Shown here: in pieces, positions 1-64,000 of the stretch
Numbering within the stretch: position 1 is the first letter of the stretch
Layout: every line of letters begins with the position of its first letter
Translations under genes and position numbers: made by a program
From: Hexactinellida sp. DTS-2022
Taxonomy: Eukaryota; Porifera; Hexactinellida
Assembly: GCA_028753945.1 (NCBI GenBank)
Contig: JAPNXP010000008.1
Span: 744,001-808,000, forward strand
Reading direction: 5' to 3'
Length of the DNA: 64,000 nucleotides
Notes under the pieces: generated by a model
Databases searched by the model: none
Seen by the model: only the letters and a program-made list of their open reading frames with translations
What the model was told of the DNA's origin: nothing

Positions 1-25
1 TATCACTATGTCCAATATGTTAGTA

Positions 26-307
26 CAGTCAACTCCCGTTATAACGAAGTGCTTGGGGCCCTATATAGTTTCATTTCGTAATAAGCGGAGTTTGTTATAA
101 CCTGAGTTCGTTACAAGCAGAGTTAGATCAAAAAGAGTATATTACAAGTTTAATTTCGTTGTAACCGGAGTTTATTATAAACTGATTTCGTTGTAACCGG
201 AGTTCGTTATAACCGGAAGTAAAATCAATAGCTTAGAGGCTATATGGGATTTAAATGACTTAGTTATAAGCGGGTACTTCGTTATATCCGACTTATAACG
301 TTGACTG
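26..307. mobile_element. pogo/Tigger-like MITE
   Basis: The ends are inverted repeats (CAGTCAAC ... GTTGACTG) flanked by TA on both sides, the target duplication of Tc1/mariner-pogo elements. The interior repeats short motifs of the type GTTATAACCGGAGTT on alternating strands. There is no coding capacity, so this is a non-autonomous element. Confidence 0.8.
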
Positions 308-925
308 TATATCAAATTATATCACTGTATCACTGCATCTAATATAGGACTGTATACATTGTCAATACTTATATTCTCATAAGTATGATCAAATTCCGTT
401 TCGAATTAAATGATACCGATATTTTAACAGTAAAATATTAAATTTTGGTGGTCAAGGAATTATCACTATATCCAATAGTGATATCATATACCCAATAATG
501 ATATCACTATTACCAATAAAATTTGTATGGGATTTGCTCGGGGATACACATAAAGCGTCAAAATTATCACTATCCATTATACACTGTACATCGTTATTTT
601 GAATATTCATCAATTTATTGCATAGCATATTTTATAGTCATTTTCTTTTTATGTTCGTTTTTTGTAACATCTAAATGGTAAATACGTGGACAACAACATA
701 TTTGTTTTCTAGTTAGAACATTTGGAAATTATTCTAATATAAATGCGGTGTTTATTCCATTCTATCATTTTAACACACATGAATTTAGCATTCCTTGTAA
801 CTATTGAAGACATTAATTTTTATGATTTTAATAATAATCATATTCATCACAGTCAGAAGTTGGTAAAGATGCACTCGATTACCCTCTTTATGTTAAACTC
901 TCCAAATAATACATTTATGTTCTAG

Positions 926-1460
926 ATGAATTTAATTCTTGTCTCCATCTCTTCAGATAATCACATTCTACAAAATAGTGTTATTACTCGAGGAACTGGT
1001 ATGCAAGCAATTAATCCATGGTACTTTTTCATTGATAATTCTGATAATATTCTCATTTCAGATCATTATTCTAATTCTATTCTTATTTTCAGTCCTCAAC
1101 AGGGTTGCCAACTTTTTGTAAGCACAAAGCGTGATATTTTGTCCTTTTTTTTTGAATAAAAAGCGTGAGATTTTGACTAAAAAGCGTGGAAAACAATTTT
1201 CACCTCAAAAAGCAGTATATTCAGGGTTGTGTTTAGCGTCCACCCCTTAATTTTATGCTACTTTTCAGGCGCGGGAGTCCTTTCTAACGTGAGGTTTTGA
1301 ATGTAAGCGTGAGATCGTGAGATTTAAAAAAAAGCGTGAGATTCACGCCTAAAGCGTGATAGTTGGCAACCCTGGTCCTCAAATAGAATTGATTCATAAG
1401 ATTCAGTCTAACTCTCCAACGGCAGTTACAATAGTCAGTATAAATCGAGATTGATTGTTG
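926..1460 (+). pseudogene. NHL-repeat protein fragment (TRIM-NHL-like), broken
   Basis: The frame from 926 contains a typical NHL blade: INPWYFFIDNSDNILISD followed by SNSILIFSPQ. After a MITE (1100-1374) the same frame resumes at about 1383 with ELIHKIQSNSPTAVTIVSIN, which fits the next NHL blade, and soon meets a stop. NHL blades build beta-propellers in TRIM2/TRIM3/TRIM71-type proteins and related scaffolds. A splice-acceptor-like ttctag lies just before 926. The open frame at 743-925 may be an upstream part but I cannot recognise it. The MITE insertion and the stop suggest a dead copy or gene fragment. Another beta-propeller protein is possible. Confidence 0.5.
1100..1374. mobile_element. 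hAT-type MITE with 8-bp TSD, inside NHL fragment
   Basis: The termini CAGGGTTGCCAAC and GTTGGCAACCCTG are inverted repeats. The 8-bp target duplication GTCCTCAA lies at 1092-1099 and 1375-1382. The interior repeats AAGCGTGA(G/T)ATTTTG-like units. Removing the element and one TSD copy rejoins the NHL reading frame. Confidence 0.85.
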
Positions 1461-1489
1461 TGTCTCAAATTGAGACATATGATGTCATC

Positions 1490-1577
1490 AATTAATTTAT
1501 CTGTAGACAGTTACTATGTATTGAGAGTGACTCTCAATACATAGTAACTGTACAGATATATTGATTGATGACATCAC
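1490..1577. repeat. near-perfect hairpin MITE
   Basis: Arms 1507-1528 and 1530-1551 are exact 22-bp reverse complements separated by one base. The pairing extends outward imperfectly through TGATGTCATCAAT/ATTGATTGATGACATCA. The transcript would fold into one long hairpin. No coding. Confidence 0.8.
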
Positions 1578-2145
1578 ATATTGTTTCCTATTATATAAAT
1601 TCTATTCTATTTCATAATAGGTAATTATTGATTATTTTGTCTTGTAAAGATTTTCCCTTTTTGTGTGATTTCATTATTCTTATTTTCTTCCTTATTCATC
1701 ATAAGGCGTCGTTGCCTTCGATGCTATTTATCTTTATCTCAATAGGTAATTTCAGTAGACCCTCGCTAATCCGAACAACGGTGTTCTGATTAAAAATATT
1801 CTATTCCAATTAGTGAATTCGTTCGAATTGGTGACGTAATACATTTTCTAATGACATCTATAAAATTAGATCATCGATATTCCGAACCAACTTATCCAAA
1901 CCTTTGTAATCCGAATAAATCAGTGGTTCCCTACCTTTTCCAAAAAATTTCAAGATATTACCTCCCTAACCTATATTTTTGCTATAGCACTACAATGTAG
2001 AATTTTGGTATTGAAATAACTAAAAAACTAAGTGAAATATAAATAATACTGTCAATGAGAACTGTCAATATTATCAATGGCGATTCAATGCTAGGTATTT
2101 TTAATTATTCACTGATTAAATCATTCAGTGAGACAAAGTACCTTA

Positions 2146-2214
2146 TTATAGGAAATTAACGCGAATTGCTCCAATTCGCGTTAATTTCATGGCGCGTTAA
2201 TTTCCTATAATAAG
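2146..2214. repeat. short inverted-repeat element (AGGAAATTAACGCG family)
   Basis: The termini ACCTTATTATAGGAAATTAACG and its reverse complement enclose a second inverted pair (CGCGAATTG/CAATTCGCG). A diverged relative lies at 19824-19960. Non-coding. Confidence 0.65.
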
Positions 2215-2484
2215 GTAATCCAGAAAATTTCATTAATATATCTAAGTATACATATGTGGAATTCCTCCCAGGTTGGGAACCACTGGAATATATATATATA
2301 TATATATTGTACTAATTAAAATCAAAATTGAAACCGAGTACTGATATATTTGGTTGACCCGAATATTATTTTCCGAATAGTTGATATTTGGTTGCCAACC
2401 TGATATATATATATATATGATATCACTATTCGGTCTCCAGACCGAATATTATCAGTATCCGTATTCGGTAGTGTATTATACAGC

Positions 2485-2634
2485 CAGTGGCGTAGCCAGG
2501 GGGGGGGGGCCCAAATTATTATTTTGCTCATTAGTTACAATTACATCTATCTATCCAAATCAGTGGAAACCCCAAGGGACTATGGGTTTGGAACTACCTT
2601 GCCCCCCCGAATAACAAAGATGGCTACGCTACTG
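2485..2634. mobile_element. hAT-type MITE, TSD TATACAGC
   Basis: The ends are CAGTGGCGTAGCCA and TGGCTACGCTACTG. Exact 8-bp duplications TATACAGC occupy 2477-2484 and 2635-2642. A G-run follows the left end and a C-run precedes the right end, common in this MITE class. Confidence 0.88.
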
Positions 2635-2956
2635 TATACAGCCATTTGTAATTACGCTTAAATCACAAATTAATGTTACGGTATAGGAGAAGATTCCTAT
2701 TTTTCGCAATTAATATTTTTTATAAATAATGCTCCAAAAGGAGCGTTTCGTGTACCTGGATAATTCCCTAGTATTCGGTTGACGTAACCAAATATTATCA
2801 GTATTCGTATTCGGTAACTCAACCAAATATCAGTATTCGTTTCTGTAGGACAACTGTTCATGAATACTGATATTCGTTTCGAGCGGTTTCAACCTTGCTT
2901 AAAATACTTTTTCCAGATACTTATTAGTTATAGTTCCATAGTAATATACATAACCG

Positions 2957-3388
2957 CATAGGCGCCAAGTTTGGGGTTTTTGCCCCCCCCCCCCCCATAT
3001 TGTTGATTGGGGGGCTGGGAGTCACTGGGAGCGACCTCCCGGACCTTTCGGTGGATTTAATTTTGATATGAAAGTGGTCCTTTTGATCTACCAAGGGATG
3101 AAAGAGGGTGAGAATCACGTTTGTTAACTCAATATATCCAAATTTTCTTTCTGAAGAAACAAATCTGGAAATATTAGCAAACCTCCCAGTGGGCCCTCAA
3201 GTTGTCCCCCACAAGTGGCGCCCACAAGTGCCCCCCCCCATCTTTGATTATATTTCCAAAACTTAACGCCTATGCATAGGCGCCATGTTTCGGGATTCCT
3301 TCAAAAACGAGGGAATTCTTTAATGTTTACTAAACCATTAAAGAATTATGGAATTTTCGACTATTTATCTAAAAAATTGGCGCCTATG
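2957..3388. mobile_element. hAT-like MITE cluster (CATAGGCGCC termini)
   Basis: CATAGGCGCCAAGTTT at 2957 pairs with ACTTAACGCCTATG ending at 3274. A second copy of the terminus begins immediately at 3275 and pairs with TTGGCGCCTATG ending at 3388. This is two abutting elements or one element with a duplicated end. A relative lies at 31659-31920. Confidence 0.6.
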
Positions 3389-3644
3389 GTAATATAGTGT
3401 ATATATATAAAATATTAATTCCCAATCCCAATCCCACTTTAATAATTTTTTTAGATCGCCCGTTTGGATTAGCGAGGGTGTACTGTAATGGTAGCAGACC
3501 TGGAGCTGATTACTAGTGAGTGATTACGATTACGATTACAGGAAACGTTGTAATCAATTACAATCGATTACTATTGTGATCGTAATCAGTGTTTTATAAC
3601 CTGCTTTTATACAATTATTTTTAATACATTTCTAATAATGAATA

Positions 3645-3828
3645 CAGGTAAACCTCCCAAAGCGGCACCTCCGAGTAGCGGCAACCTCCGAGAAGTGGCA
3701 CAAAACCATTCTCCCGATGGGTGCCGCTTTGGGAGTTTTACCTTACGAGCAACCTCCCAAAGCGGCAACCTCCGAGAAGCGGCACAAAATCATTCTCCCG
3801 ATGGGTGCCGCTTTGGGAGGTTTACCTG
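3645..3828. mobile_element. pogo-like MITE with tandem internal units
   Basis: TA-flanked inverted ends CAGGTAAACCTCCCAAAGCG / CGCTTTGGGAGGTTTACCTG. The interior holds two tandem copies of a unit containing CCTCCGAGAAGCGGCACAAA. Frames through it are chance. Confidence 0.82.
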
Positions 3829-3929
3829 TATTAATATTTATTTATTTAAATATTATTAATTTATTATTATTAATGTTCAATAATAATAATAATATTTAAG
3901 GTACTTTATTGAAATATTAAATATGTGTA

Positions 3930-4250
3930 TGTATTGCTGACACATTCCTCAGTTGCCAGGGAAATGCCTATTATTCAAATTGAGCCTTAACTCAAACACT
4001 ACCAATCTTATGTACCGGCCTATCCGCAATAGGTAACTTCCTATTCAGTATTAATTTATCATACATTTAATATTCAGTCAACTCCGCTAAATCGGGTCAC
4101 TTTTGGTGAATACCAGGCGCGGCGCCAGAGGGGGCAGAATTTAGTGTATTCTCAAGTTAAAATCTATGTGATAACTTCACCCAGGCCAATCCCTATGGTG
4201 ACTACACGATTATTATAAATACTTATGCACATCTAATTTGACACATTAGT
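3930..4250. repeat. dispersed repeat, inverted copy at 38430-38760
   Basis: The stretch with CACATTCCTCAGTTGCCAGG and CCTATCCGCAATAGGTAACT is matched in reverse complement at about 38600-38730. Termini and class are unknown. 4250-4790 shows only AT-rich sequence and a TAA/TAG-rich tract. Confidence 0.55.
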
Positions 4251-4916
4251 CAATTGAAATCTTTTGATTTTAGAATAATCAAATTTGGACTCCAATTTCA
4301 TAATTTTTAACGATTGACCAAAATTTGACCCAATTAACCGAAAATATTTGTATTAGCTTCTATTGGCATGATTCTCTTCCTGGAAAATGGGCCATTAAGC
4401 AAGAAGCGGAGTTGACAGTACTTAATTTTGAAGTGTTGAGATTATAATAATATTAATAATAATAAGGTAGTAATAATAATAATTAGTGCAGGTTCACAAG
4501 AATGAAGTTCAGAATAATAGCAGTACTACCCATCAAGTGGGCTTATGCACATATAATTTTAATTTTTTTAAGTTTATAAACATTGTTTATTTATAACTTA
4601 TTACAAAAATTGTCTTAATTGTATTATACCCGGGGTTTTTTTAAGGCCGATCTTGGTGTAAATTTTCACCAAGATTTTTTGGAGTTACACCACGATTCGG
4701 GTCGGCTGCGGCCGCTGCAGTGTTGAGTTACACTAAGGTCTCAACATTTAAAATATCCCTGTTATTCCCTAGTTATTACTGTGCCGACTACTACGTATTG
4801 GGTCAGTATTGGGTATGTATTTATTTATCTTTCTCTGTAGACATTGCCCTGCCACACCTTTTCCCCCTACCACATACTTTTTTTCGCATGTGGGTGCATT
4901 ATGACCGTCTAATTTC

Positions 4917-5221
4917 AGGGCCGTGCGAGCCTTTTTATACCTGCCCAGGTCAAACCTAACTAGAGTAAGCATCATTGCTACCCATTGTAAAATTTTTTAT
5001 AATATTAACTTCTTAAACTGTTAATATCATGGTTTCCTTCATTTGAGTTTTCGCTAGAAAATTATACTAGTTTAAAATTTAAATATTATCTTAATATTTG
5101 TTTTGAAATTCAGCAAGTTAGTGAGAACCTGGTCATATGACCAGGTCACCTGGTCAGAACCTGGTCTGGAAAATTCTGCCCAGGTTTGACCTGGTCAGTT
5201 TGTATTAGTGGCACGGCCCTG
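4917..5221. mobile_element. hAT-like MITE (GGGCCGTGC termini)
   Basis: The ends CAGGGCCGTGC and GCACGGCCCTG are inverted. Sub-terminal (A)CCTGGTC motifs repeat near the right side. The flanks share AATTTC, a partial target duplication. It is absent from the paralogous repeat at 28.8 kb, which supports an insertion. Confidence 0.65.
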
Positions 5222-5536
5222 AATTTCCACCGGGGTTACGATTTTTGATCAAATAAATTTATCACCTATTTAATCCAGTTATGGCTCACAAATTGATTTA
5301 ATGAATACCTAGTGACATTCATATTATTTATATGTCTGGAAAGAAAATTTAATTTTACATCTTTTTACAGGATTCGATTTATTTCTGTAGTTTCTGCCAT
5401 AATTGGGGTTCCATTCTCCTGTACTTTCCCCCACTTAAGATAGTAAAACTGTTAAATCTTACTCTATTGTTTCAAGTTGCGATAATTATATTGATTTATC
5501 TTGTGCATTCGAGCTGCTTCTATTTAAATTGTAGTA

Positions 5537-5710
5537 TAGTAGATGTCGGATATAAGCACTCCGGTTATAAGAACATATCGGATATAAGCACACTATGTTG
5601 GAAAATGGTTGCCATATACCCTGTATAATTTATGTCGGTTATAAGAACATGCCGGTTATATGCACCTTAAGTGCAGTTCCCGACGATGTGCTTATTACCG
5701 GCATCCACTG
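5537..5710. mobile_element. pogo-like MITE (TATAAGCAC family)
   Basis: The inverted ends are AGTAGATGTCGGATATAAGC and GTGCTTATTACCGGCATCCACT, with TA flanks. The interior repeats GGTTATAAGAACAT. A reverse copy lies at 47104-47272. Confidence 0.75.
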
Positions 5711-5947
5711 TATTACTATATAATGGATTAAAGCAAATTAAATTAAATGAGGGATTTGTTTAACTTAACTCAGCTCACCGTAGATCACATTGCCAAAATA
5801 TTCTAATTTGATTGTTTATCATAATTAATTAATGACATTAAACTAAAGATGGTTTAAGACAGGAACAAACTTCCTATTTATCAATCGTTCTTTTGGTTCG
5901 TGACCACTTGCTAAATTGGTCCTAACATCATGAGGCGTTGATGACAT

Positions 5948-6056
5948 GGCAAAATATCCAAAATTGTAGCTGTGTCGACAGCATGTTCCTTTGGATGCAT
6001 TATCAATTAACTAGCCACCAAAGGAACATTTGTCGGCACAGCTGCAATTTGGGATT
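5948..6056. repeat. palindromic MITE (AGCTGTGCCGACA family)
   Basis: AAAATTGTAGCTGTGTCGACAG...TCCTTTGG pairs with CCAAAGGAACATTTGTCGGC...GCTGCAATTT to make a long hairpin. Related hairpins lie at 22917-23036, 28606-28735 and 29890-30025, and a degraded one near 51735-51860. Non-coding. Confidence 0.75.
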
Positions 6057-6402
6057 TATTTGTTTTAGTGTTGTTTAATATTTCTGTTGCATGTTATTTT
6101 GAGGCGCTCTAGTATGGGCATTGGGCATGGAATCATGGATGTTAAATTGCAGATTATATTGTGATATTTAAGACGCATTCTCCTTGTCTACTACTATGAT
6201 ATGACTCAGTCAGTCAATCGAAAGATCTTAATACCCTACAGTGGCTTAAAATGGCGGAATCACTATTTAGGTGCATGCTAGCGATATATATAATGTATTA
6301 ATGTCCTATATATTATATATCAAAACTATTCAATTGCATCCCCAAAGTTTATATTTGGCTTCTATCTTTTGATAAAATGTCGCAATGAATTACCATATTT
6401 GC

Positions 6403-6746
6403 AGGGGTGGTGAATCTGCTGTTAACAGCCATTTTGGCTGTTTGCTGTTAACAGCTAACTATTTGCTGTTAAAAGCGCTGTTAACAGCTAAGAATTCGTC
6501 CCCAATTCCTTAACGAATTTAAGTCGCCTTTAAGCTGTTAACAGCCAATTCAAGCTGTTCAAATTCAATAATTATATCAGTAAAAATTAAGGAAAAGGGA
6601 CAAGCAAAGAAAGTTATACTAAAAAATGTTTAAATTCGAATTGTATATCGTATTTACATAACAGTGAAAATGAAACTATATGATTATATAATAATATTTC
6701 AATTATTGCATTGGTCAGCATCTAGCTGTTAACAGCTAGATGCTGA
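6403..6746. repeat. CTGTTAACAG-rich element
   Basis: The palindrome CTGTTAACAG and variants recur at 6417-6545 and again at 6724-6740. CAGGGGTGGTGAATC at 6403 resembles a hAT-type terminus, but I could not place a matching right end. 6060-6400 and 6750-6970 show no gene. Confidence 0.45.
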
Positions 6747-7294
6747 CTATTTATACAATCATTTTGTTACAGTCTCTGTAGCAAAATGACTGGATTTTAT
6801 TATTAATCCCTACAATCACAAATACCCTTGGAGGCCACCATAATCCAGATATTCTTATCATAAGATCTATATTGCTAAATATTCTGTTGAAAACTGATGC
6901 AAATGATTTTCTAAACTGGTCATTCCTCGAACACTAATTAAAGCTTAAGTAGAACTGATCCTACTTTATTTAATTAATTCTTGAAATAATATTCATCCTT
7001 GCGCAGTGTATATCTATCAAAAAAGGATAACATGTGTATCTATCTCCCAGTAAAATCCCTCTAGATAAGTTATCACAAGGCATGTCTTGAAGAGGTAAAG
7101 TGGTTCCACTTTTCATTACATAATTAATAGTGCATATTTGTAGGTGTACTAATATTTTAATAAATTTGGAAAAACTAAACATCATGTCTAATAGTTTGTT
7201 TAATATGATATACATATATTACTACTCTTCAGCTAATATATAGGCTACAATATTTATGCTTTGGCTCTTCTTTAGTTTGAGTTCTTTCGTTTAC

Positions 7295-7372
7295 CGTATT
7301 AGAGCAGCATCTGATAACCCATCATATAAGAACCATCCCTCTCTAGTCTTGATATTCATCGTGGAATGTAGC
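7295..7372 (-). pseudogene. exon-like fragment, possible USP (C19) deubiquitinase domain
   Basis: On the minus strand the open frame between a TTTAG acceptor and a GTAAAC donor reads HSTMNIKTREGWFLYDG, then LSDAALI. The spacing H...GW.LYDG resembles the end of ubiquitin-specific proteases, where the catalytic His is followed by a WYxxDD-type strand. This is inferred from pattern only. No catalytic Cys box was found nearby. It could be a further exon of the integrase gene upstream or a separate dead gene. The frame at 6970-7215 next to it is open but unrecognised. Confidence 0.33.
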
Positions 7373-7674
7373 CTAAAGCCGTTATATATCGAATAGTAGA
7401 AAAGTTGATATCTAAAGAATTACATAATTCAAAGTAATATACATAGGAATTATCATTATACAATTAATTCAAAATTAATCTTGTATCTCACTTCAGTTTT
7501 CGTTGTCTTGACATGATACTTATATAATCTGACAACCACTTAATTTCGAGTCTCCTAAATGTATCACAATAGGGATATATAGTAGTAACTAATTATATAA
7601 AGTTAACTTGTATTAATGGCATTTTTACAGCTAGAGTATAAGTAGCTACAACTCACAATCCTACTTTCGCAGTT

Positions 7675-7768
7675 TCTATGAATAGCATTGGTGGTATTCT
7701 ATCAAACATTGAGTAGCTGATGTTGGGTATACATTTTCCTCGGCAAGAATGTCTAGAGTAGAAAGGTT
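7675..7768 (-). pseudogene. exon-like fragment, Cys-containing, upstream of the USP-like exon
   Basis: Between CCATAG and a GTAGGA donor the frame reads SRHSCRGKC, then MFDRIPPMLFIETAK. The run IPPMLFIE resembles the LPPxLxIxLKRF strand of USP domains, and the order relative to 7295-7372 is correct for one protein. An open stretch with PQDDIAKSIKKK at about 7800-7860 may be another exon. Junction phases between these pieces do not all agree, so the model is tentative. Confidence 0.33.
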
Positions 7769-7859
7769 CTATGGTTATTTTATTAGACAAAAATGATCAC
7801 AATCAATTTATAATAAGTTTTCTTACACTTGACACTTTTGGGTAATTATCTTCTTCTTG

Positions 7860-8470
7860 ATACTCTTTGCTATATCATCTTGTGGATGACTAAAACGTTA
7901 ATAACTCCGAATATTATAAATAAGGATCCATGACAAGTTGACAACATATAATTGAAAATACAATGATATTTAAGTATGCGGTATATATTTGTATATTTTA
8001 ACAAGTTCACTACGTACAACTATTCTCCATTATAACACTTTATAAAAACGAGCCCCTCGGTCTCGGGGGCCCTGTACAGTACATTACGTAATCCAATTGA
8101 TAGTATTATTATGGGAGATAGGTGTAACGAATAAACAGTGCATCAGAGAAGTTAACTAGTGCATTCTTGTTAACCAATCAAATCAGCATCAGATCACCCA
8201 CATAGTGTTAAAAATAATAGGACACATGTTAGCTAATAACTTTCGCTAAGTAAGTGTAGAAAAAATGATATTTTTGCAAAGTGTTCCACTCTGTGTTGCA
8301 TATTTTGATATAAAATTTGTAATAATCGAGTGAAATTTTAAATATTAGTTATTAAGAAAAATGTTACCGTGTGATGTCATACTTACAATAAATCGCTTAA
8401 AAACCTACAATTGTGTTTTTAATATTATAAATATATCCTAACATACCTTTTCACTCTCCTCGTATCCACG
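7860..8470. other. no gene seen
   Basis: AT-rich sequence. The only recognisable item is ACGAGCCCCTCGGTCTCG at about 8046-8065, which resembles the 3' end of the Helitron-like family A in reverse orientation. Confidence 0.4.
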
Positions 8471-8475
8471 AATTA

Positions 8476-8595
8476 TCAGTGGGCATGAGGTGGTATATTT
8501 TCTTTGTGTTTGGACTTAGCGTAAAACTCATTTTGCAGGCCAGCATGAATAGTATTTAGGGGTTTGTCGAATCTTACTGATTCTATAAGTTGTTC
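8476..8595 (-). CDS. integrase gene exon F (putative last exon)
   Basis: It joins exon E in phase 0 after a TTCATTAG acceptor: EQLIESVRFDKPLNTIHAGL followed by QNEFYAKSKHKENIPPHAH and TGA. I do not recognise this tail domain. Confidence 0.45.
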   Translation of the reverse strand, partial: EQLIESVRFDKPLNTIHAGLQNEFYAKSKHKENIPPHAH

Positions 8596-11500
8596 CTAAT
8601 GAATTAGACAGTGAAATATTTATATAATCCTTTCTAGATTTGTGGGTATAGTGGACCATATAATAGGTTAAATTTCGATTTACCTTGATTGAGACAATCT
8701 TCCTGCTCAGGATGTCTATTGAAATATCAGGTGCATCAGATTCAAACTCCTTTTGGAGCTCTTGTGGGTCTAATTATTTATTTATTACAGGGTTGATAAA
8801 AATCATGATTTTTTAAAAATATCAAAAATATCCGATTTTTTTGATTTGAATCAGATTTTTTTGATTTAAATCAGAGTTTTGATTTTAATTGTTTTTTTTG
8901 CAATCTATATCACACTGGCGTATATTATTTGGCTAATAGATTAATTACATTGATAATGACTCATTATCATTGTAATTTGACTCAATATCAATGTATTTCT
9001 TTTCTTTTCGCAAAAAAACAATAGACATAAAAAATATGATTTAAATCAAAAAAATCAGATTTTTTTGATTTAAATCTTGATTTTTATTAATAAAAATCAT
9101 TGATTTAAATCAAACATACCTGGGGTCTATGTAACAAATTGTCGTTGATTACTACTAAATTTACTATACAGGTATCCCTCTTTTTACGCTGTAGATGCGT
9201 TCTTTGAAAAGCCCGCGTAAAACGAAATCACGTAAAAAAAACGTTCTATTCTCATAGTAACACATATTAAACCAATAGATGCGTTTCCAAATATTACCAA
9301 CATCGAATAACATTTTAAATACCTAGTGTTTAAACATTCAAACCACCAACATCCGGACCTCTCAGATAGCCAAGGTTTCCGTGTGTATGTTAATCCCATG
9401 GGAATTCCCATGGGATTTCCAATATGGGATTTGAATGGAAATTATTTTAACCTATGAGAATACTTGGGAATTCCCACAGAAAGGGAATTGTGTTGTGAAG
9501 GGAATTAAAATTCCCTTCACACCGGAACCCTACACCTTCGGGTACCTCCCACAACCGGGTATCTTTAGTCTGTATAGTGAAGCAAATATGTATTCATTTG
9601 ACCAATAATATATTTGGATGAACTTACTATATGACAAATACATATCCCTAACTATCTACTATCCCTAAATCATCATTTTTTGTTTTTTGGAAATGTAGAA
9701 CTGCTTTGTTAACCAATAAATCTTAAAAATTATCTAAAATCTCCATTAAAAAGAGAATTAATTGTATGAAAATCATAGATAAACCGCGTAAAATGAGTTG
9801 AGGATCGCGTAAAAAAGTTTTGGTTATAAAAAAATGTTCCGCGTAAAACGAAAACGCGAAAAAAAAACCGCGTAAAACGAGGTATTACTGTATTAGCAAT
9901 TAATTACAATACAGTATACTCCGCTTAATAGATTTCCTCGCTTAATTGGGATCAAACTGCCATCTGATCAAAGTGACCTATTAAGCGGAGTCGACTGCAT
10001 ATTACCATTATTACCTACCTAACAGCTCTATAGTTGGGCTTTCACATTGCTCGGTCTACGAATCAAGTAAGAGTAATATCGCTAAGTAAGAAGTATAAGT
10101 ATCCGCTCAAGGTAAACTTACATCTGAGTTAGCTTCGAAAATCTCTGTAATCTCATACTCGAGATCTTCATTATCACTGGGAAAAAAAATTCTTATAAGT
10201 TAAGTCAACTTAGTAGGTTACTTAAGTTTTGTACTTAAGTATGTACACTAAGCAGCCAAAAGTATTTGAACAATAGGAATTTTAATGCACAGACAATACT
10301 CGCCTGGTAACTTATTAAGGGCTATCTAAACTATTCTGAAATGACTATAAATATCTTATTATAGATATACATTACAAAATATTGCGATTTCAATTAAATT
10401 TAGAAAATTTCCACGAAGTGGCACAAGTGTTTCTGCCACGTGCCACACGTGGCATAAGTGGCAGAAATTGAAATGTCGCTGAATCACAGTAGAAAATATT
10501 CGGATTGATTTGAATTATGTACCTAGAGTAATTTAACCATGTGGAATTCAAATCCGCTTTCAGAATCAAAATATTAACATTGCATCTTAATGATCAATAA
10601 TTAATTATTTAATTAGCTAATTATATATTTACTGAGTTTAACGCCTCAACAAAAATGTAAATTCAAAGATTTTGCTGTTTTATTATACTTTATATATCGT
10701 TTCATGTTAATACCCATTTTGTAGCATCTAGTAATGTTATTATGCTGTATAACCTCAAATGTATTGCTGTTCAAATACCTTTGGCCGGTTAGTGTACTTA
10801 AGTACACACTTAAATCTTAGTGAATACCAATCTTAGTGAATACGACTTAAGTACATACTTAGTACTTAAGTACGTACTTAACTTCTTAGTGAATACGGGC
10901 CCTGAAGAAGATAAGAGTTCATCAATACGATCAGCCTTCCCTCGAAATTCAGCTTCAATTGGAAGTCGAGCTTTTCTTCTAAACATTAATTCAAATGCTG
11001 AATATTTTGTAGCATCACGGACATGATTGTTAATGGAAAATGCAACAGATTCCAAGTATTCTGGCCGGTGTTCCATATGGTTCATCAGGCTTTTCTTGAG
11101 TGATCTAGAAATGATAATTAGCACAATTCAATCGACAATCTGATGTTTATATTCAGAATGTAACGAATACTAGTGTAAAACTTCTCTCTTTTTATTGATA
11201 TGGAAATTCAATAGCTTGTATAGCAATGTAACAATAAATTATAGACAAATTCAGAAATTAATATCAATATATTAGTTCGTATGTACTAGATACATAATTG
11301 CTGAATACTTACTGTTGAACTGATTTATTCGTTGATTCATCTAAACCATTAGTCTGTGGGTGGTAGGGTGCAGAAAAGCTCATGCTTGTGTCACATTTTG
11401 TATGCAGTTCTTTGTTAATCTACGTATACATTCGATAAATGCATGAATTTACTAAGCACAATTTCCTTTGAAATAATTTAAAACTCTTATCTGATCATAC

Positions 11501-14500
11501 TATTTTGTGCAGACAGCATTGGGACCAAGCTTGATTGTTCGTTAATCGGATTATGGAAGTTTCGCTGTAGTTAACATAAAATATTCTCTATTGTAATTTG
11601 AGAAGCTGTGAAGTTAGATAATAGTGTAATAATATTATACTTCACCTATTTGAAAATTTGCCTTTCATTTTAGAAGATATTTCAAATATATTTATATATG
11701 CGGAAATAATATGTAATAATCGAATTACTGTTACAGCTAACAACAGTGAACGACCGGGACTAAAATTTTGACCGGGACCAGGACCGTGACCGGGAATATA
11801 ATTTTTCACCGGGACCGAGCCGGGACCGGGACCGGGACCTGGATTGCTTTTAGGAGGCGATGAATGGAGTTCTAGTTACAATACACATTGTAGAATTTCA
11901 TCCTAATTGTAGTGTTGAAAGATCACTACCAAATCAAAAGCTTCTTGTTTTTCAATTAGATTCTAAAAATCTTATTATATTTCCTCACTTTATCTGCAAT
12001 TGGCTTCTTAATAATAGGTATATACTAATATGAATTTATAAGTGGATCTTATGGTGTAATTTGTATTGAATTCCATTAATCACATTTACATCTGTTATAT
12101 CTTAGAGTAAGTTAGCTTTGCTTCTTGATTCTCTTTTAAAACATCTGTTAACTATCTATCATGAGTAAACGTCCACGTCCCAGATCGAGTGTATGGTCAT
12201 ATTTCACTGTGGATACCAATAATCAAGCTATAGCTATTTGTAAGGCTGACAACTGCAAAAATACTAAAGTCCGTAGAGGAAAGGATGGAGCTGAGAAAAA
12301 AGACTTCTCAACTAAAGCTCTTTGGCTGCATCTACAAAATTACCACGAAAGAGACTATGATAGTGCCAGAGATGAACGAAGTGTAACTGAAGCAGCAAAA
12401 CTAGCAAAGGTAGATGAAAGAGAGAAGAAAAGAGAAGTGTACTCACTCTCTACAGTGCAATTGACGTTATCAGAAACTAATGAGCGCTCCATTAAATGGA
12501 ATCCAGATAAACCTGAACAGCTTTTGGGTGAAAAGCTATTGGTACAGTGGCTGTGTGACGGTTTATTACCATATTCAACAGTTAACAATGCTCAGTTCCA
12601 TAAAATAATTTCTCATTTAAATAATAGGTTTACCGTTCCATCAGAAAAAACTATTAGACAAAAACTGATTCCCAACTTGGATAGAAAAGTGCAATACAAG
12701 ATAAAACAGTCTCTCGACGAAAATGATGTCGGAGTATACTCGATAACAACAGACATCTGGTCTAACAAAGGTCAGCGATCATTTATTAGCTATACCGTAC
12801 ATTACATAAATGATGATTGGCAGAGAAAGATAGGAATCCTACGATGTATGCCTTACGACAGTGCACATACCGGAGAAAGTATCGCTATGGTTTTGTCAGG
12901 AATCAGAAAAAGCTGGTGTTTGCAGAATGTTCATTGCCTTGTTAGAGATAATGCAGCTAATTTGGTAAAAGGTTCTGAAATTGCAAATCAACAGTCAGTT
13001 GGTTGCATGTGCCACATTCTCCATCTTATTGTGAAACATGCGGTATTAGAACAAAGTGGTGTGAAACTGATGAGACAACGCCTCCAAAAACTAATAAAAA
13101 AACTCCGCAGACCAAAAGCAATTGCTATTGTAAGAAAGTTTCAGCAGGAATTTGGAATTCCTAAAAAATGTTTGATTCTTTGTGTGGAGACCAGATGGAA
13201 TAGTGACTACTTGATGTTTGAAAGGGCTATAGAACTAAAACGCGTCATTAGAGCTGTTGAAGATGATGCTCAACTTAAAATCACCACAGATTGTAAACTG
13301 ACCCCAACTGATTGGGATATTATGTCGAAAGTAATTTAAACTCCTAAAACCTATTTTTACAGCTACTCTCTCAGTTGAAGGTGACCTAGCTTCAATTTCA
13401 GATATCATTCCCATCACAAAAAGAATGAAAATGGAGCTTGAACAAGTACAAGAATTTGGGATAGGAACGTTGAAGATTAAATTATTAGAAAATATCCACA
13501 AATATTTAGAGGGTGGCGATACTAGAACACATTTCGTCAATGTTGAAAAAAGTGATGTTCATGCATTTGCAACCTTACTAGATCCAAGATATAAAGGTTT
13601 GTTCTTCCAAAGTAAAGCAAATGCTGAAAGAGCTAAGCGAAGGCTAAAATGTGTAGCTAATGATGTTCTAAACTCAAGAAATATAATAGAAACCACTGTT
13701 ACTATTTCGAACACTGTTGATCAAGTTCAAGAGAGAGACAATGAGTCTAGACCATTATCATGGGAAGACTGTGTTCTTAGTGAGGATGAAGAAAGTGTAC
13801 TTGAGACAGGAGTAAGTGATACTGAGAAAGAACTTACTGACTATTTCTCCAAATGTAAAAGAATACCTATGGATGGAGACTCTCTAATGTTTTGGAAGTT
13901 AAGCGAAAAACAGTTTCCTATATTAAGTCTATTAGCGAGAACATATCTTTGTCCACCAGCAAGCTCGTCGACTTCAGAAAGAGAATTTAGCATAGCTGGA
14001 ATAATCACAAACAATCGACAAATCAGGCTGCTCCCTACAAACACAGAAAGATTACTATTCCTAAAATACAATCTTCGAGCAATTGGATGGGACACTCAGA
14101 TTCCTCAACCACCAGAATCATTCATTCAACCAAATGATTTAACTCTCGAAATGTTAGAGGAAAATATGTACCAGGAAAGTAACATAAACCAGATCGATAG
14201 TGAATATAGTGATTCCAGTGACGGTGAAGAAAGTAATGAAAATGAATAAACACCATGGTTTATGTTTAGTTGATTATGTAGGAATCATAATAGTTATCAA
14301 AAATGTAAAATATATATAATCTTCCATTTCATAAATACTTTAGTAGTCCAGGATAACGCGGTTCATTCATTCAATTAATAAATTTGAATAGCCTATTCCC
14401 GGTTAGGATTCCCGGTGAAAAGACGAATATTACCAGGACCGGGACCTGGACCGGGACTCGAAAAATTGCCGGGATTGACCGGGACCGGGACTCAAACCGG

Positions 14501-16294
14501 GATCCCGGTCGTTCCCTGGCTAACAAATATCTACAGCTATCGCAACCCCTTTCCCCTGGCATTCAGGAAAATTTTAAGCTTCTAAATAACCAAAATCATC
14601 GGTTGCCCTATGTTCAGGGGCGGCGCCACCGCCGCCGTTCGGGGGGGCGGACATACAGTTGTAATGATAATTTCCCGACCTCCTTGCTTGGGAACGGCCG
14701 CTTTTCTTGCGTAAACACTGGATTTCCGCCCCTCCAATGGGGGGGCGGCCGCCTCCCCCCTCGCGCCGCCACTGCCTATGTTTCAAATCTACCTATATGT
14801 AATATGTTATACTAATTCTACGGAATACGTGAGGGAGAATTCGCCTATTTACAACTTTGTTAATTTGTATTAATTTATATAAGAACGTAATGATAATTAG
14901 GCTCCGAGTGATGATAGAATTAATATCCTCACTTCGTCAATAGAAAATGACATGCCAATCAATTGCTTGTATTTCCTTATTAAAACTTACTTTGCTGGTA
15001 AAAGAAGGATCATTATCAGTAATAATTCTGACGGGTGCACCATAATTGCAATATATTGAGAATATTGCAGCAGATACTTCAGTAGCATTCTTTGTTTTAA
15101 GTGGACGGGTTGCAACAAATTTCGTAAAATAATCAGTCATTGTTAGAATATACTGGAATCCATCGGGAGAGCACATAAGAGGCCCTATCATATCCATCCC
15201 ACACAAATACCAAGGTTTAGCAACAACAACTATGGGTTTTAGTGGTCGGGTTGTTTTGATGGAGAAGTTCGAATTTGATTGACAATTCTCACATGATAAT
15301 ACCTTAAAGCAGCATGAATATGTATTAGTATATTAACTACAACATAAACATTGTTGTCTAGATTATTAATACTTATAATTCGATTGTTGTTTGTGTGTTT
15401 GTCCGGTTGTATTTATAATTATCATAACTTATATAACTTATATAATTATCATAACTTATATAACTTATCATAATTATATAATTATTAATTAATTAAGTGA
15501 GAAGCAGCACTTATAATAAAAAAAGATAGGATTGCGAGTCAAATGTTATTATAGGTAACAAGTTTGCTGATTCCGAATTTCTAATATGAATAGTTGTTGT
15601 TATTGTTTACATAATAAGTAAACAAATTGATGAAAATTCAAAATGAACCTAGAGACTAGCTTCCGACAACTTTAATAAGTAAACAAGTATGTGAATTTCT
15701 AATTTTACATTAACAATATATAATATGATATTTACTGTTGTTGTTTACAATTGATAAAAACGAGACCGAAGGGCTCGTAAGCTATTAATTAAGTTAATAA
15801 GTTGCATAGTTATTTCAGTTATATAATATGACACCCTTGTATCACGAAGGGGTAGAAGTATAAATAAAAAATACCCAACACTTAAATTGATGCCATTTCA
15901 ATTAAAATCAATTTTCATTTTGATTTACAGTTACGTAGTCTGTAATGGGCTTAGACATAATGAGGACTCATATTTATGTGAAATACTCGAACAAATCCTT
16001 ACATAGTCCTTGATCTCTCGAAACATGTTAGACCAATAGTACCTTTGCTTGATGATGCTATAAGTTCCATGTATTCCCTTGTGTCGCCCAATATCATCGT
16101 GACACTCCTTCAGTATGTTTGGTACTTGGTTACGTTTGATTACCAAAACATCAATTTCTCCCTCCTTTTTGTATAGTAAACCATTTTTCAATGACAAATT
16201 TGTGCAATTCCACTTTAACAGCCTCAGAAAGAGATTGTGGGTAGGACTTGGAAGTGAGATACTGGACCAAATTCATATAAAATTCATCGTCCAT
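8476..16294 (-). CDS. split gene for a gypsy-type integrase (GIN/KRBA2 or Ginger-like), span of exons
   Basis: Six exon pieces on the minus strand together encode an H2C2 zinc finger, a DDE integrase core and a C-terminal tail: A 16003-16294, B 14991-15302, C 11313-11419, D 10905-11104 continued at 10122-10181, E 8684-8769, F 8476-8595. GT donors and AG acceptors flank the pieces. A/B and B/C join in phase 0. C/D joins in phase 2, restoring a Gln codon. LTR retrotransposons of this type normally lack introns, so this is either a Ginger-type DNA transposon or a gypsy integrase captured as a host gene. Exon A has a frameshift, MITEs interrupt exon D, and D/E phases disagree, so the copy is probably dead or has a missed exon. 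Known relatives by family are vertebrate GIN1 and KRBA2-like proteins; assignment is by motif. Confidence 0.6.
8684..8769 (-). CDS. integrase gene exon E (putative)
   Basis: Between a CATAG/ATTAG acceptor and a GTAAAT donor: QELQKEFESDAPDISIDI then LSRKIVSIK. A MITE lies just upstream of it in the gene, at the intron border. Its entry phase does not match exon D, so an exon may be missing. Confidence 0.45.
8788..9122. mobile_element. hAT-like MITE (ATTTAAATCA-rich) at an exon border
   Basis: The ends CAGGGTTGATAAAAATCA and TGATTTAAATCAAACATACCTG are imperfect inverted repeats. The interior is many GATTTAAATCA motifs. GGGTCTA occurs at 8766-8772 and 9123-9129 as a probable duplication, with 15 extra bases on the left side. 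Confidence 0.6.
9169..9890. mobile_element. pogo/Tigger-like element
   Basis: TA-flanked ends CAGGTATCCCTCTTTTTACGC and the inverse of CAGTAATACCTCGTTTTACGC. CGCGTAAAACGA recurs near both ends. The interior includes a CCCATGGGAATTCCC palindrome block at 9399-9545, probably a further insertion. No transposase frame. Confidence 0.75.
9912..9997. mobile_element. tiny pogo-like MITE (86 bp)
   Basis: The inverted ends CAGTATACTCCGCTTAATAG / CTATTAAGCGGAGTCGACTG form almost half of the element. TA precedes it and CA follows. Confidence 0.75.
10122..10181 (-). CDS. integrase gene exon D, part beyond the MITE
   Basis: It reads PSDNEDLEYEITEIFEANSD and ends at a GTAAGT donor. The acidic tail is plausible after the LP block. 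It was assigned to exon D because it abuts the other side of the MITE at 10182-10904. Confidence 0.5.
10182..10904. mobile_element. MITE of the GGGCCCGTATTCAC / ACTTAAGTAC family inside integrase exon D
   Basis: The right end GTGAATACGGGCCCTG equals the terminus at 30472 in reverse. Body repeats such as TACTTAAGTACGTACTTA are shared with 30472-30665 and 31920-32010. The left end looks truncated. Confidence 0.6.
10246..10794. mobile_element. Tc1/mariner-like MITE nested in the previous element
   Basis: The ends CACTAAGCAGCCAAAAGTAT and the inverse of CACTAACCGGCCAAAGGTAT are flanked by TA. It splits the ACTTAAGTAC repeats of the enclosing MITE. Confidence 0.75.
10905..11104 (-). CDS. integrase gene exon D, first part
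   Basis: It follows a TTTCTAG acceptor and reads SLKKSLMNHMEHRPEYLES, VAFSINNHVRDATKYSAFEL and MFRRKARLPIE. This is the helix after the catalytic Glu plus the TxxSPFxLxxGRxxxLP block of integrases. It is cut at 10904 by a MITE; the frame seems to resume at 10181. Confidence 0.65.
11313..11419 (-). CDS. integrase gene exon C: region of the third catalytic residue
   Basis: Between an AG acceptor (ATACGTAG) and a GTAAGT donor it encodes INKELHTKCDTS, then SFSAPYHPQTNGLDESTNK. The PYHPQTNGLxE block is diagnostic of gypsy-type integrases and carries the catalytic Glu. It is separated from exon B by a 3.57-kb intron that contains a complete hAT transposon. Confidence 0.65.
11744..14518 (+). mobile_element. 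hAT DNA transposon with TIRs and 8-bp TSD
   Basis: TIRs are CAGTGAACGACCGGGA (left) and the inverse of CAGGGAACGACCGGGA (right). Exact TSDs GCTAACAA are at 11736-11743 and 14519-14526. Sub-terminal GACCGGGA arrays at both ends are likely transposase binding sites. It encodes one transposase with a BED finger. It lies in the intron between integrase exons B and C. Confidence 0.93.
12161..14249 (+). CDS. hAT transposase, BED finger, one frameshift
   Basis: Two frames (12161-13339 and 13342-14249) make about 695 residues. Residues 1-65 form a BED zinc finger with W12, C27, C32, H57 and H62. TTDIWSNKGQ and LVRDNAANLVKGSE carry the first two acidic catalytic residues, and GCMCHILHLIV follows. The C-terminus has the hATC dimerisation block: FW...FPILSLLARTYLCPPAS then SEREFSIAG and FLKYNL. 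Near 13335-13341 the first frame stops while homology (LLKPIFTATLS) continues at once in the next frame, so a one-base indel is more likely than an intron; the GT...AG option would be only about 32 bp and out of phase. The ATG follows an AT-rich leader. The copy looks young but is probably inactive. Confidence 0.9.
14615..14774. mobile_element. hAT MITE, TSD CCTATGTT
   Basis: The ends CAGGGGCGGCGCCACC and GGCGCGAGG...GCCGCCACTG are GC-rich inverted repeats. Exact 8-bp TSD at 14607-14614 and 14775-14782. Confidence 0.88.
14991..15302 (-). CDS. integrase gene exon B: CC of the zinc finger and first two catalytic Asp
   Basis: It opens with VLSCENCQSNSNF, the Cys pair completing the zinc finger begun in exon A. 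It continues with GMDMIGPL and YILTMTDYFTKF, the region of the first catalytic Asp, and RIITDNDPSFTSK with the second Asp in the TDN(G/D) box. A GTAAGT donor follows directly. The usual Gly of TDNG is Asp here. Confidence 0.65.
15358..15780 (+). mobile_element. Helitron-like short element, family A copy
   Basis: The 5' part (ATTGTTGTTTGTGTGTTTGTCCGG), the internal GTAAACAAG/TTGTTGTTGTTTAC units and the 3' end GAGACCGAAGGGCTCGTA match copies at 24418-24950, 32505-33001, 44236-44485 and 45553-46459. No TIRs or clear TSDs; other copies carry hairpins near the 3' end, as in Helitrons or Helentrons. It lies in the intron between integrase exons A and B. Confidence 0.55.
16003..16294 (-). CDS. integrase gene exon A: N-terminal region and HH of the zinc finger
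   Basis: It starts at ATG 16294 right after a TTCACAG acceptor-like site and ends at a GTAAGG donor. The first part (MDDEFYMNLVQYLTSKSYP) has the look of the N-terminal helix region of KRBA2/GIN-type proteins. The second part has SLKNGLLYKKEGEIDVLV and the His pair of the H2C2 finger (CHDDIGRHKGIHGTYSIIK), with YYWSNMFREIKDY before the donor. The two parts are in different frames; the shift falls at about 16197-16205. Confidence 0.6.
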
Positions 16295-16980
16295 CTGTGA
16301 ATAAAGATAAAATACTCTGGTATCAATGAAGTAGAATTCACAATTGTCAATTAATGCACTTTATTTATATGTCACCAAATTGTGCAAATCAGAAGTCGTT
16401 AAAAGATAATGATGAACACAATTATTGCGAAGTAATATTATTGATTAAAATCTATTTCTATTATTTCAATCATTTTGTTACAAAACATAGTAGTCACCAA
16501 TATTAAAATAGATCTATTATATATCAGTCACTTTGTTACAGACAGTCATTTTGTTACGAAACAGCACGCTATAATAAGATTAATATGATTGACAATAGCA
16601 ATAATGATTGAGAATCTTGAAAGTCTCCCTATACATCTTAATTCTTAACAAATTTGTTAAATGGGAATAATTTCAGACCAATTTATTCTGGGAATAATTT
16701 CAGACCAAATCCGTTGCTATATACAGCAATTAGATCAACAGAATTGTGATGCTGGCACTGGGAAATTCATTTAATCTAATGAGTTGATAAAACAAATCAG
16801 TCAAGTTATACGGAATACATGCTCATTTTTAAATTCATATGGTTGCGTAATTATATATTTATTACCATATTTTCCCGAATAAGCGCCGGGTCAATAAAAA
16901 TGACATTGGTATGATAAAATTTCTACACATTAGTTGATCACTGTAATGTAATTCCATTGATTTTGGCAACTTCGGTAGGT
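16295..16980. other. no gene seen
   Basis: AT-rich; short inverted motifs around CATTTTGTTACA. Nothing recognised. Confidence 0.4.
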
Positions 16981-16984
16981 ATCT

Positions 16985-17075
16985 GAGATGGAACAGGTCG
17001 GGATTTTCATGACCCGACCCGACCGGTGCTTTTGGAAATTTGACCCGACCCGACCGGTCGGTCGACCGGTCAATC
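16985..17075. repeat. GACCCGACCCGACCGG tandem tract
   Basis: Short direct repeats of (GACCC)GACCGGT resemble the sub-terminal arrays of hAT ends such as those at 11744 and 30884. No partner end was found. Confidence 0.4.
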
Positions 17076-17362
17076 ATATCTAGCAATAATTTATAAATAA
17101 TAGAAAACAAATTATGATATTATGATATCGAATAGATCATATAGATATCTCGACCGGGACTATATTTTAATGTAATAACCTATGAAGATTCTTACGTCAT
17201 TTGTCACCATGGGAGGTCCATTCTTAAAAAGTTTTTTTTACAGGGATTTGAAGCAATCTTATCCTATCTATATATACAGTCGAAATCGGATTATTTTGTC
17301 ATCGGATTATTTTGTTTTATCGGACTATTTTGTCCTAATATTCGAGGAAAATTATGATATAT

Positions 17363-18070
17363 ATGTTGCAGTCCAAGTGCGTTTCAACGCCAAACGCGTT
17401 TGGCGCATTTTAATTCAGCCTAACTCGTTTGGCGTGTTTATATACGCCATTCGCGTTTCTAACATTATTTCTTTATATTTGGTGTTACAGTGGAGCCTCC
17501 CATAACGGACACTCCAAATAGCGGACAACCTCTAAATACGGACAACCCTCGTGGCACGGATTTATTTATTTAGCATATGTCTAATAGAAAAGCAACCTCT
17601 AAATGCGGACAACCTCTAAATAACGGACAACGGTTCCGGTCCCAAGGTGTCCGTACATCAGAGGCTCTACTGTATTTAATTCAAATTTTGTTCAACAATA
17701 CAAATAATTTTGAATTATTCGGAATTATATTTCCCTCTAAGGCGGGGTACATATTGTTCAATTACTTAGTTTTGAACGTGAATTGTTTTTAATTCACAAT
17801 GGTTTTAAATATTTAGTATAAGTCGCAATGGTATTATTTTAGTACAGAGATTATAATTAACAGTAAATATTGTAGAACAGATAATTGAATATTAATTAGA
17901 TACATACTCTGTTTGTGAATAATCTAACTAGCATTATTAATTAAATAACAACAAATAAAAAGAAATAATGTTAGAAACGCGAATGGCGTATATAAACACG
18001 CCATACGCGTTTGGCTTAATTAAAATGCGCCAAACGCGTTTGGCGTTGAAACGCACTTGGACTGCAACAT
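17363..18070. mobile_element. long-TIR MITE, third level
   Basis: Inverted arms of about 105 bp: TTGCAGTCCAAGTGCGTTTC...CGCGTTTGGCG...TACGCCATTCGCG, repeated in reverse at 17965-18068. The class is unclear. Confidence 0.8.
17488..17672. mobile_element. pogo-like MITE (GGAGCCTCCCATAACGG), innermost
   Basis: TA-flanked, ends CAGTGGAGCCTCCC / GAGGCTCTACTG, and multiple CCTCTAAATA(G)CGGACAA units. Nearly identical to 20612-20798, so both are recent. Confidence 0.87.
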
Positions 18071-18176
18071 ATATACTATTTTGCATGGATATCCTACCAG
18101 GTTTTTTTGTCTATCGGATTATTTTGTCGAATTATCCATGAAAAGAATTGGAGAAAATAATCCGATTTCGACTGTA

Positions 18177-18288
18177 CATGCAATGACCTTTAACTCGCTA
18201 TGTAGTATGTCTCCATGTAAATCTCGGTAATATACCTAAATTTAGCACTGGAGACATACTACATAGTGAGTTAAAAGGTTATTGCATG
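18177..18288. mobile_element. small TA-flanked hairpin MITE
   Basis: CATGCAATGACCTTTAACTC...GTATGTCTCCA pairs with TGGAGACATAC...GAGTTAAAAGGTTATTGCATG. It sits between the second-level element and the right outer arm, in the outer element. Confidence 0.78.
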
Positions 18289-18489
18289 TATATAGGATAA
18301 GATATGCTTCAAATCCCTTAAAAAATAGCTAAAGAATGGACTTCCCATGGTGATAAATGACGTAGGAATCTTCAAAAGGTTATTACGTTAAATGTATAGT
18401 CCCGATTAATTATAGCTAAGCCTATAGAACTAGACTCCTAATGTGAACTAACTGGGAGGTGAATAACTCATAATTATCACTAGCATATA

Positions 18490-18969
18490 CAGTACCCGGA
18501 CAAAAGTATTCGACCACCCAACATTTTCCCATTGAAAATAGTACTATAGTAGGTCTAATACTATTGTTCAATGTAATAAAACTTTATGACATACTGCTAT
18601 TTTGATTTCATATTCGTATTCTACACATTCGAATTACCCATTTTAGATGCCTTCAAATTGGTTACATATTAATTGGGTTGAAATTATCATCAAATGGCAA
18701 CATGTGCTACCAGTTCCCATCTCTCCCATAGTGGCAATTTGGGAAAAGTGGTATATAGTGGCACAGGATGATAATTTTTAACCAAATTAAAAAGGGATTG
18801 AATTGAAAGCTTCTACAAGTGTAAATTCGAATACGCAGAATACGAATTTGTAATCGAAATATCAATATCTCATGTAATTTGAAAACAAAATCTTCCATTG
18901 TTCAACCAACTATAGTACTATTTTCAATGGGAAAATGTTGGGTGGTCGAATACTTTTGTCCGGGTAGTG
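18490..18969. mobile_element. Tc1/mariner-like MITE with ~55-bp TIRs
   Basis: CAGTACCCGGACAAAAGTAT extends as an inverted repeat through ATTTTCCCATTGAAAATAGT on both sides. TA flanks. The interior is non-coding. It truncates the coding-like stretch at 18985-19640. Confidence 0.82.
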
Positions 18970-18984
18970 TATGTATGTCCTGTA

Positions 18985-19640
18985 ACAGCACTGTTTCCTC
19001 ATCCATTGGGAATGGTTATCTTCTTCATATTCTATCTCTGACAAGAGTTTAGTTTTGAATTCCTCTTCGCTTAAACCTTCGTATACGGATTCGTAATTTT
19101 GGATTTTCGGTATCAAATCATCTCTTTATCTTTATGTCATGATGTCACAAGCACAGTTATATCTTTAATGCTTATTCCTTCTTGAATGCAGCAATTCAAT
19201 ATCTCTTCTGTGTTTTGACTCCTTGTTAAATCATATGCAAATGTGCTCCAGTCATTCGCTGCTACATCTAGTAGCAGAGTTATGAACGTGTGTACTGTCT
19301 CTCCGTTACGACTTGTTATGTAGCTGATGCATTTAGCCAAGGTTTCTTCCTGCTAGAGATAGCAATTTTCTGTTATTAATTTGTTCAATTACTCGCATGA
19401 ACTCTACAGAGTTAAATTCCTTCCAATTCTTCAGCTAATGAATTATTTCAATGCCGGGTTCGTTACTTGCTTTAACTGTTTCGATTATTCGATTTGGAAT
19501 CACGAGACTAACATTGTCGTTTCTGGTTAATTCTTTCGATAATTGCTTCATAGCGGGCCATACTCCTATCTCGTATTTGGCCATCTCAGTCTATTTAAAC
19601 TCAACAGTAACAACACTTCTCAGATGCTCAGTGGATAACG
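18985..19640 (-). pseudogene. unrecognised coding remnant
   Basis: Three open stretches run in order on the minus strand. One starts MAKYEIGVWPAMKQLSK at about 19640. One reads KNWKEFNSVEFMRVIEQ and continues as LAKCISYITSRNGE and NDWSTFAYDLTRSQNTEE. One reads IPKIQNYESVYEGLSEEEF. They are separated by a stop (19.49 kb) and frame changes, and the last is cut by the MITE at 18969. Helical, mixed-charge composition; no known motif. Possibly the gag or accessory ORF of a retroelement. Confidence 0.35.
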
Positions 19641-19823
19641 ACCTGTATCCACACATTTAAAACAGCACTATTAAATACGCTATTTGTTAATTTGAATTTA
19701 CACTAGAACCAAATATGAACTCATACTAGGCTATGGTATTAGCGGTTTCGTTTCGGATCACTCATCCTCAGGGATGTAAACAGCTCGGCGGTAACAGCAA
19801 ACAGCAATTTTACTGTGCCAACT

Positions 19824-19960
19824 ACCTTATAATAGGAAATTTTGTTAACGCTCCATTAAATTTAGCGCGATTTAGAGCAGACTTTTTCAAATACATGAAA
19901 TTAACGCAATTGAGGAGAACATTTTTTAATACATTAAATTAACGCGAATAAATAGAAAAA
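19824..19960. repeat. AGGAAATT..TTAACGCG repeat, partial
   Basis: Related to 2146-2214; the inverted partner is weak. Next to it, 20045-20150 carries TAGGCGTCGTGAACCACCGG and CCCGGAATTA tandem units, a probable hAT-type terminus without a partner. Confidence 0.4.
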
Positions 19961-20213
19961 ATTCAAAATTATTAATTTCCTGATTAAAATACTATTCTTA
20001 TCCCGATTCCCAAATATATTTCAGATTTCTTTGATTGACAAGCATAGGCGTCGTGAACCACCGGGCACCCGGACATGTCCGGGCGGCCCAGAGTAGCTGC
20101 CCGGAATTACCCGGAATTACCCGGATTTACCCGGAATCCGGATAAACTTCGGGTAATAGTCATGCCTGCCAAACTATTTGAGTCATATCCATGTATGGGC
20201 TCCAATATTCCCC

Positions 20214-22012
20214 TGTAGTGGGGCGGGTTAGCTAAGATTTTAATAACAATTGTGCATTTAGTGATAAATGCATCAAATTTGTTGTGCAACTAGCTAGAAA
20301 AATGTATATATAATGATTTAAGATCGGGAGGCACCTATAATTCTACCTATATGGTTCCAATTATGTCATATTAATGCCCATATGTGGTAAATTGGTAATA
20401 TGAATAAATTATTACTCAGCTACTTAACCTTATATTGCTTCCAAATGTATTATTTAGGTATAGGAAGTCGGCTATTCTGAACATTTACTATTTGAAGCTT
20501 AACTCTATCTAGTACAGAAAATGTGTTAGCCAATTAGTTCCATTTACGTCCATATATGGTCATGTGACTAATAATTCGGCTATTTACGAAATATCGTTTC
20601 CAAATGTATTACAGTGGAGCCTCCCATAACGGACACTCCAAATAGCGGACAACCTCTAAATAACGGACAACCCTCGTGGCACGGATTTATTTATTTAGCA
20701 TATGTCTAATAGAAAAGCAACCTCTAAATAGCGGACAACCTCTAAATAACGGACAACGGTTCCGGTCCCAAGGTGTCCGTTGTTCAGAGGCTCTACTGTA
20801 TTTAGGTATAGGAAGTCGGCTATTTTGAACATTTTACTGTTGGAAGCTAAACTCTATCTAGTACAGAAAATGTGTCTAATTTATGAAACATCGTTTCCAT
20901 GTGCATTAGCTAGGTATAGGAAGTCGGCTATTCTGAACATTTTTCAGTTGGAAGCTAAACTCTATCTAGTACAGAAAATCTGTTAGCCAATTTGGTTTCA
21001 CAATATAAATAGTGGGGTCAAAAATTAAGGTTCCGTGACCAACCTCTGGCTAGTTAAGTTTTATGCCTGATTCTGATACTTTAGGATATAACTCGCGATT
21101 TAAGCTCCCATGCCACTCTGGAAAGTTTGGGCAAACTTTTTTATACCGACAAATTCAAAGGGCCTCCTGCAATCATTTTGAAAAATTAAGGCCCCTCTCT
21201 GAACATTTCATAAATAGAGATTAGAGTATTTTTGAACAGTATGCAATAAGTAGTAGCTGCACTGAAAATTTCAACTCAATCGGGACTATACTTTTAATGT
21301 AATAATCTTTTGAAGATTCTTACGTCATTTGTCACCATGGGAGGTCCCTTCTTTAAAAAAAATATTCCACTTAGTTTGAATGTAGTAGATTGGGATGTGG
21401 ATGATTGTGTTGCATCCACAAGTTTAAATATTTTGGTCATATTTAGTACGTATGATAAAGGCCTTCAAATACCAAGCTAATACACTTGGAAACGATGTTT
21501 CATAAAATAGTCGAATTATTAGTCATATGACCATATATGGACATAATTGGAACCAAAATGGCTAACACATTTTTTGTACTAGATAGAGTTTAGCTTCCAA
21601 CAGTAAAATGTTCAAAATAGCCGACTTCCTATACCTAAATAATACATTTGGAAACGATATTTCGTAAAATAGCCGAATTATTAGTCACATGACCATATAT
21701 GGACATAATTGGAACTAATTGGCTAACACATTTTCTGTACTAGACAGAGTTTAGCTTCAAACAGTAAAATGTTCAGAATAGCCGACTTCCTATACCTGCA
21801 ATATAAGGTTAAGTAGCTGAGTATTATTCATATTACCAATTTACCATATATGGGCATTAAAATTTAAAATGACATAATTGGAACCATATAGATCGAATTC
21901 GAAGTGCCTCCCGATCTTAAATCATTATATATACATTTTTCTAGCTAGTTGCACAACAAATTTGATGCATTTATCACTAAATGCACAATTGTTAAGCTAA
22001 TCCGCCCCACTA
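20214..22012. mobile_element. 1.8-kb foldback element with tandem ~120-bp units
   Basis: The left arm (GTAGTGGGGCGG..., CTAGCTAGAAAAATG..., TAAGATCGGGAGGCAC) returns in reverse at 21900-22012. The unit with TAGGTATAGGAAGTCGGCTA occurs three times in the left half and twice inverted in the right half. Non-coding; a MITE is inserted in the left arm. Class not recognised. Confidence 0.75.
20612..20798. mobile_element. pogo-like MITE, near-identical to 17488-17672
   Basis: Same ends and internal CGGACAACCTCTAAATA units, TA flanks at 20610-20611 and 20799-20800. Confidence 0.87.
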
Positions 22013-22014
22013 CT

Positions 22015-22300
22015 GTACACTGTTGCCAAATTTCTCTGGACACTACAAATATTTTTATCGCTTGATAGGCTCGCTCGTCTGGGGAATCCCTATACGCTAA
22101 TACTAAGATGAATTATGCTATACATTGCATTCATGTTGTCAAATGCAGAATGCATAGCAAGAAATACAATATAAGCTATTTATATTTTTTATGGTTGAAA
22201 TATATCAAATTAATCACTTTGGAAAGGAGAAAACATTTATTTCTATTCTATTCATTTCGTGGAATCCCTTTACGCTTGAATAAGAACTGTTAATTGACAC
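22015..22300. repeat. repeat related to 41460-41820 (GGAATCCCTxTACGCT family)
   Basis: Shared blocks AATCACTTTGGAAAGGAGAAA, GGAATCCCTATACGCT and CAAATGCAGAATGCAT. The copy at 41.5 kb has clear inverted ends; this one appears partial. 22300-22800 shows nothing else. Confidence 0.5.
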
Positions 22301-22804
22301 AAACAAAATGCTACATTTAGATGGTGTAGACATTTTCTAGGTATCATTGGACTCACAATCAGTAATTTTGTTCAAACTAAAAATCCCTGTACAAATCTAC
22401 TGATGTATGAGATTTTACTACCATGAGATTCTTACTACTTTGAATACAAGGACCATGGGTGATTCATTGCTATGAAATTATTACTCCCATGAGATTTTTA
22501 CTACCACTGTTATTCTTTCTCATCTCTTTTCTTAAGATCTATTCTCAATATAATTACGCGTTAACCACATGAATAACCAATTTATAAAGGATTAACAAGA
22601 ATTTGATTTTGATATTGTAATGGAATAATTTCCATTTGATAATATCCAATAATTCTACATCAGTTGACCAAATCTGATCAGAATCCATTTGAGAATTCAG
22701 AAGATTCTATTGGTGAGTGTCCACTAACTTTTTCTCAAAGTAACGCAAATATATCTAGCTCCTTGTATTCTTTTATTCCAATTAATCTGTATTTCTTTAT
22801 ATAA

Positions 22805-23122
22805 CAGGGCCGGAGGAAGCGGTCGGTCAAACTATGGCCTGACCACTTTATAACTGTTTCCGCCGGCCTTGTATAGTGCATTTCCGAATACAGCAGATAC
22901 TGCTAGAAAAAAAATAAAAAATTGCAGTTGTGCCGACATGCTCCTTTGAAGGCATTATCTTTTGGTGGTCTGTCGTATGATAGTGCCTCCAAAGGAAAAT
23001 GCTGTCTGCACAGCTGCAATTTTGGATTTTTTCTAGCAATATCTGCTGTATACGGAAAATACACTATACAAGCCCGGAGGAATCAGTTATAAAGTGGTCA
23101 GGCCATGGCTTGACCCAGGCCT
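22805..23122. mobile_element. inverted-repeat element with nested hairpin
   Basis: CAGGGCCGGAGGAAG at 22805, and GGCCTGACCACTTTATAACTG returning as CAGTTATAAAGTGGTCAGGCC, give a foldback. The core 22917-23036 is a member of the AGCTGTGCCGACA hairpin family. Confidence 0.6.
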
Positions 23123-23395
23123 TTATCTGGGTACGCAATTTTGTCAAGAATTTTTTGGGTGAACCTCTCTAGGCCTTCAAGTTGGTAAAATTTGGATTTT
23201 GTATTGTTTTGGTGTGCGACAGAATGAATCTGCGCAGATTTTCGAAGGCTAGATGAAGCCCTGGCTTGACCGACCATTTTAGAAAGGTGTTTCGGAAGGT
23301 AACCACCCTTAATGAGTCGGGAGTTTCGTTTTAGTTCACTTCATTTCAGAGATATTCAAATTACAGTAGAAGCATTTTTATGTGCGTGTTGGGTG

Positions 23396-23972
23396 CAGTG
23401 TTGTAAATCAAATCAAATATTTCAAATATTTGATTTGATTTGATTTGATTTAAGAGAATTTGAATTCTCAAATGATTTGATTTGATTTGATTTGAAATTA
23501 TTTGAATCCTCAAATGATTTGATTTGATTTGATTTGAAAATATTTGAATTCTCAAATGATTTGATTTGATTTGATTTGAAATTATTTCAAATCATTTTCA
23601 AATCATTTTCGAATCATTTTTCAAATCATTTTCAGATCATTTTCAAATAATATTCGGTAAATCATTTTCAAATCGTTTCCAAATCGCTTTAGTATAATTT
23701 CACGTCATTTTCAATTCAATTTCAAATATATAAGATCATTTTCATAATTTTTGACAGTGATTCAGAAATGATTTGAAAGTTTCAAATATTTCAAATATTT
23801 GAATTGATTTGATTTGAAATTATTTGAAATTTCAAATATTTGATTTGATTTGATTTGAAATGATTTGAAATCTCAAATGATTTGAAATGATTTGATTTGA
23901 AATAATTTTAAATCTAAAATGATTTGATTTGATTTGATTTGAGAAAAAAAAAATGATTTATTTACAACCCTG
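23396..23972. mobile_element. hAT MITE made of TTGATTTGA-type repeats, TSD GTTGGGTG
   Basis: The ends CAGTGTTGTAAATCAAATC and GATTTATTTACAACCCTG are inverted. Exact TSD GTTGGGTG at 23388-23395 and 23973-23980. The interior is TTTGATTTGATTTGA and AAATCATTTTC arrays. The same target without insertion is present in reverse at 28240-28285. Confidence 0.88.
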
Positions 23973-24321
23973 GTTGGGTGTTCACCCAACACCAACCAAC
24001 CCATTCGAAATATATAATTGAAAAAATTGCGAAACACATTTTTTGACGATGTCATCATCATCTCAAGGTATCAAGACCCATTTTTGAGGTGTTGAGTAAC
24101 GTAAGGATCAATTGATAAATTGATAGTTTGTTTGTATCTTGTATCATCTCTGAGAAAAATGCATTTTCAAATTTGTATAAAATAATTATTAAAATTATTA
24201 ATAATTTAACACCAATTTCAATGTAAATTTGAATTTATTAGGTTTAATTATTTGTCATAAATAGTAAATAAATTAATTTGGCTATCAAAATTTCAATTAA
24301 TTGAATATTTATACTAACTAG

Positions 24322-24415
24322 CGCTTCGCTTGCTAGGTCTCTTCGCGGCAGAACACAACCACACACCAACCGCTTCTATACTATTAAAACACAAACCTAT
24401 GTGTGTATGTGTGTA
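24322..24415. mobile_element. Helitron-like family B ends, head-to-head
   Basis: GCTTCGCTTGCTAGGTC...AACCACACACCAACC is the reversed 3' end of family B (compare 46900-46967). It is followed at once by CTATACTATTAAAACACAAACC, the family B 5' start in + orientation. Confidence 0.5.
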
Positions 24416-24417
24416 TA

Positions 24418-24950
24418 TATCTATATTATTAAATCTCGATTGTTGTTTGTTTGTTTGTTTGTTTGTTTGTGTGTGTGTTTTTTGTCCGGAAACTAACTTC
24501 CAAATGTTATAATGGGTAAACAAATGTTATAATAGGTAAACAAGTATGCTGAACCCGAATTTCGCCTTTATAAATTTGTAATATTAATATTTGTTGTTGT
24601 TGTTTACACAAAAAGGTAAACAAATTACTGAAAATTCAAAATCAATACAGAAGTTAGCTTTCAACAAGTATTATAGGTAAACAAGTATACTGAACACGAA
24701 TTTCGCGTTTATAAATTTGTAATATGAATATTTGTTGTTGTTGTTTACAGAAAATAGGTAAACAAATTAATGAAAATTCAAAATCAACCTAGAAGCTAGC
24801 TTTCAACGCTTATCATAAGTATATAACGATGACAAATATTACTAACTATGTAATCAATTGTTTAGTGAGGAGTAAGGCCGCGTAGCGGCCGTTAACTTGA
24901 GGTGCGTAGCACCGATCTGTCGCAAAGCGACCGAGACCGAAGGGCTCCTA
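24418..24950 (+). mobile_element. Helitron-like short element, family A copy
   Basis: The 5' end TCTATATTATTAAATCTCG is followed by a (TTTG)n tract. Two tandem ~155-bp units run from about 24520 to 24800 (each with GTAAACAAGTATxCTGAACxCG and TTGTTGTTGTTTAC). The 3' end has hairpins GGCCGCGTAGCGGCC, GGTGCGTAGCACC and TCGCAAAGCGA, then GAAGGGCTCCTA. Confidence 0.6.
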
Positions 24951-24968
24951 TATATATATATAGTATAC

Positions 24969-25542
24969 CAGGGTTTGGTTCAAGTACATTTGAAAGTACT
25001 TAAGTACAAGTACTACTATTTTTCATATATTCAAGTACAATACAAGTACAAGTACAGGTAAACTTGAAGTACTTAAGTACAAATACAAGTACAATGAAAA
25101 AATTAGGAAAATACTTAAGTACAAGTACAAGTACTTCCCAAGCTCTTATGATAAATCTCTCGTAATAATAGTAGAAATTGCTAAATAGTCTAAATACATA
25201 GTTTATATAGTATCATTCAAATCTATTTAATTGATTTAGCAGTAGTCCTTGATACGAACACAATTCCTAATATACTAAGTATTAAGTAACACTACTTTAT
25301 TTGAGATGGGATTTGAGGAACATCAATGATGTGTGTTGGAAATATATTGAATGATAAAAAAGTCACGAGTAACAAGTACTCAAGTACAAGTGCAAGTACT
25401 TTAGAAAAATGAGGAAAGTAATTAAGTACAAGTACAAGTACAACGGATAAATGGTGAAAGTACTTAAGTACAAGTACAAGTAGTCAAAAAATGTACTTAA
25501 TTACAGAAGTACTTAAGTAAATTGTACTTGAACCCAACCCTG
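24969..25542. mobile_element. hAT-like MITE of TACAAGTACTT repeats
   Basis: The ends CAGGGTTTGGTTCAAGTACA and TGTACTTGAACCCAACCCTG are inverted. AAGTACAAGTAC arrays fill both flanks. Flanking TA-rich sequence hides the TSD. Confidence 0.75.
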
Positions 25543-25711
25543 ATATATATATATATATATTTATATATATGTATAGGAGATTAGTATTCGAAGGATTTAA
25601 TAGGAAATTGACAATAAGATGGTGTTACAGAAATAATCTTTTGTCTAAGGCACATCAGAGAATTACACAATAATGGGTTAGTTAGAATTATAAGGGGGGT
25701 GACTCGAAGGT

Positions 25712-26347
25712 TTAGGGTGTACTGCCTGTTCGCAGGCTCCGTGGGGGTTTGAAGGAGCGATAAAAGTAGTCGGTGTCTTGAGTGAAGGTGACTGAGGGAT
25801 GCTTCTTTCGCAGACGGGCGACGGTGCAGGTTTCGGGTTCGGTGGATGTCCGGGTGGCATTGGTAAAGTGGGGAGATAAAAGTAGGAGAATCTGCCATGA
25901 CAGATGCGGATGGTCAGCTAAAGCGAGATGCTTTAGGAACCGGTGGTTATGGTGGAGTTGATTAAGGGTTCGGGCAGTGGCACCAGTCTGGCCTATATAG
26001 ACGGTAAGGTGATGTGGGGCAAAAATGGCGTAAACGCATCTATACATTAGGCATGGCATAATTGGATGGTGTAAAGTGGTCTCGAAGAAGATGTGGTAGG
26101 ATTCACAGACGGTACAACCATCTGTGGAGGTGGTTCGCGGACAGCGAGCGAATTTAGATAGGACTGACGGATTGACGTAGGAGAGTAACGATTTGAGGGG
26201 AGCCATTGGTAGAATGGGAATGAGACGATAGGGGCGAAGGGCAAAAAGTTGTAATTGGTTTATGGTTGGACGGGTGGCAGAGTATGCATAGTTCAGTGTG
26301 TCTATGTCAGATGGAGGTTCTTTAGGGGTTTCGGGGGGAAATAACAA
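25712..26347 (-). pseudogene. PLE 2 C-terminal linker and GIY-YIG endonuclease domain
   Basis: A Cys pair (GCTVCESY) precedes MPCLMYRCVYAIF and TVYIGQTGATARTLNQLHHN. This gives the GIY-like strand, the YIG strand, then Arg and His at the expected spacing; a Glu lies further on (TEPET). GIY-YIG nucleases nick target DNA for PLE insertion. This copy keeps the nuclease residues that the better-preserved PLE at 53.8 kb has lost. Confidence 0.72.
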
Positions 26348-27680
26348 ATTGAAGCAATTTCGGTTATTAACTCCAACGCATCACGACCGGAGGTTCGGAG
26401 ATTTCCCAAAAATCTTGAGAGGCAGGTATGTAGTGCTATGTTGGCGTCAGAGCAAATGGCAGAGATCCGGTGAACGGTTGAGAGGTATGATTTTAGTACC
26501 ATTCGGCGATGGGGGTGATATGAGTGGGGGTGAATGGGTATTGGGGAACGGAGTTGGTGTGGATTAGGGCAGAATTCTTTAAGATCTGCATTGTAGCCGG
26601 CATCCTGGAAGGTGTTGAGTTCTTCTGGGAAGAGAAGGAATGGTGCAAATACAGGTAGTATAACTTCTGGTGAATGGGTAGAATATAAATTATCAAAGTA
26701 TAGTGAAATGGCAACAGGTGGGACAAGGTTTAATCGTGTGTCTAATTGATAGGCAGTTACGAGACGGGCTATTTCGGGGGCGAGGGGTAAACCCATGGGG
26801 AAACCTGTGGTACCGAGATGATAGTATAAATCTCCATTGGTGAGGAAGTTGTAGGCGAGGAGGTTCTCAAGAACTACTCGTTCTGAGGTTGCGGTGGGGT
26901 GGTAGTGGTCGAAGGCTTCTAGAGCAAGGTCATGTGAAATGGAAGGGTAAAAAGCTTTAATATCATAATGATATATGGCAGGGGGAGGACCATAGATTGA
27001 TAATTGTTCATTACTTTGTCGACATCGTCAGCAAGTAACGGGTGTTGAGCAATGATTGGTGAGAAGAGGGGTCGTAATCAGGCTTTCACCAGGCAAAATT
27101 TCCCGCGCGCCTAGATTAAGATTGAGCTCGCTCACACGCGCCTAAAATGATCAATTTGTATTACGGCCTTGGGAGCATCTCTTGATTTCCACGCGCCTAG
27201 AAAAGTTTTCTTTTTAAATTACGCGCCTGGAGGCGCGTCGCATACGCCTGGATGAAACCCTGGTCGTAATAGCTTAGAAGCTAATGAGAAAATGGAAGAG
27301 GAGTGGTTTGTGATAGGGCGGACAAAGGGGTTACTGCGTAGGGATCAAAGGTGTATATGTTAGTATGGGCAGTTAGGGTCGAAGGGAAAGTGTCTTTATG
27401 GGCCTTTACCTTAAAATAGAATGTGGGTGGGCGATCGTCACAATACCAGATGATCGGTCGGTGGAGAGGAGGCGAAGGGCATATTTCGAAATTAATTCAC
27501 GAAAAGCTGAGAGGAGCAGGGAAAATGGCTTGTGTTTAGTTCGGTGAGCAGCTGGTAGTGGAAATCTGGTAAGTGGGGGTGCATTTAAATCCAAATAAAG
27601 GATAGAAAAGTAAAGAGTTAAGAAGGGGTTAGAATTGGGAGGGGCAGGTGTTTGAAATGCTAGTCCGTAAGTCATAAGAC
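26302..27680 (-). pseudogene. PLE 2 reverse transcriptase fragments
   Basis: 27406-27675 holds the N-terminal RT region (HRTKHKPFS...). 26302-26796 holds the block MGLPLAPEIARL (RT motif B) and the active-site region SLYFDNLY, where the second Asp of the usual YxDD is Asn. HPHSYHPHRRMVLKSYLST follows, as in the thumb of PLE RTs. Several frameshifts and a 184-bp MITE break it. Not functional. Confidence 0.7.
27079..27262. mobile_element. hAT MITE inside PLE 2, TSD GTCGTAAT
   Basis: The ends CAGGCTTTCACCAGGC and GCCTGGATGAAACCCTG are imperfect inverted repeats with CGCGCCTA motifs inside. Exact TSD at 27071-27078 and 27263-27270. A related right end (CTCCTGGATAAACCCCTG) lies near 43750. Confidence 0.85.
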
Positions 27681-27774
27681 GTTGGAGTTTAAGGGCTACG
27701 TGGAATTGAGAAAGTATTCACATAGTACACTAGGGGAGGGGTTGCTGGATAATTTGAGAGGGATGGGATTTCGA

Positions 27775-28080
27775 AGCTTTATCTCTTAGTGGGTGCGAAT
27801 TATGTGCGATTAAGTATATTTCAGGGTTCTCGAAATGTGACAATGACGTCATAGCTTGTTGAGGTGTGAGAAATTTTGAGTGGAAACCTCAACTTGTTGT
27901 CGGGTGCCAAAAGTTACTCCTATATGCCAAAAATCTAATTTGTAAACCGTCCAGATTCTTCAATAACTCGGAATATACAAACAAATATATATATTCACCC
28001 ACCCACCCTTGTGTTTTATTAGTATAGATATACTACATATACTATACGTATACTGTTTTGTGTTTTAATACTATAGATTA
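27775..28080 (-). mobile_element. Helitron-like family B 5' part
   Basis: Read on the minus strand it starts TCTATACTAATAAAACACAA and continues with GAAGAATCTGGACGGTTT and AACAAGTTGAGGTTTCCACT, matching 46460-46690. The PLE inserted after this block. A second start-like motif lies at 28050-28078. Confidence 0.55.
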
Positions 28081-28129
28081 GCTAAATTTCATTAACCTCA
28101 GAGATGATTCATTAACCTAAATGATCAAT

Positions 28130-28330
28130 TGTTCCTTATGCCACGTACCACCTATACAGGTAGGTCTTGACACCTTGAGGTGATAATGACATCATCAAAA
28201 ACATGTGATTTTACAATTTTGTGAATTAAATATTTCGATTGAGTTGGTTGGTGTTGGGTGAACACCCAACACGCACATAAAAAATGCTGAGTTATGTATT
28301 CTACTGAAACTTAAATATCTCTGAAATGAA
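28130..28330. repeat. repeat containing the empty target of the MITE at 23396
   Basis: In reverse complement it matches 23340-23395 joined to 23981-24125. It contains one uninterrupted TGTTGGGTGTTCACCCAACA. Class unknown. Confidence 0.7.
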
Positions 28331-28357
28331 TTGAGCTAAAAGGAAACTTCCAACACT

Positions 28358-28532
28358 CAGGGGCGTCCTGACCAGGGGGCCCATCGGGGAAATTTCTATG
28401 CTTTTGTACAGATATAATAGCCTTATAAGGGCAACCAAAGGGGCCCTTATAAAACTAGGAGCCCAAATACGAACCCCCCGAGGGGGGCCCAGCGGAGATT
28501 CCCCGCTGGCTTGTATGGCCAGGACGCCCTTG
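28358..28532. mobile_element. hAT MITE, TSD CCAACACT/CCATCACT
   Basis: The ends CAGGGGCGTCCTGACCAGG and TGGCCAGGACGCCCTTG are inverted. 8-bp flanks match at 7 of 8 positions. Confidence 0.78.
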
Positions 28533-28605
28533 CCATCACTATAAGGGTCGTTGCCTTCCGAAAAACCTTTCTGAAATAATTTATCACCTTCATAGCGATG
28601 ATGAC

Positions 28606-28735
28606 ATGGCGAAAAAATCCAAAATTCAGCTGTTCCGACAGCATTTTCATTGGAGGGACTATCAATTACCCAACCAGTAGCCACCAAAAGTTAGTGCCAC
28701 CAAATGGAAATGCGTCGGCACAGCTGAAATTTTTG
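28606..28735. repeat. palindromic MITE, AGCTGTxCCGACA family
   Basis: AAAATTCAGCTGTTCCGACAGC pairs with GTCGGCACAGCTGAAATTTT. Central GGTGGC-type sequence as in the other copies. Confidence 0.65.
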
Positions 28736-28739
28736 AGTT

Positions 28740-30030
28740 TAATTTAATTTTAATTACTTTTCTCCGTAGACGGTGCCCTGGCCACACCTATATACAATTA
28801 GGGCTGAAATCTGGCATGTAGTTGAAGAGTAATTTGCACCTGGGGTTACGATTTTAAATTAACTAATTTTGGACACATTTCTAACACCTTTCAAAAATTT
28901 TCTGGTCCATAACTCAAGAAATGTTATACTAAACCCCCAATTTTTATTTACCATTGGATCCATCATAAAATTGTGCGTCTGATATGATAAGAAATATTTT
29001 AATATAGGGTGTAATTCATGCCATAAATGGGGGTTGAAATTTCTTTGTTTACTCACACTTCAGTTTGAGTAAACTGTTAATTAAATCAATTTCCATTGTT
29101 TCAACTTTAATAATTATATTGAATCTAATTTTATAGTTTCAACTTGTAGTAAATATATATTGATTTAATTTGTTAAATCTTTCTCTATTGTTTCAACTTG
29201 CGATAATTATATTGGTTCAACTTGTGAATCGACCCGGCTTCTATTTAATTGTAGTATTACTTACAATAGATTAAAATAGTCCTGAAACGAATATTCTAAA
29301 TCTAACGAACGAACCTTTTCCTAAACGAACGAATATTCGAATATTCGTTCGTTTGGATGACTAAGCATTAAATAAATTTCAAGACACAAAATACATTAGT
29401 AAATAGGTTTTTGTTAGTGTTTTCAATGGTTTAATAATAGTTACACAGTGTATTATCACAATTTGACTAATAATCAGCTAGTTCAAGTAGGAATTTATAA
29501 TCATGATATCTCCAAGCTAAGCGAAAGTCATGTTGTTGTCCAAAAGTAGTCAAATAATATCCGTTTCAATCTAATATTCCTCCAAACGAATATTCGTTTC
29601 GAAACGAACGAATATTTGTTCAATCATTTCGAACGAATATTCGTTTCAGCCCTAGATTAAAGCAAATTAAATAGTTTTATTAAAATAAGGAATTTGTTGA
29701 CTTAACTCAACTCACCGTGGATAACATTGCTTAAATACTTAACTATTTAGTTAATTTATTATCTATACATAATTAATGAATGGCATTAAACCTAAGATGG
29801 TTTCAGATAGAAACAAACTTCCAATTTATGAATCGTTCCTTTGGCTCGTCAACACCTGATAAATGGGTCTAAACACCTTGAGGAGTTCATGAAATGTTGA
29901 AAACATCCAAAATTGCAGCCTGTGCCGAAGGTATTTCCCTTTGGAGGCACTACTAGTGAACCCAACCACCACATGTAGTGCTCCAAGAGAATGCGTCGGC
30001 ACAGGCTGCAATTTTGGATTATTATTATTT
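28740..30030. repeat. ~1.3-kb dispersed repeat, copy 2
   Basis: Direct-orientation partner of 4790-6100, interrupted by a MITE (29285-29655). At its right end, 29890-30025 is another AGCTGTGCCGACA-type hairpin: AAAATTGCAGCCTGTGCCGA / GTCGGCACAGGCTGCAATTTT. Confidence 0.62.
29285..29655. mobile_element. MITE of CGAATATTCG motifs
   Basis: CTGAAACGAATATTC at the left and GAATATTCGTTTCAG at the right are inverted. AACGAACGAATATTCG recurs inside. Absent from copy 1 of the enclosing repeat. Confidence 0.7.
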
Positions 30031-30883
30031 TCTTCTCCTTATTAGTTCGTATATACGTACTATTATTTAAAACCTTTAACTTCAACTTAATTATGTCCCT
30101 TTTCGCTTAATTTCCTTTTAAAAAAATATCCTTTGACTAGATCATCGCCGCTTCCCAATTGCCGATAATATTTCTCCCCTATGTGATGCTGGAGTTGCAT
30201 AAAATCTGCAACAATCTGTTTTGTTTGGATTCGTCGTTGCAATGAATGATGCTGCCGCCTTCTCCGATCCTGTTGACGTGATTTCGTCTTGGCTTCCGCT
30301 CAATTTTGCCAATATATTTAGGCTGGACTACACCCGCTTGTGTAATTATTTTCCCTTATAAGAAAGGAAATAATGATCTTCGGACTCGTCACTAGACACT
30401 TTCGGTAAATTACTTTTTTGAAGTTCAGCATCGCTTCTTTCGTAATGTTCTTCATGAACAGTACTACTGCAGGGCCCGTATTCACTAGGAAGTTAAGTAC
30501 GTACTACTTAAGTTAATAACACTTAAGTACTAAGTATGTACTTAAGTCCTATTCACTAAGATTTAAGTGTGTACTTAAGACATACTTAAGTGTTGTACTT
30601 AAGTACATACTTAAGTACAAAACTTAAGTAACCTAACTAAGTTAACTTAACTTAAAATAATTTTCTTTTATTGACCCTTAGACATTGGTGTTTAATTAGA
30701 ACATTGTATTAGATTTCTACTAGTACTGGCTTTACTTTTTGGGAAGTTTCTGATTCTATTTTCAATATTTATTACTATGGGTTGGTGTTTACCTATTATT
30801 TTTATCAATATTTTAATCAATCCTATTTTAATCAATACTACGTTGAATATTACATAAAGTCAATTCCAAAAGAATGAACAGTA

Positions 30884-31566
30884 CAGGCTTGGACCGGGTC
30901 ACGGGTCTCCGGGTCAACCGGGTCACTTAATCTTGATTTGACCCGGTTCTTCACAGTAATGCTAATAAAATTTTATTGGTTTGTAGAATTATAAAACTTA
31001 GAAAGATTCATTTAATATAGTAAGGCGTTTAATAGTTATCAGGCATAGTACTTCAATTGAAACTTCTTTGGTATCGCTGGTCACAGTATAGCCAGACATG
31101 GGGTCAAGCCCTTTCATAAGGGCTTAAGTCCAAGCCCATCCCTAATCAGAAGGGCTTAAGCCCAAGCCCTTTTTCTAAGCCCTTTTTGAAAAAGGGCTTA
31201 AGTCCAAGCTCAAGCCCTTAATAAAGGCCTTAAGTCCGGACTTAAGTCTTTTACTCTAATTATTTAGAAATCCATACCGTATTTTATTGAATAAGTGCCT
31301 TGAAAAGAGCTTGAAAAAGGGCTTGAAAAGGCTTGAAGCTCATCTATAAAGGGCTTAAGTCCAAGTCCGGACTTCAGCCCTTTTATTAAAGGAGGACTTA
31401 AGTCCGGATTTAAGCCCTCTCAAAAATGGGCTTAAGCCCTTTGGGGCTTGGCCCCATGCCTGCAGTATACTTACTTACCGGGTCATTCGGGTCACCGGGT
31501 CAGAACTTACCGGGTCACCGGGTCTGAGCTTACTGGGTCATGAAATCATGATCCGGTCCAAGCCTG
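30884..31566. mobile_element. hAT MITE (ACCGGGTCA arrays), TSD GAACAGTA/GAATAGTA
   Basis: The ends CAGGCTTGGACCGGGTCA and TGATCCGGTCCAAGCCTG are inverted; ACCGGGTCA motifs repeat near both. 8-bp flanks match 7 of 8. Confidence 0.82.
31093..31462. mobile_element. hAT MITE (AGGGCTTAAG arrays), nested
   Basis: CAGACATGGGGTCAAGCCC and GGGGCTTGGCCCCATGCCTG are inverted ends. AAGGGCTTAAGTCC motifs fill the interior on both strands. Flanks CAGTATAG and CAGTATAC differ at one base. Confidence 0.78.
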
Positions 31567-31658
31567 GAATAGTATACTATAAATATATTTTAATTAATAT
31601 GAATTCATTTTCGTACTTAATTAAGTATGTACATAACTTAACATAACTAACAATAGTA

Positions 31659-31920
31659 CCATAGGCGTCAAGTTTTGGAAAAAATAATCAAAGATGGGGG
31701 GGCCCACTTGGGGGGTTGGGGGGGGGGGCACTGAGAGGTTATTAAATATTTCCAGATTTGTTTCTTCAGAAACAAAATCTGGATATATTGAGTAAACAAA
31801 CGTGATTCTCACCCTTTATCATTCCTCGGTCGATCAAAAGGACCACTTTCATATAAAATATAAATCCACCGACAAGCCCGGGAGTCGCCCCCCCCAAACC
31901 CCAAACTTTGCGCCTATGAT
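31659..31920. mobile_element. hAT-like MITE (CATAGGCGTC termini)
   Basis: CATAGGCGTCAAGTTTTGG pairs with CCAAACTTTGCGCCTATG. Related to 2957-3274. Confidence 0.68.
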
Positions 31921-32029
31921 AAGTACAACAATATTTCTTAGTAAATACGACTTAAGTATGTACTTAACTAAGTACAAACTTAGTACTTAAGTACTAAGTA
32001 ATCTTAGTAAATACTGGGCCTGATTTAAT

Positions 32030-32500
32030 CTTCCCCGTTTTATGATTGTGTTCAACAATTTTCAAGATTTCGCCAGATTTTGTTGAATCAACTTCTGAAG
32101 CTCTCAGTCCTATTGCTACCCCTGCTCTTTGCGAGTTTCTCAGTATCACCTCACCTATTAATCCGGCGCGATATTTATAATAATCGTTGCTGCTTAGGGA
32201 TTAGTTGAGCGACAGCTTATTATTCCTTGTAGAAGGTCTGTCCTGATGTCAGATGTTAAGTAAATTTGTATACTTGCCATATTTTTCTTGGTTGTGTGTT
32301 CGATGATGCGTCGTTTACCCATGCTTTCCCTCAAATATTTTTTCTGCAAGCTAGTATGCCACCTATTATATTTATATGATTTATTATTTATATTAGTGGA
32401 TAAATACCGAGTTAATATTTGTATTTAGTTCACATTCATAATTTAGACTAACATTCACACATTTTCGAAATTTTCAACTCGGAGTATTCATTGCGTTATA
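32030..32500. other. no gene beyond the recombinase-like remnant
   Basis: 32205-32500 shows AT-rich sequence with no recognisable element. Confidence 0.4.
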
Positions 32501-32504
32501 AAAT

Positions 32505-33001
32505 ATACAAGCCCTTCGGTCTCGGTCGCTTTGCGACGGATTGGTGCTACGCACCTCAAGTTAACGGCCGCTACGGCCTTACTCCTCAACCTTTCTGCCA
32601 TGGAAAATGGTAGAAACGGACGTTATATACATCTCTTTATAAGATTTCCATAGTTTTAACTTGTTTTTATTATTCTAAATTTATAAACGCGGAATTCGTG
32701 TTTTCAGCATACTTATTTACTTTAATACCCGTTGAAAACAAACTTCTAGGTTGATTTTGAATTTTATTAATTTGTTTACCTATTTGTGTAAACAACAACA
32801 ACTAATATTTATATTGGAAATTTATAAATGCGAAATTCGTGATCAGCATACTGTTTACCTATTATAACATTTATTAACCTATTATAATATTTGGTAGTCT
32901 CTATCTCAATTATAAATCGCTTTCTTTCTAATCCCCCATCACCTTAATACAATCCGGACAAACATACAAACACACAACAATCGAGATTTAATAATATAGA
33001 T
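32505..33001 (-). mobile_element. Helitron-like short element, family A copy (reverse)
   Basis: On the minus strand it starts TCTATATTATTAAATCTCG at 33001 and ends with hairpins GGCCGTAGCGGCC and GTCGCAAAGCGAC, then GAAGGGCTTGTA. Internal GTAAACAAxxTATGC units are present. Confidence 0.6.
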
Positions 33002-33145
33002 TAAGTTCAAATTTTACTAAGTTTGAATATGTAAACGAATCCCTCTCTACGTTAATATTTAATTAATAATTTATATATATTAATTATACCGTATTGAATC
33101 GAATAAGCGCCGGGTCAATAAAAATGGCATTTGTATGATGGCAAT

Positions 33146-33613
33146 TAGGGATCGACCGGGATCGTATTTTTCCGGGACCGGGATTCTTCCCGGGATCAAC
33201 TAATTGCGACCGGGACCGGGATTATATATACCTAGTCTTAGAAATTTAATTTCCTTGAGAATCAACAATTGCTACCACCTACATTAATTTGTTTGTATAC
33301 CATTTAATAACTAATTCACTTTCATTATTGAAAATTACTGTAGAAAGATACTCTCTAGTGAATCACTTTAATCTAGTTAGAATAGTTATGGTATAAAGTT
33401 CAACAAGCCAATGATAGTTCAATTATTGTATTGAATTTCTGCAAAACAACGCTAACACAATATCAATTAGAACAAATTAATGTTAAATAAGGGTGTGTAA
33501 AAATAACACAAAATCCCGGTAAATGTTAACAATCCCGGTATAACCGGGACCGGGAGAAAAAGGTTGAATTTGACCGGGAATTCCGGGGTGCCGGGATTCC
33601 CGGTCGATCCCTA
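33146..33613. mobile_element. hAT MITE related to the hAT at 11744
   Basis: The ends TAGGGATCGACCGGGA and TCCCGGTCGATCCCTA are inverted, with sub-terminal GACCGGGA motifs as in 11744-14518. Flanks share GATGGCA(A/T). Likely mobilised by a related transposase. Confidence 0.78.
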
Positions 33614-33659
33614 GATGGCATTAATACACTTTAGTTGATAACTGAAGTGTCTGTTTTTG

Positions 33660-33860
33660 TCATGCAAATAGAAGAGGAACGAAGAGAAATATCGCAAGTA
33701 AATGCTCAAACTTGCCGCACCGCCCATATGCCATAGCTTGATTATCAATGAAATAATCACATACTGTAGTCGAGTCAATTTGGCTTATATACATCAGATT
33801 TTGAAGTTTTTCCATGTATAGTCTCTTAGTGTCGCCATAAACGGCACACCGATATGCCAC
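33660..33860 (-). other. unrecognised open frame
   Basis: A 66-codon open stretch (AYRCAVYGDTKRLYMEKLQN...). No motif recognised and no supporting splice signals that I trust. Confidence 0.2.
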
Positions 33861-34149
33861 AGATGATGCATTTACTTTTTGGTCGCGATGCCATGTATCA
33901 GTTTTGGAATGTCTTATAGTTTTGAATGTTATATTTATTGATTTAAATATATTTAGTCATATTTATAGTTAAGAATTGGATGTTGTTGATTGTACACGAT
34001 TGTGAATAATATTAATATAATTTCCTGACTGATTGAGTTGTAATTGTAACAATTATGCAATTGTTTGAATACAACATTTGTTGTACAATTGACTAATTGT
34101 TACAATTTTTTCCTCTGCGTTCCTTTAACCTGTTTTAAAGAGGTTTCCA

Positions 34150-35480
34150 GTGATAATATCATCCGGGTCCCGTCCTGAGAGGCGTAAGGCTCCGAGAAAA
34201 TGGGAAAGAGGTGTTTAAGGCAATATTGGGGTCTGTACATATTGCAGAGAGGCGATGGACGGTGGATAAATATGATTTCAGAACCATTCGCCGATGTGGT
34301 TAATAAGAGTATGGGTGAAGGGGATAGGAGTTCGAATCTCGAGGGAATTAGGACAAAATTCGCGGAGATCGGGGTATAACCTGCATCTTGGAAGGTATTC
34401 TGGGGTTCGCGGGTAAAGATAAAATGAAGAAAATTGTGTAGGAGGGGAAATGGGTCAAAATTGGAGTCTAGATTGTCGAAGTAGAGGGAAATGGTGGATG
34501 GAGGGAGGAGCGAAAAAGTGGTTTCAAGTAAATAGGCTGTAACCAGCCGAGCAATTTCTGGCGCGCAAGTGGAAGGCCCATGGGTATGCCAATAGGGCTA
34601 AGGTGGTAATAAGCGGCATCGGCGACGAGGTAATTATAGGAAAGTAAGAGTTGGAGTATTTGTTGCTCATCAGTTTTTGTAGGGTGGTAGTAAGCAAAGG
34701 CTACGAGTGCGAAGGATAAAATGCTTTAATGTCATAGTGGAATATTTCATTTGGGAGACCACAGGTCGATAATTGAGCAATGGAAGTATTAACGTCCGCG
34801 GAGATGAGGGGGTGGTTGGCGATTATAGGCGTAAAGGAGCGAAGAAGGATAGAGGTGAGAGAGGACGAGTGATTAACATTAGGTCGTGTGAAAGGAGAAA
34901 TAATGTAGGGATCGAAGGTCCTAATGTTAATGTGGACGGTGGGAGAGGATGGGAAATAGGACTTATGTGTCTTGACCTTAAAATAGAAGGTCGGAGGGCG
35001 ATCGTCGGTAAACGAGGCCTTAATATTATTGTCGAATTTGAAAAGTGAGGCCCGTAATATAATGGTGGCTTTAAAATACCATGAGGGGGAACAGTCCGAT
35101 GGTTAAGAAGATAGGTGGAGTAGAGGACGGTAAGCTCGATGTCATCAAAGTTGAGATAACCGCCGGATTTATCGTCCTGGAGAATTCTGAGGGGAGACTA
35201 GTTTTTAAAAGGAGGTTAGTAGGTGCCCGAAACGCTTATGAGTAGCGCGGTGGGAGGGTGGTATAGGGAACGGGTAAGTGGAGGGGCATTAAGATCAAGG
35301 TCTAAGATGGATTGAAATAGGTCATAAAGGGATTGGAAAGAGGAGGAGAAGGGGGTTTGAAAGATAATCCAAAGGTCATAAGTAGCTGTAGCTTGATGGC
35401 AAGGCTAATATATAGTGAGTGAGAGTAAACACAACAGGGGGTAACGGGGAAATGGTTAATAGAAGCAAGTTCAAAAGGTG
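34150..35480 (-). pseudogene. third Penelope-like element remnant (PLE 3)
   Basis: The minus strand shows the same order as PLE 2. The complement of CCCATGGGTATGCCAATAGG (GIPMG, RT motif B) lies at about 34575-34600. Active-site-like and HPYSYHPH-like stretches lie nearer 34250-34500. Frames are heavily broken. The plus-strand frame at 34773-35048 is its antisense shadow. Confidence 0.55.
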
Positions 35481-35716
35481 GGCGAATATTTTTAAGAGGA
35501 TGGTTTGGAAAAACTTCAAAATGATGGCGAAGGGAACGAAGGGCAGAGGTGGGTGGGTGTTAGCAAATCGTGCAAATACATTATTAATGAATCCTTAAAC
35601 TTCTTAGAGGCTATTCAATATTTGGTGGAAGAATATATGGATGATACTATTCCTATTGAAAACAAGGATAGTAAACATTTGAGACAAATCGCGTTTCGGC
35701 AAACATTTTGTAAATA

Positions 35717-35898
35717 CCGTTGAGTTTGCTTATTAGCAACTCCCCTATTAGCAATATAATATTGTTTGCTTTATTAGCAACCGCTTTTCAATTCCCAAGC
35801 GTGATAATATTCGAAACTATAGTAACCTATTAGCAACTTCGCCTATTAGCAACCAGATTTAGTGCCAAACATGGGTTGCTATTAAGCGAACTCCACTG
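35717..35898. mobile_element. pogo-like MITE (TTAGCAAC repeats)
   Basis: Inverted TA-flanked ends CCGTTGAGTTTGCTTATTAG / AATAGC...GAACTCCACTG, with CTATTAGCAAC units. It truncates the first OTU-gene piece. Confidence 0.78.
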
Positions 35899-36754
35899 TA
35901 TTGCAAAAAAATTACAAATCTTGGATCAACAATAATCCTTGAAAAATTGCAGATCTAAATCTGAGCTTATAGAATACTTGTTAACATACTACCTACCTAT
36001 ATTACCTTTGTGGAGTTGAATCATCTTAGGACCTATTAGTGTAGCGGATAAGGACAAGAATAGCAACGCTATTGTGGAGAATTGGATGCTTATTGTTAAG
36101 TTAAATATTTTGAATCCAAAACTAATTTGAGGCCTGGAGATTTGATACAATTGCTATTTCCTGGTGTATAGTAACCCGCGATCGAATAAGATAGGTATTT
36201 AAAGGTCATAAAAGAGTAAGAAATAGTTTGGAAGAGGAAAGTGTTGAAGAATGGCCACGAAGAAAGAAAGTGTATTGCGGTTATTTACAACCTAAATCAT
36301 ATGAATTTCTTACATTTAAGAAGACAAAAGTTGAGAGTATAAACAAAAGTTTTAAAATTAAGCGTAAATTTGTCCCACGGAAATGTGGAAAGTTATCTAG
36401 TTTACGTAGCAAACTGCATCAAAGGTAATTCGAGACTGCGAGTGTCCTCTATAGTTACAGATGAGGAAATAGTTGAGACGGGGATAATACGATATGTAAT
36501 ACCAAGCTTTCGTCCCCCACATACAGACTGGCAGATTTCTACGTTTAAAGAGTGGAAGTTTCGATTTCGCGAGGAGTTACCGTACTCTTATAATGTTAGT
36601 TTAGAAAATGAAGAAAGTTTATTTAATTATTCCCCGAACTTGACTCAATATATATTTGGCGATGGAAATTGCTATTTCTAGACAATTTCTTACCTCATTA
36701 CTGGCAGTCAAGATTTCCATGCAGAGTTTAGGAAGCATATAATCGATAATATGC

Positions 36755-37583
36755 TAGGTGACCCATGGCCTACTATATTATACGGCTAGATAAGTCAAGT
36801 ATTTGCCATTTTATTTCCAGGCCAGTGTTTACTTTCTAATTGCTCGTAAAATATATCACCTATTGTCATGGAATAAACTAAACTTAGGTTTTCAAATACG
36901 CTGGAAACATCTAAAATACTTTTGTGAATGATTTCTCATCGTATTTAACCACAATGACGTAATCAAATATACATACCCATATATAGTAATTAATACTAAA
37001 TATGAAGTAGAGATTTGAAGTAGAGATTGAAGTAGAGATTTTGTGAACATTAGCTAAATAAGTCCCAAGAACGGTCATTTAACTGACTGGGCAACATGTA
37101 CGTCGTCAAACAGCACTTTTAAGACTTAGATTAAAATCTAACTATACATTTCAAAAAAATACAAAACATATGGTTTGATAACAATAGCATAATTATTTAC
37201 TTACATTGACGTTGAAAAGAATTTGAGTGAAAGGAATGACATAATTTGTAATGTAGTTAGTTTTTTTACAAGAAAAATGCATTAGGAAAAAAACGGCAAA
37301 GTTAGATTCCCAAATTATCTAAAAAATTAACATTTATTTAACATGATTGCCATATATGGGTATGTATATTTGATTACGTCATTGTGGTTAAATACGATGA
37401 GAAATCATTCTCAAAAGTATTTTAGATGTTTCCAGCGTATTTGAAAACCTAAGTTTAGTTTATTCCATGACAATAGGTGATTTATTTTACGAGCAATTAG
37501 AAAGTAAACACTGGCCTGGAAATAAAATGGCAAATACTTGACTTATCTAGCCGTATTATATAGTAGGCCATGGGTGACCTAAG
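36755..37583. mobile_element. foldback element inside the OTU domain
   Basis: The ~240-bp arms start AGGTGACCCATGGCCTACTA and are near-perfect reverse complements (36755-36998 and 37340-37583). The central part has tandem GAAGTAGAGATT units. A fragment of the same terminus is at 43238-43265. Confidence 0.82.
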
Positions 37584-37914
37584 TCTTAAGTTGCAATAAA
37601 TATTTACGGACAAAATATGTTTATACGCAGGGTAATTGTCGAAATGTACAAGACTGGGTTAACAAAACAGGAATGAGGAAGAGTGGGAAATGGGCTACAG
37701 ATCTTGAGGTGTTTGCAACTGCTTTGTTATTTAATATAGATATGTGGGTATTTTTGGGTCCGTTAAGAACACGTTGGGTTGGATTTTCAGGGAATGGATC
37801 TACCTTTGAAGAGATAATGAAGGCGCCAACCCCAAATGGGTTATATATTCGAAATGTTGGGATTCATTATGAACCTATTATTTCTGTGAAATTCGAAAAT
37901 AATAGTTAATTAAT

Positions 37915-38430
37915 TTTCTAATTAAACAAGGCAGAGTTTTAGAAGTGATGCAATAATTTACCACAATTTGTAGATGCACTTTCCTCTTATATTTAATGGC
38001 CCTTTTTCCTGCATATTATCATTAATGTGTTAAATCCTAAACCAATAAATTAGTTCTCTCTATTTTCCATCGTACTACTAGTTCTCTCTTTCTTTCCATG
38101 TTTCTACTACGTAGTTCTCTACCTTTTTTAGAATAACTTTGGTTCTCTCTATCTTTCCTATCTCCTATTAGCAATAATAATATTTGTCACTATTTTAATA
38201 TAATGCACTCCTCGTTGGTAAGTCATATTCTGAGATAATATGTTGCTTACTTTTATATGAGATTCACCCTCTTTAAAAGGCAAACACGTATATTTGGAGG
38301 GAAGGAATATCGGCACAAGTAAGATCATTCGCAAGCAGGAGTCAGATAGAAGTTACGCAGATTATGGAAATTAGAAAAACCTGGAGTTGCTTAAAATACT
38401 AACATTGTGTAGTAACCATAATATTGTGTA
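37915..38430. other. no gene seen
   Basis: AT-rich. It carries three tandem-like repeats of TAGTTCTCTC(T)xTCTTTCC at 38053-38160. Nothing else. Confidence 0.4.
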
Positions 38431-38760
38431 CACTACCCGGGTACCCGCGCTTCGCCGCGGAATTTAAAATTTGTCCAATATTTCCTATATATATATATAT
38501 AATATCTTAGAGATAATGAGTGTATTACCATATAAAGAATTAAGTGCTATTAATCTCATTATCTCAAAAAATATTGAAGTTAGGCCTCGAAAATGTATTA
38601 TCAATGAATAGGAAGTTACCTATTGCGGATAGATCAGTATTAGCATAGTTTACATAATATTGATAGTTTTTGAGTTATGGCTCATTTTAGGAAATATACA
38701 TTTCCCTGGCAACCGAGGAATGTGTCAACATTCCATTTATAATTTCAATATATTTCATTC
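38430..38760. repeat. dispersed repeat, inverted partner of 3930-4250
   Basis: Starts near CTACCCGGGTACCCGCGCTT and includes AGGAAGTTACCTATTGCGGA and CTGGCAACCGAGGAATGTGT. 38760-39060 shows no gene. Confidence 0.5.
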
Positions 38761-39084
38761 AAATAGTTATGCACATCCTCATGCTCAAATTTTGAACATT
38801 TATAACGCGTTTAACTAAGTTAAAAGCAGGCTATAAAAACACGATAATTCCCACGAAAAATAGCGATTACGTAATCAAATGGTGATATATCACAATTCTA
38901 AAGGGTGTCATGTATGCCTTGATATCATGTTCCTAACTTCCTATACAATTATAATGCATTTCTCAGGTCTGTCATTACTAGCTATTGAGATAAATATATG
39001 TCAGCTAATAATCATTGGCCTTTAAGTAATCCATGGTTCGGAGTAGTAGTAAGGCCTTATATAACGTAGGTCACGGTTCAATAT

Positions 39085-39182
39085 ATTTTTACCAGGGGGG
39101 GGCTTGCCCCGGGGCGAGGATTTCTACCAGGGGGGCATTGCCCCCCTATGCCCCCCCCCCCCCCGTGGCGACGTCCCTGGAC
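39085..39182. repeat. G-rich MITE-like terminus
   Basis: CAGGGACGTCGCCACGG on the minus strand is followed by long G/C runs and two AGGGGGGCATTGCCCC-like palindromes. It lies at the truncated end of the Helitron Rep. No second end identified. Confidence 0.4.
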
Positions 39183-39269
39183 TGACCACCCATTAAAGCC
39201 ACCTTGTCCTCCAGTGAGCAGAGCGCTTAAAGGGTAAGATGATCGTGATCTCTCGATCAATTGGATCGA

Positions 39270-41330
39270 GAAATCACCGGAAAAATGATGCTCACATACC
39301 TGGTTGTATATTTCATTATTGTAGTTGGCCTCTTGGTTGTTTATACTGCGCCTGTGCTGGTGGAAAAAGTCCTCAGACAGCTGGTCCTTGAAGAGGTTCC
39401 ACATTTCTCCACGATTGCTGGGCATGCATGTCTTACGTAAGGATGTGGCTAAGACTGCTCGAGGTTGTCTTCCTGCTCTGTGCGCTGCAGTTCGAACACC
39501 GCCTGGTCCGTTCCCTTCGTAACGTATTTGAGTACTTACTTGATACTTTTGATGCTGCTACAGATCTCCACGTTGATATGACAGTTGAACTGCCGCAGCA
39601 GGAAGGGATTATATGGCACTACCCACTGGTTGGTGACCTGCTCAATCTGCTGGCCATACTGCCGCATATTTATAGTACCTGTGCTGCGGCCTTCATCTGA
39701 CTTGCGGTGGCTGTATTTTGGGTAGCTGTCGTTTTCTTGCTCTGTACATTGGCGGAACTGCTTGGGGAAATCCTTGGTGCACTGATCGTCGACCATGCAG
39801 GGTGAGTTCCTGTTTAGAGTGCCGCATGGACAGTGAATCATATGTGAGAGGACCAGTATGTGGAGCGTCCTGTCATTGGTCTTGACGGGGACCTCTGCAG
39901 AGATGACCAGGTTAATTTCTTCAGGCCTGCATAGAAATTGCATTTAAAATTGTGCAACTTTTAAGTTTTAAGATTATTTGATTAATGAATATACCTTATC
40001 TTTTCTTCCGAGTCCAGCCAGGTGAGGATGTGAGCATGAGGGAGACCACGTTTCTGGCACATGATTTTTTTAAAGTTTCTTACGAAAGACCCTTGCAACT
40101 AAGTCTGGCATGTCCTGGGGTTTCTGGCTTGGCACAGTTATCCACAATTTCGGGCCACTTAGGGTTGCATGTCATTGTGATGAATAAGTAAGACCTCCCC
40201 ATGCGTAGGACGTGGCCCATGGCATCGCACTGTTTCTCATACATGCACTTCGGCCCACCTGTGTATGTAGCGGGGAGCACCACCCTCTGGCCGACTTGGC
40301 GAGGATCTCTATCTGCTGCCAGCAGGCTGTCTCGGAGGCTCGTGTAGCTTTCCGCCCTGAGGGTCTGCTGCTCGCCACGCAGGAACTGGAGGCGCTAGGT
40401 ATCGATCCTGCAGTAGGCATCGACCAAGTACTGCTGGAAGAGGCGCGCACCCTGTAGCAGGTAGTTTCCGTCCCTGACCATCTTATGGAAGCAGTAATAC
40501 TGATGATGTGTTACCTTACGCCCATTTCTTCCCTGCATGTAGATGTGGTAGCCATCAGTACCATATGGGACAGCACCGGGTATTGCAGCGGGTCGTATCC
40601 TGGGTGCAGCTCGGAGATACGTTTGAGGTGGCCATCCTTGAGGCGAATGACGATATCTCTGTTCTCTGTTGGCTCATTAGCCATGAGGATTGCCACTTCT
40701 GCAGGCTTCTGGGTATTGTAGCGTCGCTCGTATTCGCCCTGGGTGCGTCTGTCCTCTCGGATCACGATATTTCGCTCTTCTATGTTGCCCTCCTCGATTA
40801 TTTCCTTTGCCGTCTTGAGCTCACGAACATAGTGGTTGTTGTGGTGGAACTAATCGGTGAGGTTTCTGATGATCTCTTGACTGAGGCCAATCCGCCCCTA
40901 ACTGAAGCATGCTCAGCGAAGGTGTCCAAAAAGTAGACCTGCAGAAACTTTGGTTGAGCTTCCTCAAGTGGATGAAGACTTCAATAAGGTGAAACACCTG
41001 CAAAATAATAGTTATTATAATCACGATCGTAATCATAAATATAATATTTACTCACCTGGCCTTGAATCCTGAAACTGGGGTTCCAGCCCTGTACGGTGGC
41101 ATCCTATTGTCCGAAGCTAGTCATAGAGAAGCAGTCGTTAACTCTATAATCTTTTTTGCTGTGACCTGCTTGCTCATTGGACTCTCTCCAGAGAGCAGCT
41201 CTTGGAGCAGTGGGGGTGGTGCAGGAAATGGTTCCAAGCTCACTTTACCTCCAGAACAGCAGATGCCTAGAGTCTCATCCTCGAATCTGTATAATATGAC
41301 GGATGTTAAAATTAATGTAAATCAGTTGTA
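39270..41330 (-). pseudogene. Helitron Rep endonuclease region, intron-containing, broken
   Basis: Minus strand. KVSLEPFPAPPPLLQELL and FRIQGQ (41330-41055) are followed by a GT...AG intron and VFHLIEVF (from about 41000). Then come AEVAILMANEPTENRDIVIR (40511-40765), LPATYTGGPKCMYEK and FITMTCNPKWPEI (40080-40283), RGLPHAHILTWLDSEEKI (40010-40060) with the HUH motif HAH, a second intron ending at 39928, CPCGTLNRNSPCM...FPKQF and YNPFLLRQFNCHINVEIC (39536-39930), and finally MWNLFKDQLSEDFFHQH (39325-39425). These are the zinc-binding and Rep (rolling-circle) blocks of Helitrons. Frames shift several times, and a TAA sits in the KYLYKY-type tyrosine region (about 39537). No SF1 helicase part remains. 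Confidence 0.82.
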
Positions 41331-41459
41331 TTTATATCACCTGATGGCCGATTATGAGAATTGACAACTCAATGGAAGCTGAAATTTTATTGGTTAAAAT
41401 TATGACTGCTCTAGGGACATTTAATTATTGTCTTCTTTGATACACAATTGACTCATTCA

Positions 41460-41820
41460 ATTGGACCAACATACCTGCCAACCTATATCCCTGTACAGGG
41501 CTCCAATTTTGCCCTGTACATTGGCCAAAATCCTTGTACAAAATTATCACTTTGGAAAGGAGAAAATTATCACTTTGGACAGGAGAAAGCATTGAATTAT
41601 ATACTGTGCAGGGATTCCCTGTACGCTTGAATACATATATAAACCAAGTTGTGTCTTTAAGTGGTCAATGCAGAATGCATCACCACTGTAGGCATGATTA
41701 TGTCATTATTTGACTCGTAATTAGTAAATTAAAAATGCCTGTACAAATTGAATAAATCCCTGTACGCCTGTACAGAACAGCCAAAATGGTTAAAATCCCT
41801 GTACGGTTGGCAGGTATGGA
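41460..41820. mobile_element. inverted-repeat element (CATACCTGCCAACC termini)
   Basis: CATACCTGCCAACC at the left pairs with GGTTGGCAGGTATG at the right. The interior repeats CCCTGTACA. Flanks share GGACCAA/GGACCAAT, probably the target duplication. Confidence 0.72.
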
Positions 41821-41985
41821 CCAATAAAAACTCTGAAATCTGATTGGTCATAGTCAGTAGAATCGTAGTGTGATATATGTACATATGTTAAGTTGCAAAA
41901 TATGTATTATATTGACTTATTGAATCATATTTGGATTTCTCAGAAAACCAAAACCCCAGATTAAGAATTTGAATTATTTTTCTAG

Positions 41986-42051
41986 CAGTAGACAAACAAG
42001 GAAGAGTTATAGTGTGTCAAGCTCACGGGGATTGTCTACAGGTATTCTAAT
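41986..42051 (+). other. exon-like NHL fragment
   Basis: Between TTTTCTAG and a GTATTC donor the frame reads VDKQGRVIVCQAHGDCLQ. The VDxxGRVxVxxxxGDCLQVF pattern fits an NHL blade end. It may belong to a gene related to the fragment at 926-1460, but 40 kb separates them. 41830-41980 and 42060-42370 show nothing. Confidence 0.3.
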
Positions 42052-42377
42052 CTCTAATATTTCCCAAACTTTCATTATTTTTCTATTTTCCTATTATTTT
42101 CCCTTTCTCTTCAATTGTTGAGTAGAACATTTTCTTCACTTCATATTTGCTGATTATCTCAATTTATTGTCTATTTGGGTGGTTTGCAGTTAATTATTTT
42201 CCATACATTATTTTTCGTACAGTTATTGTTCTGGAAAACTCAGTGACTTAGATTTGATTTGATATTAGCCAGGGTTCGGTACAGCATAACTATTCTAACA
42301 TGTGTTTTCACTGATGTTGATCACTGTTAGAAGTTATTCTTTATTAGAAAATTAGTTCCGGGAATGTCAGCGATTTA

Positions 42378-42973
42378 CAGTGTAACCTCTGGAATCGGGG
42401 ATGCGGGATACTGGGAAAATTTATGACGCCCCGATTGTGGAAATTCCCCGATTGTGGATTTCAGTCTGGTATTGTGTCAAAATCACCATTTCCCGTATAT
42501 ATGTAGTTCATATTATGTCATACTATTGTTTCGTATTGCTAGTCACACTGTAACGTTAAAATATTTCATTCTGCTACATATTGCTTATCCTGAACACCTC
42601 TAAAGTGAAAATTTTGCTGGTTCCAAAGGTATTCACTTTTTAGAGATTTTACTGTTACTCGCATAATAGAATATTAATTTCTACGCTACACTTACGTAGC
42701 ATTTATATTGTGTTTTATTCGATAGTTATTGCGAAAATAAAAATTTATTGAGTTGATTTCAGTATTGATGCCCCGATTGCGTAGGGGATTTTAGTATTAT
42801 ATCTATGCAAGCTGAAAGAATTAGATTTTCAGGGCTTGCCCCGATTCCTCGTTTGTCGCTATTTCCCCGATTCCAGAGGTTCATTTGTATGGGGAAATAT
42901 TTTCGCGAATTTCAAATGCCCCGAATTCAGAGGTTCCCCTATTCCAGAGGCCCCGATTCCAGAGGTTACACTG
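42378..42973. mobile_element. pogo-like element (CTCTGGAATCGGGG)
   Basis: TA-flanked inverted ends CAGTGTAACCTCTGGAATCG / GATTCCAGAGGTTACACTG; CCCCGATTxCAGAGGTT repeats near the right end. No transposase frame. Confidence 0.83.
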
Positions 42974-43237
42974 TACTATGAAAAAGCCGCCACTGCCACC
43001 AGTGTAAAAGTTTTTCCCTAAAACGGATTTTAGCGGATTTTGGATATGTTATTCTAAAAAAATTCCGCTTCTAATGATAGTAAATACCCTTTGTATGAAT
43101 TTTTCTAGATTTGACCCATTTTAGATTTCAACGACCGGACTATATCCTTATCGTACAACTGAAATTAATTGAGCTATTAATATGATAATTTGAATTTCCC
43201 AATTTATACTAATTGAATGTAGTATAGCTAATCCATA

Positions 43238-43265
43238 CCATGGCCTACTATATATACGGCTACAC
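43238..43265. repeat. fragment of the 36755-37583 foldback terminus
   Basis: CCATGGCCTACTATATATACGGCT matches the arm end. 42980-43370 has no other recognisable feature. Confidence 0.5.
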
Positions 43266-43370
43266 CAGGGTATTATACAGGAGTAGAATTGAACACTCCT
43301 AACTGTCCTAAGGTCACTAAAGTATGAATTATGTACGCCTAAAAGTTAGTTTTGTATTACTCTTTGGCAG

Positions 43371-43679
43371 GGGTTCTTAACCTTTTTAATGTAATTTCCA
43401 CTTTTGGCCTTTTCACTCTACCCTATTTCCCCCTTCATTTGTATAAGGAAAAAAGTAGCCATGATCAAACAACCTTTTGGATGTCTGCTGGTTACATATT
43501 TAGCAAACCATAGAGCATAACATCAATATGATTGGTGATCAGTACTTTTGAAATGACCTATGTAGATAAAATATATGGTTTATAATATTTTATTTAATTA
43601 AGTTTATTATTATTATTAATTTTGCATAAATTGATTTCCCCCTTATATTCCCGAAATTTCCCCCAGGTTAAGAACTCCG
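43371..43679. mobile_element. hAT MITE (CAGGGGTTCTTAACC termini)
   Basis: CAGGGGTTCTTAACCTTTTT at the left; AGGTTAAGAACTCCG at the right with CCCCC before it. This terminus type is common in animal hAT elements. TSD not clear. 43770-44230 shows no gene. Confidence 0.65.
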
Positions 43680-44235
43680 GACTTTCAGCAGTTTTCGCGC
43701 TACTAAACGCAAATATATCCCAATTTATACGCCTCTAGGCGTATGGCGCGCTCCTGGATAAACCCCTGTGCTACACATGCTGCCGAATCATAAGGATAAA
43801 TAAGAGTCCAGTTTTATAATTTTATTCTAAAATAAACTATGCTTCCTATTGGCATAATTTACATTGTATATGGTGTAATCAGCCATTGCGAGTCCAATGG
43901 AACCAGTTTTGAGAATCTGAGATTTGTGGTTAAGTTTTTAGGCGCCATTTCATGATGACGGTAACAATTTATGGTAAAATGAAAAAATTAAAATATCATA
44001 AATTTAATTTTTCCCTACTTTCTAATAATTTTATAACAGGAATACTAAAATTAGGGATATATTTCACACTTCAAAGTCTACTAAATCACAAAATGGCGAC
44101 ATTCTAAAAGTTCTAAAAAATATAAAGCAACCAACGGTTACCAACCACGTATATTTCATTTGATACTAATGGAAGAGTTATTCTAGTAACGCAAGGTGGA
44201 AACTATTGTCTACAGATATTTAGAATTTATATCTT

Positions 44236-44485
44236 TATGATTTTAAAACTCATTGTTGTTTGTTTGTTGTCCGGATTATATCAAAGTGATGGGGGAATAG
44301 AAACCGCATTATAATTGAAATAGAAACTAACTTACAAACGATTTATGTAAACAAGTATGCTGATTTCGAATTCAAAAATTTTTAAATTTTATATGTAAAT
44401 ATATGTTGTATATTGAAAAACGCGAGACTGCGCAGTAGTTGAATTGTCCGTCGCGAAGCGAACGAAACCGAAAGATCTGTTTATA
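44236..44485 (+). mobile_element. Helitron-like short element, family A copy (short)
   Basis: TTAAAACTCATTGTTGTTTG...GTCCGG start, GTAAACAAGTATGCTGA, and a TCGCGAAGCGA hairpin before GAAAGATCTG. Diverged from the other copies. Confidence 0.5.
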
Positions 44486-44489
44486 GATA

Positions 44490-44775
44490 AGATGCTATTT
44501 CTAAAACTTGGTGGAAAACATCCAAGAATGATGGAAAACGGTGGAAAACTACTTTACTGAACGGTGGAATTTCTGAATTTTCGTCGAAATGACTGAATGG
44601 TGGAAAGTGGTGGAATTTCTAAAAATCGACTGAAAGGTGGAAAATGGTGGAAAACGACTGAATGGTGGAAAACGCTTATAACAAAAAGTGCACATAGCAT
44701 GCTCTGTGTACATTTTTTAATAAGCGTTTTCCATCATTCAGTCGTTTTCCACCATTTTCCACCATTCAGTCCAGT
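44490..44775. repeat. GGTGGAAAA-repeat foldback
   Basis: Tandem (GAATGGTGGAAAA) units on the left return as (TTTTCCACCATTC) on the right. The inner hairpin AAGCGTTTTCCA... / TGGAAAACGCTT flanks a palindromic centre near GTGCACATAGCATGC. Confidence 0.7.
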
Positions 44776-45260
44776 GGCTTAGTGGCGTAGCGATTCGGAT
44801 AAATGACAATATTCCAAAATACGATTCGGACAGATGCCAATATTAATGGGCGTAAACTTCATCAATATACCCATGGTGCTACGACAGTTTGTTCATCCCC
44901 TAGTTATATATTTTTCTGGATAACTATTCATTTTGTGTTTTTGTGTCTTAATTAAAAAATTATTTAGCTGGCTATCTGCTAAATTAAGTTTGTGGGGTTA
45001 ATACGGTTTGAAAATGCCAGGGTGCCAGACACCTTTGGCACCCTGGCATCACAGCCGTCAGGGTGCCAGGCACCCGCCGCACACCCCAAGTTTACGCCCC
45101 TGACAATATTCCAAATTACGATTCGGACAAATGACAATATTCCAAAATACGATTCGGACAAATGACAATATTCCAAAATACGATTCGGACAAATGCCAGT
45201 TAACACATTTCGGACAAATGACAACTAAGAAATTCGGACAAATGCAGCTGCCCCTTTGAG
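44776..45260. repeat. tandem TTCGGACAAATGACAATATTCCAAAATACGA-type array
   Basis: About 31-bp units: two on the left (44800-44850) and at least five at 45107-45243. Between them is a terminus-like GC-rich block with CAGGGTGCCAGACACC and GGCACCCTGGCATC inverted motifs. Minus-strand frames through it are repeat artefacts. 45260-45550 contains GAGACGCT(A/G)xTATA-type repeats and no gene. Confidence 0.6.
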
Positions 45261-45552
45261 ACGCTATAAAAGTAATTTTTGACTTATTATGAGACGTTAC
45301 CATTAGTAAACCATGGTTGTGCTATTAGAAATTATACAGCGATATTTTGAGACGCCTGAGATTTTGAGACACTACTATAAAAGTAATTTTCTACTTAATA
45401 TCACTTTTTATTATGAATTTAAGATTCTTACGATTTTGAGACGATAGTATAGATAAACAATAGACATAGATGTGCTATTTTAGATAGTTTTGAGACGCTG
45501 GTATATATATCACAATTTCTGACTTGATTATCTGTTTTGAACGTCTTTCACT

Positions 45553-46459
45553 ATATCTATCTATATATTAAAAGAGCAATTGTTGTGTGTTTGTCCAGAA
45601 TTAATTGGAAAGACTACGAGTCCCAGAAAGCTGAAAATTTGTATACAGGGGTAATTTTGTACTGCGACAACAATCTATTGGTTTTCTAAGCGAAATACCG
45701 AGATTATGACGCCATAAAGGCACATATTTGGGAATAACTCTTTCAGTTTTTATTCGATTCGCCCACAATTTTAGATGATAACACAACATACAATGAGACA
45801 CAGGTGTTCCGATTTATGGGAATGTGACATCACGTGGGAGCTAATTTGGATTCAGCTCTTACACTTTTGGTTCAATCGACAAATAATTTTGTCACATTAT
45901 AAAACAGAATGTATTGCATGTCTCTGGAAATTTTTATAATTTTCGCATTTAATCTGAGCCAGGCAATAACAAAAATGTAACCTCCAATTACTGCGTCATT
46001 GCGCATATTGAGGTTTGACGATTTAATCTTCACCTACATTATTTCCGAAATTGCATACTTGATTAATCCAGTTTGGCTTCCATCAGTTTATTTCTATTCA
46101 TGATGTATTTAGCCTACGTCTATCACATAAGCATAAATTACATATCAAAAGTAATTCAACTATTTACAAACAATTTACTATGCAGTAAATCATGGTTTAG
46201 TAAATAACATGATTGAATGAATGAATTAATATATTTGACATACTGGGATCCCAAATAGCAGCATACTGAATTGAATACGTGTAATTTACAAGTCACAGGT
46301 TTAACTTATTTAATATGAGTGATATTTGAGGAGAGTAAGGCCGCGAAGCGGCCGTTAATTAATTGTGTTGCGTAGTGTCTAACACGAACGAACAAAAGTC
46401 GCGGAGCTACTTTTGTAAGAGAGTGATCCGTCGCGAAGCGACCGAGGCCGAAGGGCTCG
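45553..46459 (+). mobile_element. Helitron-like short element, family A copy (907 bp)
   Basis: The 5' start TCTATATATTAAAAGAGCAA then TTGTTGTGTGTTTGTCC. The 3' end has hairpins GGCCGCGAAGCGGCC and CGTCGCGAAGCGACC, then GAAGGGCTCGT. Interior differs from other copies. Family B follows without a gap. Confidence 0.58.
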
Positions 46460-46967
46460 TACTATTAAACACAAACCTATGTGTATATACATATTTGTTT
46501 GTATGTTCCGAGTTGATTGAAGAATCTGGACGGTTTCCAAATGTGATTTTTGGCATATAGGGGTAACCTTTGGCACTCGCCAACAAGTTGAGGTTTCCAC
46601 TCAAAATTTCTCCCACCTCGACTAGTTATGACGTCATTGTCACTTTTCGAGAAACCTGAAAATTCACTTAATCGCACATAATTCGCGCCTTTTAAGAGAT
46701 AAAAATCTGAAGATTTAATAGAACATGTACATTAATGATGCGAACACGTTGGCTACACCAGATTGCCAATATGCTTACTCATTATCGCATGATGACGTAT
46801 TCACTAAATTTCACAATATTAAATTCAACTATTTTAGGCCTATTTACGCTTTATAATCAATATTAGGAGTATATAAACCACACATCAACCGCGAACCGGT
46901 TGGTGTGTGGTTGTTTTCTGTCGCGAAGCGACCTAGCAAGCGAAGCGCGCTAGCTTTATATTAAATC
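46460..46967 (+). mobile_element. Helitron-like short element, family B copy
   Basis: Starts ACTATTAAACACAAACCTAT and ends with hairpins CCGCGAACCGG, GTCGCGAAGCGAC and GCAAGCGAAGCGCGC before TAGC. It matches 27775-28040 (5' part) and 24322-24375 (3' end) in reverse. No ORF. Confidence 0.6.
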
Positions 46968-47103
46968 TACAATATTTATCCCTATTTAATTAACTTAGTT
47001 AATGATAATTATAGCAATTTAGCAAGTTTACCAGTTACCCAATTTCCAATGTTGTATATGTGTTTGACTATTTTCCTAATCTACTAATTTCCCCATTTCA
47101 GCA

Positions 47104-47272
47104 TATGCCTGTTATAAGCACATCTTCGGGAACTGCACTTAATGTGCTTATAACTGACATGTTCTTATAACCGAAGTAAATTATACACGGTATATGGCAA
47201 CCGTTTCCCAACATAGTGTGCTTACATCCGATATGTTCTTATAACCGGTGTGATTATATCCAACATCTACTG
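47104..47272. mobile_element. pogo-like MITE (TATAAGCAC family), reverse copy
   Basis: Matches 5537-5710 in reverse complement: GCCTGTTATAAGCACATC...CCAACATCTACTG. 46970-47100 and 47280-47600 show no gene. Confidence 0.72.
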
Positions 47273-47609
47273 TAATACTAACAATTACTGGAACACAACT
47301 TTAATTCAAAACAAAACAACTATTACAAACAAACATAATATATATACTAAATTAATTAAATAAAACACAATAATAATAAAAATTCTCAACAAATACACTA
47401 CTACATTAAAATCCCCAGTACTCCCCCAGTAATCACGATTCATAAGTAATTGTGTGGTAAGGTATTTACACGATGTAATTTGTTGGTTTTAAAATACCAT
47501 CCTAGTTTCCTTGTTCCTTCACTGGCGATAAAGCGAGAGATGATAGAACGAAGCTGTAGGTGGCTTTTTTTACTCCCAGTAATTAATTAATATAGAGATG
47601 CATCGAAAT

Positions 47610-48166
47610 CAGAGGCGGAGCCAGGATTTTTAGGCAGAGGGGTTTCAGGGAGAACCTCTATGAGGATTTTATGCTCACAGGGGGGGGGGCTGATGCCTAG
47701 TGGCGGCGCCAGGGCTCCGCCACTGGGGGGGCACCAGATGGGCAAACCTGAACCCATGGGGGGGCACCAGATGGGCAAACCTGAACCCATGGGGGGGCAC
47801 ACCTTTTTTGGAAAAAAAAAACGCAGGAATTCATAGTTGCCGTCGAGACTCGAGAATCCACATATTTTCCCAGTTCACCTTAGCTGCCCCCACCGTCGGG
47901 TGACCCTGGACGCGAGCACGTTTAGCAGCATGACCACCAGCTTTGGCCATCTCATGTAGACTCATCAATCAGAACACTACAAATGTAATAACACTGTTTG
48001 CATTTACACTTAATATTGATTGGGCATTCATGTTTGAAGACTGTGATTGAATCTTGTTTTTCATGTTCAATATTGTTCATATTTCGCTAAAGATATCTGA
48101 AAAGTGTGCCCCCCCTGGCCCCCCCTGGCGCCGCCACTGCTGATGCCCCCCCTGGCTCCGCCTCTG
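47610..48166. mobile_element. hAT MITE, outer of two, TSD ATCGAAAT/ATTGAAAT
   Basis: CAGAGGCGGAGCCAGG and CCTGGCTCCGCCTCTG are exact inverted ends. 8-bp flanks (47602-47609, 48167-48174) match 7 of 8. It contains a second hAT MITE. Confidence 0.87.
47698..48139. mobile_element. hAT MITE, inner, TSD CTGATGCC
   Basis: TAGTGGCGGCGCCAGGG and CCTGGCGCCGCCACTG are inverted ends with exact TSDs at 47690-47697 and 48140-48147. A 34-bp unit (GGGGGGGCACCAGATGGGCA...) is duplicated at about 47727-47795. Confidence 0.87.
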
Positions 48167-48478
48167 ATTGAAATAGACAATTACCATCTCCTTCGATATG
48201 TTCCGTTTCCCAAGGTTCAAATTGCCTTCCCAACGTTATTATATTGTTGTCCGCAAACTGATTCAAATAATATCCCCAACATATCGCATTTACTACGCGG
48301 CCAATTTTAATCTGTTACATTGATCCTTGGGTCCATCGGTGTATCGTATGGATTAGGAGCGGAACTGCGTCGTGAAATGATTCCCATAGCATTGTGTTTA
48401 GATACTGCATTCCCTAAATATTTATTCGTTTATAATTAAATTAATATAAGAATAATTCTAATCATAGCCTACTCTATA

Positions 48479-48809
48479 CAGTACACCCTCGCTAATCCGA
48501 ACAGAGGTGTTCCGATTCAAAAATCTTCTGTTCCGATTAGTGAATTCGTTCGGATTAGTGAAGTAATGCATTTTCTATGGGCATCTATAAATGAGAATCT
48601 CGATAATCCGAACCAAACTTGTACAAACCTTGTTAATCCGCACTAAACAACTAGTGTATTCCTTAAAAATACTAACCTGAGACTTATCTTTTATACTTCC
48701 ATTTCAATTTACGATTTTTCCAACATTTATTAGAATAATATTTTGGTTTCTCCTGTTCGGATTAGCGAGGGTTCGGATTAGCGGGGTTCGGATTAGCGAG
48801 GGTGTACTG
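48479..48809. mobile_element. pogo-like MITE, intact reference copy of 1753-3485
   Basis: TA-flanked; CAGTACACCCTCGCTAATCC at left; three GGATTAGCG(A)GGGTTC units then GGTGTACTG at right. 48820-49060 holds nothing recognised. Confidence 0.85.
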
Positions 48810-49059
48810 TATAAGGCCTAACAGTAACCTTGAAATTATTGACTAGGGATGCACTAATAGATGGTAATATTTAACCAACCACAATATATTAACCCATATT
48901 TCTATTTATAATGAACCACATTTTTTTGTTACAACTACCCCACTACATAGTAAGTTTAAATTTTTATTGATTATTAGCCTCTCTTTTTATTTATTTTGTC
49001 ATTTTCTTGTCCACTTACTGTTCCTATTCACTTCTAACTAAGAGATTCATTTACAGTAC

Positions 49060-49228
49060 AGGGCCGTAGCCACCAAAATCAAAGTGGTCAGGTTAATTTG
49101 ACCAATCTGACAGAGTGGTTAGTTTAATCTGACCAACCTTACCGAGTTGTAAGGTTAATCTGGCCAACAGGACAGAGTGGTCAGGTTAATCTTACCAACC
49201 TTACCGATTTGTAAGGTTAATTTGGCCA
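49060..49228. repeat. TGGTCAGGTTAAT tandem repeats
   Basis: At least five units of the form (G)TGGTxAGGTTAATxTGACCAAC follow ACAGGGCCGTAGCC, a hAT-type terminus. No right end was found. It abuts the inverted part of the P transposase. Confidence 0.5.
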
Positions 49229-49229
49229 A

Positions 49230-49555
49230 CCTGAAAAAAATCTTTCCCACTATCAAATCTTGTATAATCGATCTGATTTAACCAATTATTGCGTATACTT
49301 TTCAATATATGGACAAAATCAAATGTAAGGAAGAGAAGGTCTATTTTCATCAAATGGGTGGGGTACTCTAGTTTCCAGCTTTCCACTAAGAGAAAACAAT
49401 TTAAACAAGTTTACATTCAATGGGTAGTTATCGGTAGAAATCATTTGGACCTTTAAACCACAATGCTCAATAAAATTTTTGATAAAACATTTCGTTTTCC
49501 AAATTTTGAACATATTGACATTGATAAATGCAGCTACCCCCTCAGTGTCCATTCT
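49230..49555 (-). pseudogene. P-family transposase, middle part, on the opposite strand to the rest
   Basis: The minus-strand frames read FIKNFIEHCGLKVQMISTDN, NLFKLFSLSGKLETRVPH and FVHILKSIRNNWLNQIDY, with a frame change between the last two. The DN...N..LFK.L and FDxVHxLKSIRNNWLNQ blocks are typical of P/THAP9-type transposases. They should lie upstream of the plus-strand part that begins at 49556, so this segment is inverted. Confidence 0.7.
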
Positions 49556-51029
49556 GCTTCCTTTCAAGATGTACGCCTTCTCTACAATTCTGAACGATAC
49601 AGTTTAGCAAAACTAGCCCCTCACTTGACTGTAAAAGCTTGTTTTCCATCTAGTTTAGAAAGGCAAAATGTAAAATTGGTTTTGAAGGTTGTTAGCGAAC
49701 TTACACAATCTGCTCTTGAAATCCAAAATGAAAGTCGTTGTCCGGAGTATCGTAATAATACATCTAGTTTCGTAAGTATCCTTCTTACTCTTTGGAAAAT
49801 ATTCAATATCAATACGCCGTTCAAAGGGACCCGTTTAAATGATAGCCTCTCAAGACCGTTGATCTTAAACGATGAACGATTTTATTTTTGACACGTATAG
49901 TATTTTGGCTAGATGCTTGGCAGGATTTACCTGACAAAACGGGTAAATTGAGTAAGCAAACGTATACTAGTTTTATACACGCCTGTACCAGAGTGGACCA
50001 TGGGTCAACATTTTTGACCCATGACCCATCTGACCCATCCCATTTCTGACCCATGCCCCATTGACCCATTGACCCATGACCCATCGAGTGACCCATTGAC
50101 CCATCACACAATTTTAAATATCTATATACTATACTGTAACATTAACAGAATAATAGAATAACAGTATAAATTTCCTCAACAAACCTACTTGTTGCAATGT
50201 TGAATATGTTTAGTCTTTCAATGCACATAAATGTTATAATAATAATGATGATGATGAGTGATTCGTATTTTAACTGAAGAATACATTGAAATTCCTAATG
50301 GGTCATGGGTCATGGGTCACGGAGCCGTGACCCATGACCCATCTGACCCATCGATTTAGGTGACCCATCTGACCCATGACCCATGACCCATCTGACCCAT
50401 CGATTTAGGTGACCCATCTGACCCATGACCCATGACCCATCGACCCATGGTCCACTCTGGCCTGTACTGCCTTACCACTTATAACTAACCATCTAACTGA
50501 AAATTGTGGCTTTTCTTACGTATTATCATCCTTTTTACAAACTGACCCGTTGGAACACCATTTTGGACTCTACCGTATGATGTCGGGTTCGAATTACCAT
50601 ATTTCTGACCTTCAGATTCTTGAAACCGAGCGTCGTCTTAAACTTTCTAGTATATTAAACATGTTTGCAGATCAACAAGACGCTTTCCAAACGATTCAGA
50701 CATTTGTAAAGTCTTTTTCTACCCCCTCTGATACATCTAGTGATGATGGAATAGCTGTAATGCCTTTTCTTGATGAAATTGGCGATCTATCATCCATTGA
50801 ATGCTCTCAACAAATCCTTCAGTCGTTAGCTTTTATCGCAGGCTATACGGTCCATAAGTTCTTAAAAAGATCTCCGGAATGCCATGTGTGCACTGATACT
50901 TTAACTTATGATAAAGAATTTGTTTTTGATGTTGAATCACATACTGAGTTTAAGCTCTTACAATTAACAGATCGGGGCGGACTTAAGTATCCGTCCGAGC
51001 CTGTTCTTACTTCAGTTATAACTTTATGA
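49556..51029 (+). pseudogene. P-family (THAP9-like) transposase, C-terminal part, split by a MITE
   Basis: SFQDVRLLYNSERYSLAKLA and CFPSSLERQNVKLVLKVVSE run in one frame to a stop at 49890. Then WLDAWQDLPDKTGKLSK continues in the next frame up to the MITE at 49989. After the MITE come LEHHFGLYRMMSGSNYHISD and QILETERRLKLSSIL. FGLYR..SGSN is the P-transposase C-terminal block, followed by AFIAGYTVHKFLKRSPECHVC with a Cys pair. P-family enzymes are cut-and-paste transposases with an RNase H-like core. No N-terminal THAP domain was found. A frameshift and insertion make it inactive. Confidence 0.8.
49989..50459. mobile_element. hAT MITE (GACCCATGACCCAT arrays), TSD GCCTGTAC
   Basis: CAGAGTGGACCATGGGTC and GACCCATGGTCCACTCTG are exact inverted ends. 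Exact TSD at 49981-49988 and 50460-50467. Arrays of TGACCCATC line both sides. It interrupts the P-family transposase. Confidence 0.92.
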
Positions 51030-51096
51030 AAGATAATGATTGCAATAGAAAATAATAATCAGCTGTTGACTTTGCTTGTAGACGGTCCCTCTAGAA

Positions 51097-52028
51097 CAGT
51101 GATTCTCAAACTGGGGTCCGCGGTCTCTTTGGGACAGCGAAGCACTTTTTGTTGGACCGCGAGATGTAGTTAAAACCCAAAAATAATTAGTATACATTTT
51201 AGAATTAGTAATCATTTAATGTGACTAGAAAAAGTTCGTAATATAGTTTACTCTGCCGACTACTATGTAGTGGGCCAGGACTGATTTCATTGCCTTGGTT
51301 AGTTAGTTGTCCACTCCTTGTGGTACAGGGTGTCATATGGTCCCTTGAATTTCGAAATGTCAAGAATAACCTCTAAGAATCACTTTGGTAATGTATTGGA
51401 AATTGGGATAGTGGCATTATATTGTATCAGCATTCCAGAGCTCCGCCCCAAGACCGTCCTGGGGGATTACCTCGCCCCTCAGGACCCCAGCTAGGGTTGC
51501 CATTGTTTCATAAATTCACGACCCTCTTGTAACAAATCCTGCATCCTCCTTGGATTCTTTAAACTAGTTTGTTTTATAAGGTATTACATTCCGTAATAAA
51601 TATACAGTTATGAAAAATTATTCGCAATGCCTGGATATCTAGCACAAATAATACTTTATTAGAATTAATTGCAATGAATTCAGCAAGGATTATAGACCCT
51701 CTAATTCGGATTCAGCCCAAGGGAAGAAAAAATCTAAAATTTTAGCTGTTCTGATATATTGAATATCTAATGGAGCACTATTCCCACAAAACCCTATCTA
51801 CAGTGCCTCCAATTCAAATCCTACATGTCTGCACAGTTATAATTGTAGATTTTGTATGTAACATAGATGTAGCTTTTGCTCTTTTGCTGTTATCCTTTAT
51901 AGTTTTTTCAAAGTATACGAATACTGGATTAGAGATTTTTGTGCAGAAATTCTTGGGGACCGCAAGAAGTTTCTAAATCACATAGGGGGCCAAAACCCCA
52001 TTTTTTTTTTAAAGTTTGAGAACCACTG
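51097..52028. mobile_element. non-autonomous hAT element, TSD CTCTAGAA
   Basis: The ends CAGTGATTCTCAAACTGGGG and AAAGTTTGAGAACCACTG are inverted; exact TSD at 51089-51096 and 52029-52036. No transposase frame. The termini resemble those of the hAT at 60075-63165, so that lineage could have moved it. A degraded AGCTGTxC-type hairpin is at 51735-51860. Confidence 0.88.
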
Positions 52029-52036
52029 CTCTAGAA

Positions 52037-52358
52037 GGTTATTAGTAGAACTCACCTTGATATACATGGAAAATGATGATGATATTGCTATCTGGAAATC
52101 AAATTGTATTAATTGCGATGTGTACAGTTGGAGTATTTTGAGCAAGTTAATCTTTACTGCTGCTAATTGTTTTCTTGCCAATAAAATTAAATTAAAAACT
52201 ACAACTCCTCTGTGCTTCAAATAGGTATCGATAAACTAAATTGAAAAAATTCTCATTAATTATTATTTACCATTACAGAATATTTATTGTTGTTAGCACT
52301 TAATTTCTTTATATTTGTATCTTAGATTTCGCGCTATCAAGTATACATAATTGTCAAG

Positions 52359-52359
<1 letters not shown>
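52037..52359. other. no gene seen
   Basis: Presumed 3' flank of the P-family element; no terminal repeat identified. Confidence 0.35.

Positions 52360-52361
<2 letters not shown>

Positions 52362-52393
<32 letters not shown>
52362..52393. repeat. (GA)n microsatellite
   Basis: Sixteen uninterrupted GA dinucleotides. Confidence 0.95.
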
Positions 52394-52397
<4 letters not shown>

Positions 52398-52659
52398 TAG
52401 GAGAGAGGAGTTCCAAGACATGTTGTGTTTCGTATATGTGTTGTGTATTACAGTAGTTTATATGTTTGTATTTTGTATGTAGGTTTACTTATTATCATTA
52501 AAATATATTAATTCCAAATAAATGTATGGGTTTATTCTTCACAGGATATACTTGGTTGGGAAATATTTGACTTGATATGCACTTAAGTGCTTTTATGTTC
52601 ACTCCCATAAGATTATTCCTAAAGTCCATCTATTACCGCATCCATGGTACATCTACTGT

Positions 52660-52785
52660 CTGAGTAAAGGTTTAATAATAGTTCAGAAGGAAATAGTAAA
52701 ATAGTGAAAATAAGTAATAACTTTCGTCTATTTATAGACTCTTCAGTTTTGTTTAAGGTGTTAAGTTTGAATGGTGTGTGGGTGC
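52660..52785 (-). repeat. PLE 1 terminal repeat, 3' copy
   Basis: Identical by eye to 57369-57494 over 126 bp; contains the ribozyme-like core at 52719-52746. Confidence 0.9.
52719..52746 (-). ncRNA. hammerhead-ribozyme-like core, 3' copy
   Basis: The minus strand reads CTGAAGA, a 14-nt helix GTCTATAAATAGAC, then GAAA. These are the conserved CUGANGA and GAAA boxes around helix II (5-6 bp, small loop). A short helix III (AGT/ACT) can follow. Helix I is weak and the cleavage site is uncertain. Hammerheads in terminal repeats are a known PLE feature. Confidence 0.6.
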
Positions 52786-53190
52786 TTTAATTTAGGTCTG
52801 TTACCAGAGTCGGTTTAGTATTGATTTGGTAGTGTTCTGTGCTGTATTGCCTGCTGTGTAGTGCATACTTTTTCTGTATTAATTCTACACTGCTTGGGTA
52901 ATGCATACTGTATAGTACTAGCTTGCAACTTGTTGCAGATGCTGTAGCTGTACTATGTGCTATGTAGTAGCATTGCAGTTTCTTGCAAATGCTGTAGTTG
53001 ATTTGAATTGAATTGTGTTGTTGTTGCTTTTGCTTTTTAGGTGTTGTGGGTTTTTTGATTTAATTAAGTTGTAGGTGGAATTGGTTTTGTTGGTTGTTTT
53101 AGGTGGAATTGAGTTGGTTGTTTTGTTTTGAATAGAGTTGAGTTGCTGGTGTATGTTTTGGAGTGTAGCATTCGTCCTTGTTGTTGGTTG

Positions 53191-53283
53191 GTGTTTGTAT
53201 AAGTACTATACAGTGTATTGGCAACGCGCCGGTGTTTTGTGCACAAAGCTGTTGCTGGCGCGCCCTTGAGTGGCAGTTGGTTT
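53191..53283 (-). repeat. 93-bp direct repeat in the PLE 1 3' UTR, copy 1
   Basis: One mismatch to 53559-53651. It contains ACGCGCCGG ... TGGCGCGC, able to form a stem, and GTGCAC in the loop. Confidence 0.85.
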
Positions 53284-53558
53284 GTTTGTTTATTTATAGG
53301 AGTGATGCTACACACTTTAGTAGTTGGGAGCTTTGGACCGATACCCCATACTAGTTAATTTAAAAGCTTGGAATTTTACAATTACCAACGAAATTAAACC
53401 AAGCTAGATAGGGTTTTTACCAATGTACCATAGCTACTCGGTTTGGAAGTTTAAGTTTTACTCCAGAACCCGATTTCACACATTAAAAAGCACACGCTTT
53501 TTCCAGCACTGGAGGTTACGATGCAAGTTAATTTGCGAAACACGATTCATGGAGCCGC

Positions 53559-53651
53559 GTGTTTGTATAAGTACCATACAGTGTATTGGCAACGCGCCGG
53601 TGTTTTGTGCACAAAGCTGTTGCTGGCGCGCCCTTGAGTGGCAGTTGGTTT
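53559..53651 (-). repeat. 93-bp direct repeat in the PLE 1 3' UTR, copy 2
   Basis: Partner of 53191-53283, 368 bp away, between the RT stop codon and the terminal repeat. Possibly a duplicated 3' recognition structure for the RT. Confidence 0.85.
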
Positions 53652-53764
53652 TTATTCATCAATAAAATCGCGTTTTCTGCGAGTCTGGTTTTTCGGTCGC
53701 TTGGGTTTGATTTAATGTATGTGAGGCTTGGTTTTATATTCGGTTTGGTGTCAGTTGGTGAATT

Positions 53765-55942
53765 TCAGAGTGGTATTGTATTTGTTGGGGTGTTACTTTT
53801 TGTGTAGAAGTGTCGTAGGTATTTCCTTTCGTGGATCGTAGCATTAGGGAATTCGTTTTGGGCTATCTTTTGCCATTTTTCTATTTGTTTGTCCTCAGTT
53901 TTGTATGGGCGTTTGTGTGTAGCGGGGTACGTGTATAGGATCTGCCATGCAAGTTCTCTGCCGTTGAGAATGCTTTGTATCGTATCGTTTGTGTTTGAGA
54001 GTCTCAGTGTTGTGTTGCTTGTGTTAGCCGACGTGATGAATAGGTGTTTGCGGTCTGTGTTTATTTCGTCTTTATGGTGCAGTATGTATATGCATCGCCA
54101 TCGCAGGCATGGGACTATAGGTGTGGTTGTTTTCCTTTTAATGATTGGTATATAGTTTTTGCATTTTGTGCATTCGTTATTGCTGCAAGTGTGCCAGTGG
54201 TGTTTTGTATGCTCGCTTGGCTTTTGGTAGCTTAGTACACCTTTTAGTGGGGCTAAGGGCACGTTTGGAATGAGATGGTAATCCTTTTTAGTGATAGGTT
54301 GGAGTTGCTTTTTTGTTGGTCGGGTATCCGAGAAGGTGTATTTAATTATTGGTTTGAATTCCCAGGTTTGTTTGGTTGTATGTTTCGGGAAGTATGCAAT
54401 GTTGGTTAGTTTAGGTATTACCTCTGTTGGCTTGTGGCCGAGTCGTGTTAGGGCTGGTACGTATTTTCTTATGAGGTAGTCTAGGGTGTTTGCCGGGTTT
54501 GTGCCGATTCGTGTGGCTCTAAATGCTGAGCTTACGTATGTATTAGCACACATTTTTTTCGAAGGATGGTGTTTGTGTGGGTGGAGTAGTACAGGTTGTC
54601 TATACTTTTGTTGTATAGGTATGAATTCTTTGGTAGCGGGTAGGTATCTACTGTCCTGTGTAGTATTCGACTCTGTTGGAATGAGTTTATAGGGTTGGAG
54701 TGGTAGTTCTTCGATTGGGTATGTGGCGGCCACGTCATCAAAGTAAATTGTGAGTGTTTGCCATGGTGGGACGGTGTAGTTGTTGAGTAGGTATGCAGTA
54801 CACATTCGTGCCAGTTCGGGTGCGAGGGGTAAACCCATTGGGATACCGGTGTTTCCCAAATGGTAAATGAGTGCTCCGTCGGTGGTGAAGTTGAAGTTTA
54901 AGAGGTGTTTAAGGATCCTTAGTTGGTTGTTGAGGTATGGGTTGAAGAATGCAAAGGCATCGATGACTAAGCTGTGTGGGGTGTTGGGGTAGAAGGCTTC
55001 TATATCGCCACAGAATATCTCCTCTGGGGGGCCATATCGATTGAGTTGGCTGATGGTTTCGAAGATGTCCTGCGTTAAGTACCGGCAGTTCTCGATAATG
55101 GGTGTGATGTGTTCACGAAGGAATCTGCTTGTACAAGCCGTTATTGAATTTTTGTGGTTGACGATGGGCCGGGCAATTTTGGTAAGTTCCTTGGGTCCTA
55201 TTGTGTATGTATAGATTTCAAGGTATCGTGTCTGGGTTGTCGTAAATGAGGGTTTATGTGTTTTGATCTTAAAATACATGGTTGGGGGCCGATCGTCGGT
55301 ATTGTGAAGGTTTGTGTTAGGTTGTAGTAGTGTTAACGCCTGTTTTAGTTTCAGGATAGATGAGATGTATTGATCTGCGTTAACTATGTGGCCGGTGTTG
55401 GCTAGGTATTCGCTATAGATTGCTTCGAGTGTGTTGCTGTGTATAAGTATGAGACCTGGTCCTTTGTCTGCGGAAATAATTTTTAGCTTTTCGACTTTTA
55501 GGTTGTCTTTGTACTTTTTTAGGTGTTTAGTGAATTTGTCGTGTGTCCGTTTTTCGTACGGTTTTAGATTGAAGTGGGTTAGTGGTGGTAAGTTTTCCTG
55601 CAGATTTAGGCAGTGCTCGAATGGGGTTAGGAATGGGGTTGGTGTGGACTCTTGGACTGTTTGGAAATTGAGTCCATACTCGACTAGTTTTTGTAGCGTT
55701 ACTGCTGTTTCCAGTTTAACGAAGGGTTGTATAAATATTGGTGGTGGTTTGTAACTCCATTCCGTTGGTAGTGGTAGGGGTAGGGGTGGTGTAATTTCTT
55801 TGGTGAGGTGTTGCGTTTTGGTTGTTGTCATTAGTTGGTGGTGTAATGCTGCCTTCGAGATTGGGTCGTTCTCGTTTCCGCATAAGTCGCAAGTGTGATT
55901 CTGGTAACAGTCGGTGTGTAGGGAGGGAGGGAGGGATAGCAC
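53765..55942 (-). CDS. PLE 1 reverse transcriptase with degenerate C-terminal GIY-YIG domain
   Basis: 725 residues. A CDLC pair lies at about 18-21. ISADKGPGLILI at 156-167 and KIKTHKP at 225-231 are early RT blocks. Motif A GDIEAFYPNTPH spans 312-323, motif B GIPMGLPLAPELA 366-378, and the active site YFDD 400-403. HPHKHHPSKK follows at 454-463, as in PLE thumbs. A linker with CSNNECTKC at 586-594 leads to a GIY-YIG-like region (about 617-690): the first strand CIYIL is present, but the YIG strand reads LFITSANTS and the usual catalytic Arg/His context is not evident. The RT motifs look intact. The ORF opens 16 bases after the stop of the 134-codon frame, in the same frame. Confidence 0.88.
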   Translation of the reverse strand: MLSLPPSLHTDCYQNHTCDLCGNENDPISKAALHHQLMTTTKTQHLTKEITPPLPLPLPTEWSYKPPPIFIQPFVKLETAVTLQKLVEYGLNFQTVQESTPTPFLTPFEHCLNLQENLPPLTHFNLKPYEKRTHDKFTKHLKKYKDNLKVEKLKIISADKGPGLILIHSNTLEAIYSEYLANTGHIVNADQYISSILKLKQALTLLQPNTNLHNTDDRPPTMYFKIKTHKPSFTTTQTRYLEIYTYTIGPKELTKIARPIVNHKNSITACTSRFLREHITPIIENCRYLTQDIFETISQLNRYGPPEEIFCGDIEAFYPNTPHSLVIDAFAFFNPYLNNQLRILKHLLNFNFTTDGALIYHLGNTGIPMGLPLAPELARMCTAYLLNNYTVPPWQTLTIYFDDVAATYPIEELPLQPYKLIPTESNTTQDSRYLPATKEFIPIQQKYRQPVLLHPHKHHPSKKMCANTYVSSAFRATRIGTNPANTLDYLIRKYVPALTRLGHKPTEVIPKLTNIAYFPKHTTKQTWEFKPIIKYTFSDTRPTKKQLQPITKKDYHLIPNVPLAPLKGVLSYQKPSEHTKHHWHTCSNNECTKCKNYIPIIKRKTTTPIVPCLRWRCIYILHHKDEINTDRKHLFITSANTSNTTLRLSNTNDTIQSILNGRELAWQILYTYPATHKRPYKTEDKQIEKWQKIAQNEFPNATIHERKYLRHFYTKSNTPTNTIPL

Positions 55943-55957
55943 GTGTCCCTGACTCCC

Positions 55958-56362
55958 TCAACAAAAAGGGCTGTAGTTTGATCTCTCGATTAGTTTCGGG
56001 ATCGGTGTGATGGTTATGTCATCTGTCCTCCAGATTGTTGGTGTCTCGTGGTGTGGGTGGCTGCAGGTGTTATTTAGGCATTCGGCTGACCGTTTGCTTG
56101 GGCACTGTTTACCGTAGCTTGAACATTGTTTGTGTTTATGTTCATTTCTAGGGTTGCGTGGTCGTCCGCAGCGTGCGCATATCCCGTGGTTTTTGCACGC
56201 TTCGATTAGGGCTGGGTAAATTTGTTTGCGTTGCTCGTCGGTTATTTTGTCTGGTGCTGCCTGTAGAAATGTTTGTCTTTTTTCGAAGCTGGACGACAAT
56301 GGGCATCCGCGGCTTTCAGTGTGGTTGGGATATCCCTCGGTAATGGTACCATGTATCTCCAT
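55958..56362 (-). CDS. PLE 1 Cys-rich frame between ORF1 and RT
   Basis: 134 codons, same frame as the RT ORF and separated from it by one TGA. CARCGRPRNP, then C...C...C and NTCSHPHHE, suggest zinc binding, perhaps for RNA. It overlaps the end of ORF1 by about 120 bases in the -1 frame across an A6 run. It could be expressed by frameshifting, by its own AUG, or be part of a single ORF broken by two mutations. Confidence 0.65.
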   Translation of the reverse strand: MEIHGTITEGYPNHTESRGCPLSSSFEKRQTFLQAAPDKITDEQRKQIYPALIEACKNHGICARCGRPRNPRNEHKHKQCSSYGKQCPSKRSAECLNNTCSHPHHETPTIWRTDDITITPIPKLIERSNYSPFC

Positions 56363-57336
56363 GAATCGTTTCCGAAGCTTGGTTGGTAGTTGGAGGGCGT
56401 ACTCGTCGATACTTCGATTGCGAGTTTTTGCTCAATGTTAGCGGTATATTTTTGGTCGGTTGTTGTTAGGATAGTTGCTGCTGTTAGGCACCGAGTGCAC
56501 GGGAATTGCGTTTTGTACATGGGGCGTGTGTCCTGTGGACGTTTTGGTTTAGGTTGGATTGGTAAGCGGTCTTTTGTAATGGAAGCGTATGTGGCGTTCC
56601 GTGGTCCTCTTGTGTTGGCTATGTTTGCCAAGTGTTTGTTATTTCTTAGTTTTGTTTGCAGTAGTGTAGCTAAGAATGCACGTCCCATGTCATTGGGGTT
56701 TAGTCGTAGTATAGATGAGATGGTTAGGTATAGGTGGCTCTTAAATCCTGGTAGGTATAGGAGGGGGAGTTCGGTTAGTTGTTGGGTGTCGGTGGGTAGA
56801 TTCAGTAATCTTTCGAGTCCGTAGGCTCGGGCTTGTTGGGTGTATGGTGTTGCGGTTCCAGTTGCAGTGTATTGCACTTCGTATGGGATGTCGAGGTTCA
56901 GTTTTTCATGTATGGTTGCCACTAGGAGATTGACGTAGAACGTCTGTATAGAGTGTGGGACCGAGCTTAGGCACTCGTCGATGCTACGTGCTAGCGATAG
57001 TTTGTCGCTTGCGCTTAGTTTGGAGCTTGACGGATCAAAGAGCGGGTAGTAATTGGTGTCCTGGAGGAGTTGGTAGAATGTAGAGTCTTTTGGGATAGTG
57101 GGGTGCAGTTTGGCTAGGATGCCAGTGTCTGCCTGATTGTTGATTAGGTGTGCTGGTGAATTCACCGAGGGGTCGGGTTCATTAGTAGGAATGGTTTGTG
57201 GGTTGATTGTCGCTGTAATAGTGGAGCTTGAATCAAGTTCCGTAGAGTTCCTACTAGTGGGGTTGCGGATTTGTGCTCCGCGTCCTCTGGTTGAATTACC
57301 AGCGGTTGGTCGTCGCGGTGGAAGGTTAGTTGCCAT
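56242..57336 (-). CDS. PLE 1 ORF1 protein
   Basis: 364 residues from the first ATG downstream of the 5' repeat. The N-terminus is basic and low-complexity (PPRRPTAGNSTRGRG). The middle is helical (DKLSLARSIDECLSSVPHSI; FYVNLLVATIHEKLNLDIPY; NDMGRAFLATLLQTKLRNNK), and CTRCLTAAT is a Cys pair. I know no match. By position it may be a gag-like or ORF1-like RNA-binding protein. Most PLEs have a single ORF, so this is unusual. Confidence 0.75.
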   Translation of the reverse strand: MATNLPPRRPTAGNSTRGRGAQIRNPTSRNSTELDSSSTITATINPQTIPTNEPDPSVNSPAHLINNQADTGILAKLHPTIPKDSTFYQLLQDTNYYPLFDPSSSKLSASDKLSLARSIDECLSSVPHSIQTFYVNLLVATIHEKLNLDIPYEVQYTATGTATPYTQQARAYGLERLLNLPTDTQQLTELPLLYLPGFKSHLYLTISSILRLNPNDMGRAFLATLLQTKLRNNKHLANIANTRGPRNATYASITKDRLPIQPKPKRPQDTRPMYKTQFPCTRCLTAATILTTTDQKYTANIEQKLAIEVSTSTPSNYQPSFGNDSWRYMVPLPRDIPTTLKAADAHCRPASKKDKHFYRQHQTK

Positions 57337-57368
57337 CGCGATTTAGTAAAATTGAAGAGAGCTTTTGA

Positions 57369-57494
57369 CTGAGTAAAGGTTTAATAATAGTTCAGAAGGA
57401 AATAGTAAAATAGTGAAAATAAGTAATAACTTTCGTCTATTTATAGACTCTTCAGTTTTGTTTAAGGTGTTAAGTTTGAATGGTGTGTGGGTGC
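57369..57494 (-). repeat. PLE 1 terminal repeat, 5' copy
   Basis: Identical by eye to 52660-52785. It lies just upstream of ORF1 (ATG 57336), so it probably also holds the promoter. Confidence 0.9.
57428..57455 (-). ncRNA. hammerhead-ribozyme-like core, 5' copy
   Basis: Same core as in the 3' repeat: CTGAAGA, helix II GTCTATAAATAGAC, GAAA. Two cores 4.7 kb apart could release a unit-length RNA from a longer transcript, if active. Confidence 0.6.
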
Positions 57495-57960
57495 CAGGAC
57501 ATTATCCTTTCCTAGGAGGTACTGAATATTGTAGTTCATTGACTCTAGTTCAATCAGCCAACGGGAAAACTTCCCTCTGGGATCCCTCTGACGTCTCAAC
57601 CATTGCAATGGGTTATGGTCCGTCCTTATCTCGACCGATGAAGCAGCTTGTAAATACTTCCGCCATTTTCTCGCCGCAACAACAATTTCCCATGTCTCCA
57701 ACTCTGAAGCACTGTAGTTTTTCTGCGGCTTATTTAACCTACTTGAAAAGAAGGAAATTGGCCTAAACTTTCCCTCCTCGTCTACTTGAGATAGCACAGC
57801 TCCTATTCCCTCTCTTGATGCATCACACTCCATGTAAAATGTCTTATCCATTGAGGGAACACTAGGCATACCGAATTTGAAGTTAACGCTGCACGTAAAC
57901 GCTTAAAACTCTTTTCTTGAACATCCCCCCCCATCTGCATGGGGCATTCCCTTGCGTACA
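57495..57960 (-). pseudogene. Ty3/gypsy RNase H and connection region
   Basis: The minus strand from 57960 reads SEMAAPLYARE (connection) and then, in the frame to 57869, FYMECDASREGIGAVLSQ, the RNase H start with its first Asp. YSASELETWEIVVAARKWRK has the catalytic Glu, RTDHNPLQWL the second Asp, and NIQYLLGKDNVL the end. The PLE cuts the frame here. A frame change separates the two parts. Confidence 0.85.
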
Positions 57961-58030
57961 GAGGAGCAGCCATTTCTGAAAACTTATCAATAAAGTCCAG
58001 ATAATTGTTTATTAAACCAGGGAATTCTTT

Positions 58031-58975
58031 AATTAGCGTAGGCCTAAAACAGTATTGTTACTTATTGATATCCCTTAATCCGGTAATGCTAGACAGAGGA
58101 AATGTATTATTGTCGTATAGGAAGTCATATTTTAGGAGTCCAACGGTCATATTGGTTTTTCGAAAATATCTGTGGAATTTAGGTTATGCGATGTTCACAC
58201 CTTTCCATATATGGTAATATAGTTAAAATCTCGAGATTAATTAACTTTATACATATGAAATTTATTATTGGCGAATGGGAAATGGGAATTCATATTTAGG
58301 GACTCAGTAGATCACATTGATTTACCTAAGGCGTTCCCCTTAGCCTATATTATTATTTGGCACTCTCCACAGGAGGATTGCCCCGACCCTATTTATAAAT
58401 TAAGATAATAAATAATCCCATACATAATCCCATACTCTGAATTTATTTATCATAATCATTAGCAGGGGCGGCGGAAGCGGTCAGGCTTGTCAGGCCAAAG
58501 GAATAGATATAAAAAGGAATAGATTTGAAAGAAACTTATCAAGATTTTTTAATAAACAACATTATTACAGATATCTGATAGGTAAGAATTAGCTAAACTA
58601 CAAAACATGGTCGGGGCAATCCTCTTGTGGAGAGTGCCAAAAATAATATAGGCTAAGGGGAACGCCTTAGGTAAATCAATGTGATCTACTGAGTCCCTAA
58701 ATATGAATTCCCATTTCCCATTCGCCAATAATAAATTTCATATGTATAAAGTTAATTAATCTCGAGATTTTAACTATATTACCATATATGGAAAGGTGTG
58801 AACATCGCATAACCTAAATTCCACAGATATTTTCGAAAAACCAATATGACCGTTGGACTCCTAAAATATGACTTCCTATACGACAATAATACATTTCCCG
58901 TGTCTAGCATTACCGGATTAAGGGATATCAATAAGTAACAATACTGTTTTAGGCCTACGCTAATTTTACCGTAAA
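58031..58975. mobile_element. 0.94-kb hairpin (foldback) element inside gypsy pol
   Basis: Arms 58031-58388 and 58609-58975 are almost perfect reverse complements (about 360 bp each) around a 220-bp loop. Ends AATTAGCGTAGGCC. No ORF. It separates the RT from the connection/RNase H of the gypsy element. The loop holds GGGGCGGCGGAAGCGGTCAGG, a hAT-like terminus. Confidence 0.88.
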
Positions 58976-59695
58976 ACGAAGTTTACAGTCCCTATATTAA
59001 AGAAGTCCCTGGTTAAACCGAGGAAGGATTTGAGCTCTCGTAATGTAGTGGGGCAAGCGTGGTCTATAATCCGTTGAATTAAAGAGGATATGGGACGCTG
59101 TCCATTTGAAGAAATAAGATGCCCCACAAATTCGACCTCCTGAACCGCGAAGATGCATTTTTCTTTTCTGAGTTGCATTTTACCTTGGCGATATAATTCA
59201 AGTGTATTCTGAAGGTGACTGATATGTTCCCGAAAGCTCTGTGAATACACCAGCGTGTCATCTACATATGCTAAGCTCGTAGGTTCCTCACGAAGTACCA
59301 TATCAATAGCTCGCTGGTACGTCGCGGGAGCGTTCGTTAATCCAAAGGGCATGAAACTAAATTCGTATTGGCCTTGCGGGATTATAAATCCTGTCTTGGG
59401 GATATACTTTTCTCTAATAGGTACTGACCAGTACGCTGAAGCGCCATCCAATCTCGAGTAAAACGCACTCCCATGTAATTTATCTAGCATATCCCTAACG
59501 TCTGGGATGGGATAGACATCCTTAGCGTAATGTCATTTAGTCCCCTATAGTCGACGGCAAAACGAAGTGATTTATCTTTCTTCTTCACTAGTACCACTCT
59601 AGCCGCCCATGGGAAGCAATACGGTCTCACGATACCGTTTTCCAACATCTGATCTAGTTGATTAAATACCTCCCTTTCCGCTTAGGGGGACATCC
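58976..59695 (-). pseudogene. Ty3/gypsy reverse transcriptase
   Basis: The upstream part (to about 59515) has VVLVKKKDKSLRFAVDYRGL. After a frame change comes LHGSAFYSRLDGASAYW (motif A) then GFIIPQGQYEFSFMPFGLTN (motif B), and the active site AYVDDTLVYS. KCIFAVQEVEFVGHLIS and LKSFLGLTRDFF end the domain at the hairpin insertion. Not functional as it stands. Confidence 0.88.
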
Positions 59696-60066
59696 GCGTC
59701 CGTATGCCTCTAGCTCTTACTGGCTGTTCCGATCCCGTTTCAATTGCATGTTCCGCTGTTGGTGCAACCGATGGAGCCTTTGGGTTTAATGCAAAAACGT
59801 CACTATATCTCTCTAGAAATTCGCTTAGCGCTCGTTGCTCATCATTTGAAAGTCGCGGGTCAATATTCCAGTCCGACTACTCGGAAAAAGGAATTTCCCA
59901 ATCTGACATCAGTGCATGTATGATACTTGCACTAAATCGAATTTTGACTCCTCTGACTTTCACGATCATGGGGATCCAGCGAGGACCGAGTCGAACTCGA
60001 TGCTGATGCCAATCAAAGTTGTCACCTCTAACATCTCCAGAAATTCCCGTCCAAGGATAACCGTTG
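59696..60066 (-). pseudogene. Ty3/gypsy protease end and PR-RT spacer
   Basis: Next to the hAT TSD the frame reads KPTVILGREFLEMLEV, the end of a gypsy aspartic protease (ILGxDFL). Nearer the RT come EFLERYSDVFALNPKA and TAEHAIETGSE, the usual spacer. A frame change separates it from 63174-63420. Confidence 0.75.
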
Positions 60067-60074
60067 GTTTAAAC
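60067..60074. repeat. TSD of the hAT at 60075 (left)
   Basis: GTTTAAAC, repeated at 63166-63173. The target is itself palindromic. Confidence 0.9.
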
Positions 60075-60247
60075 CATTGGTTCTCAAACTATTCTATCAC
60101 ACCGCCCCCCAAGCAATTATTTACCCTTTTCATCGCCCCCCTCCGCCCACAGCCCCACACTAATGAAATTCTAATATTTTTACTACGAGTATATCAGTTT
60201 TAATGTGCTAATAATGTGTAGAATATGGAGTGTAGAGTTTAGACTAC

Positions 60248-60790
60248 TCAGTTTGAAGAGTGCACTTGTGTGTGGTTGCTCTGGATGAGACTTTTCACGT
60301 CTGGTATCATATTTGTGAGCTGCAATCTCAAATCTCCACCCTGTGATATGTTAAGTCTATTTCTTTGTTTGGTTAACAATTGAAATACAGCACTGAAACC
60401 TTTCTCCACTAGGTATGATGTGGGGAATGCCAAAGTTAGCAATTGGCTCTCTTCCATAATGCTGCATATTGGCTACATTTGGAGAATGCTGGCCAAAATT
60501 GTTCATTACCCATCATTTTAAAACGCGCTTTCTCCTCGCAGTCATTCTGCAAGTCGATTAACTCTTCTTGAAAACTCAGTGAAACGGTTTCAACGTGCAC
60601 ACAAAATGGGTCAATAATCCAATCTGGTATTTCCAGTTTTAAGAGATCCGTGAACCGCTTACTCATGTCCATTTTGAGCTCATCAAGATGATCACAGTAA
60701 GCGAGCAAGTCTTCATCAGATACTGCAAGCTCTGCTAAACGGGAAAACTGGTAAATTTCTCTTCTACCAATGTTTAGTTTAAACTAGGTC
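60248..60790 (-). pseudogene. hAT transposase C-terminus (ZBED5/SCAND3-like group)
   Basis: REIYQFSRLAELAVSDEDLL opens it, then ELKMDMSKRFTDLLKLEIP and SLSFQEELIDLQNDCEEKAR. The frame at 60248-60457 has LAFPTSYLVEKGFSAVFQLL and TKQRNRLNI, the hATC block of this group. The N-terminal finger and catalytic core are absent, so internal deletion accompanied its decay. Confidence 0.8.
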
Positions 60791-60917
60791 AGTTTTCCAA
60801 TAAATGAGTAGATAACTGTCTTGCACTTAATAAGAGTAACTACACTGCCTTGAAATTGCAAGTTCATTGCGTTGAATTTGTCATATATGTCCAGTCCGAT
60901 AAGGAATTATTCCCTCT

Positions 60918-61018
60918 TCGTCAATTCCCATTTCGCCAATTCTCACTTCGTCAATTCCCATTTTGTCAACTTGCTATTTCTTCAATTCCCACTTCGTCAA
61001 CGTTGACGAAATGGGACA
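60918..61018. repeat. MULE left TIR tandem array
   Basis: Five to six diverged copies of TCAATTCCCATTTCG-type units, ending in the palindrome CGTCAACGTTGACG. Confidence 0.85.
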
Positions 61019-61108
61019 TAATTACTAGACTACAATTAAACTCATAATAGGTTAATAATTCTTGAGAAAACACGTTAACACAACTCAACAAAACACTCAA
61101 AATATCAA

Positions 61109-62478
61109 TTATCTATTTGCTAAATTATTTGCTATCCTGAGCAAATATTCATCGATATCCAATTCACCGCGAGTATATTTCTGGCGTAAATTTTCAATCC
61201 TACATTCTAGTGCAATGTACATCTTCTTTGGTGGAGCTAGTGCACCAGCTTGTAGTTGGATAATTTCAATATCAATTACAGCTTGTTCTTTTGTAATAAA
61301 TTGCATCAATTGATAAATATTAGGATGCCGCCTTCCCAAAAAGCTGTTCAATCTATTGTGCCATCCCTCTAGATGGTTATTTGTGCGAGGTCCATTCGAG
61401 TCGAAAACTTTCCACAAATCAGGTTTGAACGTTCCATTTATCCACGTCCTGTCCATATAATCTATAAATTCGCCAACATTGAGGCCCTCTGCACAAAGTG
61501 GCTGGAACGCAATGCTTACTTCCCACTCAGGAATGAAAGCAAGTGCCATCATCTCTCGTATAAATACCCTAAATTGATCATTGTGCAAGTACTCGGTTTG
61601 ATAACCTAGACTTTGAACTTTCCTCCAGATTGCTTGAGAAAAATGATAAAAACAACCTTTATGCTTGGATCCTGGAAATTGAATTGCAATTGATGGGATC
61701 AAAGAACTTTCAAAGTCTGACATTATTCTCTTTGGATTCATTTGAAAGTTGCTATTCCAACAAGCTTCTTTCAGCATATGAAACATTCGATCATATAAAA
61801 TTCTTGTCTTTCCAGGTAGAAGAACATAAACAAACGGGAATTGTTTCCCCTCTACGAAAGCATGGAGAGTGAAGAGCTGATAAAATAAATCTGGACATGA
61901 TTTGAAAGTTTCATCGAGATAAATACAGTCCGAGTTACATAATATTTCCAAATTTTTCTTTGTTGCAAACATTATAATTCTTTCAGGATCATTCTCACCA
62001 GAGTCTGCAAGAAGCATGTCTTCCCCTTGAATAGTACGAGTCCAATCACCACCAAAAGTAATATCTTGAATAGTTTGTGGTAGTGAAGGATATTTTGTCA
62101 TCCGGCCTCGATAAAGTGACGATTTTATAGCGGGAAACTGTGGTAAATTGATCGCTAGTTCTGAATGTTCGACTCCTTCATACCCTGAAACAGCCGCTAT
62201 TTCTTCAGCATATATTTAGGGATTGATGTAGTTTCTTCAATAGCTCTTTTTCTCATTTTTCTTATTACAGTCTGTGCAGTAATCTTCGCCATATTGGGAG
62301 GATGATGATGAATTCCTGACACGTTAATCACAATGTCATCATCCATACTTATCCTCCCATTACAGCTCCTATCTTGACATCTCCACCATGACTTAGGACC
62401 ATTAACTCGAATTTTCTGATACAAATATCCTTCATGGATTACTGCACGTTTTCCCTTTGTCGTCTCGGCGAACATGCA
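61109..62478 (-). CDS. MULE transposase with N-terminal FLYWCH finger, one frameshift
   Basis: The ATG is probably at 62478 (MFAETTKGKRAV); the frame also extends to 62511. The FLYWCH finger is GYLYQKIRVNG ... WWRCQDRSCNGRI ... GIHHHPPN. After IPKYM the first frame stops while AEEIAAVSGYEGVEHSE continues in another frame (shift near 62208). The 330-codon frame has the DDE core: CIYLDETFKSCPDLFYQLFT (first Asp), KRIMSDFESSLI (second Asp), GCFYHFSQAIWRKV, and TNNHLEGWHNRLNSFLG (Glu region). It ends LDIDEYLLRIANNLANR. Related domains occur in many animal MULEs. Confidence 0.87.
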
Positions 62479-62647
62479 AACCAGGTAAATATATTTAATG
62501 ACAATTAGCAAGATATACTTTCATTGCTTGTACACTGATTATATAAGAAAATAACCATCGGTGAAGCCCCAGTAGGTGACAAAGGTAACTATTCACCATT
62601 GAACAATTGTTTTTGAGCGTTATACATAAACTGTTATGTGTATACAA

Positions 62648-62780
62648 GTTCCCATTTAGTCAACGTTGACGAAATGGGAATTGACGAAATAGGAAATTGA
62701 CGATATGGGAATTGACAAAATGGGAATTGACGAAATGGGAATTGACGAAATGGGAATTGACGAAATGGGAATTGACGAAG
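62648..62780. repeat. MULE right TIR tandem array
   Basis: Eight or so copies of ATTGACGAAATGGGA in the orientation opposite to the left array, starting at the palindrome CGTCAACGTTGACG. Likely transposase-binding sites. Confidence 0.88.
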
Positions 62781-63173
62781 TGGGAAGATATCCCGATAAG
62801 TAAGCAACATCAAATTTAGCTAGTATATAGTTACCCGCTTTAAGACATATTCATTTGTTATGAAAAAACAAAATTGTGATCATGATTGTTCTTATTGGGG
62901 AAGCCATCACCAGTGTAACTATGTTATTTGATATATTATCAACAACTTAAACTGATTATTATATTCATTATTCTTTATTAATTAACACTGACTATTGGTT
63001 ATTCATTTCAAGAATATCCTGTTACCAATTATGATTTGATGTTTGTCAGATGCTTTGCTACTAAAACCCGTGGCGCCCCCCCAGCGCCCCCTTGTGGTAT
63101 AGACGCCCCCCAATACGCTTCCAACGCCCCCTAGGGGGCTATACGGCCCACTTTGAGAATCACTGGTTTAAAC

Positions 63174-63420
63174 TAACAATTATACAAAACCTCTGGTTGA
63201 TAATTTGTCCTTCTCCAATGTCTACCTGAATTTCTGAAGTTCCGCACACTGTACAGGATTGGCTGCTAGCCCTCGAACAAAACTGGACTCCCTCATAAAT
63301 GGGATTTTATTTCCTTGACAAAGTTGAGATCCAGAACAGACGGTTGAGCTCCGGAGTCTAGCAAGGATAATGTATCCATCGAACCTATTTTTACGCGAAT
63401 AAATACTACACTGTCAGATT
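63174..63420 (-). pseudogene. Ty3/gypsy aspartic protease, first part
   Basis: The minus strand reads VFIRVKIGSMDTLSLLDSGA then QPSVLDLNFVKE. LLDSGA is the aspartic-protease active-site triad (DSG) of gypsy elements. Further on, in another frame, TSEIQVDIGEGQIINQRF leads to the hAT insertion point. Confidence 0.8.
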
Positions 63421-63545
63421 TCCGACACTGCTGACTCGGATACTAACACGTTCCTCGCATTGCAATCTTGAGTCAAATGCCCGTGTTTACCACATTTCTG
63501 ACAGGAACCTTTTGAACAGTTGAACGACATGTGTCCCCGAGTGTG
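63421..63545 (-). pseudogene. Ty3/gypsy nucleocapsid zinc knuckle
   Basis: CQKCGKHGHLTQDC (63462-63503) is a CX2CX4HX4C knuckle; MSFNC just upstream looks like the end of a first knuckle. The frame stops before the protease frame begins. Gag proper is not recognisable upstream; 63550-63950 holds no gene or LTR that I can see. Confidence 0.8.
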
Positions 63546-63936
63546 AAGTTGGCTTAGTATTCGACCAGGGTCTCTTCAGTCCCATATTTAACTCACTCTA
63601 GTTATCAGATTTTAATATATTACTATCATTCGAGAGAGGAGATACGGAAGTTTAGTACTGTAATATGATTTATTCTTAAAAAAATTAATTTTCAGTTAGT
63701 TATTTTTATCATACAGTTTAGGGTTGGTATTTCATAAAAATCACTATCTCAAAATTTGTTTACAATTCTGAAAATTTGTAATCATACTTTGGAGAAATGG
63801 AGGTTTATGTGATTTAATTTTATTTAAAATTTCCCAAAAAAATTTGAGTTATAAACATTCGAACTTGAAGCTGGGAAAAAGAGTGGAAGTATAATTTTGA
63901 AAAATCCATTGTGTAGGGATAGTTCAAAGTGCCAGG

Positions 63937-64000
63937 GCCGGATCACCCAATAGGCTAAGTAGGCTGCAGCCTAGGGGCCCGTCGATTCTGGGGGCCCGAT
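63937..64000. mobile_element. left end of a hAT-type MITE running off the window
   Basis: CAGGGCCGGATCACCC followed by GGGGCCCGTCGATTCTGGGG resembles hAT MITE termini. The right end lies outside. Confidence 0.5.

Follow-up and report, generated by a model that had tools for sequence, protein, structure and literature searches.

A Penelope-like element in a 64,000-nt stretch of sponge DNA (the window, C17:744001-808000) raises the question of whether its two terminal repeats encode hammerhead ribozymes, as an initial annotation had claimed, and whether self-cleavage of its transcripts yields the unit RNAs used for retrotransposition. The element was analyzed together with its relatives in the genome (112.4 Mb, 18 contigs). 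Our preferred reading, to which we assign a probability of about 0.8, is a two-ORF Penelope-like retroelement whose pseudo-LTRs each contain a minimal type I hammerhead.

Cervera and de la Pena in 2014 and Lunse et al. in 2017 reportedly described hammerhead motifs in elements of the Penelope type. Such hammerheads are in print in PMC6155905, PMC7761336 and PMC7229834, and the accessible parts of these papers agree with the initial annotation in placing them in LTR-like repeats. Because Penelope-repeat hammerheads are already published, the window element is an addition to a known kind. As described in those parts, the published examples resemble ours in being minimal type I hammerheads with little helix III, in pseudo-LTRs of tandem elements, and possibly dimer-acting.

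Layout, relatives and reading frames

The element is encoded on the minus strand and consists of two overlapping ORFs between pseudo-LTRs. Its features, in window positions, are as follows:

57366..57494, minus strand: 5' pseudo-LTR, of which 126 bp (57369-57494) are identical to the 3' copy
57380..57385, minus strand: ATTAAA near the repeat end, with a copy in the 3' repeat at 52671-52676; also in subfamily B and C copies
56242..57336, minus strand: ORF1, 364 aa, frame-broken, the remainder lying in another frame at 55958-56362
55964..55970, minus strand: CCCTTTT, a heptamer of slippery type where ORF1 ends, with a stem-loop after it; candidate -1 frameshift signal
53765..55942, minus strand: ORF2, reverse transcriptase, 725 aa from GTG, with its N-terminal end out of frame here
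approx. 53768..54115, minus strand: C-terminal part of ORF2, where GIY-YIG is expected; YIG replaced (FIT)
53559..53651, minus strand: 93-nt direct repeat internal to the 3' UTR, the copy that comes first on the coding strand
53191..53283, minus strand: second copy of the same repeat, at a spacing of 368
52657..52785, minus strand: 3' pseudo-LTR, of which 126 bp (52660-52785) are identical to the 5' copy

The direct repeats bracketing the element are 129 bp each and 99% alike over 129 nt. Their sole mismatch is at coding-strand position 127, so that 126 bp are identical (52660-52785 = 57369-57494), the length that the initial annotation had reported. The 3' pseudo-LTR terminates in ...TTTACTCAG, as do most other copies of its subfamily (A). 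The ATTAAA close to the 3' end in subfamilies A, B and C may serve as a poly(A) signal or belong to the start site. Pseudo-LTRs and tandem or partial-tandem units, a hallmark of Penelope-like elements, were both found. A search for an empty site with the joined flanks gave matches that covered one half only in all 40 scored cases; no clean target duplication could be read, because the 5' flank is Ty3/gypsy pol (continuing, by eye, as GKDNFLADHLSR in L063) and the 3' flank is another repeat with 36 places besides that of the window (L064).

Genome searches revealed at least 15 matches to the repeat and at least 71 to ORF2. A pattern drawn from the window element's family, CTGANGAG-N-CGAAAGT-N-ACTY, was found at 25 genome places, and its reversed control at none. 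Three subfamilies carry the motif: A, the window type (the window, C4, C2, C16 and others), B (C7, C9, C17:948k and C12) and C (C16:1.21M, C4:4.31M, C13, C3 and C15). The ORF2 of A is 51-52% identical to that of B or C, and a relative of the window element on contig C4 has an ORF2 that is 96% identical. In viral contigs, no relatives were found by protein and 144 pattern stretches were unconfirmed by tblastn; three DNA-pattern matches there lacked the stem and were taken as chance. Another Penelope family (L028, C1:11.19 Mb) has CTGAAGA and a short stem inside ORF2, with no GAAA, and was not counted; the 7.3 kb examined, in which the copy ends were not located, contained one CTGAAGA.

ORF2 contains DIEAFYP, GIPMGLPLAP and YFDD, which we take to be reverse transcriptase motifs, and the C-terminal part of ORF1 is Cys/His-rich. 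RVT_1 matched the window ORF2 weakly, at 22.5 bits (cut-off 29.6), and exceeded its cut-off only in a subfamily C copy (31.1 bits). The best NCBIfam matches were far below cut-off (Drt3a, E 1.9e-6 to 0.02), and a PDB search at E<=1 returned three matches, none of which was a reverse transcriptase. The window copy is frame-broken, and open-frame relatives exist: ORF1 and ORF2 have 461 and 749 codons in the A relative on C4 and 493 and 749 codons in subfamily B, and ORF2 alone is open in the C copy L014. Copies with open frames show an overlap of the two ORFs at CCCUUUU, ORF2 being in the -1 frame relative to ORF1, and a stem-loop lies a few bases on. The stem-loop of this region had z values of -3.5 and -3.1 in two B sequences, -2.2 in A on C4 and -0.7 in L021. 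In subfamily C the stem is kept and the heptamer is an imperfect ACCUUUU, with ACCTTTTT where the pattern CCCTTTTT fails. We read CCCUUUU and the stem-loop, where ORF1 passes into ORF2 in A and B, as a candidate -1 frameshift signal, through which ORF2 would probably be produced fused to ORF1.

The C-terminal part of ORF2 retains PCxRxRC, and the YIG signature is lost in all three subfamilies, whose rows read FIT, FVT, YIH, YLH or YMH; the other Penelope element of the window has YIGQTG. Pfam GIY-YIG matched none of seven proteins, but it did not match the one with YIGQTG either, so the Pfam outcome carries no information here. A reverse transcriptase without a usable endonuclease signature and a hammerhead near the 3' end are also features of terminons and endonuclease-deficient telomeric Penelope elements, as described in the accessible parts of PMC6431247 and PMC7761336. 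In contrast to those elements, the sponge copies keep a degenerate C-terminal domain, and no telomeric repeats were seen by eye at 13 of their 3' junctions (8 A, 3 B and 2 C).

The hammerhead core and its covariation

On the coding (minus) strand, each repeat contains CTGAAGA, then 14 nt that are self-complementary (GTCTATAAATAGAC), then GAAA, just as the initial annotation had stated. These constitute the type I core CUGANGA - helix II - GAAA, and the predicted hammerheads are arranged as follows:

57407..57459, minus strand: predicted hammerhead of the 5' repeat, matched by the B/C covariance model
57459-57456 with 57410-57407, minus strand: its helix I
57455-57449, minus strand: its CTGAAGA
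57448-57435, minus strand: its helix II
57434-57431, minus strand: its GAAA
between 57411 and 57410, minus strand: its predicted cut, CUA^U
52698..52750, minus strand: predicted hammerhead of the 3' repeat, matched by the B/C covariance model
52746-52740, minus strand: its CTGAAGA
52739-52726, minus strand: its helix II
52725-52722, minus strand: its GAAA
between 52702 and 52701, minus strand: its predicted cut

The pattern CTGANGA-N8..20-CGAAA occurred four times in the window, against 0.17 expected, a number reached in 0 of 100 shuffles (maximum 3); the four matches were the two repeats and two overlapping ones at 19.75 kb. The Rfam models gave no hammerhead match at gathering score in the window, none in 52600-57560 with E up to 10 and none in a B repeat. 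A genome-wide search with RF00163 was likewise without a match, its controls being equally silent. Hammerhead_3, run on the repeat alone, found the correct place at a chance-level score (13.1 bits, E 3.1). The check with Infernal and Rfam that the initial annotation had suggested thus returned nothing over threshold. A covariance model built from subfamily B and C rows only (R1) recovered each of the two window repeats with a score of 27.7 bits and an E value of 2.5e-5 (180 kb searched, from 33 sources comprising the window and 32 of 60 loci), part of this score being plain sequence similarity, as the subfamilies are kin.

CTGAAGA...GAAA is constant in the three subfamilies while the helix II letters change compensatorily (GUCUA/UAGAC in A, GAGCU/GGCUC in B and GUGGU/GCCAC in C). 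In an alignment of five B and C rows made by plain MAFFT with structure ignored, seven cells were changed on both sides and the covariation score was 0.314, each as high in 2 of 500 shuffles. Two-sided changes occurred in 4 of 14 pairs (74 of 500 shuffles), and there were six further pair types (198 of 500); we place weight on the cells and the score, because there are only five rows and the latter two values were often reached by shuffles. Two of the three helix I pairs change on both sides between B and C rows, and sliding the partners by 1-3 columns lowered the paired cells from 88% to 29-48%. With A added, an alignment fitted to the structure comprised 23 rows (13 distinct), some A rows being misplaced and one row (window:7443) being a chance match. 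It had two-sided changes in 8 of 14 pairs and 20 cells with a score of 0.275 (0 of 500 shuffles each), as well as 14 further pair types (6 of 500). Helix II was 98% paired in these rows, and the percentage paired was reached by none of 500 shuffles. The initial annotation had proposed looking for more copies with covarying helices; further copies were found, and their helix II changes are compensatory. Together with the R1 match, these changes support the claim that the window repeats each carry a hammerhead, which from its sequence would be of a minimal, divergent type I form.

The folding of single units was less distinctive. Monomer folding energies were no better than those of shuffles (z of -0.35 in B, -0.42 in C and -1.07 in A), and the lowest-energy fold of C, and of part of A, differs from the hammerhead. 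A stable helix III is not present, with only 2-3 sound pairs; little or no helix III is usual in Penelope hammerheads according to the accessible text of PMC6155905 and PMC7761336. The helix III of subfamily B is palindromic and was equally stable in 78 of 2000 shuffles. In the same dimer test, from which the longer A variant was left out, the stability of A was reached by 2000 of 2000 shuffles and that of C by 1575 of 2000. Dimer action general to all subfamilies was rejected, as a palindromic helix III is confined to B. The initial annotation had considered a divergent or dimer-acting form; a divergent hammerhead is supported by the B/C model and the compensatory changes, and dimer action finds support in B but none in A or C.

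Predicted cut, 3' ends and tandem arrays

Helix I and an NUH triplet were found in each subfamily. If the RNA is cleaved at all, the triplet would be CUU^ in B and CUC^ in C. For A, a CUU^A cut is disfavored, since it would close helix I with an A-A mismatch in all six copies examined. If the cut is placed at CUA^U, 10 nt past the nearest CUU, the closing position is paired in all six, with four helix I pairs in three of them and fewer in the rest, the helix being partly mismatched. Helix I and the triplet had both been described as weak in the initial annotation; the CUA^U pairing resolves this in part, the helix I of A still being short.

The 3' end of the element lies beyond the predicted cut by 42 nt in A, 45 nt in B and 41 nt in C. 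The copies read end in TTTAC(T/C)CAG in 7 of 8 cases for A (the exception being C1:11.48 Mb), in TTAAACAAA in 3 of 3 for B, and in TTAAATTATTA in 2 of 3 for C, where C3:4.91 Mb breaks off inside the repeat; copies at C16:1.40 Mb and C18:5.23 Mb (A) and at C15:3.55 Mb and C16:1.218 Mb (C) did not enter this reading. Because the start site would be missing from its 3' end, a cleaved linear RNA would not be a full template. Cleaved RNA is therefore unlikely to serve as the template for retrotransposition, and this part of the initial annotation, which is correct on most other points, was not supported. The same conclusion is suggested by PAc, the Poseidon element of Anolis carolinensis and the only Penelope element characterized biochemically, for which the accessible text of PMC11167929 reports that insertion in vitro did not require cleavage, that the ribozyme needed protein, and that the ends of RNA-seq reads did not coincide with the cut. 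Like the sponge element, PAc has pseudo-LTRs, tandem units, a hammerhead a short way upstream of where reverse transcription starts and a "tail" end, and the fixed 3' end past the cut found here resembles its internal start and tail. PAc differs in having one ORF, which starts inside the hammerhead, and an active GIY-YIG, (PMC11167929, same text), whereas the sponge element has two ORFs, the first of them preceded by the ribozyme, and has lost the YIG signature.

In the mechanism that we propose, multi-unit transcripts would cut themselves at CUH^ in each pseudo-LTR. This self-cutting may be weak and may depend on dimer formation or on the protein of the element. Reverse transcription would start on uncut (or circularized) RNA, at a constant position 41-45 nt beyond the cut, and would copy back through the ribozyme, often halting early to leave partial tandems flanked by pseudo-LTRs.

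Tandem arrays were found on C9, C7 and C4; they comprise 3.2, 2.2 and 1.8 units of 4719, 4698 and 4723 bp, respectively, and edges aside they have zero internal mismatches. Mismatch-free arrays would fit a rolling-circle origin, in which RNA circles made by the ribozyme are reverse-transcribed, and retrozyme RNAs circularize after hammerhead cleavage (PMC7229834, accessible text). However, the C7 and C9 arrays, whose units are 99.0% alike, lie between a shared pair of satellites in matching order, one of 382 nt at the 5' side (99.1% over 698 nt) and one of 212 nt at the 3' side (94.6% over 464 nt), yet they contain two and three full units, respectively. A differing unit number within shared flanks suggests a change after insertion, as by unequal exchange. 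One insertion that was copied between chromosomes and later changed in unit number is the likeliest origin of both arrays, so the arrays alone speak neither for nor against circular templates. The argument from unequal exchange is not decisive, as the 3' junctions are about 21 nt apart and the 5' boundary lies within a satellite that itself resembles the element's 3' UTR; for these reasons we keep a rolling-circle origin as an unlikely, but not negligible, alternative. No ribozyme was found in the 382-nt satellite.

A decayed hammerhead, derived from an active ancestor and no longer cleaving in subfamily A, would account for the short helix I of A, its helix III of about two pairs and the broken frames of the window copy. 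We consider this distinctly improbable, as 11 A rows whose flanks have diverged retain CTGAAGAG...GAAAGTTATTACTTATTTT almost unchanged, and A has open ORFs on C4.

Promoter-like letters within the predicted ribozyme

TATAAA, for which the search pattern did not ask, was present in the helix II region at 25 of the 25 pattern-found places, and the stem letters around it differ between places. In the window it is located as follows:

57440..57445, minus strand: TATAAA in helix II of the 5' repeat; the initiator-like A of TCACTA is at 57414, 31 nt downstream
52731..52736, minus strand: TATAAA in helix II of the 3' repeat; the initiator-like A is at 52705

The distance from the first T of TATAAA to the A of an initiator-like YYACT is 31 nt in A, 29 nt in B and 31 nt in C. 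If this A is taken as +1, the predicted cut falls between +4 and +5. Five type III hammerheads read from the same genome have other helix II loops, which argues that the fold has no general need of TATAAA. These letters might form a nested module, whose DNA would act as a TATA box in helix II and as an initiator in the helix III and cut strand, and whose RNA would act as a hammerhead. We regard this module as possible but doubtful, because the combination of TATA and YYACT at this spacing is no commoner in the window than chance would allow (3 found, expectation 1.74; as many in 21 of 100 shuffles), because conservation of the repeat extends to parts outside the TATAAA and initiator region, and because the copies share ancestry. 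That the block is a core promoter and not a ribozyme at all, its TATAAA stem and CTGAAGA/GAAA being protein-binding DNA or a product of ancestry, is very improbable: the 25 TATAAA, the YYACT 29-31 nt downstream in the three subfamilies and a putative TATA box with a TCACT initiator in a rotifer Penelope repeat (PMC3846280, accessible text) would fit it, but the spacing is at chance level, and the two-sided changes in helices I and II and the presence of CTGAAGA/GAAA at hammerhead spacing would be left unexplained.

Dual use of one short sequence has a reported precedent in Pr77 of L1Tc from Trypanosoma cruzi, a 5' sequence said to be both a DNA promoter and a self-cleaving RNA. It reportedly differs from the present case in being an HDV-like ribozyme and the internal promoter of a non-LTR element. 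The rotifer repeat mentioned above, from Adineta vaga, also has pseudo-LTRs and partial tandems; its TATA-initiator spacing is 20 bp, and the word "hammerhead" does not occur in the accessible text of PMC3846280. The NbRZ1 retrozyme likewise has a promoter and a hammerhead in one terminal repeat, which is, however, a plant LTR with a type III ribozyme, and its start site lies upstream of the ribozyme so that the 5' part is cut off (PMC12029980, accessible text). TATAAA in helix II with an initiator-like cut site, present in all three subfamilies, would set the sponge element apart from published Penelope hammerheads as far as their descriptions go. A literature search combining Penelope, hammerhead, promoter and TATA gave no match, and one on hammerhead, TATA box and retrotransposon gave none on topic by title, most subscription papers lying outside the scope of both.

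Three separate subfamilies are added here in which the hammerhead appears to have been kept by compensatory change though standard models miss it, together with copies having open ORFs (both ORFs in A and B, ORF2 in C); the open copies and the possible promoter within the ribozyme add a little to the interest of the family. If the nested module is real, promoter-made RNAs would start 4 nt ahead of the cut, the ribozyme of the next unit would end an RNA almost where the following RNA starts, and read-through RNAs would be trimmed to nearly the same 5' end. The role of the Penelope hammerhead was termed a mystery in a 2020 review (PMC7761336, accessible text). Should promoter and ribozyme coincide, this hammerhead would gain a direct and testable job, and the question would reduce to the mapping of 5' ends.

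Overlap and 3' untranslated region of the element

At the overlap between ORF1 and ORF2 of the Penelope-like element, CCCUUUUU (55963-55970) is followed by a downstream stem-loop. Both features are conserved in subfamilies A, which includes the window copy, and B and in the further family L021; in subfamily C the CCCUUUUU stretch is imperfect. Based on this sequence arrangement, we propose CCCUUUUU with its stem-loop as a candidate gag-pol-like -1 frameshift signal.

A pair of direct repeats was found in the 3' UTR of every subfamily:
Subfamily A (window), 53191-53283 and 53559-53651, 93 nt, spacing 368
Subfamily B, 112 nt, spacing 382
Subfamily C, 104 nt, spacing 527
A blastn comparison of the subfamily A 3' UTR with those of B or C revealed almost no similarity.

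Insertion flanks and other repeats in the window

The element is adjoined by unlike repeats:
57495-59490, Ty3/gypsy pol, 5' side
49639-52659, another, high-copy repeat, 3' side
This difference suggests that the insertion was either accompanied by rearrangement or located at an older, pre-existing boundary.

Two other features were observed:
25712-26796, minus strand, remnant of a second Penelope-like element
36755-37581, inverted repeat of 236 nt, 97% complementary, 355 nt between arms
The remnant retains the endonuclease signature YIGQTG, and no hammerhead core was seen near it.

A 382-nt satellite related to subfamily B

A 382-nt tandem satellite has the same sequence that subfamily B carries as the direct repeat inside its 3' UTR:
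C9:2541400-2544000 (locus L042:1-2601), 6.8 copies, 100%
C11:6287948-6294400, 16 full units and a partial one, 81-82%
This match suggests that a subfamily B element either gave rise to the satellite or acquired one.

Type III hammerhead repeats in the source genome

A dispersed repeat of ~190 bp carries predicted canonical type III hammerheads matching RF00008, for example at these loci:
L043:1500-1700
L044
L022:290-440
L046:860-1000
All 68 scored candidates, drawn from 12319 first-look candidates, matched RF00008 at E<=1, 64 of them above the cut-off; matches occurred in 3 of 14 control genomes, none above the cut-off. Some of the repeats are paired, with a spacing of 313-653 bp. Because type I is the prevailing hammerhead in metazoan genomes, according to a passage of PMC7229834, this type III family may warrant a separate study.
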